From contig CANQKM010000004.1 of the NCBI GenBank assembly GCA_947624485.1, positions 62,001-126,000 of the forward strand: DNA of 64,000 bases, in the 5' to 3' direction. The translations under genes were made by a program, and so were the position numbers. Positions 1 to 64,000 of this stretch are shown in pieces (position 1 is the first letter of the stretch; each line of letters starts with the position of its first letter). The notes below the pieces were generated by a model. That model was not told where the DNA came from and did not search any database. It saw only the letters and a list, made by a program, of their open reading frames with translations. Source of the DNA: an uncultured Clostridia bacterium. Lineage in GTDB: Bacteria > Bacillota > Clostridia > UBA1381.

Positions 1-416
1 TAAACGCCTTCTATGTAAACGTTTTTCATCACGCGTCCGTCTTTTACCGTCGAGAGCGCGTAACCGAAAAAGCACAGCGCCGCAAAAACGACTGCCGATA
101 CGCCGATAATAATCGGTTTTAATATCTTCTTTCCCGATTTGCGCCTCATTTCTTCCTCGCTTTCGTCCGACGCGCTTTCATACTCCGCTTCCTCGTCCCC
201 GGCTTCCGTATCCGTGTCGTCCTCATCGTACGTATCATACGCATTATCTGTATCATCCGTGAAGTCGCTGTCGCTCCAGCCGAAATCGTCCTCGGCTTCG
301 TCCGCCGTTTCCGTGCCGGTGTGTTCCTCCGCGACCTCAAACGTCACGGGACGCGGAACGCTTGTGTTATCCGCCTCCGACACTTCTTCTACCGCCCCGT
401 TTTCATTATCCGCCAT
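1..416 (-). CDS. Membrane-anchored protein with acidic N-terminus (partial)
   Basis: This is the N-terminal part of a protein that runs off the left edge; about 138 residues are visible. It starts at an ATG preceded by a good ribosome binding site (GAAGGGA). Residues 1-90 are strongly acidic low-complexity sequence rich in D, E, S and T. Then comes a basic patch (RRKSGKK) and one hydrophobic helix near residues 100-121, so the acidic part is predicted cytoplasmic and the rest outside. The last visible residues (VYIEGV) resemble the start of the conserved region of VanW/YoaR-type exported proteins, but too little is visible to be sure. It lies 21 bases after the cysteine-cluster gene on the same strand, probably in one operon. 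Confidence 0.6.
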   Translation of the reverse strand, partial: MADNENGAVEEVSEADNTSVPRPVTFEVAEEHTGTETADEAEDDFGWSDSDFTDDTDNAYDTYDEDDTDTEAGDEEAEYESASDESEEEMRRKSGKKILKPIIIGVSAVVFAALCFFGYALSTVKDGRVMKNVYIEGV

Positions 417-437
417 AATTTAATCCCTTCCAATCCG

Positions 438-959
438 TCAATCATAAAACCTGCCAAACTCGTCAAGATAATCCGAGTACATCTTCATAAAAGCTCTGAA
501 TCCTGCGTTTTTCATAAGCAGCGTAAACGCCCGTCGTATGTTGCGCACAAACACGCCGTCAAAATCCTCCAAAAGCATAGCCTTCGCCATCGGGCATATA
601 CCCTTGCCGCGAGGATCTACTGTAATTTCCATGCCGCCGTCCTTTGAAAGATAGGGCGTCAGCGGAAAAATCCTGCACGCGAGCGGTCGTTGAAACCTGT
701 CGCACGTCCCGCCGCACACAGCGAGCGAAACGGTATGCTTTTTCCCCTCAAACTCGTATTGAAGCTGCGTTTTCTCAACTCTTATTCCGTCGGGATTTAA
801 GAGCTTGAAAACCTCCTCCTCGCCCGGAAACAGGAGCATGCCGCTGTCGTCTCCCTTACAGCACGCCTTGCCGCACAGTCTGCCGCAGTCGGCGCGCACG
901 GGCGTTACATAGTCAAAAAGTCTGTATATCTGCAAGTATACGTAAGCGGCGTTCATCAT
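438..959 (-). CDS. YkgJ-family cysteine cluster protein
   Basis: A 173-residue cytoplasmic protein of the YkgJ type (putative zinc- or iron-binding cysteine cluster). Cysteines fall at 25, 29, 33, 34, 82, 86 and 95, with one more near 123. The pattern C-x3-C-x3-CC, then CGGTC and ACRIFPLTPY, is typical of the family. The reaction is unknown; family members are thought to bind a metal or Fe-S cluster. A sigma-A-like promoter lies just upstream on the minus strand, and the partial membrane-protein gene follows. Either of two adjacent ATG codons could be the start; the first is used here. Confidence 0.75.
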   Translation of the reverse strand: MMNAAYVYLQIYRLFDYVTPVRADCGRLCGKACCKGDDSGMLLFPGEEEVFKLLNPDGIRVEKTQLQYEFEGKKHTVSLAVCGGTCDRFQRPLACRIFPLTPYLSKDGGMEITVDPRGKGICPMAKAMLLEDFDGVFVRNIRRAFTLLMKNAGFRAFMKMYSDYLDEFGRFYD

Positions 960-998
960 ATTCGCTACCTTACCTTTCCGTTTACATAATTCATATAA

Positions 999-1027
999 AT
1001 TTTATCACAGTTTTTTCTCCAAAACAA
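999..1027 (-). promoter_or_regulatory. Predicted sigma-A promoter of the YkgJ-family gene
   Basis: On the minus strand TTGTTT and TAAAAT are separated by 17 bases, about 40 bases upstream of the start codon. The -10 is preceded by TGA, giving an extended -10. Confidence 0.55.
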
Positions 1028-1090
1028 TACTTATGCGGAGAATTTTGCGTTTTGTAACATTATTTTAATGTAAACGAGAAACCGCCGTAT

Positions 1091-1120
1091 TTGACAGATT
1101 AGCTTATATGGTGGTATAAT
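1091..1120 (+). promoter_or_regulatory. Consensus sigma-A promoter of the topoisomerase operon
   Basis: Perfect TTGACA and TATAAT hexamers are separated by 18 bases, 46 bases upstream of the topoisomerase subunit B ATG. The ribosome binding site GGAAAGG lies at 1149-1155. Confidence 0.8.
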
Positions 1121-1166
1121 TATAATAGAACTTCTATATCTTGATTTTGGAAAGGAAATTACGTAA

Positions 1167-3185
1167 ATGGCAAAAAAGAAACAGGAATACGGCAACGACT
1201 CCATAACGAGCTTAAAAGGCGCGGACAGGGTTAGAAAACGTCCGGCTGTTATATTCGGCTCGGACGGCTTGGAGGGCTGCGAACATTCTTTTTTTGAAAT
1301 ACTGTCAAACTCGATCGACGAGGCGCGCGAGGGCTACGGCAATCTTATCGAGGTCACACGTTTCGCGGACGGCTCGATAGAGGTGCGCGACCACGGACGC
1401 GGCATACCGCTCGACTACAACGAAGCCGAGGGACGCTACAACTGGGAGCTTGTGTACTGCGAGCTTTACGCAGGCGGCAAGTACGACAACAATAAGGGCG
1501 GCATGTACAGCTACAGCCTCGGTCTTAACGGTCTGGGCGCGTGCGCGACGCAGTATTCGAGCGAGTATATGGACGTTACGGTCGTGCGCGACAAGACGGT
1601 TTACACGCTGCATTTTGAAAAGGGTGAGAATGTCGGCGGTCTTACGAAGCGTGACACAAGGAGCGTGCAGACCGGTACGACGCAGCGGTGGAAGCCCGAC
1701 AAGGACGTTTTCACCGAGACCGATATACCTGCCGAATACTACAGGGACACGCTCAACAAGCAGGCTATGGTAAACGCCGGTATCAGGTTCGTGTTCTACA
1801 ACGAGACCGAAGACGGCATGGAAATGACCGAATATTTCTACGAGAACGGTATTGTGGACTATCTTAAGGAAACGGTCGGCGACACGGGCTTTACGACGGT
1901 CGAAACTTGGGAAACGGAGCGCGAGGGACGCGACAGAGCCGATAAAGAGGACTACAGGATGAAGATGCAGGTCGCGTTCTGCTTTTCAAATAAAGTTAAT
2001 ATGCTTGAATACTACCACAATTCAAGCTACCTCGAACACGGCGGCTCACCCGATAAGGCTGTTAAAAACGCATTTGTGTACGCGATTGACAAATATTTGA
2101 AGCAAAACGGCAAATACTCAAAGAGCGACTCGAAGATAAGCTTTACGGATATAGCGGACTGTCTCGCGCTCGTTATAAACTCGTTCTCGACGCAGACGAG
2201 CTACGAGAACCAGACAAAAAAGGCTATAAACAACAAATTCATACAGGACGCTATGACGGAATTTCTGCGCGCGCAGCTCGAGGTGTACTTTATCGAGAAC
2301 AAGACCGACGCGGAAAAGATAGCGAATCAGGTTCTTGTGAACAAGCGCAGCCGCGAGAAGGCAGAGAAAACAAGGATCGAAATCAAGGGCAAGCTAACCG
2401 GCACGATGGATATTACGAACCGCGTCGAAAAGTTTGTGGACTGCCGCACAAAGGACGTTACGAAGCGCGAGGTGTATATCGTCGAGGGCGACAGCGCACT
2501 CGGCTCGTGCAAGCTCGCGCGCGATCCGATGTTCCAGGCTATCATGCCAATACGCGGCAAGATATTAAACTGCTTAAAGGTGGACTACCCCAGAATTTTC
2601 AAGAGCGATATTATAACCGATCTTGTGAAGGTTCTGGGCTGCGGAGTGGAGATAAAGGCAGGCAACCACCGCGGTATCGAGGCATTCAGCCTTGACAAGC
2701 TGCGCTGGGACAAGGTTATAATCTGCACCGACGCGGACGTTGACGGATTCCAAATTCGCACGCTCGTGCTTACGATGATTTACCGCCTGATGCCGACGCT
2801 AATAGATAAGGGCAAGGTGTATATCGCAGAGTCGCCGCTGTACGAGATAGCCGTTACGAAGGGTAAGAGAAAGGGTGAGAAGCATTTCGCCTACACCGAC
2901 AGCGAGAAGGACGATATACTAAAAATGCTTAACGGGCAGGGACTCAGCAAGGATAAGGACGACTACGATATCAAGCGGTCGAAGGGACTCGGCGAAAACC
3001 AGCCTGACATGATGAGCCTCACGACAATGCACCCGGCGACGCGCCGTCTTATACGCGTGACGCCCGAGAACGCGGAGAGAACAGCGAAAATGTTCGATAT
3101 TCTGTTGGGCGACAGTCTGCAGGAAAGAAAAGACTACATCGCGGACTTCGGCGGCGATTATATGGAAATGCTCGATTTGAGCTAA
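1167..3185 (+). CDS. parE: Type IIA DNA topoisomerase subunit B (ParE/GyrB-like)
   Basis: The 672-residue ATPase subunit of a type IIA topoisomerase, which with the next gene would pass one DNA duplex through another. The GHKL ATPase fold is visible: ExxxN at E44-N48, the DHGRGIP loop at 75-81 and the glycine-rich GLNGLGA lid at 119-125. The Toprim domain has EGDSA at 440-444 and DADVDG at 522-527, and SKGLGE lies near the end. The Toprim signature reads EGDSALGSCK rather than the usual EGDSAGGSAK, so this is a divergent clostridial paralogue rather than a typical GyrB. It is followed after 23 bases by subunit A. The start is set by GGAAAGG and a strong promoter. The family call is certain; ParE versus a separate gyrase-like paralogue is not. 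Confidence 0.9.
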   Translation: MAKKKQEYGNDSITSLKGADRVRKRPAVIFGSDGLEGCEHSFFEILSNSIDEAREGYGNLIEVTRFADGSIEVRDHGRGIPLDYNEAEGRYNWELVYCELYAGGKYDNNKGGMYSYSLGLNGLGACATQYSSEYMDVTVVRDKTVYTLHFEKGENVGGLTKRDTRSVQTGTTQRWKPDKDVFTETDIPAEYYRDTLNKQAMVNAGIRFVFYNETEDGMEMTEYFYENGIVDYLKETVGDTGFTTVETWETEREGRDRADKEDYRMKMQVAFCFSNKVNMLEYYHNSSYLEHGGSPDKAVKNAFVYAIDKYLKQNGKYSKSDSKISFTDIADCLALVINSFSTQTSYENQTKKAINNKFIQDAMTEFLRAQLEVYFIENKTDAEKIANQVLVNKRSREKAEKTRIEIKGKLTGTMDITNRVEKFVDCRTKDVTKREVYIVEGDSALGSCKLARDPMFQAIMPIRGKILNCLKVDYPRIFKSDIITDLVKVLGCGVEIKAGNHRGIEAFSLDKLRWDKVIICTDADVDGFQIRTLVLTMIYRLMPTLIDKGKVYIAESPLYEIAVTKGKRKGEKHFAYTDSEKDDILKMLNGQGLSKDKDDYDIKRSKGLGENQPDMMSLTTMHPATRRLIRVTPENAERTAKMFDILLGDSLQERKDYIADFGGDYMEMLDLS

Positions 3186-3208
3186 AATCCGTTTGAAAGG
3201 AATAAAAC

Positions 3209-5413
3209 ATGGCAAGAAAGAAAAAGACAGAGGACGAGGAAATAGTTTACGCTCCGATAGACGAGCAGCCGATAACGGAAACGCTCGAAAAAAACTATAT
3301 GCCCTACGCGATGAGCGTTATAGTGTCGAGAGCGATACCGGAAATAGACGGCTTTAAGCCGGCGCACAGAAAGCTCCTGTACACGATGTATAAAATGGGG
3401 CTTCTTGGCGGCAAGCTCACGAAATCGGCTAACGTGGTCGGTCAGACGATGAAACTGAACCCCCACGGCGACGCGACGATTTACGAGACGATGGTTCGTC
3501 TCACGCGCGGTCACGAGGCGCTTCTGCACCCACTTGTGGAGTCGCAGGGTAACTTCGGCAAGCAGTTTTCGCGCGACATGGCTTACGCCGCGCCGAGATA
3601 CACCGAGGTAAGGCTCGAACCGATATGTCAGGAGATTTTCGGTGATATAAATAAAAACACCGTTAAATTCGTCGATAACTACGACGGTGAGATGCAGGAG
3701 CCTACCCTTCTGCCGGTAGCTTTCCCGAATATACTCGTAAACCCCAACCAGGGTATCGCGGTAGGTATGGCGAGCAACATATGCTCGTTTAATCTCGCGG
3801 AGACATGCGCCGCGACGGTCGCGCTTCTGAAGAACGAAAAGGCGGACGTTATGAAGTATATGCCCGCGCCGGACTTCTCGATGGGTGCGGATATAATATA
3901 CAACGAGGACGAAATGCGCGCCATATACGAAACGGGACGCGGCAGCTTCAAAATGCGCGCAAAGTACGTGTACGACAAAAAGAACAACTGCATAGAGATA
4001 ACGGAAATTCCTTATACCACAACGTCCGAGGCTATAATAGGAAAGTTTATGGATTTGGTTAAGGCGAATAAGCTCAAGGAGATAAGCGACGCGCGCGACG
4101 AGACAGGTCTTAACGGTTTTAAGATCACGCTCGATTTAAAGCGCGGCACTGATCCCGATCAGCTTATGTCAAAGCTGTACAAATTAACGCCGCTCGAGGA
4201 CACCTTCAGCTGCAACTTTAATGTGCTTATAAAGACGCGCCCCGTTGTCCTGGGCGTGAGAGATATACTTCTCGAATGGATAAAGTTCCGTATGGAGTGC
4301 GTGAAGAACGGCATAAAATACGATATAGACAAAAAGAGCGAGCGGCTTCACCTGCTCACCGGTCTTAAAAAGATCCTGCTCGATATAGACAAGGCGATTT
4401 CTATCATACGCCACACGGAGCTTGAGGCGGACGTTGTGCCGAACCTTATGGACGGCTTCGGTATAGACAAGGTTCAGGCGGAGTACGTCGCGGAGATCAA
4501 GCTGCGTAATTTGAACCGCGAATATATCTTAAACCGCACAGCCGACATCGAAAAGCTCATGGAGGAGCTTGAAGAGCTTAACCGCATACTCGGCGACGAT
4601 AAGGAAGTTAAAAGTGTTATCGCCGACCAGCTTAAACGTATAAGCAAAAAGTACGGTCAGGAAAGGAAAACGACGCTCATAACGAGTGAGGACGTGACGG
4701 AGTATAAAGAAGTTGTCACGGTTGACGACTATCCGCTGACGATTTTCTTCACGAAGGAGAATTACTTCAAGAAGATTTCGGCTGTGTCGCTGCGTTCAAG
4801 CACAAACGAGCATAAGCTCAAGGAAAACGACGAGATTTTACAGACGATAGAAACGACGAACAAGACGGAGCTTATATTCTTCACCGACAAGTGCGCCGCG
4901 TACAAGATGAAAACGTACGATATGCCCGACGCGAAGGTAAGCACTATGGGAGAATACCTCCCCGGTCTTTTGGGGCTCGACGAGGACGAGAGAGTGCTGT
5001 ACGTCGTCGTTACGGCGGATTACGGCGGATATATGCTGTTCACGTTCGAGAACGGTAAAATGGCGAAGGTGGAACTGAAAAATTACGAGACGAAAACAAA
5101 CCGCAGAAAGCTTATCGGCGCGTACAGCGACAAGTCGCCCGTGTGCGATATACGCTTTATCGAGGGTGACACCGACGTGATTCTCATGTCGAACAACAGC
5201 CGCGCGCTGTGCCTCAACACCGCAAAGATACCGCTGAAAGCCACAAAGAGTACGCAGGGCGTGCAGGCTATGACGCTGCGCCGTAAGGGAAGCGTTATCG
5301 TGAAGGTGGTCGGCGCGGACGAGGGCGTTATCGAGAACGCGGACAAGTACCGCTCGCGTAACATTCCCGCCGCGGGAAGCGCGATTTCGGACGCGCAGAT
5401 GAGCCTTATATAG
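3209..5413 (+). CDS. parC: Type IIA DNA topoisomerase subunit A (ParC/GyrA-like)
   Basis: The 734-residue DNA-cleaving subunit and partner of the preceding gene. The catalytic tyrosine is Tyr131 in AAPRYTE. The winged-helix and tower regions follow, then a C-terminal region of beta-propeller repeats from about residue 510. No canonical GyrA box (QRRGxKG) is visible, which favours a topoisomerase IV-like decatenase over a gyrase. It is shorter than typical GyrA (about 820 residues). It is co-transcribed with subunit B and has the ribosome binding site GAAAGGA before its ATG. Citrate synthase follows after 35 bases, probably still in the same transcript. Confidence 0.9.
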   Translation: MARKKKTEDEEIVYAPIDEQPITETLEKNYMPYAMSVIVSRAIPEIDGFKPAHRKLLYTMYKMGLLGGKLTKSANVVGQTMKLNPHGDATIYETMVRLTRGHEALLHPLVESQGNFGKQFSRDMAYAAPRYTEVRLEPICQEIFGDINKNTVKFVDNYDGEMQEPTLLPVAFPNILVNPNQGIAVGMASNICSFNLAETCAATVALLKNEKADVMKYMPAPDFSMGADIIYNEDEMRAIYETGRGSFKMRAKYVYDKKNNCIEITEIPYTTTSEAIIGKFMDLVKANKLKEISDARDETGLNGFKITLDLKRGTDPDQLMSKLYKLTPLEDTFSCNFNVLIKTRPVVLGVRDILLEWIKFRMECVKNGIKYDIDKKSERLHLLTGLKKILLDIDKAISIIRHTELEADVVPNLMDGFGIDKVQAEYVAEIKLRNLNREYILNRTADIEKLMEELEELNRILGDDKEVKSVIADQLKRISKKYGQERKTTLITSEDVTEYKEVVTVDDYPLTIFFTKENYFKKISAVSLRSSTNEHKLKENDEILQTIETTNKTELIFFTDKCAAYKMKTYDMPDAKVSTMGEYLPGLLGLDEDERVLYVVVTADYGGYMLFTFENGKMAKVELKNYETKTNRRKLIGAYSDKSPVCDIRFIEGDTDVILMSNNSRALCLNTAKIPLKATKSTQGVQAMTLRRKGSVIVKVVGADEGVIENADKYRSRNIPAAGSAISDAQMSLI

Positions 5414-5448
5414 TACGGCTCAAATAATCAGAAAGGGACGTGATATAA

Positions 5449-6819
5449 ATGGAATACATCAATGACAAGCTGAGGGAAAAACTGCAGCCGCGCTTTGAAA
5501 AAGAGGCGACGGACATATACAAGCCCTTTTCAAAAAATCTGTTCAAGGAATACGACGTAAAAAGAGGACTCCGAAACGACGACGGCACGGGCGTTATGGC
5601 GGGACTTACCTCGATAGGCTCGGTTATCGGATACGAAATGAAAAACGGCAAAAAAGTGCCGATTGAAGGTCACCTTCGTTACAGAGGCTACGACCTCTGC
5701 GACCTCGTGAGAAGCTGCGAAAACGAGAAGCGCTTCGGTTTTGACGAGGTGGCGTATCTGCTCTTGTTCGGACATCTGCCCGACAAAAATACGCTCCGTG
5801 AGTTTTCGTCGCTTATCGGCATACTGCGCCCCCTGCCCCCGGGATTTACGGAGGATATGATTTTAAAAGCGCCGAGCGGCAATATTATGAATAAAATCGC
5901 CCGCGCGGTACTCGCGTCGTACTCGTACGACTCAAACCCCGACGACATATCGGTCGGAAATATACTGCGTCAGTCGATAGAGCTTATAGCGCGTCTGCCG
6001 GTCATGGCGGCGTACGGCTATCAGGCAAAGAGCCACTACCACGACGGCAACAGTCTTTACCTCCACGCGCCGCAAAAGGATTTGTCAACGGCTGAAAATC
6101 TGCTTTACATGCTGCGCCCCGACAACAGGTACACGCGCGAGGAAGCGGAGATGCTCGACCTGCTGCTCATGGTTCACGCGGAACACGGCGGCGGTAACAA
6201 CTCGGCGTTCACGACGCGCGTCGTGTCATCGTCGGGAACGGATACATACAGCGCGATCGCGGCGGCGATAGGCTCGCTCAAAGGTCCGAAGCACGGCGGC
6301 GCGAACGCTAAGGTTATGGGCATGATCGAGGAAATCAAGGCGAATGTGCATAACTGGTCAGACGACGGCGAGCTTTCGGATTATCTTGTAAAAATTCTGA
6401 AAAAGGAAGCGTACGACCGCACAGGTCTTATATACGGTATGGGACACGCCATTTACACGTACTCCGATCCGCGCTGCGTGCTGCTTAAAGAAAAGGCGGA
6501 GCAGCTTGTGACGCTCAGTCCCGAATACCGCGATGAATTTGAGCTGTACAAGTCGATAGAGCGGCTCACGGCGGGACTGTTCGCCGAAATACGCCGCAAC
6601 GACAAGGTTATGTGCGCGAACGTGGATATGTATTCGGGCTTCGTGTACAAGATGCTCGGCATACCGCCGGAGATGTACACGCCGCTTTTCGCGATTGCGA
6701 GAATTACCGGCTGGAGCGCGCACCGTCTGGAGGAAACCATCGGCTGCGGCAGGATTATACGTCCGGCGTACAAGTCTATCATAGGTGAAAAGGAATATGT
6801 TCCGCTCGACGAGCGGTAA
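5449..6819 (+). CDS. gltA: Citrate synthase
   Basis: A 456-residue citrate synthase that condenses acetyl-CoA with oxaloacetate. Conserved histidines are visible at His246 (HGGGNNSAF), His282 (GPKHGGAN) and His333 (GMGHAIYTYSDPR), with the catalytic aspartate at Asp393 (NVDMYSGF). It is longer than the usual 370-430 residues because of an N-terminal extension of about 40 residues, as in several clostridial enzymes. Use of propionyl-CoA (methylcitrate synthase) cannot be excluded, but no prp genes are near. In an anaerobe it probably feeds the oxidative branch toward 2-oxoglutarate and glutamate. The ribosome binding site is GAAAGGGACG. Confidence 0.92.
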   Translation: MEYINDKLREKLQPRFEKEATDIYKPFSKNLFKEYDVKRGLRNDDGTGVMAGLTSIGSVIGYEMKNGKKVPIEGHLRYRGYDLCDLVRSCENEKRFGFDEVAYLLLFGHLPDKNTLREFSSLIGILRPLPPGFTEDMILKAPSGNIMNKIARAVLASYSYDSNPDDISVGNILRQSIELIARLPVMAAYGYQAKSHYHDGNSLYLHAPQKDLSTAENLLYMLRPDNRYTREEAEMLDLLLMVHAEHGGGNNSAFTTRVVSSSGTDTYSAIAAAIGSLKGPKHGGANAKVMGMIEEIKANVHNWSDDGELSDYLVKILKKEAYDRTGLIYGMGHAIYTYSDPRCVLLKEKAEQLVTLSPEYRDEFELYKSIERLTAGLFAEIRRNDKVMCANVDMYSGFVYKMLGIPPEMYTPLFAIARITGWSAHRLEETIGCGRIIRPAYKSIIGEKEYVPLDER

Positions 6820-6837
6820 AACGCGGAGGAAAAAATT

Positions 6838-7578
6838 ATGAATAAGGTGAATATACTCGGCGTAAAGGTCGATATGGTCACGATTGACGAGGCGGCAGAC
6901 CTCATTATGCGGTTTATGGAGGAGGATAAATTCCACTCGGTATTTACGCCCAACTCCGAAATTATAATGCGGGCGTACAGGGACGGTGAATTTGCAGACC
7001 TTCTGAATGGCGCGGATTTGCTTACAGCCGACGGAATCGGCGTTGTGTACGCGTCGAGAATACTTAAAAAGCCGCTTAAGGAGCGCGCTGCGGGATTTGA
7101 TATCGCGAAAAAGGTACTCGGTAAAATGAGTGCGTCGGAGCATAGCCTGTTCCTGTTCGGCGGTAAGCCGGGCGTTTCGGAAAAAGCCGCCGAAAATCTC
7201 GCAAAGGATTATCCCGGTCTTAAAATTGCGGGCATGAGAAACGGCTATTTTAAGGACGATGAAGTGAGTGACATCGTGCGCGAAATAAACGAGTCGGGCG
7301 CGGATATGATTTTCGTATGCCTCGGCGCGCCGAAGCAGGAGCAATGGATCGACAAAAACAAGGCGAGCCTTACGAATATACGCGTTGCAATGGGTATCGG
7401 CGGCAGCCTTGACGTGTTCGCCGGTACGGCTGAACGCGCGCCCGAATTTTTCTGCAAGACCGGTCTGGAATGGTTTTACCGCCTGTGCAAGGAGCCGTGG
7501 CGCGCGAAGCGTATGGCAGACCTGCCGAAATTCGCGTTTACGGTTCTGAAAAACGGTAAGAAATACGAGCAGGAATAA
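6838..7578 (+). CDS. WecG/TagA/CpsF family glycosyltransferase
   Basis: A 246-residue GT26 glycosyltransferase. These enzymes transfer N-acetylmannosamine or a related sugar onto an undecaprenyl-linked primer for teichoic acid or other surface polymers. Family motifs are TPNSEIIMRA near residue 38, TADGIGVVYASR near 63, LFGGKPGVSEKAAENL near 107 and CLGAPKQEQWI near 160, with GGSLDVFAGTAERAPE near 188. There is no transmembrane segment, so it is a peripheral cytoplasmic enzyme. It begins 18 bases after citrate synthase, behind GCGGAGG, and the tmk gene follows immediately. The acceptor polymer cannot be told from this window. Confidence 0.88.
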   Translation: MNKVNILGVKVDMVTIDEAADLIMRFMEEDKFHSVFTPNSEIIMRAYRDGEFADLLNGADLLTADGIGVVYASRILKKPLKERAAGFDIAKKVLGKMSASEHSLFLFGGKPGVSEKAAENLAKDYPGLKIAGMRNGYFKDDEVSDIVREINESGADMIFVCLGAPKQEQWIDKNKASLTNIRVAMGIGGSLDVFAGTAERAPEFFCKTGLEWFYRLCKEPWRAKRMADLPKFAFTVLKNGKKYEQE

Positions 7579-7592
7579 AGGCGGGATTGACT

Positions 7593-8267
7593 ATGGGAAT
7601 ACTTATAGCGATAGACGGCGTTGACGCGAGCGGCAAGCAGACGCAGACGGAGCTTCTCACAAAGCGGCTCGCGGACGAAGAACTTCCGGTAAGGCAGGTG
7701 TCGTTCCCCGCGTACGATAACCCGTCGTCAACGCTTGTTAAAATGTACCTTAACGGCGCTTTCGGAGACAAGCCTTCGGACGTAAACGCTTATGCGACGT
7801 CCGTTCTTTTCGCGTCCGACCGTTTCGCGACTTTCCGCACCGACTGGGGCAGGGATTACGGCGGTGGTAAAATCATAATCGCCGACAGGTACGTTTCGTC
7901 AAATCTCATACATCAGGCGAGCAAGATCGACGATGCAAAGGAAAAGGACAAGTTCCTTATGTGGCTCGACAATCTGGAGTACGGCGTGTTCTCTCTCCCC
8001 CGCCCCGACGTGACGATTTTTCTCGACATGCCGCCGGAGTACGGCGCGGAGCTTATGAAAAACAGGCGCAACAAGTCCAATGACGGCGAGGTCAAGGACA
8101 TACACGAAAGCGACCGCGCATATCTCGAAAAAAGCTACGCGAACGCCGTGTACGTCGCGGAAAAGTTCGGCTGGAAACGGATAAAGTGCGTCGAGAACGG
8201 CACGGTGAGAACCGTTGACGATATTCACAGCGATATTTACGCCATAGTTAAGGAGCTGTTAAAGTGA
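7593..8267 (+). CDS. tmk: Thymidylate kinase (dTMP kinase)
   Basis: Phosphorylates dTMP to dTDP with ATP. The product has 224 residues from the ATG at 7593, which sits 7 bases after GGCGGG; an in-frame TTG at 7587 is less likely. The P-loop is GVDASGKQ at residues 9-16 with Lys15. The DR motif is ADRYVSSN near 91, and the lid region RNKSNDGEVKD lies near 151. Length and architecture fit the clostridial long form. The stop codon TGA overlaps the GTG start of the next gene, suggesting translational coupling. Confidence 0.92.
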   Translation: MGILIAIDGVDASGKQTQTELLTKRLADEELPVRQVSFPAYDNPSSTLVKMYLNGAFGDKPSDVNAYATSVLFASDRFATFRTDWGRDYGGGKIIIADRYVSSNLIHQASKIDDAKEKDKFLMWLDNLEYGVFSLPRPDVTIFLDMPPEYGAELMKNRRNKSNDGEVKDIHESDRAYLEKSYANAVYVAEKFGWKRIKCVENGTVRTVDDIHSDIYAIVKELLK

Positions 8268-9796
8268 AAAAACTTTTAATGCTGTTTGCCGCTTTTTTTA
8301 TCGTGCTGGGAGTTAGCGCAGCGGCGGACGGCGAAATTGAAATAACGATAGACGACGAGCCGCTTTACACGGAAACCGCGCCCGTAAACATAGACGGACG
8401 CGTGCTTGTGCCGATGAGAGCCGTGTTTGAGGCGCTTGACGCGGACGTTACATGGGACGGCGAGGCGCAGACGGTTTGGGCGTCGCGCGAGGATGAGTTC
8501 ATAGCGATCGACCTTGCAAAAGGCACGATGGGCGCGGGCGTGTTCAATTCCGACGGCAAGCCGTACTGGGTGTCGGACGAAAAGCTTGACGTACCCGCAA
8601 GGCTTATAGGCGACTACACGTACATTCCCGTAAGAGCCGTGTCGGAAACGCTGAGCGCGTGCGTAAACTGGGACGGCGAGCATAACCGCGTTGTGATAGA
8701 CAGCCGCCGCGACGTGCAGGGTACGGTTTACTACGCGTCCGACTCCGATTTCCAGTACCTCTACTGCGTCGGCAAAAACGGGCGCGGCAGACGGCTTTTG
8801 TCGAAAAGGCAGGTCGAGGCGCTCGAAATAAGCGACGGGTACGTATACTACATAGACAAGAAAAATCAGTATCTATACCGCGCGAACAGCTTGAGCGGCG
8901 AAGAATTATTGGTTGACCGCTCCGTTTACAAGGTCAAGGCGGAGGACGGGTACGTGTACTACGTCGAGCTTGACGGCGGCGGCACGAAAAGCGGCATACT
9001 CTACCGTCTCAATGTCAGCACCGGCGAAAAGCAGCAGCTTGTTGACACGCATATTAAGTATGCCGAAAAGTACAAGGACTATATTTACTTCAACATAGAC
9101 GGCAGAAACGTCATGTACGCGCTGTACGAGGACGGCAGCGCGATGTATACGGTCGACACCGGCGACAGCGTATACTCGAAGCTGTACCCGTTCAACTGCA
9201 TATTTTACGGCGATTACATTCTTATCGAGGACGGCGTGTGGTTCGGCAACCTCATGCGGTGCGACCTTAACGGCGGCAACATGATACCGCTCACAAGGCT
9301 GAACGCGCTCGTTGAGAAGAACCAGCAGCACAACGATAAGATAATATACAAGCAGCCCGACCACGGTCAGGATATTTACTGCATAAACATTGACGGCAGC
9401 GACAACCACCTCGTGCATCAAAGCGATCCGACGTGGCTCGATATAACGCTGCTTGCGCAGTGGGACGATATGGTGTACTACAAACACCCGATGCGCAACG
9501 AGGTTTACAGGGTGAACCTGGACGGCTCAAACGATATTTACGTGGGTTACGCGGACAGTATTCAGGTGCATAACGGCAAGCTGTTCCTTGCGTTTAACGG
9601 TCTGTATATGGGCGATCTGGACGGCAGCAATATGCAGAAGCTCTACGGCTATAAGCTGCGCGGGTTCGCGATTATAGACAACCTCGTGTACTTCAAGGAC
9701 GATAAAACGACACGCCTCGCCATGTCCGATTTCTACGGCAGAAACGGCGTTGTCACGTGCGACGCCTGCGGCGAGTGGGTGCAGAGTGAATTTTAA
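8264..9796 (+). CDS. Secreted stalk-domain protein with beta-propeller-like repeats
   Basis: A 510-residue exported protein. A signal peptide covers about residues 1-20 (KKLLMLFAAFFIVLGVSAAA). A copper-amine-oxidase N-terminal-like stalk domain follows to about residue 150, with the repeated motif RVLVPMRAVFEAL...VTWDGEAQTV and YIPVRAVSETL...VNWDGEHNRV. Residues 160-480 contain about seven short repeats with YVYY, LYRAN, LYRLN and MRCDLNG elements, of the DUF5050/WD40-like propeller type. A closing CDACGEW motif lies near the C-terminus. It starts at a GTG overlapping the tmk stop. These proteins are wall- or surface-associated in clostridia; the ligand is unknown. Confidence 0.75.
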   Translation: MKKLLMLFAAFFIVLGVSAAADGEIEITIDDEPLYTETAPVNIDGRVLVPMRAVFEALDADVTWDGEAQTVWASREDEFIAIDLAKGTMGAGVFNSDGKPYWVSDEKLDVPARLIGDYTYIPVRAVSETLSACVNWDGEHNRVVIDSRRDVQGTVYYASDSDFQYLYCVGKNGRGRRLLSKRQVEALEISDGYVYYIDKKNQYLYRANSLSGEELLVDRSVYKVKAEDGYVYYVELDGGGTKSGILYRLNVSTGEKQQLVDTHIKYAEKYKDYIYFNIDGRNVMYALYEDGSAMYTVDTGDSVYSKLYPFNCIFYGDYILIEDGVWFGNLMRCDLNGGNMIPLTRLNALVEKNQQHNDKIIYKQPDHGQDIYCINIDGSDNHLVHQSDPTWLDITLLAQWDDMVYYKHPMRNEVYRVNLDGSNDIYVGYADSIQVHNGKLFLAFNGLYMGDLDGSNMQKLYGYKLRGFAIIDNLVYFKDDKTTRLAMSDFYGRNGVVTCDACGEWVQSEF

Positions 9797-9854
9797 GGAT
9801 AAAACCGCGCTTTTGCTAAGCAATAATTTTATATTTTTGCGCAACTTTTCTTAA

Positions 9855-9882
9855 TGACTTGTTGCCTCACGCGATGTATAAT
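9855..9882 (+). promoter_or_regulatory. Possible promoter of the DUF5107/TPR gene
   Basis: TGACTT and a perfect TATAAT are separated by 16 bases, 36 bases before the chosen ATG. The -35 match is weak, so this is tentative. Confidence 0.35.
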
Positions 9883-9918
9883 GACCTTAATAAATTTAAT
9901 CCGACGGAGGTCACGAAA

Positions 9919-12900
9919 ATGAGCGAGGTAATTTTAAGACAGGAGAAGGTAGTTATACCGACGTATGAATTATCGGAGTACGACAAGAACCCGATGTTTC
10001 TCGAAAAGCGCGTGTATCAGGGCTCGTCGGGACGCGTGTATCCGCATCCCGTGTGCGAGGGCGTTTCGGACGTGAAAACCGACAGAGAATACAACGCGGT
10101 TTATCTTGAAAACGACTACATTCTGGTAATGATTTTGCCCGAGATAGGCGGTAAAATCCAGCGTCTTTACGATAAGACGAACGGCTATGACGCGGTATAT
10201 TACAACGAGGTCGTAAAACCCGCGCTCGTAGGTCTCGCAGGCCCGTGGATCAGCGGCGGTATCGAGTTTAACTGGCCGCAGCATCACCGTCCGTCAACGT
10301 TTGATCCCGTAGACTACACGATTGAGCGCGGCGGCGACGGCTCGGTAACGGTCTGGGTTGGCGAGACGGAAAAGATGTTCCACACAAAGGGTATGGCGGG
10401 CTTTACCGTGTACCCCGACAAGGCATATCTCGAAATCAAGGGACAGGTCTACAACCCCACCGACCGTCCGCAGACGTTTCTTTGGTGGGCGAACCCCGCT
10501 GTCGCGGTAAACGATTACACGCAGTCGATTTTTCCGCCCGACGTGAACGCGGTAATGGATCACGGCAAGCGCGGCGTGTCGAAATTCCCGATTGCCGACA
10601 GCGTGTACTACAAGTACGATTACGCGCCCGGCACGGATATTTCGCGCTACAAAAATATCCCCGTTCCGACGTCTTACATGGCGTACCACTCTGATTTTAA
10701 TTTTATAGGCAACTACGATTACGGCAAAAGCGCCGGACTTCTGCACATCGCCGACCACCACGTATCGCCCAGCAAAAAGCAGTGGACATGGGGCTGCGGT
10801 GATTTCGGACAGGCGTGGGACAGGAACCTCACCGACGAAAACGGCCCGTATATCGAGCTTATGACGGCTATGTTTACCGATAACCAGCCGGATTTCACAT
10901 TTCTGAAGCCGTACGAGGAAAAGACGTTCACGCAGTATTTTATGCCATACAAGGCGGTCGGTGCGATAAAGAACGCGTCGCTCGACGCGGCTGTAAACGT
11001 CGAGGTCGGGGACACTAAAAACGGGGACACTAAAGTTAAGGTGACGGTATACACCCCGTCGGGACTTAACAATGCGCGGCTTCTGGTAAAATGCAAGGGT
11101 GAGACAATATTTACGGGGACACTAAACTTAAAGCCCGCAGAGGTGTTTGAAACCGAAATTGACGCGCGAGGCGCATCGTACGACGATATAACTCTGAAAA
11201 TCACCGGGGACACTAAAACCATATTGGAGCATATCCCCGTCAAAAATACCGAACCCGTTCCGTCGCCGGCGGAGGCGATACCCGCGCCGGAGGAAATACC
11301 GACAAACGAAAAATTGTTCCTCGCGGCAACGCATTTAGAGCAGTACCGTCATGCGACGTACTCGCCCGAGCCGTATTACCTCGAGGGCTTAAAGCGCGAT
11401 CCGGAGGACATACGTCTAAACAACGGCTACGGCAAGTATCTCTATAACCGCGGCAGATTTGCGGAAAGTGTGGAATATTTTAAGGCGGCGGTTAAGGCTT
11501 CGACCTGGAAGAACCCCAACCCGTACGACTGCGAGCCGTATTACAATCTCGGTCTTGCGCTCAAAATGTCGGGCGGCAATCGTGACAAGGCATTCGACGC
11601 GTTTTACAAGGCGACGTGGGACGGCAATATGCAGGATAAGGCGTTTTGCATGCTTGCCTGCATGACGGCTGAAAAGGGCGAATACGCGGACGCGCTCGCG
11701 TTCGTTGAAAAGTCGCTTGCGCGCGGACTTCACAACTTAAAGGCGCGCACGCTCAAAACCGCGCTGTTAAGGCTTACGGGTAAAATTGACGAGGCGATTG
11801 CATTCGCGAACGAAACAAGGAAGATCGACGCGCTCGACCACGGCTGCCGATATGAGCTGTACCTGCTCACGGGCAAGGACGAATTTACGGCTGTTATGCG
11901 CGGCGACAACCACAATTATATCGAGCTTGCACTCACGTATATCGCAGCCGGAATGAGGGATGAGGCGGACAAGATACTCGCTCTCGCGCCCTGCGACGAG
12001 CCTATGGCGCACTATTACCGCCATTTCTGCACAGGTGACAAGTCGGAGCTTGAAAAAGCCGAAAACGCAAGCTCACTCTACTGCTTCCCGAACCGTTTGG
12101 AGGACATTTCGGTACTCGGAAACGCGGCGGGCAAAGGCGGCGAATACGCGAAATATTATCTCGGCTGCCTGTTCTACGACAAGGGCTTGTGGGAAAAGAG
12201 CGTGACGCTTTGGGAGTGCTGCGCCGATAAAATAAATCTGCCGACGGTCTACAGGAATCTTTCACTCGCGTACTACAACAAAATGGGCGATTACGGCAAG
12301 GCGAAGGCGGCTATGGAAAAGGCGTTTGAAACAGACATGACCGACGCGCGCGTATTCTTTGAGCTTGACCAGCTTTATAAAATGCTCAATTATTCGCTTA
12401 AAGACAGGCTCGCGAACATGAACGCTCACCCCGAACTTTTGGAAAAGCGCGATGATTTGTATACGGAGTACATAACGCTTTTGAACCTCAACGGCGAGTA
12501 CGACAACGCGTATAATCGTATTATGAGCCACAATTTCCACCCGTGGGAGGGCGGCGAGGGTAAAATCCCCGCGCAGTACAGAATCGCGCTTATAAACAAG
12601 GCGAAAGCCGAGCCTGAAAAGGCTGTGGAATATCTTGAACAGGCGCTTGTGTACCCGTACAATCTCGGTGAGGGCAAGCTTATCGGCAACCTCGACAACG
12701 ACATTTACTATATGCTCGGCGGACTGTATGAGGATAAGGAAAAATCGGATTGGGCGTACAAAATGGCTGCGCGCGGCGAGTTTGAGCTTACGTCGGCAAT
12801 GTACTACAACGACCAGCCGCCCGAAATGATGTACTACGCGGCGAAGGCGATCGAAGCTCTCGGCGACAGTGCGGAAGCGCAGAAGCGGTTTGATATGTTT

Positions 12901-13137
12901 ATCGAATACGCCGGCAAACACATGGACGACGACGTGAAAATTGACTACTTCGCGGTATCGCTGCCTGACTTCCTGATATTCGAGGCGGATTTGAACAAGA
13001 AAAACAAAATCCACTGTCTGTATATGGCATCTCTCGGTTATATGGGCAAGGGCGACAATGAAAAAGCGAAGGAATACGCGAAAAAAGGCGCGGAGCTTGA
13101 CAAGTGCCACGCCGGATTCACGAAGATATTAAAATAA
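9919..13137 (+). CDS. DUF5107-domain protein with C-terminal tetratricopeptide repeats
   Basis: A 1072-residue protein from the ATG at 9919, which follows CGGAGG; an in-frame ATG at 9859 lacks a ribosome binding site. Residues 1-360 form a DUF5107-type beta domain rich in aromatic motifs (GLAGPWISGGIEFNWPQHH, FLWWANPAVAV, KKQWTWGCGDFGQAWDRN) that looks like a carbohydrate-active fold. A short beta-sandwich linker follows. From about residue 470 to the end are many helical TPR-like repeats (YYNLGLALK, YRNLSLAYYNK and similar). There is no signal peptide, so it is predicted cytoplasmic. Family members lie near glycan-use genes; the activity is undescribed. The linker coding region carries four exact copies of GGGGACACTAAA. 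Confidence 0.75.
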   Translation: MSEVILRQEKVVIPTYELSEYDKNPMFLEKRVYQGSSGRVYPHPVCEGVSDVKTDREYNAVYLENDYILVMILPEIGGKIQRLYDKTNGYDAVYYNEVVKPALVGLAGPWISGGIEFNWPQHHRPSTFDPVDYTIERGGDGSVTVWVGETEKMFHTKGMAGFTVYPDKAYLEIKGQVYNPTDRPQTFLWWANPAVAVNDYTQSIFPPDVNAVMDHGKRGVSKFPIADSVYYKYDYAPGTDISRYKNIPVPTSYMAYHSDFNFIGNYDYGKSAGLLHIADHHVSPSKKQWTWGCGDFGQAWDRNLTDENGPYIELMTAMFTDNQPDFTFLKPYEEKTFTQYFMPYKAVGAIKNASLDAAVNVEVGDTKNGDTKVKVTVYTPSGLNNARLLVKCKGETIFTGTLNLKPAEVFETEIDARGASYDDITLKITGDTKTILEHIPVKNTEPVPSPAEAIPAPEEIPTNEKLFLAATHLEQYRHATYSPEPYYLEGLKRDPEDIRLNNGYGKYLYNRGRFAESVEYFKAAVKASTWKNPNPYDCEPYYNLGLALKMSGGNRDKAFDAFYKATWDGNMQDKAFCMLACMTAEKGEYADALAFVEKSLARGLHNLKARTLKTALLRLTGKIDEAIAFANETRKIDALDHGCRYELYLLTGKDEFTAVMRGDNHNYIELALTYIAAGMRDEADKILALAPCDEPMAHYYRHFCTGDKSELEKAENASSLYCFPNRLEDISVLGNAAGKGGEYAKYYLGCLFYDKGLWEKSVTLWECCADKINLPTVYRNLSLAYYNKMGDYGKAKAAMEKAFETDMTDARVFFELDQLYKMLNYSLKDRLANMNAHPELLEKRDDLYTEYITLLNLNGEYDNAYNRIMSHNFHPWEGGEGKIPAQYRIALINKAKAEPEKAVEYLEQALVYPYNLGEGKLIGNLDNDIYYMLGGLYEDKEKSDWAYKMAARGEFELTSAMYYNDQPPEMMYYAAKAIEALGDSAEAQKRFDMFIEYAGKHMDDDVKIDYFAVSLPDFLIFEADLNKKNKIHCLYMASLGYMGKGDNEKAKEYAKKGAELDKCHAGFTKILK
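11008..11217 (+). repeat. Four copies of the 12-mer GGGGACACTAAA inside the DUF5107 gene
   Basis: Exact copies lie at 11008-11019, 11023-11034, 11115-11126 and 11206-11217, all on the plus strand. Three are read as Gly-Asp-Thr-Lys and one (11115) in another frame as Gly-Thr-Leu. GGG and CTA are uncommon codons in this gene by eye. Confidence 0.85.
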
Positions 13138-13150
13138 AGCAAAAAGCAAA

Positions 13151-13188
13151 AACACCCGACACTTATTTGACTTATAAGGTCGGGTGTT
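13151..13188. terminator. Bidirectional intrinsic terminator
   Basis: A 10-bp perfect stem (AACACCCGAC / GTCGGGTGTT) is followed by a T-rich run on plus and preceded by an A-rich run that serves minus. It separates the convergent DUF5107 and P-type ATPase genes. Confidence 0.85.
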
Positions 13189-13194
13189 AATTTT

Positions 13195-15546
13195 TTATTG
13201 TTTGGTTTTCGGCTGCTCGGTCGTTGTCATTTCCGTCGTCACCGTCGTTTTTCTGAACGGGTTGTGTATATGCTCAAACAGCCGCGTCAAATTCCTCATG
13301 ACGGATTCCACCGCAAGCACAAACAGTATTCCGAGTATAAGCGTCTGCGCCGATACCATGCTGATTTCAAACAGCGTGTTGAACCGCAGTCCCGTAAATA
13401 TAATACCGGCTATGCTTATCGCGATTACAATTATCCGGTAACGGTTCATGGGCTTTGATATGCTGCACAAAAGTATAAATCCGCCTATCGCCAGAAGGCA
13501 CGTACTCGCCACGCCTATGTCGCTTTCAGACAGGCTGAACACCTGCCCTAAAAGCACCATCGACGCTATCGCCGCGAACGACGCGAGCGCTGCCGGTATA
13601 GACCTCACGACTACCGCCTTCATAAAGCGTCCCTTCTGCTTCTTTATGTTCGCCTCAAGCGCGAGCAAAAAGCCCGGTATACCGATATTAAACGCCGATA
13701 TGAGCGATACCTGCGACGGTGAGAGCGGATATGTGATCGCCGTTATGATTGAGAACAGCGCCAAAAGCAGTGAGAATATGTTTTTGTAAAGGAACAGTAC
13801 CGCCGAGCGCGTGATGTTGTTTATATCGCGTCTGCCCTCCGATATTATGTCAACCATTCGTGAGAAGTCGGAATCGAGCAGCACCACCTGCGCCGCCTGC
13901 ATTGCCGCCTCGCTGCCGGCACCCATAGCTATGGAGCAGTCCGCTTCCTTCATCGCGAGTATGTCGTTTACGCCGTCGCCCGTCATGGCTACCTTTTTGC
14001 CCTGAGCGCGGAACGCGAGAATGAGCTTCTTTTTCTGCTCCGGCTGTACGCGTCCGAATATTGTGTATTTCTTTGCCGCCTGTGATATTTCGCTGTCGCT
14101 TACCTGTGACATGTCAACGTATTTGTCGGCGTTTTCTATGCCTGCCGATTTCGCTATATTCGATACCGTCACGGGGTTGTCGCCCGATATTACCCTTATG
14201 CCGACCTCCTGCTCCTTAAAATAGTTAAAGGTCTGCTCAACGTTGGGACGCAGGTTGTTTTTAAGGCTCACAAACGCTGTCGGAGCGAACAGCCCGTTCT
14301 CCGTCAGCGACTTTGCAAATACTATTACTCTCTGTCCCGCCTGCGCTCTCTCGTCCATCAGCGGCTTATATTTCGCGCACGTTTCGCCGTCAAGCACAAA
14401 TTCCGGCGCGCCGAGCCTGTATACCGTGTCGGAGGTTATGATCTGCGAATACTTCTGCTTTGACGAAAACGGCATTATTTGCTCGTACATAAACGCCGGC
14501 GCGCTGCCGAAATAGCCACGGAGCGCGGTCATGGTGATATTGTTGTCGGTTATTGTTGAAACATACTGCGCGATGAGCGATTTTACTCCCGCGTCGGCAG
14601 CGCTGCCGTCGGGCATGAAAACCTCCGTCACGGTCATTTTATTGTCCGTTATCGTACCGGTCTTATCGACACAGAGTATGTCCACACGCGCGAGCGTTTC
14701 CGTGCTTCTCATGTCGTGCAGAAGCACCTTTGAACGCGCGAGGCGCATTGCGCTAAGCGTAAGCGCGGCGGTAACCAAAAGGTAAAGTCCCTCGGGTATC
14801 ATTCCCACTACCGCGCCGACCATTGAAAGTATGCTTTCCGTAAAGGAATAGTGGTTCGCCAAATACGCCTGACAGAACAGCGCGATGCCCACGGGTATGA
14901 TTACTATACCCGCTATCTTGACAACGGTGTCTATGCCGTTTATCATCTCGGACTTTTTGTCCTTTATTTCCTTCGCCTGTTTCATCAGCTTCGCGGCGTA
15001 GGAGTCCTTGCCTACGTGCGTGAGGCGCGCGAAGCACTTGCCCGCCGCGACAAAGCTGCCTGATTTCAGTTCGCTGCCGGCAAGCTTTTCTATCTCATCC
15101 GCCTCGCCCGTTAAAAGCGCTTCGCTTACCATGAGCTTACCCTCTACAAGCTCAGCATCCGCGGGTATCTGTTTGCCGCCTTCGAGAACGATTATATCTC
15201 CCAGCACGAGCTTGTCCGCCGCTACCTTTATTTCCTTGCCGTTTCTCACCACGGTGTATTCCGACATAGCGAGCAGAGACAGCTTGTCGAGTACCGATTT
15301 GGCTTTAAGCTGCTGCACTATGCCTATCACCGCGTTTACCACAACGACCGGCAGAAATGTCAGGTTGCGGAACGAGCCGGTTATCGCGACAAGTATACCC
15401 AGTACAATAAAAATCGCGTTAAAGTATGTAAAAATGTTCGATAAGATTATTTCTTTGACGCTCTTGGCAGACTGGTCGGGAACAATATTGACATTGCCCG
15501 CTTCCGTTTGCTGTCTGACCTGTGCGTCCGTAAGTCCGTTTATCAT
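13195..15546 (-). CDS. P-type cation-transporting ATPase (HAD-IC family)
   Basis: A 783-residue membrane ATPase. The actuator domain has the TGEAD motif near residue 146. The phosphorylation site DKTGTITD lies near 294, and the hinge GDGVND is near 515. Two N-terminal helix pairs, at about 30-75 and 210-260, and six C-terminal helices after about 570 are visible. The M4 motif reads IPEGLYLLVTAAL, like mycobacterial CtpE and related calcium-type pumps rather than heavy-metal CPx pumps, and no N-terminal metal-binding domain exists. Calcium or another divalent or monovalent cation is therefore the best guess. It has its own promoter at 15576-15604 and ends in a terminator shared with the convergent gene. 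Confidence 0.88.
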   Translation of the reverse strand: MINGLTDAQVRQQTEAGNVNIVPDQSAKSVKEIILSNIFTYFNAIFIVLGILVAITGSFRNLTFLPVVVVNAVIGIVQQLKAKSVLDKLSLLAMSEYTVVRNGKEIKVAADKLVLGDIIVLEGGKQIPADAELVEGKLMVSEALLTGEADEIEKLAGSELKSGSFVAAGKCFARLTHVGKDSYAAKLMKQAKEIKDKKSEMINGIDTVVKIAGIVIIPVGIALFCQAYLANHYSFTESILSMVGAVVGMIPEGLYLLVTAALTLSAMRLARSKVLLHDMRSTETLARVDILCVDKTGTITDNKMTVTEVFMPDGSAADAGVKSLIAQYVSTITDNNITMTALRGYFGSAPAFMYEQIMPFSSKQKYSQIITSDTVYRLGAPEFVLDGETCAKYKPLMDERAQAGQRVIVFAKSLTENGLFAPTAFVSLKNNLRPNVEQTFNYFKEQEVGIRVISGDNPVTVSNIAKSAGIENADKYVDMSQVSDSEISQAAKKYTIFGRVQPEQKKKLILAFRAQGKKVAMTGDGVNDILAMKEADCSIAMGAGSEAAMQAAQVVLLDSDFSRMVDIISEGRRDINNITRSAVLFLYKNIFSLLLALFSIITAITYPLSPSQVSLISAFNIGIPGFLLALEANIKKQKGRFMKAVVVRSIPAALASFAAIASMVLLGQVFSLSESDIGVASTCLLAIGGFILLCSISKPMNRYRIIVIAISIAGIIFTGLRFNTLFEISMVSAQTLILGILFVLAVESVMRNLTRLFEHIHNPFRKTTVTTEMTTTEQPKTKQ

Positions 15547-15575
15547 TGCTTTCTCCTTCTTTGTTTATCGACACT

Positions 15576-15604
15576 ATTTTACCATTAAATACATGATTTG
15601 TAAA
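15576..15604 (-). promoter_or_regulatory. Predicted promoter of the P-type ATPase gene
   Basis: On the minus strand TTTACA and TAAAAT are separated by 17 bases, about 30 bases upstream of the ATG, which is preceded by AGAAGGAG. Confidence 0.65.
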
Positions 15605-15608
15605 GACC

Positions 15609-15645
15609 AAAAAACAGACCGGCACATGCAGCGCCCGTCTGTTTT
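15609..15645 (-). terminator. Intrinsic terminator after the rhamnogalacturonan-lyase-like gene
   Basis: On the minus strand an AAAACAGAC / GTCTGTTTT stem, extendable with one mismatch, is followed by a run of T. It ends the malic enzyme / lyase transcript. Confidence 0.75.
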
Positions 15646-15675
15646 AGTATCGGTGTATTTTGCTCGTTTTATACC

Positions 15676-18282
15676 TTACTTTACCCAGTCCTCCCATTCA
15701 AGCTCGTCAAGCGTTTCGGGCATTGCGAAGGCGGTATGTTCGAGCGCAACGATCGTGTTGAGGCACCACTGCGCCGCGAAGTTTGTGCTTATCCAGAACA
15801 TCTCGTGAAGCTCCTTCGCGTTAAAGTAATTCTCGACGATCGCGTCGTCGAAATTGTCCTTCTTGTTCTTGCCCGCAAGCGAGTACACAAGCACCTGCCA
15901 TACCTTGTGCGCCAAGTCCTTGTCCTGCTTTTCCTTTGCGGCATAAGCGCAGAGCGCGGCAGCCATGTACGGGTACTCAAAGCCCTCGCCGTCTATGAGG
16001 TTGTTTGTCGCGCGGCGTTTTTCCTCGGGTGTGAGGAAGTAAAAGCTGCCGTACTGCACGAGCATGTCGTTAAATTCCTCGTCGCCCAGAAGCGGCACAA
16101 GCTCTGTCCACGTTTCCGGCCCTCCCATGCATATCGCGAGGTGCGAGCCGCCCGCGGCGCTCTCGCCTATGTAGCCGAGATGTCCCGTCGCGGGATCGTA
16201 TTCAAAGTTAGAGCCTGATATAAGGCGCAGCGGCGCTTTTTTGAGGTCGTTTATACCCGTCATAATCTTGTCGCGCCACTTTGTATTGTTTGTGCGCTCC
16301 CACTCCGTCATCCAGTTTGAGCAGTATGTAGACCAGTCGGGGCCGGTTCTTGCGTGTGTCGGGAGCGTGGACTTCTGTCCCATGTAATAGTATCTCAAAG
16401 GATCCATGTCAACGGTCGCAAAGTCGGCGTCCACAACGTCCTTCATACAGTCGCCTATTCTTAAATCACCGCCCGTGAGGTAGTACAGCGCGCGGTGATG
16501 TCCGGCCATACCGATGCGCGCCTCCTTGCAGCTGTCGCCCCAATGCACTACGTTGTGGCGGCTGCCGAGACCTTTCAAAGGCCCCATATGGTAAATATCA
16601 ACGTCCGCGCTGTGACGGCTCATAGCCTCGGCAACGGAGAACATGTCCTCCCTGCCGGTTCTAAGGAACGAGTACCACAGCCACAGCGTCGGCACAAGCT
16701 CCGTACTCTGCCACGCGTAGCCGCCGAGGTCGTATTTCCAGCAGTGGCGCTGCGCGTCGTAGGTGTGCATTATGTCGCCGTAATCCCACAAGCCGTACCA
16801 GCGGCGCTGCTCGATTTCGTTTTTGTAGTAGTTAAACGCCTTGTCCATTTCGTCCTCAGCCCACTTTTTGAGCGGAGTGCTTCTGTCGGGCAAACTCCAA
16901 TATCCAAGCACGCGCGTTTCGTGGTAATATTCGGGCGAGCAAATCATAACCGGCGGCTTCTGCACTCTGTCGGCGTGGCTTAAAATAAGCTCGTCCGACG
17001 CGACCTCGTCATAGAAGTAAACGGTGAGGTCGTTTGTGTTCGCTATGCCGTAAGCCGACGAGCCAATCTCCGGCGTACCCTCGTAGTACGTCTGATCGTG
17101 CGAAACAACGTCATAGTGGCGCATATCGCGCGACAAGCCGTCGGGCGAAACTATCCACGCCATAAGCATACCCTCGTCCGAGCAAAGTCCCTCCGCGTGG
17201 AGCGAGGACGGGTATTTCTGCCAGAAGTTGCGCAGACATACCGACACGCCGCCCTTTTCGTCGGCTATGTACATCAGTCCCTTCGAGCGTTTGCCCCAAT
17301 TCGCCTTTATGAACGTACACTCGTCGTGACCTGTGCGCTTTCTTACCTCGAAGCTGTCGGGCGTAAGCTGCTGCAGACGATAGCAGTCCCATTTCGTCAC
17401 GTTGTCGATCTGCTCCTCCGTTACGGGATTGCCGTTTCTCAAATCAACGAGCGGCGCAAGGTCTATCATCTCGCCGCGAAGCTGCGCGCTGTGTACCGGC
17501 TGTATGCCTATGGACGGCCCGAGCCTCGGACGCCACAAATTCAAAATCTGCATACACTCGTGCATTACGCCGTAATCGCCCGTCATTTTGATGCGGCGGT
17601 TGTAGAGCTTGCCCGTCATTTTACGCTTCATCACAAGCGCGATACCCTTTATAAAATCGGTGCTTTCGTCGCCGTCGAAGATAAACGTGTGCTTTACGTT
17701 CACGCTCTTTTCGTCGTAAAAAAGCGTAAAACGGATTATGTAACGCAGAAACGTGTCGCCGTGAGCGCTTCTGTGCGTGCCGGTGAGCTTCACGGTCGTT
17801 TTGAGCGCGCCCTCCTCCTCGACCTCGGCTGTCTCTATCTCGCCGTAGTAGGAGATTATGCGCTTTATCTCGTCGCCGTCCTGCCTGTCGTACGTTTCCT
17901 TCTGCACCTTTAATATTGCGTCGGCGTAAGGCGTTTTCATAAGAGTTGTGCCGGATTTCGGGAATATTGCCGTAAACGCGCCGTTATCAACGGTTATGCC
18001 GTCGTCAGTTTCGTTTACCGTTATGCCGCCGTACTCCTTTTTTTCGGCTTTCTTTATCTCCACGCCGTCACCGTCAACGCGCGCGGTAAAGCTTGACCAC
18101 TTCGTTGAGCCGTCGGGGTAAAACGCTATCGGCTTTTCCTGATACGGTATTTCCCTGCCGTTTTCGTCAAACGGCGCGAACGTCGTACCCTCTGGTTTTT
18201 CGCCCTGCTTGTAGGGTACGCCGAATGTGACATAGCCGCCCTTCGCTCTGTTTTCCATCCAATGTAATTTTATGCTTTCCAT
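15676..18282 (-). CDS. Exo-rhamnogalacturonan lyase-like protein (PcRGLX/YetA family)
   Basis: An 868-residue protein of the PcRGLX/YetA type. This family includes exo-rhamnogalacturonan lyases (PL26) and the Bacillus YetA protein. An N-terminal beta domain (WMENRAKGGYVTFGVPY, STKWSSFTARVDGDG) is followed by a central alpha/alpha-barrel-like region rich in aromatics (RRWYGLWDYGDIMHTYD near residue 500, GGYAWQSTELVPTLWLWYS near 530, NVVHWGDSCKEARIGMAGHH near 580). No signal peptide is present, so it would act on imported pectin oligosaccharides. Its ATG shares a base with the stop codon of the upstream malic enzyme gene (TAATG), implying coupled translation. The exact substrate is inferred from the family. 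Confidence 0.8.
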   Translation of the reverse strand: MESIKLHWMENRAKGGYVTFGVPYKQGEKPEGTTFAPFDENGREIPYQEKPIAFYPDGSTKWSSFTARVDGDGVEIKKAEKKEYGGITVNETDDGITVDNGAFTAIFPKSGTTLMKTPYADAILKVQKETYDRQDGDEIKRIISYYGEIETAEVEEEGALKTTVKLTGTHRSAHGDTFLRYIIRFTLFYDEKSVNVKHTFIFDGDESTDFIKGIALVMKRKMTGKLYNRRIKMTGDYGVMHECMQILNLWRPRLGPSIGIQPVHSAQLRGEMIDLAPLVDLRNGNPVTEEQIDNVTKWDCYRLQQLTPDSFEVRKRTGHDECTFIKANWGKRSKGLMYIADEKGGVSVCLRNFWQKYPSSLHAEGLCSDEGMLMAWIVSPDGLSRDMRHYDVVSHDQTYYEGTPEIGSSAYGIANTNDLTVYFYDEVASDELILSHADRVQKPPVMICSPEYYHETRVLGYWSLPDRSTPLKKWAEDEMDKAFNYYKNEIEQRRWYGLWDYGDIMHTYDAQRHCWKYDLGGYAWQSTELVPTLWLWYSFLRTGREDMFSVAEAMSRHSADVDIYHMGPLKGLGSRHNVVHWGDSCKEARIGMAGHHRALYYLTGGDLRIGDCMKDVVDADFATVDMDPLRYYYMGQKSTLPTHARTGPDWSTYCSNWMTEWERTNNTKWRDKIMTGINDLKKAPLRLISGSNFEYDPATGHLGYIGESAAGGSHLAICMGGPETWTELVPLLGDEEFNDMLVQYGSFYFLTPEEKRRATNNLIDGEGFEYPYMAAALCAYAAKEKQDKDLAHKVWQVLVYSLAGKNKKDNFDDAIVENYFNAKELHEMFWISTNFAAQWCLNTIVALEHTAFAMPETLDELEWEDWVK

Positions 18283-19469
18283 TATTTATCCTCCAAACCG
18301 GCGCGCGCAACGCCGCTCTTTACCGCCGCGCGCGACACTGCTCTCGCAACGTTTCTCGCGATGCGCTCGTCGAACGCGTCGGGTATTATCATGTTTTCGT
18401 TAAGCTCGTCGTCCCGTATAATTGACGCTATTGCCTCCGACGCGGCGATTTTCATTTCGTCGTTTATGTCGGACGCTCTCACGTCGAGTGCGCCGCGGAA
18501 TATTCCGGGGAACGCGAGGACGTTGTTTATCTGGTTCGGGAAGTCGCTGCGTCCCGTGCCGACAACCCTTGCGCCCGCTTTTTTCGCAATGTCGGGCATT
18601 ATTTCAGGGGTGGGGTTTGCCATGGCGAATATGATCGGATCGTTCGCCATGCTCTTTACCATTTCCTCGGTAAGAATGTTCGGCGCGCTCACGCCTATGA
18701 ACAAATCCGCGCCCTTCACAGCGCCCTTCAGGTCAACATCGAGGTTGTCGGGGTTCGTGAGGTCGGCAAGCTTTGCCTGTTCGCCGTTCATCTGCGCGTT
18801 GCCGCGGTAAAGCGAGCCGTATTTGTCGCACATTATGAGGTTTTTAAGTCCGCGCGACACAAGAAGTCTTGCGATTGCCATTCCCGCGCTGCCCGCACCG
18901 TTTACAACGGCTTTGATTTCGGTTATGTCCTTGCCGACGACTTTGAGTGCATTAAGCGCGGCGGCAAGCACAACCACTGCCGTACCGTGCTGGTCGTCGT
19001 GGAACACGGGTATGTCGCACTCCTCCTTGAGCCGACGCTCAATCTCTATACAGCGCGGCGCGGAAATGTCCTCGAGATTTATACCGCCGAACGAGCCGGA
19101 TATGAGCTTCACGCAGTTTACAATCTCGTCAACGTCCTTCGACTTCACGCACAGCGGAAACGCGTCCACGCCCGCGAACGTCTTGAACAGCGCGCATTTG
19201 CCTTCCATTACGGGCATACCCGCCTCCGGCCCTATATCGCCGAGTCCGAGTACCGCCGTACCGTCCGTTATGACCGCCACAAGGTTTGAGCGGCGCGTAT
19301 ACTTGTACGACAGGTCGGTGTTTTTCGCAATTTCAAGGCACGGCTCGGCTACCCCCGGCGTGTACGCGACCGACAGTTCGTCGCGGTTCGTCACCCTCGC
19401 GCGCGACACAACCTCAATCTTGCCCTGCCATTCCTCGTGTTTTTTTAAAGCGTATTCTTTTTTGTCCAA
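18282..19469 (-). CDS. NAD(P)-dependent malic enzyme
   Basis: A 395-residue malic enzyme that converts malate to pyruvate and CO2 with reduction of NAD(P). The catalytic region SVAYTPGVAEPCLEI lies near residue 33, and the metal-binding site DIPVFHDDQHGTA near 150. The Rossmann fold has VVNGAGSAGMAIARLL near 188, and NPTPEI lies near 285. It is the short bacterial form without the phosphotransacetylase-like C-terminal domain of MaeB. The promoter is at 19503-19531 and the ribosome binding site is GGAGGTG. It is the first gene of a two-gene unit with the rhamnogalacturonan-lyase-like gene. NAD versus NADP preference cannot be read from the sequence with confidence. Confidence 0.92.
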   Translation of the reverse strand: MDKKEYALKKHEEWQGKIEVVSRARVTNRDELSVAYTPGVAEPCLEIAKNTDLSYKYTRRSNLVAVITDGTAVLGLGDIGPEAGMPVMEGKCALFKTFAGVDAFPLCVKSKDVDEIVNCVKLISGSFGGINLEDISAPRCIEIERRLKEECDIPVFHDDQHGTAVVVLAAALNALKVVGKDITEIKAVVNGAGSAGMAIARLLVSRGLKNLIMCDKYGSLYRGNAQMNGEQAKLADLTNPDNLDVDLKGAVKGADLFIGVSAPNILTEEMVKSMANDPIIFAMANPTPEIMPDIAKKAGARVVGTGRSDFPNQINNVLAFPGIFRGALDVRASDINDEMKIAASEAIASIIRDDELNENMIIPDAFDERIARNVARAVSRAAVKSGVARAGLEDK

Positions 19470-19502
19470 AATCTGTCCACCTCCGACTTCACAGTTATAA
19501 TT

Positions 19503-19531
19503 ATTGTATCACAATTTTTTCCGATATTCAA
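19503..19531 (-). promoter_or_regulatory. Predicted promoter of the malic enzyme operon
   Basis: On the minus strand TTGAAT and TACAAT are separated by 17 bases, with an extended -10 (TGATACAAT). It lies about 34 bases upstream of the ATG. Confidence 0.7.
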
Positions 19532-19555
19532 TATGTTTATGGCATAAAAAGAAAA

Positions 19556-19576
19556 ACTCCCTCTTTTCAAGGGAGT
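19556..19576 (-). terminator. Intrinsic terminator overlapping the end of hydF
   Basis: On the minus strand ACTCCCT / AGGGAGT form a 7-bp stem followed by TTTTT. The hydF stop codon lies in the loop. Confidence 0.65.
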
Positions 19577-20769
19577 AATTTCGCTATGTCGGGGAACGGC
19601 GCGAGGCTGCGCTTTAAAATTCCGTGCATGTGCGCTATCGCGACGCCGTAATTTACGATCGGTACGCCGGCTCTTTTCGCCTCGGTTATGCGGCGCTTCA
19701 TCTCTTTTTCGTTGAGCATACAGCCGCCGCAGTGTATTATCAGCTTGTAATCGCTCAAATCCTCTCCGAAGCCGCCGCCGGAGGTGAAGGAATATTCAGG
19801 CTTAGCGCCCGTGAATTTTTTTATCCACGCCGGTATTTTTTCCGTGCCTATGTCTCCGCACTGGCGGTGGTGCGTGCAGCCCTCGCTTATAAGTACCCTG
19901 TCGCCGTCTTTAAGCTCCGAAAGTCTTGCAGCGCCTTTTACAAGCTCGGCGAGATCGCCCTTGTACCGCGCGAACAGTATCGAGAACGACGTGAGCAAAA
20001 TGCCCTCTGGAACGTCCGCCGTGACCGCCTCAAACGCCTGCGAGTCGGTTATGACTATGCGCGGCTTTTTTGCGAGTGATTTTAGTGTCCCCGAAAGTTC
20101 CTCAGGCTGACAGCAGACCGCGGTGCAGTGCGAGTCAAGTATTTCGCGGAGCGTCTGCTGCTGCGGCAGGATTATTCTGCCCTTCGGCGCAGCTGCGTCA
20201 ACCGGTATCACAAGCACAGCCGTGTCGCCTTCGGTGAGCAAGTCCGCGACAATGTGCTTGTCGTTTAGTGTCCCCCTGCCGATACTCGCTATCATGTTTT
20301 TGAGCGCGTCAATGCTCTGTTTGTCGAATATGCTCACGTATATTTCATTGTCTTTTAGTGTCCCCGTGTCGTGCGGCAGGTCGGACTTTGTATACGCCGT
20401 GATGTACGGAACTTTAGTGTCCCCAAGTTCGCGTATAAGCTCCCTGTCCGCGTCGGAAAGACCTCTCTGCGCGTCTATGGCGAGTACGGCGACGTCCGTT
20501 TTCGCGAGTACCTCCCTCGCCCGCTTCACGCGCTTTTCGCCAAGCTCCCCCTCGTCGTCGAGACCGGGCGTGTCGATTATCACGACAGGCCCTATCGGCA
20601 GAAGCTCCATAGATTTTTTTACGGGATCGGTCGTTGTGCCTTTAACGTCCGACACGACCGACATTTCCTGATTTGTTACGGCGTTTACGAGGCTCGATTT
20701 GCCCGCGTTTCTCATGCCGAAAAACGCTATATGCACCCTCTCCGCCGAAGCTGTTTCGTTCAAGCTCAT
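19567..20769 (-). CDS. hydF: [FeFe]-hydrogenase maturation GTPase HydF
   Basis: The 400-residue scaffold GTPase that assembles the diiron subcluster and delivers it to the hydrogenase. The N-terminal GTPase domain has the P-loop GMRNAGKSS near residues 18-26, DTPG near 64 and TKSD near 128. A dimerisation domain follows (APKGRIILPQQQTLR). The C-terminal cluster site has CTHHRQC near 310 and HCGGCM near 352, fitting the family CxH...CxxC pattern. It sits 8 bases after hydG, behind GGTGATAAT. The coding region carries four exact copies of GGGGACACTAAA; the protein remains in frame and keeps all key motifs. Confidence 0.93.
   Translation of the reverse strand: MSLNETASAERVHIAFFGMRNAGKSSLVNAVTNQEMSVVSDVKGTTTDPVKKSMELLPIGPVVIIDTPGLDDEGELGEKRVKRAREVLAKTDVAVLAIDAQRGLSDADRELIRELGDTKVPYITAYTKSDLPHDTGTLKDNEIYVSIFDKQSIDALKNMIASIGRGTLNDKHIVADLLTEGDTAVLVIPVDAAAPKGRIILPQQQTLREILDSHCTAVCCQPEELSGTLKSLAKKPRIVITDSQAFEAVTADVPEGILLTSFSILFARYKGDLAELVKGAARLSELKDGDRVLISEGCTHHRQCGDIGTEKIPAWIKKFTGAKPEYSFTSGGGFGEDLSDYKLIIHCGGCMLNEKEMKRRITEAKRAGVPIVNYGVAIAHMHGILKRSLAPFPDIAKLLP
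20081..20424 (-). repeat. Four copies of GGGGACACTAAA inside hydF
   Basis: On the minus strand, exact copies are at 20081-20092, 20264-20275, 20354-20365 and 20413-20424. Three are read as Gly-Thr-Leu-Lys/Asn and one as Gly-Asp-Thr-Lys, so two reading frames are used within one gene. Confidence 0.85.
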
Positions 20770-20777
20770 ATTATCAC

Positions 20778-22229
20778 CTAAAATCTGAAATCGCGTCTGT
20801 TTGAGCTGCGTATATCGTCTATATTTTTACGCGCGATTTCACGTACTTTGTCGTTCGGTATGCGGCTAAGTTCCTTTTCGATAAGCTCGTAGCCGACCTT
20901 TTTCGTTTCCTCGGATGCGTAGTCAACGAGATATTCGGTAAGCGTCATAAGCGCGTTGGGGTGGCAGCAGTTTAATATCTGTCCGCTTTTGCACAGCGAC
21001 ATGAAGCGGTCGCCTGTGCGTCCCTCGCGGTAGCAGGCGGTGCAGAACGACGGAATGTGTCCGTTTTCCATGAGCCACCTCACGACCTCGTCGAGCGAGC
21101 GGCAGTCGGAAACGTCGAACTGCTCCGTGTCGTGCGGGCGTTCCTCTTCGGTGTAGCCGCCCACCGATGTGCGCGAGCCGCCGCTTACCTGCGAAATACC
21201 GAGACGCAGGAGTTTTGAGCGCACCTCCTCCGTTTCGCGCGTTGAAATTATCATGCCGGTGTACGGCACGGCAAGACGTATGCAGGCCGTGATTTTCGCG
21301 AACGTTTCGTCGTCGATACCGTTGTCGAACTCGTCGGGATCGATGTCGTCGGCGTGCTTTACGCGCGGAACGCTTATCGTGTGCGGCCCTACGCCGTGAA
21401 CGGCTTCGAGGTGTTCCGCGTGCATTATAAGTCCGGCAAACTCGTACTTGTACATTTCAAGTCCGAACAAAACGCCCAGTCCAACATCGTCGATACCGCC
21501 CTCCATGGCTCTGTCCATAGCCTCGGTGTGGTACGCGTAGTCGTGCTTTGGGCCTGTCGGGTGGAGCCTTAAATAGCTCTCCCTGTGGTACGTTTCCTGG
21601 AACAGGATATACGTTCCTATGCCCGCTTCTTTCAGCCTGCGGTAATTTTCAACGGTCGTCGCGGCGATATTCACATTTACGCGGCGGATGTCGCCGTTTT
21701 TGTGATGCACGCTGTAAATGGTTTTGATGCAGTCCAAAATGTATTCTATCGGGTTGTTTACGGGATCCTCGCCCGCCTCTATCGCAAGGCGCTTGTGTCC
21801 CATGTCCTGAAGCGCGATAACCTCCGCCCTGACCTCCTCCTGCGTCAGCTTTTTGCGCGGTATCGTCTTGTTTTTTTGGTGGTACGGGCAGTACAGACAG
21901 CCGTTCACGCAGTAGTTTGAAAGATAAAGCGGCGCGAATATGACTATTCTGTTGCCGTAGAACGCGAGCTTTATTTCCTCCGCTACAGCGTAAATTTTCT
22001 CTATCTTTTCGGGTATCTCGCACGCCAACAGAACCGACGCTTCGCGGTGCGTAAGACCGCGGCACACGCAGCCCTTTTCGGTCTTTACGGGGCGCGCCTT
22101 TTCTATTATCTCGTCTATAAGCTCCGCGTTGTTCTTGTTCGCCTCGGCGTATTCAAGCGTCGCGCGGATTTCCTCATCGTTTATAAATTCCTCAGCCTTG
22201 TATGACTTCGGGTTGTATTCTATTCTCAT
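20778..22229 (-). CDS. hydG: [FeFe]-hydrogenase maturase HydG (tyrosine lyase)
   Basis: A 483-residue radical-SAM enzyme that cleaves tyrosine to make the CO and CN ligands of the hydrogenase active site. The radical-SAM motif CVNGCLYCPYHQ lies near residue 101. The C-terminal auxiliary-cluster cysteines are in FCTACYREGRTGDRF near 381 and CHPNALMTL near 405. It starts at ATG 22229, which overlaps the hydE stop (ATGA) and follows GAGGAGA; a longer in-frame reading extends upstream but overlaps hydE widely. The order hydE-hydG-hydF with overlaps or tiny gaps indicates one maturation operon. Confidence 0.94.
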   Translation of the reverse strand: MRIEYNPKSYKAEEFINDEEIRATLEYAEANKNNAELIDEIIEKARPVKTEKGCVCRGLTHREASVLLACEIPEKIEKIYAVAEEIKLAFYGNRIVIFAPLYLSNYCVNGCLYCPYHQKNKTIPRKKLTQEEVRAEVIALQDMGHKRLAIEAGEDPVNNPIEYILDCIKTIYSVHHKNGDIRRVNVNIAATTVENYRRLKEAGIGTYILFQETYHRESYLRLHPTGPKHDYAYHTEAMDRAMEGGIDDVGLGVLFGLEMYKYEFAGLIMHAEHLEAVHGVGPHTISVPRVKHADDIDPDEFDNGIDDETFAKITACIRLAVPYTGMIISTRETEEVRSKLLRLGISQVSGGSRTSVGGYTEEERPHDTEQFDVSDCRSLDEVVRWLMENGHIPSFCTACYREGRTGDRFMSLCKSGQILNCCHPNALMTLTEYLVDYASEETKKVGYELIEKELSRIPNDKVREIARKNIDDIRSSNRRDFRF

Positions 22230-23263
22230 TTTCTTATGTCTCCTCTGTCCGTAACTATCTCGTATCCGATTGATTTCATTCTTTGCTTTAAACAGGCGAC
22301 GCACTGCGCGCTTTCCTCGCCGGTGCATATCTTGTTGTCGTAAAGCTCGTACTTTTTCCGCACAGCCGTCGGCGACAGGTTGGGCATTACGACGTTTGCG
22401 CTCGACTGTATTCCCATTTCGCGCCCCATGGGGTGAATTGTGCCGAGAGCCGTCGTCGCCGGCAAAAGCACAGGCGGGTAAATGAGCCGTATTACCGACA
22501 AAAGGTAACACGTAAGCTCCACCGTGCCGCCCTTTTCATTTGCGAACGGCGTTGCACCGTGCGGTACGAACGGCCCTATGCCGCACATGTCCGGCTTAAA
22601 TTCCTCTATAAATTTTAAGTCCTCCGCAAGCGTGTGCGCGGTCTGGTACGGCGAGCCGACCATAAATCCGCAGCCGACCTGATAGCCTATCTCGCGCAGA
22701 TTTTTTAGGCAGCGCATACGGTTTTCAAACGACATTTCACTTGGGTGGAGCTTTTCGTAATGTTCCCGGTCAGCCGTTTCGTGGCGCAGGAGATACCTGT
22801 CCGCGCCCGCGTCAAACAGGCGTTTGTAGCTTTCGCGGCTCCGCTCGCCGAGCGACAGCGTTACCGCGCAGTCGGGATATTTTCGTTTTATGTTTTTTAT
22901 GATTTTCTCAAGCAAATCATCGGTGTAGTAACCGTCCTCGCCGCCCTGCAGGACGAACGTGCGGAAACTGAGCTTGTACCCCTCGTCGGCGCAGTCAAGA
23001 ATCTCGTCGGCGCTTAATCTGTAGCGGTCGCACGAAGAATTACTTTTGCGTATGCCGCAGTAAAGGCAGTCGTTTTTACATATGTTGCTTATCTCGATAA
23101 GTCCGCGCACAAAAACGGCGCTGCCGTAAATCTCCTTACGTATTTTAACCGCTCTTTCGGCAAGCATACGCGCCGCGTTTTCATCGCGGTTTTCTATAAG
23201 ATACGCGTACTCGTCAAGCGTGAGGGTATGCGTATCCGACAGCTTTTCTATGAGATTTTCCAT
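22226..23263 (-). CDS. hydE: [FeFe]-hydrogenase maturase HydE (radical SAM)
   Basis: A 345-residue radical-SAM maturase that acts on the HydG product in building the diiron site. The motif CKNDCLYCGIRKSN lies near residue 63. FVLQGGEDGYYTDD near 106 and GCGFMVGSPYQT near 200 are also typical. I place the start at ATG 23263. An in-frame ATG 30 bases upstream would add ten residues but has no ribosome binding site. The hydrogenase terminator lies only 38 bases upstream of the ATG, so hydE is expressed either by read-through or from a promoter I cannot identify. The last codons overlap hydG. Confidence 0.92.
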   Translation of the reverse strand: MENLIEKLSDTHTLTLDEYAYLIENRDENAARMLAERAVKIRKEIYGSAVFVRGLIEISNICKNDCLYCGIRKSNSSCDRYRLSADEILDCADEGYKLSFRTFVLQGGEDGYYTDDLLEKIIKNIKRKYPDCAVTLSLGERSRESYKRLFDAGADRYLLRHETADREHYEKLHPSEMSFENRMRCLKNLREIGYQVGCGFMVGSPYQTAHTLAEDLKFIEEFKPDMCGIGPFVPHGATPFANEKGGTVELTCYLLSVIRLIYPPVLLPATTALGTIHPMGREMGIQSSANVVMPNLSPTAVRKKYELYDNKICTGEESAQCVACLKQRMKSIGYEIVTDRGDIRK

Positions 23264-23301
23264 TGTCACGCTTACCACTCCCTTGTATGCCATACAAAAA
23301 C

Positions 23302-23325
23302 AAGGGGCTTTCGGCAAAGCCCCTT
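23302..23325 (-). terminator. Intrinsic terminator after the hydrogenase catalytic gene
   Basis: A perfect 10-bp stem (AAGGGGCTTT / AAAGCCCCTT) with loop CGGC is followed on minus by GTTTTTG. It separates the hydrogenase operon from hydE-hydG-hydF and may be leaky. Confidence 0.8.
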
Positions 23326-23340
23326 TGCTTTCGGTTAAAA

Positions 23341-25083
23341 TCAGTTTATCGTTCTCTCCACGTAAGACGTGTGAAGCAGGTGATGAGCCTTTTCGCTTCC
23401 CGGCTCGCCGAGATATTCCTCGTACAGCTTCTTTATCGAGGGGTTCTCGTGCGACTTTCTTATCGTCTTGGCAGTGTCGTTGTTGTAAAGCGCTTTCGCG
23501 CGCAATGCCTTTATGTCGGTGAAGTTTCTTACGTCCGCGTGTACGAGCGGCTGACCGCCGCCGTTTACGCAGCCGCCCTCGCAGCACATTATCTCAACAA
23601 AGTGGTAGTCCGCCTCGCCGGCGCGGATTTTATCCATAATCACGCGCGCGTTGTTAAGTCCCGATGCAACGGCAACCTTTACTTCCTTGCCGCCGACGGT
23701 GTAGGTCGCTTCCTTTATGCCGTCCGTGCCGCGAACCTCGGTAAAGTCGAGCTTTTGAAGCTCCTCACCCGTAAGCTTTTCAACAGCCGTACGGAGCGCG
23801 GCTTCCATAACGCCGCCGGTCGCGCCGAATATTACGCCCGCGCCGCTGCTCTCGCCGAGCGGGTCGTCAAAGCTCTCGTCGGGCAGAATGTTAAAGTCGA
23901 TGCCGCACTTGCGGATAAGACGCGCAAGCTCACGCGTTGTGATTGAAATGTCAACATCGGGCATACCAGCCGCGTCCTGGTCGTCTCTGTTAATTTCAAA
24001 CTTTTTCGCCGTACACGGCATAACGCTCACGCATACTATATTTTTGGGATCAATGCCCATTTTTTCCGCGTAATACGTCTTTGTCACCGCGCCGAACATC
24101 TGCTGCGGCGATTTGCAGCTTGAAAGGTGCGAAAGCTGATCGGGGTAGTAATGCTCGCAATACTTTACCCAGCCGGGCGAGCATGACGTTATCATCGGCA
24201 GCACGCCGCCGTTTTGCACTCTCTCTATAAACTCGTTTGCTTCCTCCATGATTGTGAGGTCTGCGCCGAAGTTTGTGTCAAACACCTTGTCAAAGCCTAT
24301 TCTCCTAAGAGCGGCAGCCATTTTGCCCTCAACGTCCGTACCCATCGGGTAACCGAATTCCTCGCCGAGAGCTGCGCGTACAGCCGGAGCGGTCTGCACA
24401 ACGACATGCTTTTCGCTGTCATTTATCGCGGCGAGAACATCGTCGGTATTGTCCTTTTCGTAGAGCGCGCCCACGGGACACGCCGCGATACACTGACCGC
24501 AGTTTACACAGCTTGTGTCGGCAAGGTCGGACTCGAACGCGCAGCCTATCGATGTAGCGAAGCCGCGGTTATTCGGTCCTATTACCGCGACGCCCTGAAC
24601 CTTTTCGCACACTGCGACGCAGCGGCGGCAGAGTATACATTTGTTGTTGTCGCGAACCATGTGCGGCGCGCTTGTGTCAGGCTCAAAATGCTGCTGTTCG
24701 CCGGCGAAGTAGTTTTCGTCCTCGACTCCGTACTCCGTGCAAAGCTCCTGAAGCTCGCACTTTCCGCTTCTTACGCAGGAAAGACACTTCTTTTCGTGGT
24801 TTGAAAGAAGAAGCTGGAGCGTTCTCTTTCTCGACTCTATGAGCTTCGGTGTGTTTGTGAACACCTCCATACCCTCCGTTATCGGGTACACGCACGCGGC
24901 TACGAGATTTCTCGCGCCCTTTACCTCGACGACGCACATACGGCACGCGCCGATTTCGTTTATTTCTTTAAGATAACACAGCGTCGGAATTTTTATTCCC
25001 GCGTGTCTTGCAGCCTCCAGAACCGTCGAGCCTTCGGGAGCGCTGACATCTAATCCGTTTATTTTAAGATTTATATTAGCCAT
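23341..25083 (-). CDS. hndD: [FeFe]-hydrogenase catalytic subunit, NADH-linked
   Basis: The 580-residue hydrogen-evolving subunit of a multimeric NADH/ferredoxin-linked (group A3-like) hydrogenase. The N-terminal [2Fe-2S] cysteines are C36, C47, C50 and C64. The His-Cys3 site lies in NHEKKCLSCVRSGKC (96-109). Two [4Fe-4S] sets lie at 149-159 and 192-202. The H-cluster motifs are TSCSPGW (Cys301), MPCTAKKFE near 355 and MCCEGGCVNGGGQP near 495. All ligands are present. It is the third gene of the operon with the NuoE- and NuoF-like subunits and is followed by a terminator. Electron bifurcation is inferred from the subunit set. Confidence 0.95.
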   Translation of the reverse strand: MANINLKINGLDVSAPEGSTVLEAARHAGIKIPTLCYLKEINEIGACRMCVVEVKGARNLVAACVYPITEGMEVFTNTPKLIESRKRTLQLLLSNHEKKCLSCVRSGKCELQELCTEYGVEDENYFAGEQQHFEPDTSAPHMVRDNNKCILCRRCVAVCEKVQGVAVIGPNNRGFATSIGCAFESDLADTSCVNCGQCIAACPVGALYEKDNTDDVLAAINDSEKHVVVQTAPAVRAALGEEFGYPMGTDVEGKMAAALRRIGFDKVFDTNFGADLTIMEEANEFIERVQNGGVLPMITSCSPGWVKYCEHYYPDQLSHLSSCKSPQQMFGAVTKTYYAEKMGIDPKNIVCVSVMPCTAKKFEINRDDQDAAGMPDVDISITTRELARLIRKCGIDFNILPDESFDDPLGESSGAGVIFGATGGVMEAALRTAVEKLTGEELQKLDFTEVRGTDGIKEATYTVGGKEVKVAVASGLNNARVIMDKIRAGEADYHFVEIMCCEGGCVNGGGQPLVHADVRNFTDIKALRAKALYNNDTAKTIRKSHENPSIKKLYEEYLGEPGSEKAHHLLHTSYVERTIN

Positions 25084-25098
25084 TGTCCTCTCTCCTTC

Positions 25099-26937
25099 TT
25101 ACTCCTTATATATAGCGCCGAAGCGGCATTTCTCCATACATGCGCCGCACTTTATACACTTTTCGGGATCTATCGTGTGCGGCTCCTTAACCGTGCCGGA
25201 AATTGCTCCGACAGGGCAGTTTCTCGCGCAGAGCGTGCAGCCCTTACACTTCTCCTCGTCAATCTTGTACTGGAGAAGGTCTTTACATACGCCCGCCGGA
25301 CACTTCTTGTCCACGATATGGGCTATGTACTCGTCGCGGAAATATTTGAGCGTCGATATTACGGGGTTCGGCGCTGTCTGACCGAGAGCGCAGAGCGAGT
25401 TTGAGTGCAGATGCTCGCACAGCTCCTCGAGCTTGTCAAGGTCGTCCATCGTCGCCTGACCTTTCGTTATCTTTGTGAGGATCTCAAGCATTCTTCTCGT
25501 ACCGACGCGGCACGGCGTACATTTGCCGCAGCTTTCGTCAACGGTAAATTCGAGGAAGAATTTGGCTATGTCAACCATACAGGTGTCCTCGTCCATTACG
25601 ATAAGTCCGCCGCTGCCCATCATAGAGCCGATCGCGGTGAGGTTGTCGAAGTCTATCGGAATGTCGAGATGTTCAGCCGGTATACAGCCGCCGGACGGAC
25701 CGCCGGTCTGCGCCGCCTTGAACTTTTTGCCGTTCGGCACGCCGCCGCCGATTTCCTCAACGACCTCGCGCAGCGTCGTACCCATAGGCACTTCGACAAG
25801 ACCTGTGTTGTTGATTTTGCCGCCGAGCGCGAATACCTTCGTACCCTTCGACTTTTCCGTACCCATTGAAGCGAACCAGTCCGCGCCGTTCATAATGATT
25901 TGCGGAACGTTCGCGTACGTTTCAACGTTGTTTAATATGGTCGGCTTTTGGAACAGACCTTTAAGCGCGGGGAACGGCGGGCGTGAACGCGGCTCGCCTC
26001 TGTTACCCTCTATCGAGGTCATAAGCGCCGTTTCCTCGCCGCAGACGAACGCGCCCGCGCCGAGACGAAGCTCTATATCAAACTTAAAGCCCGTGCCGAA
26101 AATGTTGTCGCCCAAAAGTCCGAGTTCTCTCGCCTGTCCGATTGCGATCTGCAGTCTTTCAACGGCTATCGGGTATTCCGCGCGGACGTAGATATAACCC
26201 TGCGTCGCGCCTATCGCGTAACCTGCGATTGCCATTGCCTCAAGTACAACGTGCGGATCGCCTTCAAGCACCGAACGATCCATGAACGCGCCCGGATCGC
26301 CCTCGTCGGCGTTACAGCACACGTATTTCTGATCCGCGTCGTTTGCCGCCGCGAAACGCCATTTAAGTCCCGTCGGGAAGCCCGCGCCGCCGCGTCCGCG
26401 GAGTCCGCTGTCGTAAATCGTCTGTATTACTTCCTCCGGCGTCATTTCGGTCAGTACCTTAGCAAGAGCCTCATAACCGCCCTTGCCTATGTAATGCTCG
26501 ATATGCTCCGGACTTATCTCGCCGCAGTTGCGAAGCGCGACTCTGTGCTGCTTCTTATAGAAGTTCGTTTCTTCAAGCGGAAGTATGTGGTCGGCTTTCG
26601 TCGTTTCGTCGTAGAGAAGTTCCTTTACGGGGTTGCCGTTCTTCAAATGCTCTTCAACTATTCTCGGAATGTCCTCCTCCTTTACCATGGAGTAGAACAG
26701 GTTTTCCGGATGTACTATCATAATAGGTCCCAAAGCGCAAAGTCCGAAACAGCCGGTCTTTACGATTTCAACCTCATTTTCAAGTCCGTTTTTCTTTATT
26801 TCCTCTTCGAGTTTAGCGATAAGCGCGGGACTTCCCGAGGACGTGCAGCCTGTGCCGCCGCACACGTGAACGCGGCGTTTCGATGTGGTTTGCTGCGCTT
26901 TTTCCTTTATTTCCTTTAACTGTTCAATCGTAATCAT
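25099..26937 (-). CDS. hndC: NADH-binding NuoF-like hydrogenase subunit
   Basis: A 612-residue flavoprotein subunit that exchanges electrons with NAD(H). The N-terminal thioredoxin-like [2Fe-2S] domain has CGGTGCTSSG near residue 26 and CFGLCALGP near 63. The NuoF core has GRGGAGFPTGLKW near 181 (FMN/NADH) and the [4Fe-4S] motif ESCGKCTPCRVGTRRM near 477. A C-terminal ferredoxin domain has CKGCTLCARNCPVGAIS and CIKCGACMEKCRFGAI. The fusion replaces a separate HndB. It sits 15 bases before the catalytic subunit and 11 bases after the NuoE-like gene, and the complex is cytoplasmic. Confidence 0.94.
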   Translation of the reverse strand: MITIEQLKEIKEKAQQTTSKRRVHVCGGTGCTSSGSPALIAKLEEEIKKNGLENEVEIVKTGCFGLCALGPIMIVHPENLFYSMVKEEDIPRIVEEHLKNGNPVKELLYDETTKADHILPLEETNFYKKQHRVALRNCGEISPEHIEHYIGKGGYEALAKVLTEMTPEEVIQTIYDSGLRGRGGAGFPTGLKWRFAAANDADQKYVCCNADEGDPGAFMDRSVLEGDPHVVLEAMAIAGYAIGATQGYIYVRAEYPIAVERLQIAIGQARELGLLGDNIFGTGFKFDIELRLGAGAFVCGEETALMTSIEGNRGEPRSRPPFPALKGLFQKPTILNNVETYANVPQIIMNGADWFASMGTEKSKGTKVFALGGKINNTGLVEVPMGTTLREVVEEIGGGVPNGKKFKAAQTGGPSGGCIPAEHLDIPIDFDNLTAIGSMMGSGGLIVMDEDTCMVDIAKFFLEFTVDESCGKCTPCRVGTRRMLEILTKITKGQATMDDLDKLEELCEHLHSNSLCALGQTAPNPVISTLKYFRDEYIAHIVDKKCPAGVCKDLLQYKIDEEKCKGCTLCARNCPVGAISGTVKEPHTIDPEKCIKCGACMEKCRFGAIYKE

Positions 26938-26948
26938 ACCGCGCCTCC

Positions 26949-27443
26949 TTATTCATACTTGGCAAGAATATCGTCAACATCGTCAACGGTAAGTCTGCCG
27001 TATACCTCGTCGTTTACAAGCATTACCGGCGCAAGTCCGCACGCGCCCACGCAGCGGCACGCGTCAAGCGAGAATTTTCCGTCCGGCGTACATTCGCCGC
27101 CCGATATGTTGAGCTTTTCGGTAAGCGCGTTGTAAATGTCGCCGCTGCCCTTTACGTAGCATGCCGTACCAAGGCAAACGCTTATTCTGTACTTGCCCTT
27201 CGGGTTCAGCGAGAACTGCGAATAGAATGTTGCTACGCCGTACAGCTTTTCGAGCGGTATCATCGTCTCGTCAGAGATTTTTTTAAGCACTTCCCGAGGA
27301 AGATAGCCGTAAATCTCCTGAGCCTTCTGCAAAAGCGGCATCGTCGCGCCCGGATCGTCTCTGTGTTCGGCGATGACCTGCATCAGCTTTTCCTCCTGCT
27401 CCTTTGTTCCCGAGAAAGGAACAGTCTGTTTCTTCTCAGCCAT
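26949..27443 (-). CDS. hndA: NuoE-like [2Fe-2S] hydrogenase subunit
   Basis: A 164-residue thioredoxin-fold subunit that relays electrons between the NuoF-like flavin and other centres. The [2Fe-2S] ligands appear in CLGTACYVKG near residue 89 and CRCVGACGLAP near 130. The start is ATG 27443, behind GGAGG; a longer in-frame reading upstream runs through the operator and promoter and is rejected. It is the first gene of the hydrogenase operon. Confidence 0.93.
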   Translation of the reverse strand: MAEKKQTVPFSGTKEQEEKLMQVIAEHRDDPGATMPLLQKAQEIYGYLPREVLKKISDETMIPLEKLYGVATFYSQFSLNPKGKYRISVCLGTACYVKGSGDIYNALTEKLNISGGECTPDGKFSLDACRCVGACGLAPVMLVNDEVYGRLTVDDVDDILAKYE

Positions 27444-27506
27444 TTTGTAACCTCCATATATATTATTGTTATACAAAATCAACATCTTTAATTTTTGCGC
27501 GTTAAA

Positions 27507-27524
27507 TTGATAATTATTTAACAA
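27507..27524. promoter_or_regulatory. Rex-like redox operator of the hydrogenase operon
   Basis: TTGATAATTATTTAACAA is an imperfect palindrome; read on the minus strand it differs from the clostridial Rex consensus TTGTTAA-N4-TTAACAA at one of 14 defined positions. It lies 63 bases upstream of the NuoE-like ATG, just downstream of the predicted -10, where a bound repressor would block transcription. Rex is known to release DNA when NADH is high. Confidence 0.7.
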
Positions 27525-27540
27525 TCAACCGCACTATAAT

Positions 27541-27569
27541 ATTGTATCACACCGCAAGACAATTTTCTA
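27541..27569 (-). promoter_or_regulatory. Predicted promoter of the hydrogenase operon
   Basis: On the minus strand TAGAAA and TACAAT are separated by 17 bases with an extended -10 (TGATACAAT). An overlapping alternative (TTGTCT, 18 bases, TATAGT at 27533-27562) is possible. Confidence 0.5.
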
Positions 27570-27639
27570 TATGGTAATTTATTTTTGTCGAATTGATATA
27601 GTTTTTTGTGTGTCTGTTATGCTAAAGTCACAAACAACT

Positions 27640-28479
27640 TTAGTTAGCCGTAGTTACGACCTGCGTTTTTGCGCCGTTTTCACGCGGCACGGACATTATT
27701 ACGCCGCGCGGACACTTTTTCGCGCACAAGCCGCAGTTTTTGCATTTGCCGTAATCTATTATAGCATGATTGTCCACCACATGTATAGCGTCAAAATGAC
27801 ACTCTTTTTCGCATAATTTACAGCCGATACAGCCCTTTTTGCAGTATTGATTGACAAATTTTCCCATTTCGGGATTTGAGCAAAGAACCCAGTGACGCTG
27901 GTTTTTCGGCACGAGCCTTATAATATGCTTCGGGCATTCCTTTATACATTTGCCGCACGCCTGACAGAGCGTGTCGTCAACGACGGCTACGCCGTTCTTA
28001 ATCTTGATCGCGCCGAACGGGCATACGTTCGCGCAGTGACCGAGACCGAGACAGCCGCTTTCGCATTTTTTTGCTCCGCCGGCAAATTTTGCCGCCGCGG
28101 CGCAGTCTTTTATTCCCTTGTAATCAAATTTGTACACCACGGACGCTCTGTCGCCGGCGCACATTACGCGCGCGACGACCTCCTGTACCTCGCCCGCTTC
28201 AACGCCCATTATGTCGGCTATCTTCTGCGCCACCGGCGCTTTGCCGACGGTACAGGCATTTACAGGCGCGCCGTCATTTACGACCGCCTCCGCGTAAGCC
28301 GAGCAGCCCGCGTAGCCGCACGAGCCGCAGTTCGCGCCGGGCAGCACCTCGGTGATACGCTCCGCGCGCTCGTCCTTTTTAACGGCGAATATGTGCGCGG
28401 CAAACGCGAGAAGAAGTCCGAACAAAAGACCTGTTCCGCCGACAACGCATACCGCGGAAATTATATTTGCTGTGTTCAT
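27640..28479 (-). CDS. rnfB: Rnf complex subunit RnfB
   Basis: The 279-residue ferredoxin-accepting subunit of the Rnf ion pump. One N-terminal helix (about 5-31) anchors it. The Fe-S domain follows with CGSCGYAGCSAY near residue 51. The remaining clusters are CESGCLGLGHCANVCPFGA near 138, CQACGKCIKECP near 171, CKKGCIGCKLCEKECHF near 213 and CKNCGLCAKKCPRG near 247. It is the last gene of rnfCDGEAB. A weak hairpin without a T tail overlaps its stop codon, so termination before the hydrogenase promoter is unclear. Confidence 0.94.
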   Translation of the reverse strand: MNTANIISAVCVVGGTGLLFGLLLAFAAHIFAVKKDERAERITEVLPGANCGSCGYAGCSAYAEAVVNDGAPVNACTVGKAPVAQKIADIMGVEAGEVQEVVARVMCAGDRASVVYKFDYKGIKDCAAAAKFAGGAKKCESGCLGLGHCANVCPFGAIKIKNGVAVVDDTLCQACGKCIKECPKHIIRLVPKNQRHWVLCSNPEMGKFVNQYCKKGCIGCKLCEKECHFDAIHVVDNHAIIDYGKCKNCGLCAKKCPRGVIMSVPRENGAKTQVVTTAN

Positions 28480-28525
28480 TTTATTCCTCCATTACGCAAA
28501 TTGCGTTTTGCGATTCATTTCCGAT

Positions 28526-29113
28526 TTAACCGATTGAGAAGCCCGAAAAGCCCATAAACGCTATCGACATAAGTCCGGCCGTCAAAAGGGCTATCGGGAA
28601 GCCGCGGAAGCACTCCGGCACGGCGTCCTCGTCGAGATACTCTCTTATGCCCGCCATTAAAACTATCGCGAGCGTGAAGCCGAGTGCCGAGAACGTTCCG
28701 TTAAGCAGTGAGAATATGAAGCTGTCCGCGTAGTTCTGCACGTTTAACAGCGTCACGCCGAGTACCGCGCAGTTTGTCGTTATAAGCGGAAGGTAAATTC
28801 CGAGCGCGTTATACAGTGACGGCAGCGACTTCTTTATAAACATCTCCACAAACTGCACAAGTCCCGCGATAATCAGTATAAACAGTATCGTCTGCAGGTA
28901 ATCGAGTCCGAACGGTATGAGCAGAAACTTGTTTGCAAGCCACGTAAACGCCGAGGCGAGAGCCATTACGAACGTGACTGCCATACCCATGCCGAACGCC
29001 GTTTCCGTCTTTTTTGACACTCCGAGGAACGGGCATATTCCGAGGAATTTCACCATTACGAAGTTTTCCGTAAGGAGCGCGGACAAAAGTATCGATACAA
29101 TCTGAACAGCCAT
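28526..29113 (-). CDS. rnfA: Rnf complex subunit RnfA
   Basis: A 195-residue integral membrane subunit with about six helices. It shares the family motif [13 protein letters not shown] near residue 24 and TNCAVLGV near 113; the conserved cysteines are thought to bind the membrane [2Fe-2S] centre shared with RnfE. Its ATG overlaps the rnfE stop (ATAATGG context), indicating coupled translation. Confidence 0.94.
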
Positions 29114-29739
29114 TATTTATCCGCCCCCTTCTTTGTTTTTTTCACGACGAAGTTTATCGTTCCGATAAGCAGTCCGAGTACGATAAAGCCGCCCGGAGCC
29201 ATTATCATTATCGTCGCCGGCTGCACGTGCGTGCCGTAGAGCGTTATTCCCCATATCGTACCCGCGCCGAGTATTTCGCGTATCGCGGATATAATGCAGA
29301 GTGCGCCCGTAAAGCCGAGTCCCATGCCGAGACCGTCGACCGCGCTGTGCCACGGCCCGTTTTTCGACGCGAACGCCTCCGCGCGCGCAAGGATTATGCA
29401 GTTTACGACTATAAGCGGTATAAACAACCCCAGCGACGACGCGAGGTCGGGCATAAACGCCTGCAGCGACATGTCGATCACCGTTACGAACGCCGCTATA
29501 ATTACTATGTACGCCGCTATTCTCACCTTGTCGGGAATTATCTTTCTCAAAAGCGATATGAGAAGGTTCGAGCAGATAAGGACAGCCGTTGCCGACAAGC
29601 CCATTCCCAAGCCGTTTTGAAGGCTCGTTGTGACGGCGAGCGTCGGACACATGCCGAGCAGCTGCATAAACGTCGGGTTTTCGGTAAACAGTCCGTTTTT
29701 GAATACGGACATTGCAGTTTTCTTGTTTTCGTCAGCCAT
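29113..29739 (-). CDS. rnfE: Rnf complex subunit RnfE
   Basis: A 208-residue integral membrane subunit homologous to RnfA, with about six helices. The conserved region [21 protein letters not shown] is split by helices, with the cysteine near residue 31 and a second conserved cysteine in [12 protein letters not shown] near 113. The C-terminus is basic and cytoplasmic (KKTKKGADK). It overlaps rnfG and rnfA by one base each. Confidence 0.94.
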
Positions 29740-30341
29740 TATCCGTTACCCCCTTCCAGTATGATCTCCGCTGCGTCAAGTGCGATGTTTACTCCGTTCG
29801 TTACGCCCCTTGAGGTAAGCGTCGCGCCGGAAATCGCCTGTATATCGGCGTCGGTCGCGCCCGATTTTGAAACGCCTATTCCGGCGCTCTTGCCGGTGTA
29901 CTGTTCGCGGAACGACGCGTCTGTCGCCTTCGCGCCGAGACCGGGCGTTTCGTTAAGCGATATGATTTCAACGCCCGCGACCGTCTTATCCTCGTTTACG
30001 CCGGTTACGGTCTGTATGCCTATGTCGTAGCCGCTCGTTTCGGTTATGACGCACGCGCCCGTAACTCTGCCGCTTTGGTCGAGAGCGGCGTAAGCCTTCG
30101 TTATCTCTCCCCTGCCGTCTTCGACGTTTTTCAGTTCGGGAGTAAGCTCAATTTCTTTAAAGTCAGCCGCGTCGGGCATTACGGCTTTGAGTGCCGTCTG
30201 CTCCTTTTTAATGTTGTTTTCGGCTATGAGCGGCGCGGTTTTCGCGTTTACAAAGCCCAGAAGCGCCGCCGCGAGCGCGGTTATCACAAACAGTATCGCG
30301 CCCACCTTTATAATTTCCTTTACGTCCAACTTTTCGCTCAT
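29739..30341 (-). CDS. rnfG: Rnf complex subunit RnfG (covalent FMN)
   Basis: A 200-residue subunit with one N-terminal helix (about 12-33) and an extracytoplasmic FMN-binding domain. The flavinylation motif SGATLTS lies near residue 169; its second threonine carries covalent FMN in known homologues. That attachment needs an ApbE-type flavin transferase, which is not encoded in this window. It overlaps rnfD by four bases. Confidence 0.93.
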   Translation of the reverse strand: MSEKLDVKEIIKVGAILFVITALAAALLGFVNAKTAPLIAENNIKKEQTALKAVMPDAADFKEIELTPELKNVEDGRGEITKAYAALDQSGRVTGACVITETSGYDIGIQTVTGVNEDKTVAGVEIISLNETPGLGAKATDASFREQYTGKSAGIGVSKSGATDADIQAISGATLTSRGVTNGVNIALDAAEIILEGGNG

Positions 30342-31288
30342 TTACGCGCACCTCCTCTGTTTCCGAAGGATTTCGGGACGGTATAGCGCTCGATAAGCGG
30401 CGCGGCAAGGTTCATCAGAAGTATCGAGAACGACACGCCCTCGGGATAACCGCCGAACCGTCTTATCAGGAACGTCAGAACGCCGCAGCCTATACCGAAT
30501 ATTATCATGCCGAGATGCGTCGTCGGCGTTGTCGTGTAGTCGGTCGCCATGAAGAACGCGCCCAGAAGAAGTCCGCCCGTCAGAAGCTGGTACGCGAGAT
30601 ACTGCGCGTCGAACGCATCCTTGCCGAAAAGGAATGTCAAAGCCGCGAATGACGCTATGTACGCAAGCGGTATCTTTATGCTTACCACGCGCCGCGCGAG
30701 CAGGTATATAAAGCCTATAATAAGCGCTATAGCCGATGTTTCGCCGATAGTACCCGCCTTCATGCCGACAAAGCACTGCATGAGAGACGGCATTGTTCCC
30801 TCCGCGCCGCTTTTCATTATTGCAAGCGGCGTCGCGGTCGTTACCGCGTCAAACGGTGTCTGGAAGCTCGTCATCGCGCCCGTCCACGCTATTAGCATGA
30901 AGCAGCGCGCCGCGAGGGCGGGGTTTACAAAGTTCTTGCCGAGTCCGCCGAACATCTGCTTTACTATCACTATCGCGAACGCCGAGCCTACGCACACCAT
31001 CCATATCGGTATGCGCGGCGGCATGTTGAGTCCGAGTAAAAGTCCCGTCACAACCGCGCTCAAATCGCCCGTTGTATTGCGCTTTTTGAGCAGTTTTTCA
31101 AATATCCACTCCGCGAGTACAGCCGATATTACCGCGCTCGCGAGGACGATTGTCGAGTAGATCCCGAACAGCAGTCCGCCCGCGACAGCCGCCGGAAGCA
31201 GCGCGATTATCACGTCGAGCATTATTTTCTGTGTCGTGGAATTAGTGTGAATGTGCGGCGAGGAGGACATTATGAGATTATTTTCCAT
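30338..31288 (-). CDS. rnfD: Rnf complex subunit RnfD
   Basis: A 316-residue polytopic subunit with about nine helices. The motif DAVTTATPLA near residue 166 matches the covalent FMN attachment region of RnfD/NqrB proteins. The start overlaps rnfC by 11 bases. The C-terminus (IERYTVPKSFGNRGGARK) is basic and cytoplasmic. Confidence 0.93.
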   Translation of the reverse strand: MENNLIMSSSPHIHTNSTTQKIMLDVIIALLPAAVAGGLLFGIYSTIVLASAVISAVLAEWIFEKLLKKRNTTGDLSAVVTGLLLGLNMPPRIPIWMVCVGSAFAIVIVKQMFGGLGKNFVNPALAARCFMLIAWTGAMTSFQTPFDAVTTATPLAIMKSGAEGTMPSLMQCFVGMKAGTIGETSAIALIIGFIYLLARRVVSIKIPLAYIASFAALTFLFGKDAFDAQYLAYQLLTGGLLLGAFFMATDYTTTPTTHLGMIIFGIGCGVLTFLIRRFGGYPEGVSFSILLMNLAAPLIERYTVPKSFGNRGGARK

Positions 31289-32603
31289 TGTTCTTTTCCT
31301 CCCTTACCTTTTTCATTACCTCCGGCTTTATCATTCTGATAAACTGGAGCAGGTTTTTGTTTGCGGGGCATATGTAGGAGCAAAGTCCGCACTCGATACA
31401 TTCAAGCACGTTGTACTTCTGCGCCATATCCACGTCGTCTTTTTTTGACGCCTGCACGAGCTTCATCGGCATGAGCCGCATCGGGCAGTGGTCAACGCAC
31501 CTTCCGCAGCGTATGCACGGAGCGTCGGGGTCGTACGTCTTTTCCGCCTTCGTTATCGTGAGTACCGACGAGGTGGTTTTTGTGACGGGGTAATCTATGT
31601 TGTACTGCGATATACCCATCATCGGGCCGCCCGAAATGATTTTTTCCGGCGCGTTTGCAAAGCCGCCCGCCTGTTCTATCAGGAACGATACCGGCACGCC
31701 CGTGCGCACGCGGAACACCGACGGATTTTTCACCGCGTCGCCCGACACAGTGACGTTTTTCTCTATCGCCGGAAGTCCCGTCTTAAACGCGTTCGCAATC
31801 GCGACGGCAGTCGCGACGTTTATTACGACCGCGCCCGCGTCCGCCGGAAGTCCGCCGGCAGGCACGTTTCTGCCGGTTATCGCCTTTATGAGCTGCTTTT
31901 CCGCGCCCTGCGGGTACTTCGTCTTTAATTCGATTATATGTATGTTTTCCCCGTATTCCTTCGACGCTTTCACAGCCTCTATTCCGTTCCTTTTGTTAAG
32001 CTCCACACCGATATAGCCGTCCTTAAGGTCAAGCACCTTCATGGCTACCTTTAAGCCGTAGATTATATCGTCCGCGTTTTCGAGCATGTAGCGGTGGTCG
32101 CTCGTTATGTACGGCTCGCACTCCGCACCATTCACGATTATGTAATCGACCTTCTGCTTCGGCGAAAGTTTGACGTGCGTCGGGAAGCCCGCGCCGCCCA
32201 TGCCGACAATGCCCGCTTCGCGTATGACGGACAAAAGCTCGTCATGGTTCATGCTCTTGTAATCCTTCGGGCAAACGTCGTCCGACACGGTATACTCCTT
32301 GTCGTTCTCGACAAATATCGCCTCCACCATCGAGCCGCTGTCATGAAAATACGGCTTTATATCCGTGACCGTGCCCGAAACCGACGAATGAACCGGCGCG
32401 GAAACGAATTCTCCGCTGTCGGCGATTTTTTGTCCGACCTTTACCTTATCGCCCACACTGACGAGCGCCTTTAACGGCGCGCCGATATGCTGACGCATCG
32501 GGTAGATGTGCATATCGCAGTCGGGCAGCCGAACTGTTTGTTTTTCATTTGTCAGCTCCTTGCGGTCGCGTATATGAAAGCCGCCTTTGAATGTTGCTGC
32601 CAT
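31278..32603 (-). CDS. rnfC: Rnf complex subunit RnfC (NADH-binding)
   Basis: A 441-residue peripheral subunit that exchanges electrons with NAD(H). The NADH/FMN region has GMGGAGFPTHVKLSP near residue 135, and the SLBB-like domain lies near 270-320. Two [4Fe-4S] motifs are CIRCGRCVDHCPMRLMP near 371 and CIECGLCSYICPANKNLL near 410. It is the first gene of the operon; the start is ATG 32603 behind GGAAGGTG, with a strong promoter 47-75 bases upstream. Confidence 0.95.
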   Translation of the reverse strand: MAATFKGGFHIRDRKELTNEKQTVRLPDCDMHIYPMRQHIGAPLKALVSVGDKVKVGQKIADSGEFVSAPVHSSVSGTVTDIKPYFHDSGSMVEAIFVENDKEYTVSDDVCPKDYKSMNHDELLSVIREAGIVGMGGAGFPTHVKLSPKQKVDYIIVNGAECEPYITSDHRYMLENADDIIYGLKVAMKVLDLKDGYIGVELNKRNGIEAVKASKEYGENIHIIELKTKYPQGAEKQLIKAITGRNVPAGGLPADAGAVVINVATAVAIANAFKTGLPAIEKNVTVSGDAVKNPSVFRVRTGVPVSFLIEQAGGFANAPEKIISGGPMMGISQYNIDYPVTKTTSSVLTITKAEKTYDPDAPCIRCGRCVDHCPMRLMPMKLVQASKKDDVDMAQKYNVLECIECGLCSYICPANKNLLQFIRMIKPEVMKKVREEKNNGK

Positions 32604-32649
32604 TGTTACACCTTCCTTTTTCGCTTTGCTTTAATACATAGCTATAGTT

Positions 32650-32678
32650 ATTGTATCATAATTAAATATTTTTTTCAA
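32650..32678 (-). promoter_or_regulatory. Predicted promoter of the rnf operon
   Basis: On the minus strand TTGAAA and TACAAT are separated by 17 bases, with the extended -10 TGATACAAT. It lies back to back with the plus-strand promoter; the two -35 boxes are 7 bases apart. Confidence 0.78.
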
Positions 32679-32685
32679 TATATAC

Positions 32686-32714
32686 TTGAAAGAAATATGA
32701 CGGTATATTATAAT
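32686..32714 (+). promoter_or_regulatory. Predicted promoter of the rseC-like operon
   Basis: TTGAAA and a perfect TATAAT are separated by 17 bases, 36 bases upstream of the ATG. It is divergent from the rnf promoter. Confidence 0.8.
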
Positions 32715-32749
32715 TAGAAGCGAATGTAAATATGTTACGGGGTGGTAAA

Positions 32750-33172
32750 ATGCTTCAGAGCGGTATTGTTAAAAGCGTGAGCGGAAAAACGGCTGAAATC
32801 GAAATTACGCGCTCGTCGTCATGCGGCGAAAGCTGCGCGTCGTGCGGACTTTGTCCGGGTATTACTGCGACGGTAAAAGCCGAAAATACCGCAAACGCAT
32901 CCGTCGGCGACGCTGTTTGCATAGATATGGCTGACAATAAAATCCTCGGCGCGGCTGCGCTCGTTTATATTGTGCCGGTGGCGGCGCTGATACTCGGATA
33001 TTTCGCCGCGTACGCAATATCAAAAAACGAGCTTGTATCGGCGGCGGCGGGATTTTTGCTCATGGCTGTTATATTCGTGATACTGATACTGTCGGACAAG
33101 CGTCTAAAGCGTAGGTACACGCCGCGCGTGACAAGGATTTTGCCGAAGGAGGACGCGGATGGCGGAGCTTAA
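32750..33172 (+). CDS. RseC/SoxR-reducing-system family protein
   Basis: A 140-residue membrane protein of the RseC type. The N-terminal part carries the conserved cysteine cluster CGESCASCGLCPG near residues 25-37, a likely Fe-S or metal site. Two transmembrane helices follow (about 70-90 and 95-115), and then a basic tail. The start is ATG 32750 behind GGGGTGG. In many bacteria RseC-family genes neighbour rnf genes (rsxC system), which matches the divergent layout here. A role in Rnf assembly or redox sensing is inferred. Confidence 0.82.
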   Translation: MLQSGIVKSVSGKTAEIEITRSSSCGESCASCGLCPGITATVKAENTANASVGDAVCIDMADNKILGAAALVYIVPVAALILGYFAAYAISKNELVSAAAGFLLMAVIFVILILSDKRLKRRYTPRVTRILPKEDADGGA

Positions 33173-33557
33173 GAAAAACCTCGCGTGGATCGGCGCGTTC
33201 GCGTTGATCGCCGCCGTGTGCGCGATAGTTATAGTGTGCCGCGCAAACACCGCGCCGCACGGTAAAACCGCAAAAATCCTCTCGGACGGTGAAACGGTGC
33301 GAATTGTGGATTTGGAAAACGTAAAAACCCCCTACGAGTTTACCGTCACGTCAAAGGACGGCGGCGAAAACACGGTAAGGGTTGAAAACGGGCGCATAGC
33401 CGTTGTGAGCGCGGACTGCCCCGATAAAATATGCGTCAAAAGAGGGTTTATAAGCGGCGCGCAGCCGCCCATAGTGTGCCTTCCCAACAAACTGACCGTC
33501 GTCGTCACCGATGGCAGCGGCGGCATTGACGCGGTGACGGGAGGCGATGCGCAGTGA
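33159..33557 (+). CDS. NusG domain II-containing membrane protein
   Basis: A 132-residue protein with one N-terminal helix (about 8-27) and an extracytoplasmic NusG-II-like beta domain (residues 40-125). The conserved DCPDKICVKRGFI element lies near residue 87, with PIVCLPNKLTVVV after it. It overlaps the preceding gene by 14 bases and the next by 4. The function is unknown; the family often sits beside flavinylation and electron-transfer genes. Confidence 0.8.
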   Translation: MAELKKNLAWIGAFALIAAVCAIVIVCRANTAPHGKTAKILSDGETVRIVDLENVKTPYEFTVTSKDGGENTVRVENGRIAVVSADCPDKICVKRGFISGAQPPIVCLPNKLTVVVTDGSGGIDAVTGGDAQ

Positions 33558-34054
33558 ATGTAAAAAAGCTTACGGTCATGGCGCTCATGTTGTCGCTCGC
33601 GCTCGTAATATTCGTCGCGGAGTCGTTTATACCGCCGCTCGTGCCGATACCGGGCGTAAAGCTCGGACTCGCGAACATTATAACGCTGATCGCCGTATAC
33701 ATTTTGGGACGGAAAGAAGCGTTTGTGATACTAACACTCCGTATCATTATTGCAAGCGTATTCTCCGGCGGTATGGCGGGATTTTTGTATAGTATGGCAG
33801 GCGGTCTTGTCTGCTTTGCCGTTACCGCTCTCGCGTCGCTCCGTCTCGGTGAAAACCGAATGTGGGTTGTGAGCGTGCTTGGCGCGGTCGGGCATAACGC
33901 CGGGCAGCTGACGGTCGCGTGTATCGTTATCGGCAGCGCGTACGTGCTGTGGTACGCGCCGTTCCTCATAATTTCGGCGATTATCACGGGCGCGTTCACC
34001 GGCGTTGCGGCGCAGATTACGACAAACAGGCTTCGTAAAATAAAAAAGACTTAA
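33554..34054 (+). CDS. Gx transporter family membrane protein
   Basis: A 166-residue protein with about five helices, of the Gx transporter family (formerly called heptaprenyl diphosphate synthase component I). Family motifs are PPLVPIPGVKLGLANIITL near residue 27 and SGGMAGFLYSMAGG near 72. The GTG start overlaps the previous stop codon. No enzymatic motif is visible; a small-molecule transport role is inferred. The stop codon lies inside a bidirectional terminator. Confidence 0.8.
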   Translation: MNVKKLTVMALMLSLALVIFVAESFIPPLVPIPGVKLGLANIITLIAVYILGRKEAFVILTLRIIIASVFSGGMAGFLYSMAGGLVCFAVTALASLRLGENRMWVVSVLGAVGHNAGQLTVACIVIGSAYVLWYAPFLIISAIITGAFTGVAAQITTNRLRKIKKT

Positions 34055-34075
34055 ACCAAGCGTTTAAGTCTTTTT
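34044..34075. terminator. Bidirectional terminator overlapping two stop codons
   Basis: A 13-bp stem AAAAGACTTAAAC / GTTTAAGTCTTTT with loop CAAGC carries T or A runs on both sides. The Gx transporter stop (34052-34054) and the trmD stop (34064-34066) both lie in it. Confidence 0.88.
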
Positions 34076-34801
34076 GTTTTTATAATGTTCCAGAAAAGCG
34101 CGGTCATCGTCTGTAAGCTCCGCGTTTTCAAGCATATCGGGACGTTTCTTTAAGGTTTCGATAAGTGACTGCTCCCTTTTCCACTTCTCTATATTCGCGT
34201 GGTGTCCCGATATTAAAACCTCGGGTATCTCAACGCCGTGCCACTCTTGCGGACGCGTGTACTGCGGATACTCCAACAGTCCCGAATAGTGCGACTCGTT
34301 CTCATACGAGCTGTCGGCAGCAAGCACGCCCGGTATAAGGCGCGACACTGCGTCTATCACTGCCATAGCGGGTATCTCGCCGCCGGTTAAAACGAAATCG
34401 CCTATGGAAATTTCCTCGTCCACTATCTCGTCTATGACGCGGCGGTCAACGCCCTCGTAGTGACCGCACAGCAGCACTATATGCTCTTCCTTCGCAAGCT
34501 CCTTCGCGACGGACTGATCAAACACCCTGCCCTGCGGCGACATGTATATGGTGCGCGGCTTGTAGTCAAGTCCCTCCGTCACAGCCTTGTACGCGTCGTA
34601 CACCGGCTGCGGCGACATCAGCATCCCTCCGCCGCCGCTGTATGGGTAGTCGTCGACCTTGCGGTGCTTGTTTTTTGTGTAATCGCGTATATCGGTAAAA
34701 TTCAGTTCTATTATGCCGTTTTCGCGCGCTCTGCCGATTATGCTGTCGCCGAGTACGGCTTCGAGCATCGCGGGAAAAAGCGTCAGAACGTCAAATTTCA
34801 T
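34064..34801 (-). CDS. trmD: tRNA (guanine-37-N1)-methyltransferase
   Basis: The 245-residue SPOUT enzyme that makes m1G37 in tRNA and so prevents frameshifting. The trefoil-knot AdoMet site is visible: YPYSGGGGMLM near residue 53, LCGHYEGVDRRV near 110 and SIGDFVLTGGEIPAM near 132. It overlaps the rimM stop by one base. The usual rpsP and rplS neighbours are not present in this window. Confidence 0.95.
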   Translation of the reverse strand: MKFDVLTLFPAMLEAVLGDSIIGRARENGIIELNFTDIRDYTKNKHRKVDDYPYSGGGGMLMSPQPVYDAYKAVTEGLDYKPRTIYMSPQGRVFDQSVAKELAKEEHIVLLCGHYEGVDRRVIDEIVDEEISIGDFVLTGGEIPAMAVIDAVSRLIPGVLAADSSYENESHYSGLLEYPQYTRPQEWHGVEIPEVLISGHHANIEKWKREQSLIETLKKRPDMLENAELTDDDRAFLEHYKNKKT

Positions 34802-35310
34802 TATAAGTCCTCCAAACCGTCGATAAGATGCACCGTCACGCTGCCGCCGTCAATATCCACGTCAAGCACCGTTTCGTCCGTCACGGGTATGAGCAGATCC
34901 TTCATACCCTCACGCTTTACCTCGTATATATCGCTCGCGCCGGTGTTTATAACGTCGGAAATTTTACCGATTTCGCGTCCGTCGTCTGTCACGACCGTAA
35001 GACCTATGAGGTCGGCGATATAGTAAACGCCGTCGGGCAGCTCGCCGAGCATACCGCGCTCCGCGTACAGCACGCGGTTTTTGTACTTTTCCACGTCGTT
35101 TATGTCGGTTATTTCCTTAAAACGCACTATGATGTTGCCTTTCTGGTACTTCACGCCGCTCAAGGTAAGGCGCTCGCAGCCGTCCTTCGTTTTCACGTAC
35201 GCGTATTCTATATCCTCAAACTGCTCGGGGTAGTCCGTCCACGGCACGACCTTTACCTCGCCGCGCAGACCGTGGGTGTTGACTATCTTGCCGACTTCAA
35301 GCAAATCCAT
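34801..35310 (-). CDS. rimM: Ribosome maturation factor RimM
   Basis: A 169-residue 16S rRNA processing factor that binds ribosomal protein S19. The N-terminal RimM domain starts GKIVNTHGLRGEVKVVPWTDYP, read in two parts, and the C-terminal PRC-barrel lies from about residue 95 (YIADLIGLTVV, DIYEVKREGMKDLLIPV). It is coupled to trmD. The upstream terminator leaves only about 37 bases for a promoter, so expression may depend on read-through. Confidence 0.94.
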   Translation of the reverse strand: MDLLEVGKIVNTHGLRGEVKVVPWTDYPEQFEDIEYAYVKTKDGCERLTLSGVKYQKGNIIVRFKEITDINDVEKYKNRVLYAERGMLGELPDGVYYIADLIGLTVVTDDGREIGKISDVINTGASDIYEVKREGMKDLLIPVTDETVLDVDIDGGSVTVHLIDGLEDL

Positions 35311-35347
35311 ATGAGTATCCTCCGTTTTTGTTTATGTAAACGAAAAA

Positions 35348-35364
35348 GGCTGCGCCGCGCAGCC
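35348..35364 (-). terminator. Intrinsic terminator after hisB
   Basis: On the minus strand GGCTGCG / CGCAGCC form a 7-bp GC stem followed by TTTTT. It ends the dnaJ-hisD-hisB unit. Confidence 0.7.
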
Positions 35365-35370
35365 GTTTCG

Positions 35371-35988
35371 TTATTCAACTGTCCACTCGATCTTACCGGC
35401 AACGCCGCTCGTCATGCCCTTGCGCGCCTCGCTTACCGAGAACGCGCGGTTCAAAGCCGAGCCGACGCTTCTGTAAATCGCTTCCCAAATGTGGTGTCCG
35501 TTGTGACCTTTCTGCAAATCTATGTGCAGCGTACACATAGCGCCCTGGACAAAGCCCTCGAGGAACGTTTCCAGATCCTCGCTGTCCATACCCTCGACCT
35601 TCGCCGCCGGTGTGTTGCCGTGGTAGTCGATGTCTATGTACGCTCTGTCCTCAAAGCTTACCGCGCACTCTGCTTTCGCCTCGTCGATAATGCCGACCGC
35701 GTCGCCGAAGCCGGCAGCGCCGTCGGTTTTTTGAACATACTCGCGCGCCGCCTTGCCCATAGCCATGCCGAGATCCTCGCATACAACGTGCGTAAGCGTG
35801 AACTCGTCGAGCTTTATGTCGGTTTCAATATTAAATCCGCCGCGCCACGCGATATGCTCGATCATGTGACTGAGAAACGGCAGCGGTGTTTTTATATTCT
35901 TTCTGTAGTCGGGCTTGATCGGTGAAAAATCGAACACGACCTTCATTTCCGATTCCGTGGTTTTTCGAGTAACCTGTACCTTATCCAT
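35371..35988 (-). CDS. hisB: Imidazoleglycerol-phosphate dehydratase-like protein (HisB, divergent)
   Basis: A 205-residue HisB-fold protein. The second metal motif, HHIWE at 165-169, is intact. The first motif reads HVVCED (67-72) where the family has HHxxED, so the second histidine is Val68. Ser40 replaces the aspartate of DHM, and Arg49 replaces the histidine of the following HGGF-like motif. The rest of the double split-barrel aligns well by eye (GDAVGIIDEAKA, LETFLEGFVQGA). It follows hisD by two bases. It may be a working dehydratase with changed metal sites or a paralogue with another substrate; no other his genes are in the window. Confidence 0.75.
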   Translation of the reverse strand: MDKVQVTRKTTESEMKVVFDFSPIKPDYRKNIKTPLPFLSHMIEHIAWRGGFNIETDIKLDEFTLTHVVCEDLGMAMGKAAREYVQKTDGAAGFGDAVGIIDEAKAECAVSFEDRAYIDIDYHGNTPAAKVEGMDSEDLETFLEGFVQGAMCTLHIDLQKGHNGHHIWEAIYRSVGSALNRAFSVSEARKGMTSGVAGKIEWTVE

Positions 35989-35990
35989 GA

Positions 35991-37289
35991 TTATTTTCTC
36001 TCCTTTACGGCTAAGCCGTGAGTGTCAAATCCCTCTACCTTCGCGAATCTGTACGCGTAGTCCCTTACCTTTTCAAATCCGTCCTTCGACGCGTAGCCGA
36101 CGGACGAGCGCTTTAAGAAATCCTGCACGCTTACCGACGAATACGTTTTCGCGAAGCCGCCCGTCGGGAGTATCGCGTTGGGACCCAAAACAAAGTTGCA
36201 GAGCGTAACGGGCGTGTAGTCGCCCAGAAGTATTTCGCCCGCGTTTTTGATTTTCGGGAGCGTGTCGAACGGCTTTTCAGTCATTACCTCCATATGCTCC
36301 GGCGCGTAGTCGTTCACGAACGCGATAGACTCGTCGAGTGAGTTTGTCAAAATCACGCCGCCGTAGGTGGTGAGGTTTGTTTCGATAAATTCCTTGCGCT
36401 TGGGCGATATTTTTTCAAGCTGGCGGTTCACGATCGGGATAACCGCGTCAACGAGTTCCTTTGAGTGCGTTACGAGAAGCGCCGCGCTGTCCGGGCCGTG
36501 TTCCGCCTCTATCATCCAGTCGAGCGCGACCTTTTCGGGATCGGCTTTTTCGTCGGCGAGAACGATTATCTCGCTCGGGCCTGCCGGAAGTCCGGCGTCG
36601 ATCTGACTTGCGAGAACGCGCTTTGCCGCTGTGGCGTAGCTGTTGCCCGGACCTATTACCTTGTGGCACTTCGGAATCGTTTCCGTTCCGTACGCGACAG
36701 CCGCTATCGCCTGAATGCCGCCGACCTTATATATCTCTGTGATACCGATAATTTTCGCAGCCGCGAGTATAGCGTCGTCAACCTCGCCCTTTTCGTTCGG
36801 AGGCGTTACAACGACGATTTTCGGCACTTTCGCAACGACCGCCGGAATACCGAGCATACATAAAACCGACGGGAAGCTGCCCTTGCCGTGCGGAACGTAC
36901 AGACAAACGTCGACTATCGGCGTTGTTTTCTCGCCGACCATAAGACCGTCGTCCACCATCGTGAACCACATTTCCTCGGGGAGCTGCTTCTCGTGGAAAT
37001 CGTAAATGTTTTTGTACGCGTACTCTATCGCCTCGCGCGTTTCCTTGTCAAGACGGTTGTAACCGGCTTCGATTTCCTCCGGCTTAACCTTCATCTGATC
37101 TGCCGTAAGATGAACGCGGTCAAATTTCGCTGTGTATTCGAGCACCGCCGCGTCGCCTCGGTTTTTGATGTCGTCCGAAACCTCCTTCGCGACCTTCATC
37201 TGCTCGGTTATGTCAAGCTCCGCGCGCTTCATTATGAAGTCGTACCGGTCCTTTGTCATTTTTGAAAGCTCGTATATATTGGGCTGCAT
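35991..37289 (-). CDS. hisD: Histidinol dehydrogenase-like protein (HisD, divergent)
   Basis: A 432-residue HisD-family dehydrogenase. The Rossmann-like regions and GPGNSYATAAKR (213-224), AGLPAGPSEI (232-241) and the catalytic NDYAPEH with Glu331 and His332 are kept. Compared with enteric HisD, Glu261 replaces zinc ligand Gln259, Asn365 replaces zinc ligand Asp360, and Ala372 replaces substrate-contact His367; His264 and His424 (zinc ligands His262 and His419) are retained. It begins 18 bases after dnaJ, behind GAGGAGAG, so it is in the dnaJ transcript. A function other than histidine synthesis is possible. Confidence 0.78.
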   Translation of the reverse strand: MQPNIYELSKMTKDRYDFIMKRAELDITEQMKVAKEVSDDIKNRGDAAVLEYTAKFDRVHLTADQMKVKPEEIEAGYNRLDKETREAIEYAYKNIYDFHEKQLPEEMWFTMVDDGLMVGEKTTPIVDVCLYVPHGKGSFPSVLCMLGIPAVVAKVPKIVVVTPPNEKGEVDDAILAAAKIIGITEIYKVGGIQAIAAVAYGTETIPKCHKVIGPGNSYATAAKRVLASQIDAGLPAGPSEIIVLADEKADPEKVALDWMIEAEHGPDSAALLVTHSKELVDAVIPIVNRQLEKISPKRKEFIETNLTTYGGVILTNSLDESIAFVNDYAPEHMEVMTEKPFDTLPKIKNAGEILLGDYTPVTLCNFVLGPNAILPTGGFAKTYSSVSVQDFLKRSSVGYASKDGFEKVRDYAYRFAKVEGFDTHGLAVKERK

Positions 37290-37307
37290 AGTATCTCTCC
37301 TCGTGTT

Positions 37308-38432
37308 TTATTTGAATATGTTTTTCATTTTATCGTAAAACGATTTCTTTTGCTTATAGTTCCTGTCCTCATCGAAGCTGCGGAGCATTTCCTTTTGACG
37401 TGAGCTTAAATTGCGCGGCACTTCGACCGTCACCGTTACGTACTCGTCGCCGCGCGACTTACTTCTCAGATACGGTATTCCCTTGCCCTTCATGCGGAAT
37501 TTTGAACCCGTCTGCGTGCCTTCGGGAATTGTGAACTCGACCGCGCCGTCAAGCGTCGGCACTTGTATTTTCGCGCCGAGCGCCGCCTGTGCGAACGTTA
37601 TCGGCATATCTATATACACGTCGTACTCGTCGCGTTTGAATATCTCGTGCGGACGTACGCGCACCGTTATAAGCAAATCGCCGTTAGGCCCGCCTTTCGC
37701 TCCGGCTTCACCCTTGCCGGAAAGCTGGATTGTCTGACCGTTGTCGATGCCCGGCGGTATCTGAACCTCTATCGTCTTGTTCTTGCGGACAACGCCCGTT
37801 CCGCGGCAGTCGCGGCACGGTTCTTTTATGATTTTACCGTCGCCCCGGCACTGAGGGCAGACCGTTTCCGTAGTCATGTAGCCCAGAATCGTGCGCTGCC
37901 TCGTCTGCACGCGTCCCGTGCCGTGACAGTTCTGGCACGTTTCGACGGGCGTACCCTTTTTCGCGCCCGTACCGCCGCACGACTCGCACTTTTCCTGCGC
38001 CGTCACGTTTATTTTTTTCGAGCAGCCGAACGCCGCTTCCTCAAATGTGATGTCTATCACCTGACGTATGTCCGCTCCGCGTTTTGAGCCGTTTCTCGTT
38101 CGTCCGCCGCCGAAGCCGCCGCCGAATATATCGCCGAATATATCCCCGAAATCGAAGCCGCCGAAGCCGCCGCCGTTAAAGCCGCCGCCCGCGCCGAAGT
38201 TGGGATCTACGCCCGCGTGACCGAATCGGTCGTACTTGTCTCTCTTGTCCGCGTCGGAAAGAACCTGATAAGCCTCGTTTACCTCCTTGAACTTTTCCTC
38301 GGCTTCTTTGTCGCCGGGGTGAAGGTCGGGGTGGTACTCCTTGCTCTTTCTGCGGAACGCCTTTTTTATTTCATCGTCCGACGCGCCCTTCTGAACGCCA
38401 AGGACTTCGTAATAATCTCTTTTGTCCGCCAA
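37308..38432 (-). CDS. dnaJ: Chaperone protein DnaJ
   Basis: A 374-residue type I J-protein. The J domain has HPD near residue 34. A Gly/Phe-rich linker follows ([16 protein letters not shown]), then four zinc-finger repeats CxxCxGxG ([32 protein letters not shown]) at about residues 140-210, and the substrate-binding C-terminal domain. I choose the TTG at 38432, which lies 6-7 bases after AGGTG; the in-frame GTG three codons upstream overlaps that ribosome binding site. It has its own promoter without CIRCE and is separated from dnaK by repeats. Confidence 0.94.
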
Positions 38433-38452
38433 TTTTTTCACCTGCCTGTGAT

Positions 38453-38481
38453 ATTATACTAAATTTGGTTTGGTTTGTAAA
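38453..38481 (-). promoter_or_regulatory. Predicted promoter of dnaJ-hisD-hisB
   Basis: On the minus strand TTTACA and a perfect TATAAT are separated by 17 bases, about 20 bases upstream of the start. There is no CIRCE nearby. Confidence 0.75.
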
Positions 38482-38526
38482 GAGGTTTTTTGTTTGTGTG
38501 TAAATTGTGATTTAGCGGCGCAAATG

Positions 38527-38671
38527 CGGGCGACCGCAAGGGTCGCCCCTACGGAAGGCTCCCCTTGAGGGGAGCTGTCGGCGGAGCCGACTGAGAGGTG
38601 GTCTTTTAAAAATTTCATTGCCACCTCTCCGTCATCGCTTCGCGATGCCACCTCCCCTCGAGGGGAGGCTC
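38527..38671. repeat. Palindromic repeat elements between dnaK and dnaJ
   Basis: The 323-base gap between dnaJ and dnaK has no gene. It holds a GGGCGACC...GGTCGCCC hairpin unit (38528-38552), then a two-armed element: GGCTCCCCTTGAGGGGAGC...GAGAGGTGG (38557-38601) and CCACCTCTCCGTC...CCCCTCGAGGGGAGGC (38621-38671). Related units occur at 49541-49727 and 55354-55675. Confidence 0.8.
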
Positions 38672-38726
38672 ACGATGTGTACCGCTCGCCGTTAATACAC
38701 CGATAAATCATAATTTACCGCAAACG

Positions 38727-38748
38727 GGGACTGCCGTGTGGCAGTCCC
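38727..38748 (-). terminator. Likely terminator after dnaK
   Basis: A perfect 9-bp stem GGGACTGCC / GGCAGTCCC with loop GTGT lies 8 bases after the dnaK stop on minus. The T tail is short. Confidence 0.55.
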
Positions 38749-38755
38749 GCGCGTT

Positions 38756-40600
<1,845 letters not shown>

Positions 40601-40643
40601 CTAAATTTTATGTCCTTGATTTTTAATATGTTCCAAACGCGCG

Positions 40644-41171
40644 TCAGTTCGCGACCTTTACCATGCTGTGGCGCACGACGCGTCCGTCCTTGTATTCGTA
40701 GCCCTTCATAAGCTCTTCCACAACGGTGTTGTCGTCTATGGTGTCGTCCTCAACGTGCATCACCGCGTTGTGAAGGTTGGGATCGAACTGTTCGCCCTCG
40801 GCTTTTATCGGCTTAACACCGAGCTTTTCGAGCGTTTCGCCGAACTGCTTCAAAACCATTTCGACGCCCTCTTTTAGCTTTACCGCATCCTCGGACTCAA
40901 CCTCGGTTTTAAGCGCCCGCTCCAAATTGTCGCCTATCGGAAGTATCGCCGCAGCCGCGTCTATCACCGCGTCGCCGTAACGCATATCCTTTTCGCGCTG
41001 ACTGCGCTTTCGGAAATTGTCAAACTCGGCGTACAGACGCATGTATTTATCGGTCTGCTCCTTTAATTTGTCCTCGGCGGACGTTTCGGGTGTTTCCGTC
41101 GCTTCGGAGGTTTCCTTTACCTCCTCCGTCTCGCCCTGCTGCGCGTTTTCCGCCTTTTCCTTTTCACTCAT
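40644..41171 (-). CDS. grpE: Nucleotide exchange factor GrpE
   Basis: The 175-residue exchange factor for DnaK. Residues 1-35 are acidic and disordered (EKAENAQQGETEEVKE, TPETSAED). A long coiled-coil helix follows (DKLKEQTDKYMRLYAEFDNFRKR), described here in parts, and the beta domain has the family signature FDPNLHNAVMHVEDD near residue 127. It lies between hrcA and dnaK. Confidence 0.96.
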   Translation of the reverse strand: MSEKEKAENAQQGETEEVKETSEATETPETSAEDKLKEQTDKYMRLYAEFDNFRKRSQREKDMRYGDAVIDAAAAILPIGDNLERALKTEVESEDAVKLKEGVEMVLKQFGETLEKLGVKPIKAEGEQFDPNLHNAVMHVEDDTIDDNTVVEELMKGYEYKDGRVVRHSMVKVAN

Positions 41172-41192
41172 TTATACGGTATTCTCCTTTCC

Positions 41193-42230
41193 TTAACTGC
41201 CGTTCATGTAGTAGTTTACAAGCTTTTCTATCTCATTTGAAATTAAATCGAGACTCGCGAACACCTTTGAATAGTTCATCCGCTTCGGGCCTATGACCGT
41301 CAGCTTGCCCGCTCCGCCGGACGGCAGAGTGTAGTTCATGCTGACGAGCGAGCTGTCCTGTAAAATTTCAAAATCGTTTTCCTTGCCTATCGTGGCGTTG
41401 ATACCCTCGCCCGTGTCGGCTGCCGCAAGCTTTTTGAGTTTCTCCTTGTCATCGAGGAACGACAGCATATCGCGCGCTTTCTCAACGTCGGCAAATTCGG
41501 GATAACGCAGAATCGAATTCGCGTTCGTGACGTATATCTCCGTTTCCGCGTCAGCCGTCACCGTATCGTACAGGCAGCCGAGTATTTTATCGAGTGCGCT
41601 GTCCTTAATAAATCCCTTCGCGCCGTCCTTTATTTCTTCGATGGTATCTCGTGTGACCTCGCGCGGCTTCATGCCGGCAAGCGACTTGTTTATCAGCTGC
41701 GCAAGTCTTTCGCAGCCCTCGCCCGACAGGTTTACGTTCACCGACGCGCTCCTTACCCTGCGCGTCACGACAATCAGCATGACCGTGTGGCTTTCGACCG
41801 CCACAACGTCCACCTTTTTAATCTCGCTGTCGTCGTCCTTCGGCGCGGATATTACCGTGGTGTACTCGGTGAGGTTCGACGCTATCGCGCCCGCGTAGCG
41901 TATGAGCTTATCGAGCAGGCTCACGCGGCTTTCAAGCATGCTTTGAAGCTGCGCCACCGCGTCCATGCCTATTTTGTAGTCGCGCATAAGCGAGTTTACG
42001 TAGAAACGGTAGCCCTCGTCCGACGGTATTCTGCCCGCCGAGGTGTGGGGCTGAATCAGGTAGCCCATTTCCTCCAGATCAGCCATTTCGTTGCGTATTG
42101 TCGCGCTCGAAAGTCCGAGATTTTCCTTTTTTGAGATTGCGCGCGAGCCGACCGGCTCCGCCGTACCGATGTATTCGTCAATGATTGCCTGAAGGATTTT
42201 CTTTTTCCTGTCGCTTAAATCCATTTGCAA
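41193..42230 (-). CDS. hrcA: Heat-inducible transcription repressor HrcA
   Basis: A 345-residue repressor that binds CIRCE. The N-terminal winged helix contains GSRAISKKENLGLSSATIR, and the conserved segment NEMADLEEMGYL follows. The GAF-like domain covers the middle. It is the first gene of its operon, and the perfect CIRCE upstream means it represses itself and grpE-dnaK. GroE is known to help HrcA folding; groE is not in this window. Confidence 0.96.
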   Translation of the reverse strand: MQMDLSDRKKKILQAIIDEYIGTAEPVGSRAISKKENLGLSSATIRNEMADLEEMGYLIQPHTSAGRIPSDEGYRFYVNSLMRDYKIGMDAVAQLQSMLESRVSLLDKLIRYAGAIASNLTEYTTVISAPKDDDSEIKKVDVVAVESHTVMLIVVTRRVRSASVNVNLSGEGCERLAQLINKSLAGMKPREVTRDTIEEIKDGAKGFIKDSALDKILGCLYDTVTADAETEIYVTNANSILRYPEFADVEKARDMLSFLDDKEKLKKLAAADTGEGINATIGKENDFEILQDSSLVSMNYTLPSGGAGKLTVIGPKRMNYSKVFASLDLISNEIEKLVNYYMNGS

Positions 42231-42255
42231 TCCGTCCTTTCAATCGGTTTCTTTG

Positions 42256-42282
42256 TTAGCACTCATTCCCGTCGAGTGCTAA
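42256..42282. promoter_or_regulatory. CIRCE operator (HrcA binding site)
   Basis: A perfect TTAGCACTC-N9-GAGTGCTAA inverted repeat lies 26 bases upstream of the hrcA ATG, just downstream of the -10. Confidence 0.95.
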
Positions 42283-42289
42283 CAAGTAT

Positions 42290-42318
42290 AAGATACCATT
42301 ATTATACGGAAAAGTCAA
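42290..42318 (-). promoter_or_regulatory. Predicted promoter of hrcA-grpE-dnaK
   Basis: On the minus strand TTGACT and TATCTT are separated by 17 bases, placing the transcription start at the edge of CIRCE. Confidence 0.65.
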
Positions 42319-42387
42319 GCGGTTCATTCAACTTTTAACAAATTATTCATAAATTATATGGAAAGTGGTTGTTAGCCGTCATAAGAC

Positions 42388-42418
42388 AAAAAGCACAGCC
42401 TGTTAAGCTGTGCTTTTT
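42388..42418 (-). terminator. Intrinsic terminator of the toxin-antitoxin operon
   Basis: A 12-bp stem AAAAAGCACAGC / GCTGTGCTTTTT with loop CTGTTAA overlaps the stop codon of the toxin gene. It carries a T run on minus. Confidence 0.8.
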
Positions 42419-42690
42419 CAAAATATATCGCTGTGAGTTCCGGTTCGGGTTAGATAGAGAATAAGATTTTCTCCGTCAATTTCGTAAACCAAAAGCCAGT
42501 CGGGAGTAATGTGACATTCCCGACAGCCTCGGTATGCTCCGCTAAGACTGTGATCTTTATATTCAGCGGGAAGCGGTTTTTCTTCCGCAAGCATCCCTAT
42601 AACCTTCTCAAGCAGTCTTTTATCGTATCCCCGTTTTTTAATACGCTTATAATCCTTCTTAAAGATACTATGGTATTTAATCGTCAGCAT
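42418..42690 (-). CDS. yafQ: YafQ-family mRNA interferase toxin
   Basis: A 90-residue RelE-fold toxin. Family features are the N-terminal KYHSIFKKDYKRIKKRGYD, LPAEYKDHSLSGAYRGCRECHI in the middle (read in parts) and PDWLLVYEI. The C-terminus LTRTGTHSDIF matches YafQ, including the catalytic His near residue 86. It overlaps the antitoxin gene by 14 bases. YafQ toxins cut mRNA on the ribosome and are held by DinJ. Confidence 0.9.
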   Translation of the reverse strand: MLTIKYHSIFKKDYKRIKKRGYDKRLLEKVIGMLAEEKPLPAEYKDHSLSGAYRGCRECHITPDWLLVYEIDGENLILYLTRTGTHSDIF

Positions 42691-42949
42691 CCAAATCCTC
42701 CATTAACTCCGCAACGGAAGAAAATCCGTGGCTTAAACCGACTCCCTGCCTTGTCTCGGCTATTGCCCTCAGCGTTTCGGAATTCGGCGTTGTCATTTCA
42801 AGACGAAAAGGAATAGCCTGTTCGCGGACAGCCTGTCTGAGAAATATATTCACAGCCGTGCTTAAATTTAGTCCGAGACTTTCAAAAAGCTTCTGCGATT
42901 CCTGTTTCAAAGCCGAATCAATTTTAATGGTTGTACTTACTGCAGCCAT
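42677..42949 (-). CDS. dinJ: DinJ/RelB-family antitoxin
   Basis: A 90-residue ribbon-helix-helix antitoxin: STTIKIDSALKQESQKLFES, then LGLNLSTAVNIFLRQAV, which is the conserved DinJ motif. The C-terminal acidic tail (AELMEDLDADD) would wrap the toxin. Its ribosome binding site is GGAGGCG. It likely represses its own promoter together with the toxin. Confidence 0.9.
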   Translation of the reverse strand: MAAVSTTIKIDSALKQESQKLFESLGLNLSTAVNIFLRQAVREQAIPFRLEMTTPNSETLRAIAETRQGVGLSHGFSSVAELMEDLDADD

Positions 42950-42970
42950 ATTATCGCCTCCTTTAATTAT

Positions 42971-43000
42971 ATTATACAGCCGTTATACATACTTTGTCAA
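42971..43000 (-). promoter_or_regulatory. Consensus promoter of the toxin-antitoxin operon
   Basis: On the minus strand perfect TTGACA and TATAAT are separated by 18 bases. The spacer holds a short palindrome (TATAACGGCTGTATA, imperfect centre) that could be the DinJ operator. Confidence 0.78.
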
Positions 43001-43034
43001 TACTATTATAACACAACAATTAAAATATATGTAA

Positions 43035-43061
43035 AAAAAGAAGCCCTCTGGGCTTCTTTTT
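43035..43061 (-). terminator. Intrinsic terminator of rpsT
   Basis: A 12-bp stem AAAAAGAAGCCC / GGGCTTCTTTTT with loop TCT lies just after the rpsT stop. Confidence 0.88.
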
Positions 43062-43066
43062 GTTTC

Positions 43067-43330
43067 TTATGATATTTTTGCGAGTTTAAGAGCAAGCTGC
43101 GACTTCTTTCTTGCAGCGTTGTTCTTATGGAGAATACCCTGGCTTACGCCCTTGTCAAGCTTCTTGACCGCGTCGTTAAACAAAGCCTGTACATTCTCCT
43201 TGTCGCCCTCACTGACAGCCGTTTCAAACTTCTTTATCGCCGTCTTGAGAGCCGTTTTGTGAGAGAGATTTATGAGCGTCTTCTTTTCGGCTACTCTTAC
43301 TCTCTTCTTTGCCGACTTAATGTTTGGCAC
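43067..43330 (-). CDS. rpsT: 30S ribosomal protein S20
   Basis: An 87-residue, highly basic helical protein of the small ribosomal subunit. It begins at GTG 43330 (reads MPNIKSAKKRVRV), behind GGAGG, and the characteristic SQGILHKNNAARKKSQLA lies near the end. A longer reading upstream includes the 5' untranslated region and is rejected. It has its own promoter and terminator, as is usual for rpsT. Confidence 0.96.
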   Translation of the reverse strand: MPNIKSAKKRVRVAEKKTLINLSHKTALKTAIKKFETAVSEGDKENVQALFNDAVKKLDKGVSQGILHKNNAARKKSQLALKLAKIS

Positions 43331-43372
43331 TTCTTGCACACCTCCGCGAAATTTAATCTTAAATACCGTAAT

Positions 43373-43401
43373 ATTATATACCAATACGCGTAGGAATGCA
43401 A
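43373..43401 (-). promoter_or_regulatory. Predicted promoter of rpsT
   Basis: On the minus strand TTGCAT and a perfect TATAAT are separated by 17 bases, 43 bases upstream of the GTG start. Confidence 0.65.
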
Positions 43402-43503
43402 GAAGTTTTTTTCTATTTCGGGTGATTTATGTAATTTGACTAAAACATCGCTTAAATAGCCGTTTTTCACTGTGAAATTTATGTAAACCTTTGGCAAAAT
43501 ACG

Positions 43504-44247
43504 CTACATTTTGAGCATTGTTTTGTAGTAGGCAAGACTTTTCGGGTTTATGTCAAGCTGCGTCAGGACGTACCGTTCCGCGAGAGAGCCGAGCCGCTCC
43601 GTAAGGTCGTCCGACGCGGTAAACGACAGCATTTTCTTATCCTCCGACGACACTATATACGAAAGCGCACGATACAGCGCGCCGTCGAGCTTTACCGTAT
43701 TTTTCCCGCCGCACTTTCTGCATACCGTCCCACCCTTTTCGAGGTCGAACGCGTACGGTTCGCCTTCCCCGCATGACGCGCAGCCTGTGAGGCTCGGCAT
43801 ATACCCCTCGGCGCACATCATTTTAAGCTCGTACACCGCCTTGACCTTTGCCATGTCCTCGTTCTTATACGCGAGGGCGTACACACAGTTGAGGAAAATA
43901 TGCAGAAGCCTTGCGTCCGGATTGCCCGAACCCAAAATCCCGTACGTTATATCCGCGAGGTACGCGCAGAGCGAAAGCTTTTTTATATCCTCCGTAACCG
44001 GCAGGAACGCGTCTATTGTGTCGGACGAGCGGACGGTCATAATATCGCCGTTCACCTTTGACGACAATTCAAAATCAGCCCAGCAGAGGAACTGACCGGA
44101 GGCGGCAGCTTTGCTTCTCGACTTTCCCGCGCCGTAGCTTACCGCCTTCACTATACCGCAGTCCTCGGTAAATATGCTGAGCATCCTGTGACCTTCGCCG
44201 TAATCGGTCTGTCTTATGATAATACCCTTCGTCCTGATTTGCGCCAT
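43504..44247 (-). CDS. recO: DNA repair protein RecO
   Basis: The 247-residue recombination mediator that helps RecA load on single-stranded DNA. The N-terminal OB fold opens TKGIIIRQTDYGEGHRMLSIF, described in parts. The zinc finger is CASCGEGEPYAF...CRKCGGK near residues 148-176. It begins inside the 3' end of the yqzL-like gene (34-base overlap, different frame), behind AGGAAAA. The order era-yqzL-recO matches Bacillus. Confidence 0.94.
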   Translation of the reverse strand: MAQIRTKGIIIRQTDYGEGHRMLSIFTEDCGIVKAVSYGAGKSRSKAAASGQFLCWADFELSSKVNGDIMTVRSSDTIDAFLPVTEDIKKLSLCAYLADITYGILGSGNPDARLLHIFLNCVYALAYKNEDMAKVKAVYELKMMCAEGYMPSLTGCASCGEGEPYAFDLEKGGTVCRKCGGKNTVKLDGALYRALSYIVSSEDKKMLSFTASDDLTERLGSLAERYVLTQLDINPKSLAYYKTMLKM

Positions 44248-44393
44248 GGATTTTCCTTTTCCTCGTCGTCATAGCAGCCCGACGCCCACTTGTATAACAG
44301 GTACGACTCTATATTGCCTGTCTGCAAAAAGGTGTCCCAGTTATTGCCTGTCTGCGTCACCGGCTCGATTGCAATTTCCGTTTCCTCGTTCAT
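44214..44393 (-). CDS. YqzL-like small protein between era and recO
   Basis: A 59-residue ORF starting at ATG 44393, 7 bases after GGAGG. It contains WDTFLQTGNIESYLLYK (19-35), which matches the core of Bacillus YqzL (roughly W-x-LF-xxTGN-x-E-x-YLL). It has a longer acidic/basic tail than YqzL and overlaps recO by 34 bases. The function is unknown. Position, ribosome binding site and motif together support a real gene. Confidence 0.8.
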   Translation of the reverse strand: MNEETEIAIEPVTQTGNNWDTFLQTGNIESYLLYKWASGCYDDEEKENPWRKSGRRVLS

Positions 44394-44464
44394 TTCCGTA
44401 ACCTCCGATAATGTAGTGTTTTTATGTTTGTCCTTTGCAGCGGAGGTTATACTGTCACTATTTG

Positions 44465-45367
44465 CTATTCATTTTTTAAGCCGAAATTTTTAATTAAATA
44501 ATCGCTGTTGCGCCAGTCGGGCTTTACCTTTACCCACAATTCGAGATACGCCTTTTTGTCAAGCATTTTCTCTATGTCGCCGCGCGCCATCGTGCCGATT
44601 TTTTTGAGCATCTCGCCGTTCTTTCCTATAATAATACCCTTGTGCGACGCTTTCTCGCAGTATATCGTCGCGTATATGTTCGTTATTTTCGGCTTTTCCT
44701 GCATTTTCGTTATCTCTATCGCGACGCCGTGCGGCACCTCCTTATCGAGCAGCCACAGCATTTTCTCGCGTATTATTTCAGCCGCTATCTGCTTTTCCGG
44801 CTGGTCGGTGACGGTTTCGGGATCGTAAAACCCCGGTCCTTCCTCCAGATATTCCTCTATGTCGCGAAGAAGTATGTCAACACCGTCGTTCGTTTTCGCG
44901 CTTATCGGCACTATCGAGTCAAAGCCGTACATGCTCGAATAGTCGGCTATGACCGGCAAAAGCTCTTCCTTGCGCATGAGGTCTACCTTGTTAAGCACGA
45001 GTATGCACGGCAGCCCCGTTTTGTCTATGCTCTTTACTATTTCGCGCTCCGTGTCCTGTATCCTGCGGCTCGCGTCAACGACAAAAATAAGCACGTCCGT
45101 GTCGTCCATGCTCGATGCGGCGGCGTTTACCATGTACTGCCCGAGCTTGTTGTGCGGCTTATGTATGCCGGGCGTATCGGTAAAAATTATCTGTTCCTCA
45201 TCGGTAGAGTACACCGCAAGTATTTTGTTTCGCGTCGTCTGGGGCTTGTCGGATATTATCGCTATCTTCTGTCCGACTATCGCGTTAAGAAGCGTTGATT
45301 TGCCGACGTTCGGCATACCGATTATAGCCGCGAAACCCGATTTGAAATGTTTGTTTTCTTTTTTCAT
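44465..45367 (-). CDS. era: GTPase Era
   Basis: A 300-residue GTPase in 30S subunit assembly. G1 is GMPNVGKST near residue 17, DTPG lies near 64 and NKVD near 125. The C-terminal KH domain carries GIIIGKNGEMLKKIG near 243 for binding the 3' end of 16S rRNA. It lies 20 bases after ybeY. Confidence 0.96.
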   Translation of the reverse strand: MKKENKHFKSGFAAIIGMPNVGKSTLLNAIVGQKIAIISDKPQTTRNKILAVYSTDEEQIIFTDTPGIHKPHNKLGQYMVNAAASSMDDTDVLIFVVDASRRIQDTEREIVKSIDKTGLPCILVLNKVDLMRKEELLPVIADYSSMYGFDSIVPISAKTNDGVDILLRDIEEYLEEGPGFYDPETVTDQPEKQIAAEIIREKMLWLLDKEVPHGVAIEITKMQEKPKITNIYATIYCEKASHKGIIIGKNGEMLKKIGTMARGDIEKMLDKKAYLELWVKVKPDWRNSDYLIKNFGLKNE

Positions 45368-45387
45368 ATTTTTCTCCCGTACTTTGT

Positions 45388-45876
45388 TTAGTCACGCGTT
45401 ATGCCGAGAGACGCGAGTACGCTCTCCTGCTTTTTGTTCATCACGCGTTCGCCCTCCGCGTCGTCAACGTGGTCGTAGCCCAAAAGGTGCAGCATTGAGT
45501 GCGCCGTCAAAAATGATACCTCGCGCAGCAGGCTGTGCCCGTATTCCTCCGCCTGTCGCGCCGCGCGTTCCATTGAAATCACTATGTCGCCGAGCATGAC
45601 GCACTCGCCGTCCGTTTCGTATTCGCCGTCGGCTACGCCGTTTTCGTCAAATTCAAGCAGCGGGAACGACAGAACGTCGGTAGGCTTGTCTATGCCGCGG
45701 TTTGCCTTGTTTATTTCGCGTATCGTCTCGTCGTCCGTGAGCGTTACGCTTATCTGCGCGTCAAAGTCACATTCCTCGCTCTCAAGCGTTCTCTCGCACA
45801 CCCGACGTATCGCGCTTTCGATTTCCTCCGTTACCGGCAGAGCGTCCTGCTCGTTTTCAAGAATTATGTCAACCAT
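45388..45876 (-). CDS. ybeY: Endoribonuclease YbeY
   Basis: A 162-residue metal-dependent RNase in 16S rRNA maturation and ribosome quality control. The zinc motif is HSMLHLLGYDH near residue 126. The NKANRGIDKPTDVLSFPL segment near 55 is typical. It overlaps phoH by 8 bases. Confidence 0.95.
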   Translation of the reverse strand: MVDIILENEQDALPVTEEIESAIRRVCERTLESEECDFDAQISVTLTDDETIREINKANRGIDKPTDVLSFPLLEFDENGVADGEYETDGECVMLGDIVISMERAARQAEEYGHSLLREVSFLTAHSMLHLLGYDHVDDAEGERVMNKKQESVLASLGITRD

Positions 45877-46858
45877 TGTTCCTCCGTCTCGCTCTCTTCC
45901 TCTCCTGTTCCTCGTCGTACTTCGCGTACGCCTTTATGATCTGCTGCACGAGCGGGTGACGCACAACGTCCTTTTCGGTGAACTCGCAGAACGCTATACC
46001 CTCGATGCCTTTGAGTATCTTCATCGCCTCTTTAAGTCCGCTGCGCTTTTCGCCCGGAAGGTCTATCTGCGTAATGTCGCCCGTCACGATTGCCTTCGAG
46101 CCGTAGCCGATACGCGTCAGGAACATCTTCATCTGCTCCGGCGTGGTGTTCTGCGCCTCGTCGAGAATTATAAACGCGTTGTCAAGCGTTCTGCCGCGCA
46201 TGTACGCGAGCGGTGCTACCTCGATTACGCCCTTTTCCTGGTACCTTAAAAATCCCTCGCCGCCGAGCATCTCGTACATTCCGTCGTAGAGCGGTCTCAA
46301 ATACGGATCAACCTTGTTTTGCAAATCGCCGGGCAGAAATCCGAGCTTCTCACCCGCCTCAACAGCCGGACGCGTCAGAATAATTCGGTTTACCTCCTTG
46401 CTCCTAAGCGCCGTAACGGCTCTCGCAACGGCAAGGTACGTCTTGCCCGTGCCGGCCGGTCCTATGCCGAATATGATGGTGTTACTGTCTATAGCCTCAA
46501 CGTAACGCTTCTGACCGAGCGTTTTTGTCTTTATCGGGTGTCCCTTCACGCTTACGGCTATGCAGTCGTCGCCCATCATTTTTATGTCGATGCCGCCATG
46601 CTCCTGTATCATTTCGAGCGCGTACATCACCTTCTGCGTGTCCACCCTCTCGCCCCTGCCTATGATCTGCACGAGCATATTCACAACGTCGAACGCCTTA
46701 TCCACGTTTTCCTCGCCGCCCGTTATATGAAGCGAGCCGTCACGCGCGGCGATGTTTACGTTCAGCGTCTTTTCCAACAGCTTCACGTTCTCGTCAAAGC
46801 TGCCGAAAAGATTTGCAATATCAATCTCCTGCGGCACTTCTATCTGTCTTGTCGTCAA
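45869..46858 (-). CDS. PhoH family ATPase
   Basis: A 329-residue PhoH-like P-loop protein. An N-terminal KH-like segment is followed by GPAGTGKTYLAVARAV near residue 133, LTRPAVEAGEKLGFLPGDL, and the DEAQN Walker B box, with GDITQIDLP after it. I choose the TTG at 46858, which lies 7 bases after GGAGAG. A longer ATG reading begins inside yqfD and lacks a ribosome binding site. Family members are linked to RNA metabolism; the exact role is unknown. Confidence 0.92.
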   Translation of the reverse strand: MTTRQIEVPQEIDIANLFGSFDENVKLLEKTLNVNIAARDGSLHITGGEENVDKAFDVVNMLVQIIGRGERVDTQKVMYALEMIQEHGGIDIKMMGDDCIAVSVKGHPIKTKTLGQKRYVEAIDSNTIIFGIGPAGTGKTYLAVARAVTALRSKEVNRIILTRPAVEAGEKLGFLPGDLQNKVDPYLRPLYDGMYEMLGGEGFLRYQEKGVIEVAPLAYMRGRTLDNAFIILDEAQNTTPEQMKMFLTRIGYGSKAIVTGDITQIDLPGEKRSGLKEAMKILKGIEGIAFCEFTEKDVVRHPLVQQIIKAYAKYDEEQERKRARRRNNG

Positions 46859-48077
46859 TATTTTTCTCTCCTTTATCCTCCGCCGCCCCGATAGGTACGG
46901 ACGCGGCAATGTTTTCAGTGAAATTCATCCTTACGGTTACTTTTATTGTTTCATTATCGGTCTGTTCGTATTCAACGCTCTTGTCGTCAAGCTGCGCGCC
47001 CGGTGTAAGTTCCTTCGCGATTTTTTCCTCAAGCTCGTTTTTCGCGTTTTCAATCACCGTTTCGAGCGGTATCTGCTCGGTCGTGACGTTTACCTCGTCA
47101 AACTCGACGGTATTGAGCGCCACGCCGCTGTAGCCGAAAAACGGTATGTTAAGCTCAAAGCGGTTCTCGGTGCGGTCATAGTTTTCGTACGTCACATTTC
47201 CGTGCGGCAGCGACAGCGCCTTGCCGAAAAGCTCAAGCACGCGCCACCGTTTGCGTCTGCCGGTCGGCGTGCGAACCTCGCGTGTCAGCTTGTATTCGCC
47301 CGACGCGGTGTGAGCTGTGTACGCGCGCACCTCCGCTATGGAATGGATTAGTATGTACTTTTCCGCGTCGCCCTCGCGGTACGCCGAGACGGTTCCCGCC
47401 ACGAGAAGGTCGCCCGTTTGTACCGCGTCGCCCTCTCTTATGCGTTCCTCGCCCGCCTTGACGGTCATTTTGCGCACAACGCCGTCGCATGACGCGACAA
47501 TGTCGCACGGCTCGCTTTTGTCCACGACCGAGGGCGGTATTATTTTCTCGTACACCTGCACGCGCGCCTTTACGCCGTCGATGTACACCCACGCCCACGC
47601 GAGACCGTCCGTGCCTTCGAGCAGCTTTTTCTTCATCGTCATGCCGTCGGGCAGGCTTTTTTTGAGGTTTCCGCGCTTTACGCCTATCTCGTCGAGCGTC
47701 GCGGTTATGCTGTCTATGTATTTGTCATCCGCGCCGTCTATTTCGATAAGCCATATGCGTCCGGCGCACTGCGCCGCAATGACGACGCATATCGAAACGG
47801 CTATGAGAAGCGGTATTCGGTACCTCCTTGCGTAAGCCGCGCGGCGGACGGTATGCTTTTCCTTTATCAGTACCCTTACGCGGCACTTTTTCGCCGCGCC
47901 GCGCGAACGTATAAAATCGCGCGCATCCATTTCGATTAGTATACCCTTGTCCGACAGCCGCGCGCCGTAAATACGAAAGCCGCGCCGCAGACATATGCTT
48001 AAAAATCGCGGCGCGTTTTTGCCATATACGTTTATTATAACATATCCGCGTAAAAATTTAAAGAACTTATTTAACAT
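46821..48077 (-). CDS. yqfD: Sporulation protein YqfD
   Basis: A 418-residue protein with a cytoplasmic N-terminal region and one transmembrane helix near residues 91-107 (IPLLIAVSICVVIAAQC). An extracytoplasmic domain follows (AWVYIDGVKARVQVYEK, and SEPCDIVASCDGVVRKMTVKAG in parts). The family is a conserved sporulation protein made in the mother cell in Bacillus. It overlaps yqfC by 11 bases and phoH by 38. The C-terminal tail after about residue 395 is charged and likely disordered. Confidence 0.92.
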   Translation of the reverse strand: MLNKFFKFLRGYVIINVYGKNAPRFLSICLRRGFRIYGARLSDKGILIEMDARDFIRSRGAAKKCRVRVLIKEKHTVRRAAYARRYRIPLLIAVSICVVIAAQCAGRIWLIEIDGADDKYIDSITATLDEIGVKRGNLKKSLPDGMTMKKKLLEGTDGLAWAWVYIDGVKARVQVYEKIIPPSVVDKSEPCDIVASCDGVVRKMTVKAGEERIREGDAVQTGDLLVAGTVSAYREGDAEKYILIHSIAEVRAYTAHTASGEYKLTREVRTPTGRRKRWRVLELFGKALSLPHGNVTYENYDRTENRFELNIPFFGYSGVALNTVEFDEVNVTTEQIPLETVIENAKNELEEKIAKELTPGAQLDDKSVEYEQTDNETIKVTVRMNFTENIAASVPIGAAEDKGEKNIDDKTDRSAAGD

Positions 48078-48348
48078 TTTTTACCTCGTACTCTATTTTT
48101 TGGAATCTTCCGCTTATAAGTATATCCTCACGCCGCGCGGCGGCTATTTTTAGGTTGTCGCCGTATACCGTCACCCTGCCGATACCCGACGTAACGCTTA
48201 TCGAATTTTCGTCAAAGCCGGCTATGCCGCGGTGGTTTTCTATATATATCTCCCTATCGCCCGTAACCGTTATGCGCGGCATGTCCATTATAACGTCCTT
48301 CGGCACGCCCCACGCATCGGCTGCTCTCTCCGACAGCTTCTTTCCCAT
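48067..48348 (-). CDS. yqfC: Sporulation protein YqfC
   Basis: A 93-residue YabP/YqfC-family protein. Family segments are DVIMDMPRITVTGDREIYIENHRGI, given here in parts, and SGIGRVTVYGDNLKI near residue 54. The start is ATG 48348 behind GGGAG. It is the first gene of the yqfC-to-recO block. Together with yqfD it indicates an endospore former. Confidence 0.93.
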   Translation of the reverse strand: MGKKLSERAADAWGVPKDVIMDMPRITVTGDREIYIENHRGIAGFDENSISVTSGIGRVTVYGDNLKIAAARREDILISGRFQKIEYEVKNVK

Positions 48349-48432
48349 TCTCGATCACTCCCTTTTTTATTTTTATGTGCATTTTGCGCGTTTATGTACA
48401 ATATGTATTATTGTGTGAGAAGGGGTGCTTTT

Positions 48433-49527
48433 ATGAGGAAGGAATTGAAAATAACAAAATATCTGCTGTGGGTGTTCGTTTTGGGGACGGTCGCGCTGCT
48501 TGTCGCGAACGCGCAGAAGGCGATAGACTATTCGCGCGACGCTCTGAATTTGTGTTTTGAGATGATCGTGCCGACGCTGTTCCCGTTTTTTATATGCTCC
48601 GGACTTCTGATATATTCCGGCTTCTGCGAGGTCATGGCAAGGGCGTTTCGGTTCTGTATGTATCCGCTTTTTAAGGTCGCGCCGGCAGGTTCGAGCGCGT
48701 TCGTACTCGGCATTGTGAGCGGCTATCCCTTGGGCGCGGTCACAGCGGGCGAGCTTTACGCGAACAATTACCTCTCAAAATCCGAAGCGGAGCGGCTTCT
48801 GTCGTTTTGCAGCAACTCGGGGCCGCTGTTTATTCTGGGTTCGGTCGGCATGGCTGTGTACTCGGATATGCGGCTGGGCGCGGCTATGTACGTTACGCAC
48901 ATACTCGCGGCAATAACGGTCGGTGTGCTGTTTCGGTTTTACGGCAGGAACAAGCATTCCTCGCCGCCAACGGTTATGACAACACCGGAGCGCGGCATGG
49001 GCGAGATTTTCGACATTGCGCTGCAGAACGGTATACGCAGTATTCTCACGGTATGCGGCGCGGTGCTGTTTTTCTCGGTCGCATCGCGGCTTCTGTTGGG
49101 TATTCTGCCGCTCGGCGGCACGGCTGACGCGGTGGTGTCGGGACTTATGGAATTTGTGACCGGCACGGTCAAGGTTGCCGCGCTCGATATGGCATTATCA
49201 AAAAAACTTATACTCACCGCCGCGATAGTCGGATTTGCGGGCGTGAGCGTTCACGCGCAGGTTATGGCTGTTATTGCGCGGTACAATCTAAGCCTTTTCC
49301 CGTACATAGTCGGTAAGGCGCTGCACGGCGTAATTGCGGCGGCGTATATGGCGGTGTATATGCACTTCGCGCCCGTGACGGAAGCGGTCATGGCTTCGGG
49401 CGCGCCGATGAGCAAGGCGTTCTGTGCGGCGAGTCTGTTCGAGCTTGTCACCGCCGCAGCCGCCGTCGCCGCGTTCCTCGCGTACGCGGCCGCGAGGTAT
49501 GTTAAGGGGAGACGGGCGCGGGTGTGA
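48433..49527 (+). CDS. YlbJ-like sporulation membrane protein (nucleoside-recognition fold)
   Basis: A 364-residue polytopic protein with about eight helices. Family motifs are MIVPTLFPFFICSGLL near residue 44, FVLGIVSGYPLGAVTAGELY near 89 and LLSFCSNSGPLFILGSVG near 122. It resembles Bacillus YlbJ, needed for spore cortex formation. The start is ATG 48433 behind AAGGGG; upstream in-frame ATGs lie inside yqfC. It is divergent from yqfC and is followed by repeats rather than a gene. Confidence 0.82.
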   Translation: MRKELKITKYLLWVFVLGTVALLVANAQKAIDYSRDALNLCFEMIVPTLFPFFICSGLLIYSGFCEVMARAFRFCMYPLFKVAPAGSSAFVLGIVSGYPLGAVTAGELYANNYLSKSEAERLLSFCSNSGPLFILGSVGMAVYSDMRLGAAMYVTHILAAITVGVLFRFYGRNKHSSPPTVMTTPERGMGEIFDIALQNGIRSILTVCGAVLFFSVASRLLLGILPLGGTADAVVSGLMEFVTGTVKVAALDMALSKKLILTAAIVGFAGVSVHAQVMAVIARYNLSLFPYIVGKALHGVIAAAYMAVYMHFAPVTEAVMASGAPMSKAFCAASLFELVTAAAAVAAFLAYAAARYVKGRRARV

Positions 49528-49540
49528 CACACCTATCGTA

Positions 49541-49660
49541 AGCCTCCCTTGTCAAAGGGAGGGGGACCGCCGAAGGCGGTGGAGGGATTCATTATGGAAA
49601 TCTAAAAGGAATCCCCCAGTCAGCTTCGCTGACAGCCCCCTTTGACAAGGGGGCCTTTCG
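49541..49660. repeat. Palindromic repeat element (GGGGGACCGCC type)
   Basis: The left arm is CTCCCTTGTCAAAGGGAG, then GGGGGACCGCCGAAGGCGG, then GGAGGGATTC. The right arm begins GGAATCCCCCAGT and ends CCCCCTTTGACAAGGGGG. The two arms can fold back on each other. A close copy lies at 55552-55675. It has no coding capacity. Confidence 0.8.
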
Positions 49661-49727
49661 TAGGGGCGACCCTCGCGGTCGCCCGATGTGTATATTAAAA
49701 TGGGCGACCGCAAGGGTCGCCCCTACG
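49661..49727. repeat. Inverted pair of GGGCGACC hairpin units
   Basis: TAGGGGCGACC...GGTCGCCC and GGGCGACC...GGTCGCCCCTA are separated by about 17 AT-rich bases. The same unit occurs once at 38528-38552. It lies between ylbJ-like and the ade promoter and could also act in termination. Confidence 0.75.
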
Positions 49728-49751
49728 CATATTTACAACCCAAAAACCGTA

Positions 49752-49780
49752 TTGACATTTTTTTCCGAATTTGTTATACT
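49752..49780 (+). promoter_or_regulatory. Predicted promoter of the leader-ade unit
   Basis: TTGACA and TATACT are separated by 17 bases. Transcription would start near 49787, at the very first bases of the leader stem. Confidence 0.75.
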
Positions 49781-49785
49781 GGTAT

Positions 49786-49863
49786 CAACGGAGGATGTTG
49801 CATGATTTTCTTTATGAGGTATGGGCGTTTGCCCTAGCCTTTCTGCGTCAACATCCTCCGTTG
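49786..49863 (+). promoter_or_regulatory. Leader hairpin with buried ribosome binding site upstream of ade
   Basis: A perfect 15-bp inverted repeat (CAACGGAGGATGTTG at 49786-49800, CAACATCCTCCGTTG at 49849-49863) encloses a 48-base loop with a short ORF. The GGAGG of that ORF lies in the left arm. An inner hairpin GGGC-GTTT-GCCC (49823-49834) sits at the ORF end. This suggests translation-dependent control of ade; the class is unknown to me. Confidence 0.65.
49802..49837 (+). CDS. Candidate 11-residue leader peptide
   Basis: ATG 49802 lies 7 bases after GGAGG and reads MIFFMRYGRLP before a TAG stop. It is the only ORF between the predicted transcription start and ade. The position inside a stable stem-loop, the strong ribosome binding site and the very short length fit a regulatory leader or arrest peptide. 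No known leader family is assigned; conservation has not been tested. Confidence 0.5.
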   Translation: MIFFMRYGRLP

Positions 49864-49895
49864 TTATATTTATGAGTTACATAGGGTGAAACAAT

Positions 49896-51542
49896 ATGAA
49901 AAACATATCAAAATACATCAATACCGCGATGGGGCGCGAAAACGCGGACTTAATATTAAAGGGCGGCAACGTCGTCGACGTGTTCACCGGCACGGTCAAA
50001 CAAGCGGACGTTCTCATAAAGGACGGCGTTATATGCGGCGTGGGCAGCTACGGCGGCGAAAACGAGGTAGACGTCAGCGGAAAGTACGTCATGCCGTCGT
50101 TCGTTGACGCGCACGTTCACATAGAGTCGTCAATGGTAACGCCCGCGGAGTACGCGGCGGCTGTCGTGCCGCATGGAGTTACGACCGTTATCGCCGACCC
50201 GCACGAGATTACGAATGTGTGCGGCACGGATGGCACGGACTATATGCTCGCCGCGTCGGAGGGTACCATGCTCGACGTTAAGCTGATGCTCCCGTCATGT
50301 GTTCCCGCCGCGCCGTTTGAACACGCCGGAGCTGTGCTGACAGCCGAGGAAACAAACAAAATCAAGGACAAGTTCTTCGGCATAGGCGAAATGATGAACT
50401 ATCCCGGCATACTCGCGGCTGACGGCGAAACGCTCGGCAAGCTGTGCCTCGATAAAATCGACGGTCACGCGCCGCTCGTAACGGGACGCGAGCTTGACGC
50501 TTATGCTTCTGCCGGAATTAAAACCGACCACGAATGCAGCCGCACCGATGAAATGCTCGAAAAAATAAGCAAGGGTATGTATGTGCTGCTCAGGGAAGGC
50601 ACGCTGTCGCGCGACGTTGCTCGGCTCGCCGGCGGCATAAACGGCTACACGCTTCGCCGCTGCGCGTTCTGTACCGACGACCGCTTTGTCGGCGATATTC
50701 TGCGCTCGGGCAGCATCGACAACTGCATAAGAACGGCGCAGTCATGCGGCGTAAATGATATTGACGCGATTATTATGGCAAGCCTTAACGCGTGCGAGAT
50801 GTACGGACTTAAAAACCGCGGCGCGGTCGCGCCGTCATACGCGGCGGATATAGTAGTCGCGGACGATTTAAAGCTCACGAACATTCTCATGGTTTACAAG
50901 GACGGCGTTCTTGCCGCAAAGGACGGCAAAGCTCTGTTTGAGGTCAAAAACGCCGATGTGTCGAAGGTTACGGACACGGTTCATCTTCCCGAAATAACGC
51001 CCGAATTTTTCGCGGACGAGATGAAAGACGAGTTTTACGCGATAGAGCTTGTGCCGCACGCGATCGTGACGAAAAAGGTCACGGCGCGCAAAGGCGATAA
51101 GCTTAGCAAGGTGTGCGTCATAGAGCGGCATCACAATCTTGGCACGAAGGGTATCGGTTACGTAACGAATTACGGCATTACGGGCGGCGCGGTCGCCTGC
51201 TCTATAGGTCACGACAGCCACAACGTGATAGTCATAGGCGACAGCGACGCGGATATGGCGCTCGCTGTGAACACGCTCGGCAAAAGCGGCGGCATAGCCG
51301 TTTGCGGCGGCGGTGAGGTCATGGCGTATCTGGAGCTTGAAATAGCCGGACTTATGACGCGGAAAAGCGCGTCCGAAACAGCAAAAATCCACGACGAGCT
51401 TATTAAAGCCGCGCGTTCATTGGGCGTTACCGAGGACGTTGATCCGCTGCTTGCGCTCGCGTTCCTGCCGCTTCCGGTTATACCCGAAATACGCGTTACC
51501 GACGGCGGACTGTTCGACGTTACGAGGTTTGAATTTATATAA
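49896..51542 (+). CDS. ade: Adenine deaminase
   Basis: A 548-residue amidohydrolase that converts adenine to hypoxanthine and ammonia in purine salvage. The metal site begins DAHVHIESSMVTP near residue 69. Other family motifs are ADPHEITNVCGTDG near 108, GEMMNYPGI near 166, and GHAPLVTG and DHECS near 190-212. The C-terminal domain has ERHHNLGTKGIGYV near 409. The ribosome binding site AGGGTG precedes the ATG. It is expressed behind the leader hairpin and is followed by the GGGGACACTAAA cluster before the convergent adhE. Confidence 0.95.
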   Translation: MKNISKYINTAMGRENADLILKGGNVVDVFTGTVKQADVLIKDGVICGVGSYGGENEVDVSGKYVMPSFVDAHVHIESSMVTPAEYAAAVVPHGVTTVIADPHEITNVCGTDGTDYMLAASEGTMLDVKLMLPSCVPAAPFEHAGAVLTAEETNKIKDKFFGIGEMMNYPGILAADGETLGKLCLDKIDGHAPLVTGRELDAYASAGIKTDHECSRTDEMLEKISKGMYVLLREGTLSRDVARLAGGINGYTLRRCAFCTDDRFVGDILRSGSIDNCIRTAQSCGVNDIDAIIMASLNACEMYGLKNRGAVAPSYAADIVVADDLKLTNILMVYKDGVLAAKDGKALFEVKNADVSKVTDTVHLPEITPEFFADEMKDEFYAIELVPHAIVTKKVTARKGDKLSKVCVIERHHNLGTKGIGYVTNYGITGGAVACSIGHDSHNVIVIGDSDADMALAVNTLGKSGGIAVCGGGEVMAYLELEIAGLMTRKSASETAKIHDELIKAARSLGVTEDVDPLLALAFLPLPVIPEIRVTDGGLFDVTRFEFI

Positions 51543-51555
51543 TAACACGCAAAAC

Positions 51556-51613
51556 GGGGACACTAAAATTTTAGTGTCCCCCTATTTTAGTGTCCCCATG
51601 TTTTAGTGTCCCC
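51556..51613. repeat. Four copies of GGGGACACTAAA between ade and adhE
   Basis: One plus copy at 51556-51567 is followed by minus copies at 51570-51581, 51586-51597 and 51602-51613. The first two form a perfect 26-base palindrome centred on AAAATTTT. The last copy contains the adhE stop codon and its final codons. No loop or T tail typical of an intrinsic terminator is present. Confidence 0.88.
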
Positions 51614-54182
51614 GATAAGCGTTCATCATGATTTCCTCTATCTCGCTCACGAGCGGCAGGCGCGGATTTGCCGTAGTGCATTGATCCTCAAACGCCTTTT
51701 CAGCCAATTCGCCGAGCTTTTCAGTGTACGTTTTTTCGTCTATTCCGCACTCCGCGAACGAGAGCGGCTCGTCCACTTCTTTCATCAGATTTATAACCGC
51801 GTTTATAAGGCTCTCAACTCCCTCCTCCGCCGTTGACGCGGGAAGGTTCAGCGCCGCGGCGATTTCGGCGTACTTTTTATCGGCTTTGAAGCGGTCGTAC
51901 TTCGGGAACGACACGAGCTTTGACGGCGCTGACGCGTTGTAGCGTATGACGTACGGCAAAAGCACCGCGTTCGCTCTGCCGTGCGGTATGTGGTACTCGC
52001 CGCCTATTTTGTGCGCGATCGAGTGGTTCAGACCGAGAAACGCGTTCGTGAACGCCATACCCGCGATACAGCCGGCGTTGTGCATTTTTTCGCGCGCTTC
52101 CTCGTCGGACGCGCCGTTTCTGTACGCGCGCGGCAGATATTCAAACACAAGCTGCACCGCCTTTACCGCAAGCCCGTCGGTGTAGTCGGACGCCATGACC
52201 GACACGTAAGCCTCTATCGCGTGCGTGAGAACGTCAAGTCCCGTGTCGGCGGTCGCGCTTTTCGGCAGCGACATCACAAACTGCGGATCTATTATCGCCA
52301 CGTCGGGCGTAAGCTCGTAGTCGGCGAGCGGATATTTCATATTGTTCTTTTTGTCGGATATTACGGCGAAGCTCGTCACCTCCGAACCCGTTCCCGACGT
52401 GGTAGGTATCGCGACGAGCCGCGTTCTGCCCATTTTCGGGAACTTGAACGCGCGTTTCCTGATATCGAGGAAGCGCAGTCTTAACGCGTTAAAGTCAACG
52501 TCGGGATGCTCGTAAAACAGCCACATACCCTTTGCCGCGTCCATCGCGCTGCCGCCGCCGAGCGCTATTATAACGTCGGGCTTAAAATCGTTCATCATCT
52601 CCGCGCCCTCGCGCACCGTCTCTATCGACGGATCGGGTTCAACGTCCGAAAAAATCTCGGAGTGGACGTATTTTTCGCGCTTGCGCAGATAATACAGAAC
52701 CTTGTCCACGTAGCCGAGCTTTACCATTCCGGGATCGGTTACGATAAACGCGCGGCTTATATCGGGCATTTTTTCGAGGTACTGTATGGAGTTGCGCTCG
52801 AAATATATTCTGTCGGGAATTTTGAACCACTGCATATTTACTCTCCTTCGCGCCACTCTTTTCCTGTTTATGAGGTTCATCGTCGTAATGTTGCCGCTCA
52901 CGCTGTTGCCGCCGTAGCTGCCGCAGCCCAAGGTGAGCGAGGGCATATTCGTGTTGTAAATGTCGCCTATCGCGCCGTGCGACGACGGAGAGTTTACTAT
53001 AATGCGGCTCGCCTTCAGAACGTCGGAAAATTTCCTTATGACCTCTTCGTCGCGCGCGTGGATAACGGCGCTGTGTCCCATGCCGTGGAACATGACCATT
53101 TCCTCCGCGCGTTTTATTCCCTCGTCGGTGGAATTTACGATAAGATACGCGAGTACGGGACTCAGCTTTTCACGCGAAAGCGGATATTCCTCACCCACGC
53201 CGTCAACCTTCGCGATAAGGATTTTCGTACCCTTCGGGACGCTTATACCGGCGTTTTCGGCGATAAAATCCGCGCTTTTACCGACTATATCGGGATTTAC
53301 CGAACCTTTTTCGCTGTTTATGCAGTAGTCCGACAGCCGCTTTATCTCATCGTCACGCGCGAAATAACAGCCGTACTTTTCCATAAGACGCTCAAATTCC
53401 TCGTGTATCTCGTTATCGACTATTGCCGCCTGCTCCGACGCGCAAATCATGCCGTTGTCAAACGTCTTTGAAAGAATAAGGTCGTTTACCGCCTGTTCCA
53501 AATCGGCGCTTTTGTGAATGTAGCACGGCACATTGCCGGGCCCCACGCCGAGCGCCGGCTTACCTGTTGAGTACGCGGCTCTTACCATACCGCTGCCGCC
53601 GGTGGCAAGCACCGTCGCAACGCCGGGGTGGTTCATGAGCGCGGTCGTGGCTTCAACGGACGGATGCTCGATCCACTGTATGCAGTTTTCCGGCGCGCCC
53701 GCCTTGACCGCCGCGTCACGCACGATTTCAGCCGCTTTTGCGGAGCATTTCTGCGCCGCGGGGTGGAAGCCGAAAATTATCGGGTTACGCGCCTTAATGC
53801 ACGTTATCGCCTTAAACAGCGTTGTCGAGGTCGGGTTCGTGACGGGCGTAACTCCGCATATAACGCCGACCGGCTCGGCTATAACCTCGTAATCCTCCAA
53901 ATCGCTTTGCTCTATCACGCCGGCGGTTTTCTCGTTTTTTATCGAGTGGTACACGTACTCGGTCGCAAACATATTTTTCGTGATTTTGTCCTCGTACACT
54001 CCCCTGCCCGTTTCCTCGACCGCCGTTTTTGCAAGCTCCATATGCTTGTCAAGACCGGCGAGCGTCATTGCCTTCACGATTTTGTCAACCTCGTCCTGCG
54101 TGAAGCTCATAAATTCCTCGAGCGCTTTTTGCGCCTTTTTAACGTATCCGTCTATCATTTCATCTATGTTTACATCTGCCAT
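51603..54182 (-). CDS. adhE: Bifunctional acetaldehyde-CoA / alcohol dehydrogenase
   Basis: An 859-residue AdhE that reduces acetyl-CoA to ethanol via acetaldehyde, using two NADH. The N-terminal aldehyde dehydrogenase part has NGMICASEQAAI near residue 245 with the catalytic cysteine. The C-terminal iron-dependent alcohol dehydrogenase has ALGGGSAMDAAKG near 543 and the iron ligands around NHSIAHKIGGEYHIPHGR near 719. The start is ATG 54182 behind GGAGAG; an upstream in-frame ATG lacks one. The last codons (Arg-Gly-His-stop) come from a GGGGACACTAAA copy. Such proteins form spirosome filaments. Confidence 0.95.
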   Translation of the reverse strand: MADVNIDEMIDGYVKKAQKALEEFMSFTQDEVDKIVKAMTLAGLDKHMELAKTAVEETGRGVYEDKITKNMFATEYVYHSIKNEKTAGVIEQSDLEDYEVIAEPVGVICGVTPVTNPTSTTLFKAITCIKARNPIIFGFHPAAQKCSAKAAEIVRDAAVKAGAPENCIQWIEHPSVEATTALMNHPGVATVLATGGSGMVRAAYSTGKPALGVGPGNVPCYIHKSADLEQAVNDLILSKTFDNGMICASEQAAIVDNEIHEEFERLMEKYGCYFARDDEIKRLSDYCINSEKGSVNPDIVGKSADFIAENAGISVPKGTKILIAKVDGVGEEYPLSREKLSPVLAYLIVNSTDEGIKRAEEMVMFHGMGHSAVIHARDEEVIRKFSDVLKASRIIVNSPSSHGAIGDIYNTNMPSLTLGCGSYGGNSVSGNITTMNLINRKRVARRRVNMQWFKIPDRIYFERNSIQYLEKMPDISRAFIVTDPGMVKLGYVDKVLYYLRKREKYVHSEIFSDVEPDPSIETVREGAEMMNDFKPDVIIALGGGSAMDAAKGMWLFYEHPDVDFNALRLRFLDIRKRAFKFPKMGRTRLVAIPTTSGTGSEVTSFAVISDKKNNMKYPLADYELTPDVAIIDPQFVMSLPKSATADTGLDVLTHAIEAYVSVMASDYTDGLAVKAVQLVFEYLPRAYRNGASDEEAREKMHNAGCIAGMAFTNAFLGLNHSIAHKIGGEYHIPHGRANAVLLPYVIRYNASAPSKLVSFPKYDRFKADKKYAEIAAALNLPASTAEEGVESLINAVINLMKEVDEPLSFAECGIDEKTYTEKLGELAEKAFEDQCTTANPRLPLVSEIEEIMMNAYRGH

Positions 54183-54275
54183 TTCACTCTCTCCTTCGGC
54201 TGCTTCTTCTCCTTTTAATATCCGCCGCGCGCGTGCAAAAAATACCTGCACATAAGAATATTTTCGGGTTTTATA

Positions 54276-54304
54276 TTGATTTGGACGGCAAATTGAGGTA
54301 TAAT
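54276..54304 (+). promoter_or_regulatory. Predicted promoter of azlCD
   Basis: TTGATT and a perfect TATAAT are separated by 17 bases, 28 bases upstream of the azlC ATG. Confidence 0.7.
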
Positions 54305-54332
54305 TATTGTATTACGGTAAATGGGGTAAATT

Positions 54333-55040
54333 ATGGGATCAAATAAGAGAAAACAGTTCAGAATGGGCGCACAGCTCGGTCTGCCTATCGCGCTCGGCTA
54401 TCTGCCGGTGTCGTTCGCGTTCGGCATTAAGGCTGTGGCGAACGGTATCGCGCCGATATGGTCGATTATAATTTCAATGACAAACCTAACCTCTGCCGGG
54501 CAGGTCGCCGCGGCGGACATAATAGGCGCTGCCGGCACGTACGCGGAAATGGCGCTCACAACGCTTGTGATAAACGCGCGGTACATGCTCATGTCAATAT
54601 CGCTGACGCAGAAAACGCGGAATTTTTCAATGGGACAAAAGCTCGTGACGGCGTTCGGCGTGACGGATGAGATTTTCGTTATCGCTTCAACGTCAGTGCC
54701 GGCGATTACGTTTCCGCTTATGCTCGGACTTATCGCCGTGCCGTACGTCGGCTGGACTGTGGGAACGGTTCTCGGCTCGTTCGCGGGCGGACTTTTGCCG
54801 GAGTATCTCGCGAGAGCTATGGAAATATCGCTTTACGCGATGTTTATCGCGATAATCGTACCGGCGGTAAAGAGGGATATTAAGATCGTGTTTGCGGTCG
54901 CCGTGGCTGCGGCGATTAGCGCGGCGATGTATTTCCTCACGCCGTTTATTTCGTCGGGGTGGGTCATAATCATAGCGGCAGTAGCCGCGAGCGCGCTCGG
55001 CGCGACCTTATTCCCGAGAAAGGCGGCGGACGGCGAATGA
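54333..55040 (+). CDS. azlC: AzlC family branched-chain amino acid exporter, large subunit
   Basis: A 235-residue membrane protein with about six helices. Family features are LGYLPVSFAFGIKAVANG near residue 21, MTNLTSAGQVAAADIIG near 50 and LTTLVINARYMLMSISL near 72. With AzlD it would export branched-chain amino acids or related compounds. The ATG follows a weak GGGG site. The stop overlaps the azlD start (ATGA). Confidence 0.92.
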   Translation: MGSNKRKQFRMGAQLGLPIALGYLPVSFAFGIKAVANGIAPIWSIIISMTNLTSAGQVAAADIIGAAGTYAEMALTTLVINARYMLMSISLTQKTRNFSMGQKLVTAFGVTDEIFVIASTSVPAITFPLMLGLIAVPYVGWTVGTVLGSFAGGLLPEYLARAMEISLYAMFIAIIVPAVKRDIKIVFAVAVAAAISAAMYFLTPFISSGWVIIIAAVAASALGATLFPRKAADGE

Positions 55041-55336
55041 ATATGTTTATTTATGTACTTATCATGGCGGGCGTTACGTATCTGATACGCGCGCTGCCGT
55101 TTACGCTTCTGCGCGGCGAGATAAAGTCGGTATGGCTGAGGTCGTTCTTCTACTACGTGCCGTACGCGGTACTCGGCGCAATGACGTTTCCCGCGATATT
55201 TTTCTGCACCGGCTCGGTCGTCGTTTCGGCAATCGGCTGCGCGGCGGCGATATGCGCGGCGTTTCTCGGCGGCGGACTTGTGACCGCCGCGGTGGTTAGC
55301 GTCGCGGCTGTGCTGCTCGCGGGTTTGGTGATGTGA
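55037..55336 (+). CDS. azlD: AzlD family branched-chain amino acid exporter, small subunit
   Basis: A 99-residue protein with four helices. The conserved TYLIRALPFTLL lies near residue 14 and FFYYVPYAVLGAMTFPAI near 38. The ATG at 55037 overlaps the azlC stop by four bases, so the pair is translationally coupled. A longer in-frame reading begins inside azlC and is rejected. Confidence 0.9.
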   Translation: MNMFIYVLIMAGVTYLIRALPFTLLRGEIKSVWLRSFFYYVPYAVLGAMTFPAIFFCTGSVVVSAIGCAAAICAAFLGGGLVTAAVVSVAAVLLAGLVM

Positions 55337-55353
55337 ATGGGACGCAAAACCCC

Positions 55354-55675
55354 TCAGTCACACTACGTGTGACAGCTCCCCTATTAGGGGAGCCATACGG
55401 AGAGCGGCGCACATTGTGAGCCTCTCCTTGAGGAGAGGTGGCATCGCGAAGCGATGACGGAGAGGTGGCAACGAATTTTATAACCACCTCTCAGTCGCCT
55501 ACGGCGACAGCTCCCCTCAAGGGGAGCCTTACGGCGTGCGGCGCACATCGTTAGCCTCCCTTGTTAAAGGGAGGGGGACCGCCGAAGGCGGTGGAGGGAT
55601 TCATTGTATTGTAGAAATTGAAAAGGGAATCCCCCAGTCGCGCTCCGCGCGCCAGCCCCCTTTGACAAGGGGGCC
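55354..55675. repeat. Composite palindromic repeat region between azlD and fbp
   Basis: This 395-base gap has no gene. It holds a half element (55354-55394, GTCACACTACGTGTGACAGC then CTCCCCTATTAGGGGAGCC), a full two-armed element (55419-55528, GGAGAGGTGG...CCACCTCTCAGTCG...AAGGGGAGCC) and a copy of the GGGGGACCGCC element (55552-55675). The phrase GCGGCGCACAT recurs before two of them, suggesting stepwise insertion. Confidence 0.82.
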
Positions 55676-55731
55676 TTTCGCAGAATCATACGAAAATACC
55701 AAAATTATATATTCAGAAAGGATGATACCAC

Positions 55732-57699
55732 ATGGAATACGATATTGACTATCTCACGCTGTTGTCGCAGCAGTACCCGACGGTCAAGGCGGCGGCGAAG
55801 GAGATCATACACCTGCAGTCAATGCAGAAGCTGCCGAAACTCACGGAGCATTTTATGAGCGATATTCACGGCGAATACGAGTCCTTTCTGCATATATTAA
55901 AGAACGCGTCGGGCGTTATAAAGGACAAAATCGCGCTCATTTACGGGCGCACGCTGTCCGAGCGCGACAGGCAGATACTCGCCACGCTCATATATTACCC
56001 CGAACAAAAGCTGGAGCTTATAAAATCACAGGTTGAGGACATCGACGACTGGTACAGAATCACGCTCTACCGCCTTATCGAGATATGCCGCGTCATAGCG
56101 TCGAAATACACGCGCGCGAAGGTGCGCTCGTTCCTGCCGCAGACGTTCGGCTCGACGATCGACGAGCTTATCCACGCCGACAACGATTACGGCTCGGACA
56201 AGTCCAACTACTACAACGAAACGATTTCGTCAATAGTCGAGCTTGGTCAGGCGGACGCGTTTATCGTCGATATTTCAACGCTTATACAGACGCTCGCGAT
56301 AGGCAATCTGCATATCATCGGCGACATATTCGACCGCGGCCCGAGAGCCGATATTATACTCGACACGCTCCAAGACTACCACAGCGTGGATATTCAGTGG
56401 GGCAACCACGACGTTGAGTGGATGGGCGCGGCGGCAGGTTCGCTCGCATGTATCGCGAACGTTATCTCAATATCCACAAAGTACGCGAATTTCGACTGTC
56501 TCGAGGACGGGTACGGAATAAATATGCGCCCGCTTACGGTGTTCGCGCTCGAAACGTACGCGGACGACCCTTGTGAGCGCTTCAAGCTCAGAAATCCCAA
56601 CGAGGTGAGAATGTCGCGCCACGACGAGAACGTGTGGGCGCGTATACATAAGGCAATCTCGATTATCGAGTTTAAGCTGGAAGGTCAGCTTATTCTGCGC
56701 CGCCCCGAATTTGAAATGGACAGCCACCTTATGCTTGACAAAATAAATTACAAGGACGGCACGATAACGCTTGACGGCGTGACACACAAGCTCACCGACA
56801 CAAACTTCCCCACCGTCGATCCCGAAAATCCGTTCGAGCTTACGAGTGAGGAAAAGGAGCTTATGGAGCTTTTGAGAACGTCGTTCCTGCGCAGCGAAAA
56901 GCTGCAGCGGCACATACGTTTCCTGTACGAGAAGGGCAGCATTTATCATTCCTGCAACAACAACCTTCTATACCACGGCTGCATACCGATGAACAGCGAC
57001 GGCACGTTCCGCGAGGTTACGCTTGCCGGTAAAAAGGTAAAGGGAAAGTCGCTCATGGATATGGCTGACAAAATCGCGCGCGACGGATTTTTCGGACGCA
57101 GAGGCTCAAAGGCGAAGGAGTACGGCGAGGACTTTCTGTGGTTTTTATGGTGCGGCTGCTTCTCGCCGCTGTACGGCAAAAACAAAATGACGACGTTCGA
57201 GCGTTACTTTATCGAGGACGAGAGTACGTGGACGGAGATAAAGGACGAGTATTACCGCCTCGTCGAGCAGCCTGAGGTATGCGGCATGATTCTGGAGGAG
57301 TTCGGCATTGACAAAAACGCGTACTCGCATATTATAAACGGTCACGTGCCGGTTAAGATTAAAAAGGGCGAAAGTCCTATCAAGGCGGGCGGCAAGCTTA
57401 TCGTGATCGACGGCGGTCTGTCGAGGGCGTATCAGAAGGTCACCGGACTTGCCGGTTACACGCTGATATTTAACTCGCACGGTCTGCTTTTAAGCGCACA
57501 CGACGCGTTTGTGTCGGCGCAGAGCGCGATACAGCGGGAAAAGGACATTTACTCCACTCTCGACGTAATAGACCTCGCGCCGAAGCGTCTGCTCATCGAG
57601 GACACCGACGCGGGCGCGGCGCAGGCTAAGCGCATACGCGAGCTTAGGGCGCTCATGGACGCGTACCAAAACGGCACGATAAAACAAAATTTTAATTAA
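55732..57699 (+). CDS. fbp: Fructose-1,6-bisphosphatase class III
   Basis: A 655-residue gluconeogenic phosphatase of the Firmicute class III type. The metallophosphatase core is visible: FMSDIHGEYESF near residue 41, GDIFDRGPRADI near 200 and WGNHDVEWMG near 222. INGHVPVK lies near 534, with the conserved His. The start is ATG 55732 behind AGAAAGGATG. The acetylesterase gene follows after 15 bases. The length is normal for the class. Confidence 0.95.
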   Translation: MEYDIDYLTLLSQQYPTVKAAAKEIIHLQSMQKLPKLTEHFMSDIHGEYESFLHILKNASGVIKDKIALIYGRTLSERDRQILATLIYYPEQKLELIKSQVEDIDDWYRITLYRLIEICRVIASKYTRAKVRSFLPQTFGSTIDELIHADNDYGSDKSNYYNETISSIVELGQADAFIVDISTLIQTLAIGNLHIIGDIFDRGPRADIILDTLQDYHSVDIQWGNHDVEWMGAAAGSLACIANVISISTKYANFDCLEDGYGINMRPLTVFALETYADDPCERFKLRNPNEVRMSRHDENVWARIHKAISIIEFKLEGQLILRRPEFEMDSHLMLDKINYKDGTITLDGVTHKLTDTNFPTVDPENPFELTSEEKELMELLRTSFLRSEKLQRHIRFLYEKGSIYHSCNNNLLYHGCIPMNSDGTFREVTLAGKKVKGKSLMDMADKIARDGFFGRRGSKAKEYGEDFLWFLWCGCFSPLYGKNKMTTFERYFIEDESTWTEIKDEYYRLVEQPEVCGMILEEFGIDKNAYSHIINGHVPVKIKKGESPIKAGGKLIVIDGGLSRAYQKVTGLAGYTLIFNSHGLLLSAHDAFVSAQSAIQREKDIYSTLDVIDLAPKRLLIEDTDAGAAQAKRIRELRALMDAYQNGTIKQNFN

Positions 57700-57714
57700 G
57701 GAGCAATCAAAAAA

Positions 57715-58794
57715 ATGAACTACAATAACGAACCGCTTCACATCTCGCTCAAAGCGCCGCACGGCACGTATGAGGTGACCGTTTCCTTATCGGCGCATGA
57801 GGATATTACGTTTACAATTTACGCGCAGTCAAGGCGCGTCATGGTGCAGAATTATGAGATGAAAAAGGGCGAGAGCCGCGATTTTACGTTTAACGTCAGC
57901 GTCTGCGACAAACTGCGCCGCGACGAGGACGACATAATCGCGGAGGGCGTGGAGATAGACATTGCGTGCGACGGTGATTTTACGGCTATAGCGACCGCGT
58001 CGCCCGTCGATATTCCCGTGATTTACATAGCCGGTGACTCCACCGTCACCGACCAGCCCGCGGAGTATCCGTACGCGCCGCCGTCAACGTACTGCGGCTG
58101 GGGGCAGATGTTCCCGATGCTGCTCAAAAGCGGTATCGCTGTTGAAAATCAGGCGCAGTCGGGCAGTTCAACAAAGGATTTTATCGAAATTAACTTTAAC
58201 GCGTTCAAAGATAAGATTAAAAAGGACGATTTTCTTATTATAGAATTCGGTCACAACGACCAGAAAATCGCGGAGCTCGGCGCGTTCACGGGCTACGCCG
58301 ACAATCTGCGGTACCTCGTGGATTTTGCACGTGAAAAGGGCGCGAAGCCGATAATCTGCTCGCCTATCAACCGCATACTGTTCAACGAGGACGGCACGCT
58401 GTTAAATCTGTTGGGCGACTACCGTAACGCGGTAAAAGCCGTATGTGAGGAAAAGGACGTTCCGTTTATCGACCTGTGGACGCGCACGACCGAGTTTTTT
58501 GAAAGAGCGGGCGCGCGCAGGGCGTGGGACTATTTCTGGGGTGACGGCGATGGCAGAGACTACACGCACACGAACGACATCGGCGGCGGCATTATCGCGC
58601 GGTTCGTCGGACAGGAAATGATAAAGCTCGGTATTGAGCCTGTCGCGTCGCTGCTCAAGGCGGATATGCTCGGCGTTGAGATGCCCGATCCAGATCCCGG
58701 CGCTAAGCCGATGAACGCGAAAGAAATCGAGCATATTAAGACGATAGGTCTTGTGAATATGCCCGATATAGACAGAGATATAACGAATTTATAA
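57715..58794 (+). CDS. SGNH-hydrolase, rhamnogalacturonan acetylesterase-like (CE12)
   Basis: A 359-residue enzyme with an N-terminal beta domain of about 100 residues and a C-terminal SGNH esterase domain. The four blocks are AGDSTVTDQ near residue 106 (catalytic Ser), a glycine-containing block II region SGSSTKDF near 149, GHNDQ near 179 (Asn) and DYTHTNDIGG near 282 (Asp, His). The fold matches rhamnogalacturonan acetylesterases, which remove acetyl groups from pectin. No signal peptide is present, so it would act inside the cell. It is probably co-transcribed with fbp. Confidence 0.82.
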   Translation: MNYNNEPLHISLKAPHGTYEVTVSLSAHEDITFTIYAQSRRVMVQNYEMKKGESRDFTFNVSVCDKLRRDEDDIIAEGVEIDIACDGDFTAIATASPVDIPVIYIAGDSTVTDQPAEYPYAPPSTYCGWGQMFPMLLKSGIAVENQAQSGSSTKDFIEINFNAFKDKIKKDDFLIIEFGHNDQKIAELGAFTGYADNLRYLVDFAREKGAKPIICSPINRILFNEDGTLLNLLGDYRNAVKAVCEEKDVPFIDLWTRTTEFFERAGARRAWDYFWGDGDGRDYTHTNDIGGGIIARFVGQEMIKLGIEPVASLLKADMLGVEMPDPDPGAKPMNAKEIEHIKTIGLVNMPDIDRDITNL

Positions 58795-58799
58795 CACAA

Positions 58800-58830
58800 A
58801 AGGCTGCGCGTTTTGCGCAGCCTTGTTTTT
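58800..58830. terminator. Intrinsic terminator between acetylesterase and GGDEF genes
   Basis: A 10-bp stem AAGGCTGCGC / GCGCAGCCTT with loop GTTTT is followed by GTTTTT on plus. It overlaps the end of the convergent GGDEF gene. Confidence 0.85.
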
Positions 58831-61165
58831 AAAGCTTTTCCTTTGTTTTGTCCTCGTACCATTCAAACATACTTCTGTGGCGGTCTTTCTCGCGCTTTAC
58901 CGCGAAATGCGCCTTGCTGAAGCCGATACCGCCCTCCTCACCGTCCTTTAAGACGTACGCGCCCGTTCTGACCACGAGGTCAACGCCCGGGTATTTCTCG
59001 TTCTGGCGGCGGCAGAATGTCTCGTACTCGGTCTTGTACTTTTTGATAAGATTGTAGTCGTACCTGCCTATGCGGAACGCGCAAAGGAAGTTGTCCGTGC
59101 CGTTCACATGTCCGAATACGGCGCGCGTGGGTTCCGTGTTACCGCTTATAAATCTGCCGAAGTCGGCGAGCATATCGTCGCCGGCACGGTAGCCGTATTT
59201 CAGGTTTAACTGTATCATACCCCCAAACTCACAGTGGAACACGACTATATCCTCGCCGTTTTCCGCCGCGAATTTGCGCAGTCTGCCAAGCTCCGTATAG
59301 AATTTGTCCATGTTGTAGAGACCGGTGCGCTTGTCGATTTCAACCTCCTTCTGAAGCTCTATCTCGCGCTGCGTTCCTCTGCCCGCCTGCGCGATAAACA
59401 TCGTCATGATTTTCGTCGCGATATTGAGGCTTTCCTGTTCCTCCGGCTTCCACTCCTTGTTTTTGTCAAAGCGTATGCATGTGAACATGTAGAAGTTTTC
59501 ATCGGTCGTTGTGTCGGCAATGTAAATCATGCTGTAGTCTTTGTTTTTCTCAAACTCACGCTGGAATTTCGACGAGAAGCCTTCCGTATTTTCCGGCGTT
59601 ACGGCGAATACGGGGTTTTTCTCGAAGTGGTTGCGGAATTTCATTATGTCCGAGTGAACGTAGTAGCCGCTCTTTCCGGCGTTGTTGTGAAATTCCGAAT
59701 CGCGCGACCACTCGTAGCGCACGGTTATGAGGTCGTCCTTGCTGTTTACCTGCATTACCTGCATCCAGTCGAAGTCGAATTTCGCTGTGATGTACTTTAT
59801 TATGCCGTATATCGTGTCGTCGTTCGTTTTAGCCGCGGCGGAAAGCTCAAGAAATACCTTCATCAAATCCTTCTGCTCCAGCATTTCCTTGCTTGTGTCG
59901 TCGTCGGTCTCGTAATCAATGGCTCTGCCGCTGCTCTCGTCCATGCTGTCGTTGTAAAGCTGCCACTGCGCCTTACCGTTCTTCTTCGCGGCGTACAGCG
60001 CCTTGTCAGCCTTTTCAAACATTTCCTTATAGTGCGGCTGCTCGTCAAACTGCCCGCCGAGCGAAATACCGATACTGCACGACACGTTGCCGCCGTTCGC
60101 GAGACGGAAGTCGAGCAGCTTAAGTATTATCTTATCGGCTGTTTCCTTGACCTCCTTCTTGTCGGCAGCGAAAACGAACAGGAAAAATTCGTCGCCGCCG
60201 TACCGTCCGGGTATTGAGAAATTCGGGCGTATATCCGCCAAAACATGCGCCACCATTTCTATTACCGTGTCGCCGTAAAGATGTCCGTAGGTGTCGTTTA
60301 TGTTCTTGAAATTGTCAATGTCCATTACGAGCAGAGCGTAGTCGCGGCGGTCGGGGTTTTTCTTTAGGTAATCCTCTATCCGCTTTACCGCGGCGTTTCT
60401 GTAGTAGATGCGCAGATTCGTGTCCATCTCCGCCTCTGCCTGACGCTCCTTCGCCTTTGTTTTCTCGTCCTCTATATCCACCATTACGCCGAAAACGCGC
60501 GCAAGATGTCCGTCGTCGTCATAGTCAAACTGACGCGTCACGCGGTACCACCTGTACGTATCCTTTCCCGGCAGCATTATCTGCGCGGCGAGAACGCTTT
60601 CCTCGGGGTTATAAATATTGTTCAGGAAAAATTCCCTGTTTTCGGGGTGAAGCGCCTCCGGAGGCATACCCGTCTCATCGCCCACATTCTTCACTATCTT
60701 AACCGAACTGCCGTCGCCGTCGGGCATATAGAAGGTGTGCGTTTTCTTTTTAAGATTATGCTCGAATACGATATTTTTCGAGTCGCACATCGTTTCCGCG
60801 AATTTTTCCTTCTCGATTTCCGCTTCCTCCGCCATTTGGCTGTACTCTGTCGCGTCCCATAAAATTCCGAGAAGCACGCCGTCAGAATACTGCGAAACGG
60901 TCATTTCTATCGTCTTGTTCCTTTTGCCGCACTTCGCACTGTAAGTAATTTTTTTATTTTCACCGTTCTTCGCTTTTTCAGCCGCGGTCTCAAGATTTTT
61001 CACATTATCGTCGGATATGTTGAGGTTCACATCTCCGTCGTTTGAAAACGAAGAAAAATATACTTCGTTCGCGTACAGAACCTTCCACGGCGCATGGTCT
61101 TCAAACGCTACCGCACCGCACGGTAATTTGTTAAGCTCGTCGTCCGGGAAATAGCATTTATTCAT
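58829..61165 (-). CDS. GGDEF signalling protein with PAS-like and second degenerate GGDEF domain
   Basis: A 778-residue cytoplasmic protein from ATG 61165 behind GGAGGCGAGG. The N-terminal 250 residues hold PAS-like segments (GILWDATEYSQM, WYRVTRQFDYDDDGHLARVFGVMVDI in parts). A complete GGDEF domain follows near residues 285-410 with DIDNFKNINDTYGHLYGD and RYGGDEFF, consistent with cyclic-di-GMP synthesis. A GAF-like middle lies near 440-620. A second GGDEF-like domain near 645-770 has NGTDNF in place of GGDEF and is probably inactive. There is no membrane segment. Ligand and output are unknown. Confidence 0.85.
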   Translation of the reverse strand: MNKCYFPDDELNKLPCGAVAFEDHAPWKVLYANEVYFSSFSNDGDVNLNISDDNVKNLETAAEKAKNGENKKITYSAKCGKRNKTIEMTVSQYSDGVLLGILWDATEYSQMAEEAEIEKEKFAETMCDSKNIVFEHNLKKKTHTFYMPDGDGSSVKIVKNVGDETGMPPEALHPENREFFLNNIYNPEESVLAAQIMLPGKDTYRWYRVTRQFDYDDDGHLARVFGVMVDIEDEKTKAKERQAEAEMDTNLRIYYRNAAVKRIEDYLKKNPDRRDYALLVMDIDNFKNINDTYGHLYGDTVIEMVAHVLADIRPNFSIPGRYGGDEFFLFVFAADKKEVKETADKIILKLLDFRLANGGNVSCSIGISLGGQFDEQPHYKEMFEKADKALYAAKKNGKAQWQLYNDSMDESSGRAIDYETDDDTSKEMLEQKDLMKVFLELSAAAKTNDDTIYGIIKYITAKFDFDWMQVMQVNSKDDLITVRYEWSRDSEFHNNAGKSGYYVHSDIMKFRNHFEKNPVFAVTPENTEGFSSKFQREFEKNKDYSMIYIADTTTDENFYMFTCIRFDKNKEWKPEEQESLNIATKIMTMFIAQAGRGTQREIELQKEVEIDKRTGLYNMDKFYTELGRLRKFAAENGEDIVVFHCEFGGMIQLNLKYGYRAGDDMLADFGRFISGNTEPTRAVFGHVNGTDNFLCAFRIGRYDYNLIKKYKTEYETFCRRQNEKYPGVDLVVRTGAYVLKDGEEGGIGFSKAHFAVKREKDRHRSMFEWYEDKTKEKL

Positions 61166-61211
61166 TTTTTCCTCGCCTCCTGATTGAATTTTTACATATT
61201 TATAGTAATAT

Positions 61212-61240
61212 ATTTTATCATAAACTGAATGTAAAGTAAA
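61212..61240 (-). promoter_or_regulatory. Predicted promoter of the GGDEF gene
   Basis: On the minus strand TTTACT and TAAAAT are separated by 17 bases with a TGA extended -10, about 47 bases before the ATG. Confidence 0.65.
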
Positions 61241-61360
61241 TAAATATGACCTCCGCAAAATGAAAACCGTATAATTTTACAAAAAATTTCGAGTTTTATT
61301 GTGTATATTTACCAATCAATTCCGCTTTTGCTTTGAATATTGTTTGCACATTAGATAAAA

Positions 61361-61384
61361 GGAGCCGGACACACGTCCGGCTCC
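61361..61384 (-). terminator. Intrinsic terminator of the SLH/glucosaminidase gene
   Basis: A perfect 10-bp stem GGAGCCGGAC / GTCCGGCTCC with loop ACAC is followed on minus by TTTTA. Confidence 0.8.
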
Positions 61385-61391
61385 GTAAAAT

Positions 61392-62489
61392 TTAATACCG
61401 TTTCATCTCGTCGAGCATTCCGAGAATTTGATAGCCGTAATTTATATCGGGACACCACTTGCCGCCGAGCTGCTCCACATACTCAACCGTTCCCGCCCAT
61501 TCGGTCGTAAGCGCCACATAATAACGGTCGTGTACCTCGCCTACCGGATCAAGTCCCGTGTACGCGCACATGTGGTTGAAGTGCGCTCTCACGCCGTCGT
61601 CGGGCGTAGCGAACGACTCGTGATCCTCCGTCGCGTCGCCTTTGGAATCCTTGATTTTGATGCCCGCCCAGTTGTTCATCTCCGGCAGCACCGCGCCGCC
61701 GTAATTGCCGTAGCCCGTTTCCTTGCCCGCCTGCGCGTACATCACGTCAGGACGTATGCCGAACACCTCGCCGTAGTACCAGTAGAGCGGCGCGGCGTTA
61801 ATGAAAAGCTCCGAGCCGCCGCACGCCGACGCCCATCTGACCGCCTGTTCCTCGCTGACCTCGCTTTCGCCGAATATCGGAGTTAAGCCCTCCGTCGGAT
61901 TAAGCGCGCGGTACAAAATGCAGCAAGCCTCGGCGCGCGTCAGCAAGTCCTTCGGGTGCAGAAGCGCGTTTTCGTCGCCGCGCATAAGCAAATTTTTAAC
62001 AGCCGTCTCCACGAGGTTTTTATACGCGTCGTCAACGTCCGCGCCGTCGTCAAAGCTGTAATTCGTGACCGAGAAGCTGTCTGCCGCTTTTCCGCCTGAC
62101 GCTTTCACGAGCGTCGCGGCAAATTCCTCGCGCGTCACGTACTCGCCGCCGTTAAAATTTTCGCCGCGCACGGGCATACTGTCCTGTATTGCGAGCGAAT
62201 ACGGATAGTACCAGTCCGTCACCTTTGAGTCGGCGAAAGCCGTTTCGTCCGCTTCCGTAAGACCGAACGCGTCGGTGAATATACGCGCCATCTGCGCGCG
62301 CGTTATATTGCCGCCGAGGTCGAAATCGCCGTACTCGTCTCCCGACAGTATACCGTTATCGAAGCAGTACCGTGCAGCCGTCTCCGACCACGGGTACGCG
62401 TCTATTTCCTCTTCAAGTCCTCCCGCAAGCGCGGCTGCCGGCGCTGCGGCAAGCGTTAATGCCAGTATTGCTGATACGAATTTTTTCAT
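61392..62489 (-). CDS. SLH-domain protein with C-terminal glucosaminidase-like domain
   Basis: A 365-residue exported protein from ATG 62489. The signal peptide covers about residues 1-22 (FVSAILALTLAAAPAAALAG). Three SLH motifs follow (ITRAQMARIFTDAF near 59, VTREEFAATLVKA near 120, LTRAEACCILYRAL near 185) for anchoring to secondary cell wall polymer. The C-terminal 140 residues resemble an endo-beta-N-acetylglucosaminidase, with the likely catalytic Glu in YAQAGKETGYGNYGG near 255. It probably trims peptidoglycan. It follows dacF with its own promoter. Confidence 0.85.
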   Translation of the reverse strand: MKKFVSAILALTLAAAPAAALAGGLEEEIDAYPWSETAARYCFDNGILSGDEYGDFDLGGNITRAQMARIFTDAFGLTEADETAFADSKVTDWYYPYSLAIQDSMPVRGENFNGGEYVTREEFAATLVKASGGKAADSFSVTNYSFDDGADVDDAYKNLVETAVKNLLMRGDENALLHPKDLLTRAEACCILYRALNPTEGLTPIFGESEVSEEQAVRWASACGGSELFINAAPLYWYYGEVFGIRPDVMYAQAGKETGYGNYGGAVLPEMNNWAGIKIKDSKGDATEDHESFATPDDGVRAHFNHMCAYTGLDPVGEVHDRYYVALTTEWAGTVEYVEQLGGKWCPDINYGYQILGMLDEMKRY

Positions 62490-62520
62490 TTGATTTGTCC
62501 TTTCGCTGTATTGTAAGCGT

Positions 62521-62549
62521 ATTGTACCACACTTTTCCCGATTTTTCAA
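62521..62549 (-). promoter_or_regulatory. Predicted promoter of the SLH/glucosaminidase gene
   Basis: On the minus strand TTGAAA and TACAAT are separated by 17 bases. The -35 box overlaps the dacF stop codon. Confidence 0.7.
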
Positions 62550-63751
62550 GTAGTGACGTCGCTTTGCGGCGCGTCGGGCTGCGGAGTAGGCTCGCACTCA
62601 TATACGCCGCCGAAGAACACCGACAAAATAAGCTCGCGCAGCATAGCCGTTATGCTCTTTTTGTTTACGTCCGCGGCTGCGGTAAGGTCTATCTCGTCTA
62701 TCACCTCGCCGCCGCGCGTCACGCGCACCGTGCCGAGCTTATCGCCCGCCCTTACGGGAGCGGTCACGTCCTCGTCAAGCATGATCTCCTTCTGTATATC
62801 CTCCTCGCCGCCCTTTTTGGTGAGTACCGAGCAGCCGTCCGACGCTATGGCTTCCACCCTGTCAACTTCACCCTTCGCTACGGGAACGCTGCCCATATTG
62901 TCGCCCGCCGTCACCTGCGTATTTACGGAATAATTCGCGAAGCCGTAATCGAGCATCGCGCGCGCACCGTCGAACCGTTTCGCGCTCGTCGGCGCGCCGA
63001 GTATTACGGCGATAAGCTGCATATCGTCACGCTTCGCGCTCGCGGACAGACAGCAGAGCGCCTTCGACGTTGAACCCGTCTTTAAGCCGTTCGCGCCGTC
63101 GTAGCTGTGTATGAGCTTATTCGTGTTCGCAAGCTGGAACTTGCCGCCGCGGAGCGTGTCCGTCCATATCGATGTGTAGTTAAAGATAGTCTTGTGCTTC
63201 AACAGCTCGCGCGACATTATCGACACGTCGCGCGCGCTCGAATAGTGGTTGTCTGCATCGAGACCGTTCGTGTTCACGAAATGCGTGTTCTTCATGCCGA
63301 GCTCCTGCGCCTTTTTATTCATCATATCCACAAACGCGCTCTCGCTTCCGGCAAGATGCTCCGCCATTGCGACACAGCCGTCGTTAGCGCTCGCGACGGC
63401 TATACCCTTAAGCATATCGTTCACGCTCAGCTTCTCGCCCGCCTCGAGGAACATCGTGCTGCCGCCGTAGCTCATCGCGTTTTCGCTGACCGTAACCGTA
63501 TCGTCGAGCGTCAGATTGCCGTTATCGACCGCCTCCATTATGAGCAGCATCGTCATTATTTTCGTGACGCTCGCGATAGGCACCTGCTCGTCCGGCATCA
63601 TTTCGTACAGCACCTCGCCGCTGTCGGCTTCTATAAGAATCGCGGCGCGCGCGTCTATACCGAGGTTGGGCGCGCCCTCACCCTCCGCAAAAACGCTTAT
63701 CCCTCCGAGCGTAAGGGACAGGCATACCATTAAGCATATTATTTTTTTCAT
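62546..63751 (-). CDS. dacF: D-alanyl-D-alanine carboxypeptidase (DacF/PBP5 family)
   Basis: A 401-residue low-molecular-weight penicillin-binding protein that trims the terminal D-Ala of peptidoglycan stem peptides. The signal peptide covers about residues 1-22. The catalytic motifs are Ser61-V-T-Lys64, Ser121-A-Asn123 and Lys224-Thr-Gly226. The C-terminal PBP5-type beta domain ends with a helix near 365-380 (ITAMLRELILSVFF) that may attach to the membrane, and a Pro-rich tail. The ribosome binding site is AAAGGAG. DacF versus DacB naming is by overall resemblance. Confidence 0.92.
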   Translation of the reverse strand: MKKIICLMVCLSLTLGGISVFAEGEGAPNLGIDARAAILIEADSGEVLYEMMPDEQVPIASVTKIMTMLLIMEAVDNGNLTLDDTVTVSENAMSYGGSTMFLEAGEKLSVNDMLKGIAVASANDGCVAMAEHLAGSESAFVDMMNKKAQELGMKNTHFVNTNGLDADNHYSSARDVSIMSRELLKHKTIFNYTSIWTDTLRGGKFQLANTNKLIHSYDGANGLKTGSTSKALCCLSASAKRDDMQLIAVILGAPTSAKRFDGARAMLDYGFANYSVNTQVTAGDNMGSVPVAKGEVDRVEAIASDGCSVLTKKGGEEDIQKEIMLDEDVTAPVRAGDKLGTVRVTRGGEVIDEIDLTAAADVNKKSITAMLRELILSVFFGGVYECEPTPQPDAPQSDVTT

Positions 63752-63856
63752 ATTTTTACTCCTTTCTAATTTTTAGGATATGCCGTTTGTCCGCGTTTAT
63801 ACTATAAATTGTTACTATGTACCGATACCCCCACAAAATTTTGTATAAATTTTCTC

Positions 63857-63886
63857 TTGACAATTTCGCGGGGGGGGGGGTATAAT
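63857..63886 (+). promoter_or_regulatory. Promoter with 11-G spacer tract (likely phase-variable)
   Basis: Perfect TTGACA (63857-63862) and TATAAT (63881-63886) are separated by 18 bases, of which the last 11 are G (63870-63880). Loss or gain of one G would change the spacer to 17 or 19 and thereby promoter strength. A 12-base palindrome ACAAAATTTTGT lies upstream at 63833-63844. Confidence 0.75.
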
Positions 63887-63926
63887 ATACGAGTTAATAA
63901 TTACATAATAGGGGGAATGAACAACC

Positions 63927-64000
63927 ATGAGAAAAAAACGAATTTTCAGTTTACTGCTCGCGATATGCACGCTGTCCGTGTTCGTATTCGCGGTACGGGC
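63927..64000 (+). CDS. Secreted or surface protein (partial, N-terminus only)
   Basis: Only 24 codons are visible before the right edge. They form a typical signal peptide: a basic start (MRKKR) and a hydrophobic core (IFSLLLAICTLSVFVFA). The ATG at 63927 follows GGGGG at 63911-63915 by 11 bases. A second ATG at 63917 is in another frame and encodes no signal peptide. It is driven by the poly-G promoter. The mature protein cannot be identified. Confidence 0.7.
   Translation, partial: MRKKRIFSLLLAICTLSVFVFAVR

Follow-up and report, generated by a model that had tools for sequence, protein, structure and literature searches.

A stretch of 64,000 nucleotides from an uncultured Clostridia bacterium (hereafter the window; G000:C4:62001-126000) carries near its end an uninterrupted run of eleven Gs in the spacer of a perfect consensus promoter. 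We consider it highly likely that this run is a phase-variation element of the porA/tp0126 type, here in an uncultured Gram-positive lineage. The -35 hexamer TTGACA (63857..63862, + strand) and the -10 hexamer TATAAT (63881..63886, + strand) match the consensus at 12 of 12 positions and form the sole perfect pair within positions 60000-64000. The 18-bp spacer between them (63863..63880, + strand) reads ATTTCGC-G11, the homopolymer itself, which is the proposed slippage tract, occupying positions 63870..63880 (+ strand). It is the only run of eight or more Gs on either strand of the window. A probable ribosome-binding site AGGGGGA follows (63910..63916, + strand), and the window then closes with the ATG and 5' end of the controlled gene (63927..64000, + strand), which encodes a signal peptide (MRKKRIFSLLLAICTLSVFVFAVRA). 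A sequence-only reading of the window had described both this promoter, with its G11 in an 18-bp spacer, and an ORF beginning with a signal peptide; the first is exact to the base, and the second is real, with the ORF starting at 63927. As 46 bp separate it from the ATG, the tract does not lie in the reading frame, where it would act by translational frameshift. The divergent upstream neighbour, a D-Ala-D-Ala carboxypeptidase-like gene (62546..63751, - strand), sets the upstream boundary and is no part of the switch.

Contig C4 of the genome assembly (G000; 2.7 Mb in 35 contigs, 91% complete) extends past the window, so that the controlled gene can be traced beyond the window edge. Gene content and the relationships of similar matches point to the Clostridia. 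It encodes a protein of 759 aa (contig C4 125927-128206, + strand; L002 1927-4206) composed of the signal peptide, a GH26-like part (Pfam E-value = 2e-5) and a Cu_amine_oxidN1 domain (E-value = 5e-21). Against the PDB it exhibits a weak match to the beta-1,3-xylanase 2ddx (E-value = 4e-5), and the 759-aa protein showed no anchor of its own. About 15 bp past its stop codon starts the gene of a 704-aa SLH-domain protein (L002 4221-6335), and the two genes form an apparent operon. The signal peptide, the GH26-like and Cu_amine_oxidN1 parts and the SLH protein behind them mark the product as a surface or secreted one.

A distance of 17 ± 1 bp from one hexamer to the other suits RNA polymerase with a housekeeping sigma factor best. 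The window spacer is 18 bp long, a single base off 17, and so is that of its orthologue in the sister species G010. We propose that the G11 tract serves as a contingency (phase-variation) element acting by slippage in the spacer. Tracts of G10, G11 and G12 would give spacers of 17, 18 and 19 bp, so that one-base slips would raise or lower expression of the operon. G10 (17 bp) is predicted to give the strongest promoter; the 18 bp of the assembly would make a strong or intermediate one, and G12 or more, as well as G8 or fewer, weaker ones. We infer that slippage occurs at the window locus, that it affects transcription, and that the resulting heterogeneity of the cell surface would be of benefit, be it antigenic, in phage receptors or in glycan foraging.

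Several known systems bear comparison. The porA gene of Neisseria meningitidis has a poly-G tract between -35 and -10 (PMC2791445, PMC7864442), and tp0126 of Treponema pallidum, encoding an OmpW-like protein, has one in its spacer, with the best transcription at 17 bp (PMC7864442). The window promoter resembles porA, which controls a surface protein, in having poly-G in a spacer near 17 bp. It differs in its uncultured host of Gram-positive type, in its unrelated, secreted GH26-like gene, in its perfect consensus hexamers, in the recurrence of its layout at several loci of a single genome, and in being known from sequence alone. The likeness to tp0126 is again the poly-G in the spacer; however, tp0126 encodes a spirochaete outer-membrane protein, and poly-G variability has been measured in T. 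pallidum whereas the window tract is known from assemblies. The homopolymers of opc and fetA in N. meningitidis, which alter the expression level, likewise lie within the core promoter (PMC2791445), but opc has a poly-C tract reaching the -35 region, unlike the window's family, in which G-strand tracts were the only kind found. In the pilus clusters of Bifidobacterium breve a G tract acts as an ON/OFF switch by slippage (PMC9187656). That case shares with the window a Gram-positive gut commensal, a G10-G12 tract, a surface structure and slippage (proposed for the window), but involves a frameshift in the coding region instead of promoter spacing. Within the porA/tp0126 type, the notable feature that sets the present example apart is its use at multiple loci of one genome.

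In the sister species G010, the orthologue of the controlled gene (96% amino acid identity) lies behind the promoter TTGACATTTTCGC-G11-TATAAT, again with an 18-bp spacer. The -35 hexamer and the ribosome-binding site are kept, and bases have changed on both sides of the tract. The window G11 is therefore no private assembly error, since the same tract stands between diverged flanks at the orthologous place of an independently assembled genome. Homologues at 33-66% identity have no G7+ tract upstream, which suggests that the switch is recent and dispensable. On the other side, the tract could be fixed at the window locus, being G11 in both species compared (one genome each).

The number of G9+ tracts in the genome is close to that expected from the dinucleotide frequencies of the window, with 3.7 expected and 5 seen; for G11 or longer on both strands of the 2.7 Mb, 0.16 are expected and 2 are seen. 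It is the location of the G9+ tracts that is striking. Three of the five, which are the longest G runs of the genome, lie within TTGACA/TA(T/A)AAT spacers, on contigs C4 (the window promoter), C1 and C2. The C1 promoter (TTGACA-AACTTC-G11-TGC-TATAAT, spacer 20 bp) precedes the gene of a secreted Cu_amine_oxidN1 protein, and the C2 promoter (TTGACA-AAATTC-G10-TGC-TAAAAT, spacer 19 bp) that of a secreted protein with BspA-type LRR_5 and Cu_amine_oxidN1 domains. As assembled, with TGC before the -10 hexamer, both would be in weaker states. A further tract, on C6, lies inside a reading frame: it is a G9 in the signal-peptide region (G000:C6:113417-113425; L013 1501-1509; L257) of a gene that is out of frame as assembled and would run on into a long frame (TASAKQDTATEDE...) with G8 or G11. 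This gene is a candidate for translational phase variation, OFF in the assembly, and resembles the B. breve frameshift case instead. With two promoters in predicted weaker states and the C6 gene out of frame, switches in different states seem to coexist in this single genome. Seven species share a tract of a different sort, a C9-C11 run at the 3' end of the gene for an AraC-like regulator and identically placed in each (G000:C1:94355, L253; further loci L233, L243, L252, L264, L265 and L269); its length alters the last residues of the protein.

The layout recurs within the genus. Our set of 16 genomes contained 65 G9+ tracts, one obvious 53-G artefact (G005:C168) being excluded. Nineteen of them lie within a promoter of at most two mismatches on the G strand, ten of these promoters being perfect, while the complementary strand of the same 65 tracts yielded no promoter with fewer than three mismatches. 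In a pattern search, 4 of the 16 genus genomes gave 11 rows and 7 of the 70 genomes of the family gave 15; the reversed pattern returned none in either set. By a simple rule of charge and hydrophobicity, all of the 17 testable downstream genes in the genus have signal-peptide-like N-termini, against 17 of 61 (28%) local background genes (P = 4e-8), the 17 including orthologues across species and so not representing independent events. These genes span unrelated families (GH26-like, BspA-type LRR_5, beta-helix, SLH-like and Cu_amine_oxidN1). That a chance G run or a poly-G sequencing error simply fell into a spacer would agree with the small excess of G9+ runs in the genome and with the fact that poly-G artefacts do arise in such assemblies; at the end of G005:C168 (L225), a C run is followed by the 53 Gs, probably an Illumina poly-G artefact. 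But this explanation is hardly credible given the same tract at the orthologous site of a separate assembly, the empty reversed-pattern controls and the signal peptides of the downstream genes, and the placement by strand (19/65 versus 0/65) refutes it as a general account. As the same layout recurs before secreted-protein genes of this genome and its relatives, the tract is most likely a copying-slip switch. The earlier suggestion of a probable phase-variable surface gene is favoured by this recurrence, together with the absence of such promoters from the C strand and from the reversed pattern.

Beyond the family, the feature becomes patchy and is not class-wide, pure-G9 spacers being rare among the 391 genomes of the class searched with a mixed G/C-run pattern; the matches listed include G000, G323 and six in G414. 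The last genome, a distant member of the class, has at least six promoters with pure-G9 spacers, on contigs C3, C4, C5, C7, C9 and C10, four of the form TTGACAAAC-G9-TG(A/G)-TATAAT. Among the class matches listed, poly-C spacers are confined to two small genomes, G347 and G363, both from another genus, whose genomes measure about 1 Mb. These are C8-C9 tracts in consensus promoter spacers (G347:C3:91715, G363:C5:40039 and G363:C12:26709), on the strand opposite to that of the window's family. In a collection holding one genome for each named species, the pattern TTGACA-N4-8-G9-N0-5-TATAAT was found in at least 120 stretches. The matches listed are mainly from uncultured gut Clostridia, Bacilli and Tenericutes, and also from Candidatus Ancillula, Saccharibacteria, Helicobacter, Treponema and Streptobacillus. 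Signal-peptide-like N-termini were seen in 39 of 71 genes among these listed matches, the background figure being 95 of 342 (P = 1.4e-5). The spacers of 80 listed collection matches peak at 16-19 bp, a peak that is unusable as evidence because the search pattern itself favours that range.

The strand of the tracts deserves separate consideration. With C8 in place of G8, the same promoter pattern was found in none of the 70 family genomes. Slippage is indifferent to whether G or C stands on the coding strand, and the G-only bias of the family is unexplained by slippage alone; were slippage the sole cause, C tracts should serve equally, which is a point against our reading. Several promoters of the genus have common flanks (TTGACAAATTTC-Gn-TGCTATAATAGT..ATTATAAG), and descent from one copied cassette (TTGACAAATTTC-Gn-TGCTATAATAG...) may account for part of the bias. 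The shared cassette flanks are missing, however, from the window promoter and the G002 promoters, which have the tract all the same. In G010, about 78 bp of promoter and upstream sequence, 95% alike, stand before two different genes (L240, G010:C33:1-78, compared with L237 and L239), an arrangement suggestive of a copied promoter cassette. The end of G010:C23 bears the upstream flank of the G000 C2 promoter.

The strict G strand and the empty C-tract search would also be expected if the G run were an invariable structural component of a strong promoter, such as a rigid G-rich spacer or a site that a regulator recognises on the G strand, serving a regulon of secreted proteins, with its length under stabilising selection and slippage incidental. 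The flanks common to several genus promoters look regulon-like, and the G11 of the window locus in both species fits as well. However, a structural element should not vary, whereas promoter tracts range from G9 to G13 (with one G15 at a contig end) and their spacers from 15 to 21 bp, often between identical flanks; two lengths occur at one G010 locus, and the window and G002 promoters carry the tract without the shared flanks. We thus regard a fixed structure as unlikely.

The locus with two lengths lends comparative support to the phase-variable reading. Two contigs of G010, C27 with the upstream gene and C19 with the downstream gene, are each colinear with the C1 locus of G000 and share an overlap of about 104 bp that spans the related promoter, where C27 has G9 and C19 has G10; G000 has G11 there, with its 20-bp spacer. 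In the simplest reading, the G010 assembly broke at this promoter because both lengths coexisted in the sample. More generally, a contig end is found no more than 160 bp away from 6 of 20 promoter tracts, where about 0.2 would be expected (from rounded contig numbers and genome sizes), compared with 2 of 45 other G9+ tracts (Fisher P = 0.008). The contig-end excess and the G9/G10 overlap support, without proving, length variation at the related loci. G tracts are also reported to cause the Illumina "G's end" artefact or blocked reads, which can likewise make contig ends (PMC9187656), and some of the G010 contig breaks may be due to the similar promoter copies of about 78 bp.

Tracts of G10-G11 also occur in the genus in the 5' UTR, downstream of a TATAAT-like box and ahead of the ribosome-binding site (L231, L241, L242, L251, L270 and L271); the genes concerned, in G009, G011, G012 and G015, belong mostly to one family with starts like MKTSRLRPTFKIAARRFTAGLICMFTMISMMN. 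Spacer length cannot be the cause of any effect in that gene family, a circumstance which speaks for a tract that acts once transcription has started, or by way of DNA structure at the promoter (inter-strand G structures, for example, or an R-loop), instead of through spacer length, as do the G-strand bias and the poly-G of T. pallidum tprL, which affects expression without changing spacing (PMC7864442). For the window we judge such a mode of action very improbable, as the tract lies wholly between the perfect hexamers and stops short of any transcribed sequence. Inside the spacer, any change in its length is expected to have a spacing effect.

In the open-licence literature, we found no published case of poly-G promoters of this kind in Clostridia, Lachnospiraceae or gut commensals. 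DNA inversion is the mechanism of phase variation usually discussed for gut Clostridia and their relatives. Promoter switching by slippage is familiar from textbooks as a device of mucosal pathogens, Neisseria and Treponema among them. It is possible, at somewhat less than even chances, that uncultured gut Clostridia and their relatives bear whole sets of poly-G promoter switches, derived in part from a copied cassette (TTGACAAATTTC-Gn-TGCTATAAT), in which only G-strand tracts work, before genes of secreted LRR, SLH, Cu_amine_oxidN1 and GH26-like proteins. If so, surface proteins would be switched combinatorially in lineages where inversion has been the usual subject, and single consensus genomes would conceal the ON and OFF states of surface genes. 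Existing metagenome reads allow a direct test of slippage. The multi-copy layout before secreted-protein genes and the abundance of matching stretches in the wider collection suggest that commensals, even those with neither culture nor genetic system, may also diversify their surfaces by promoter slippage.
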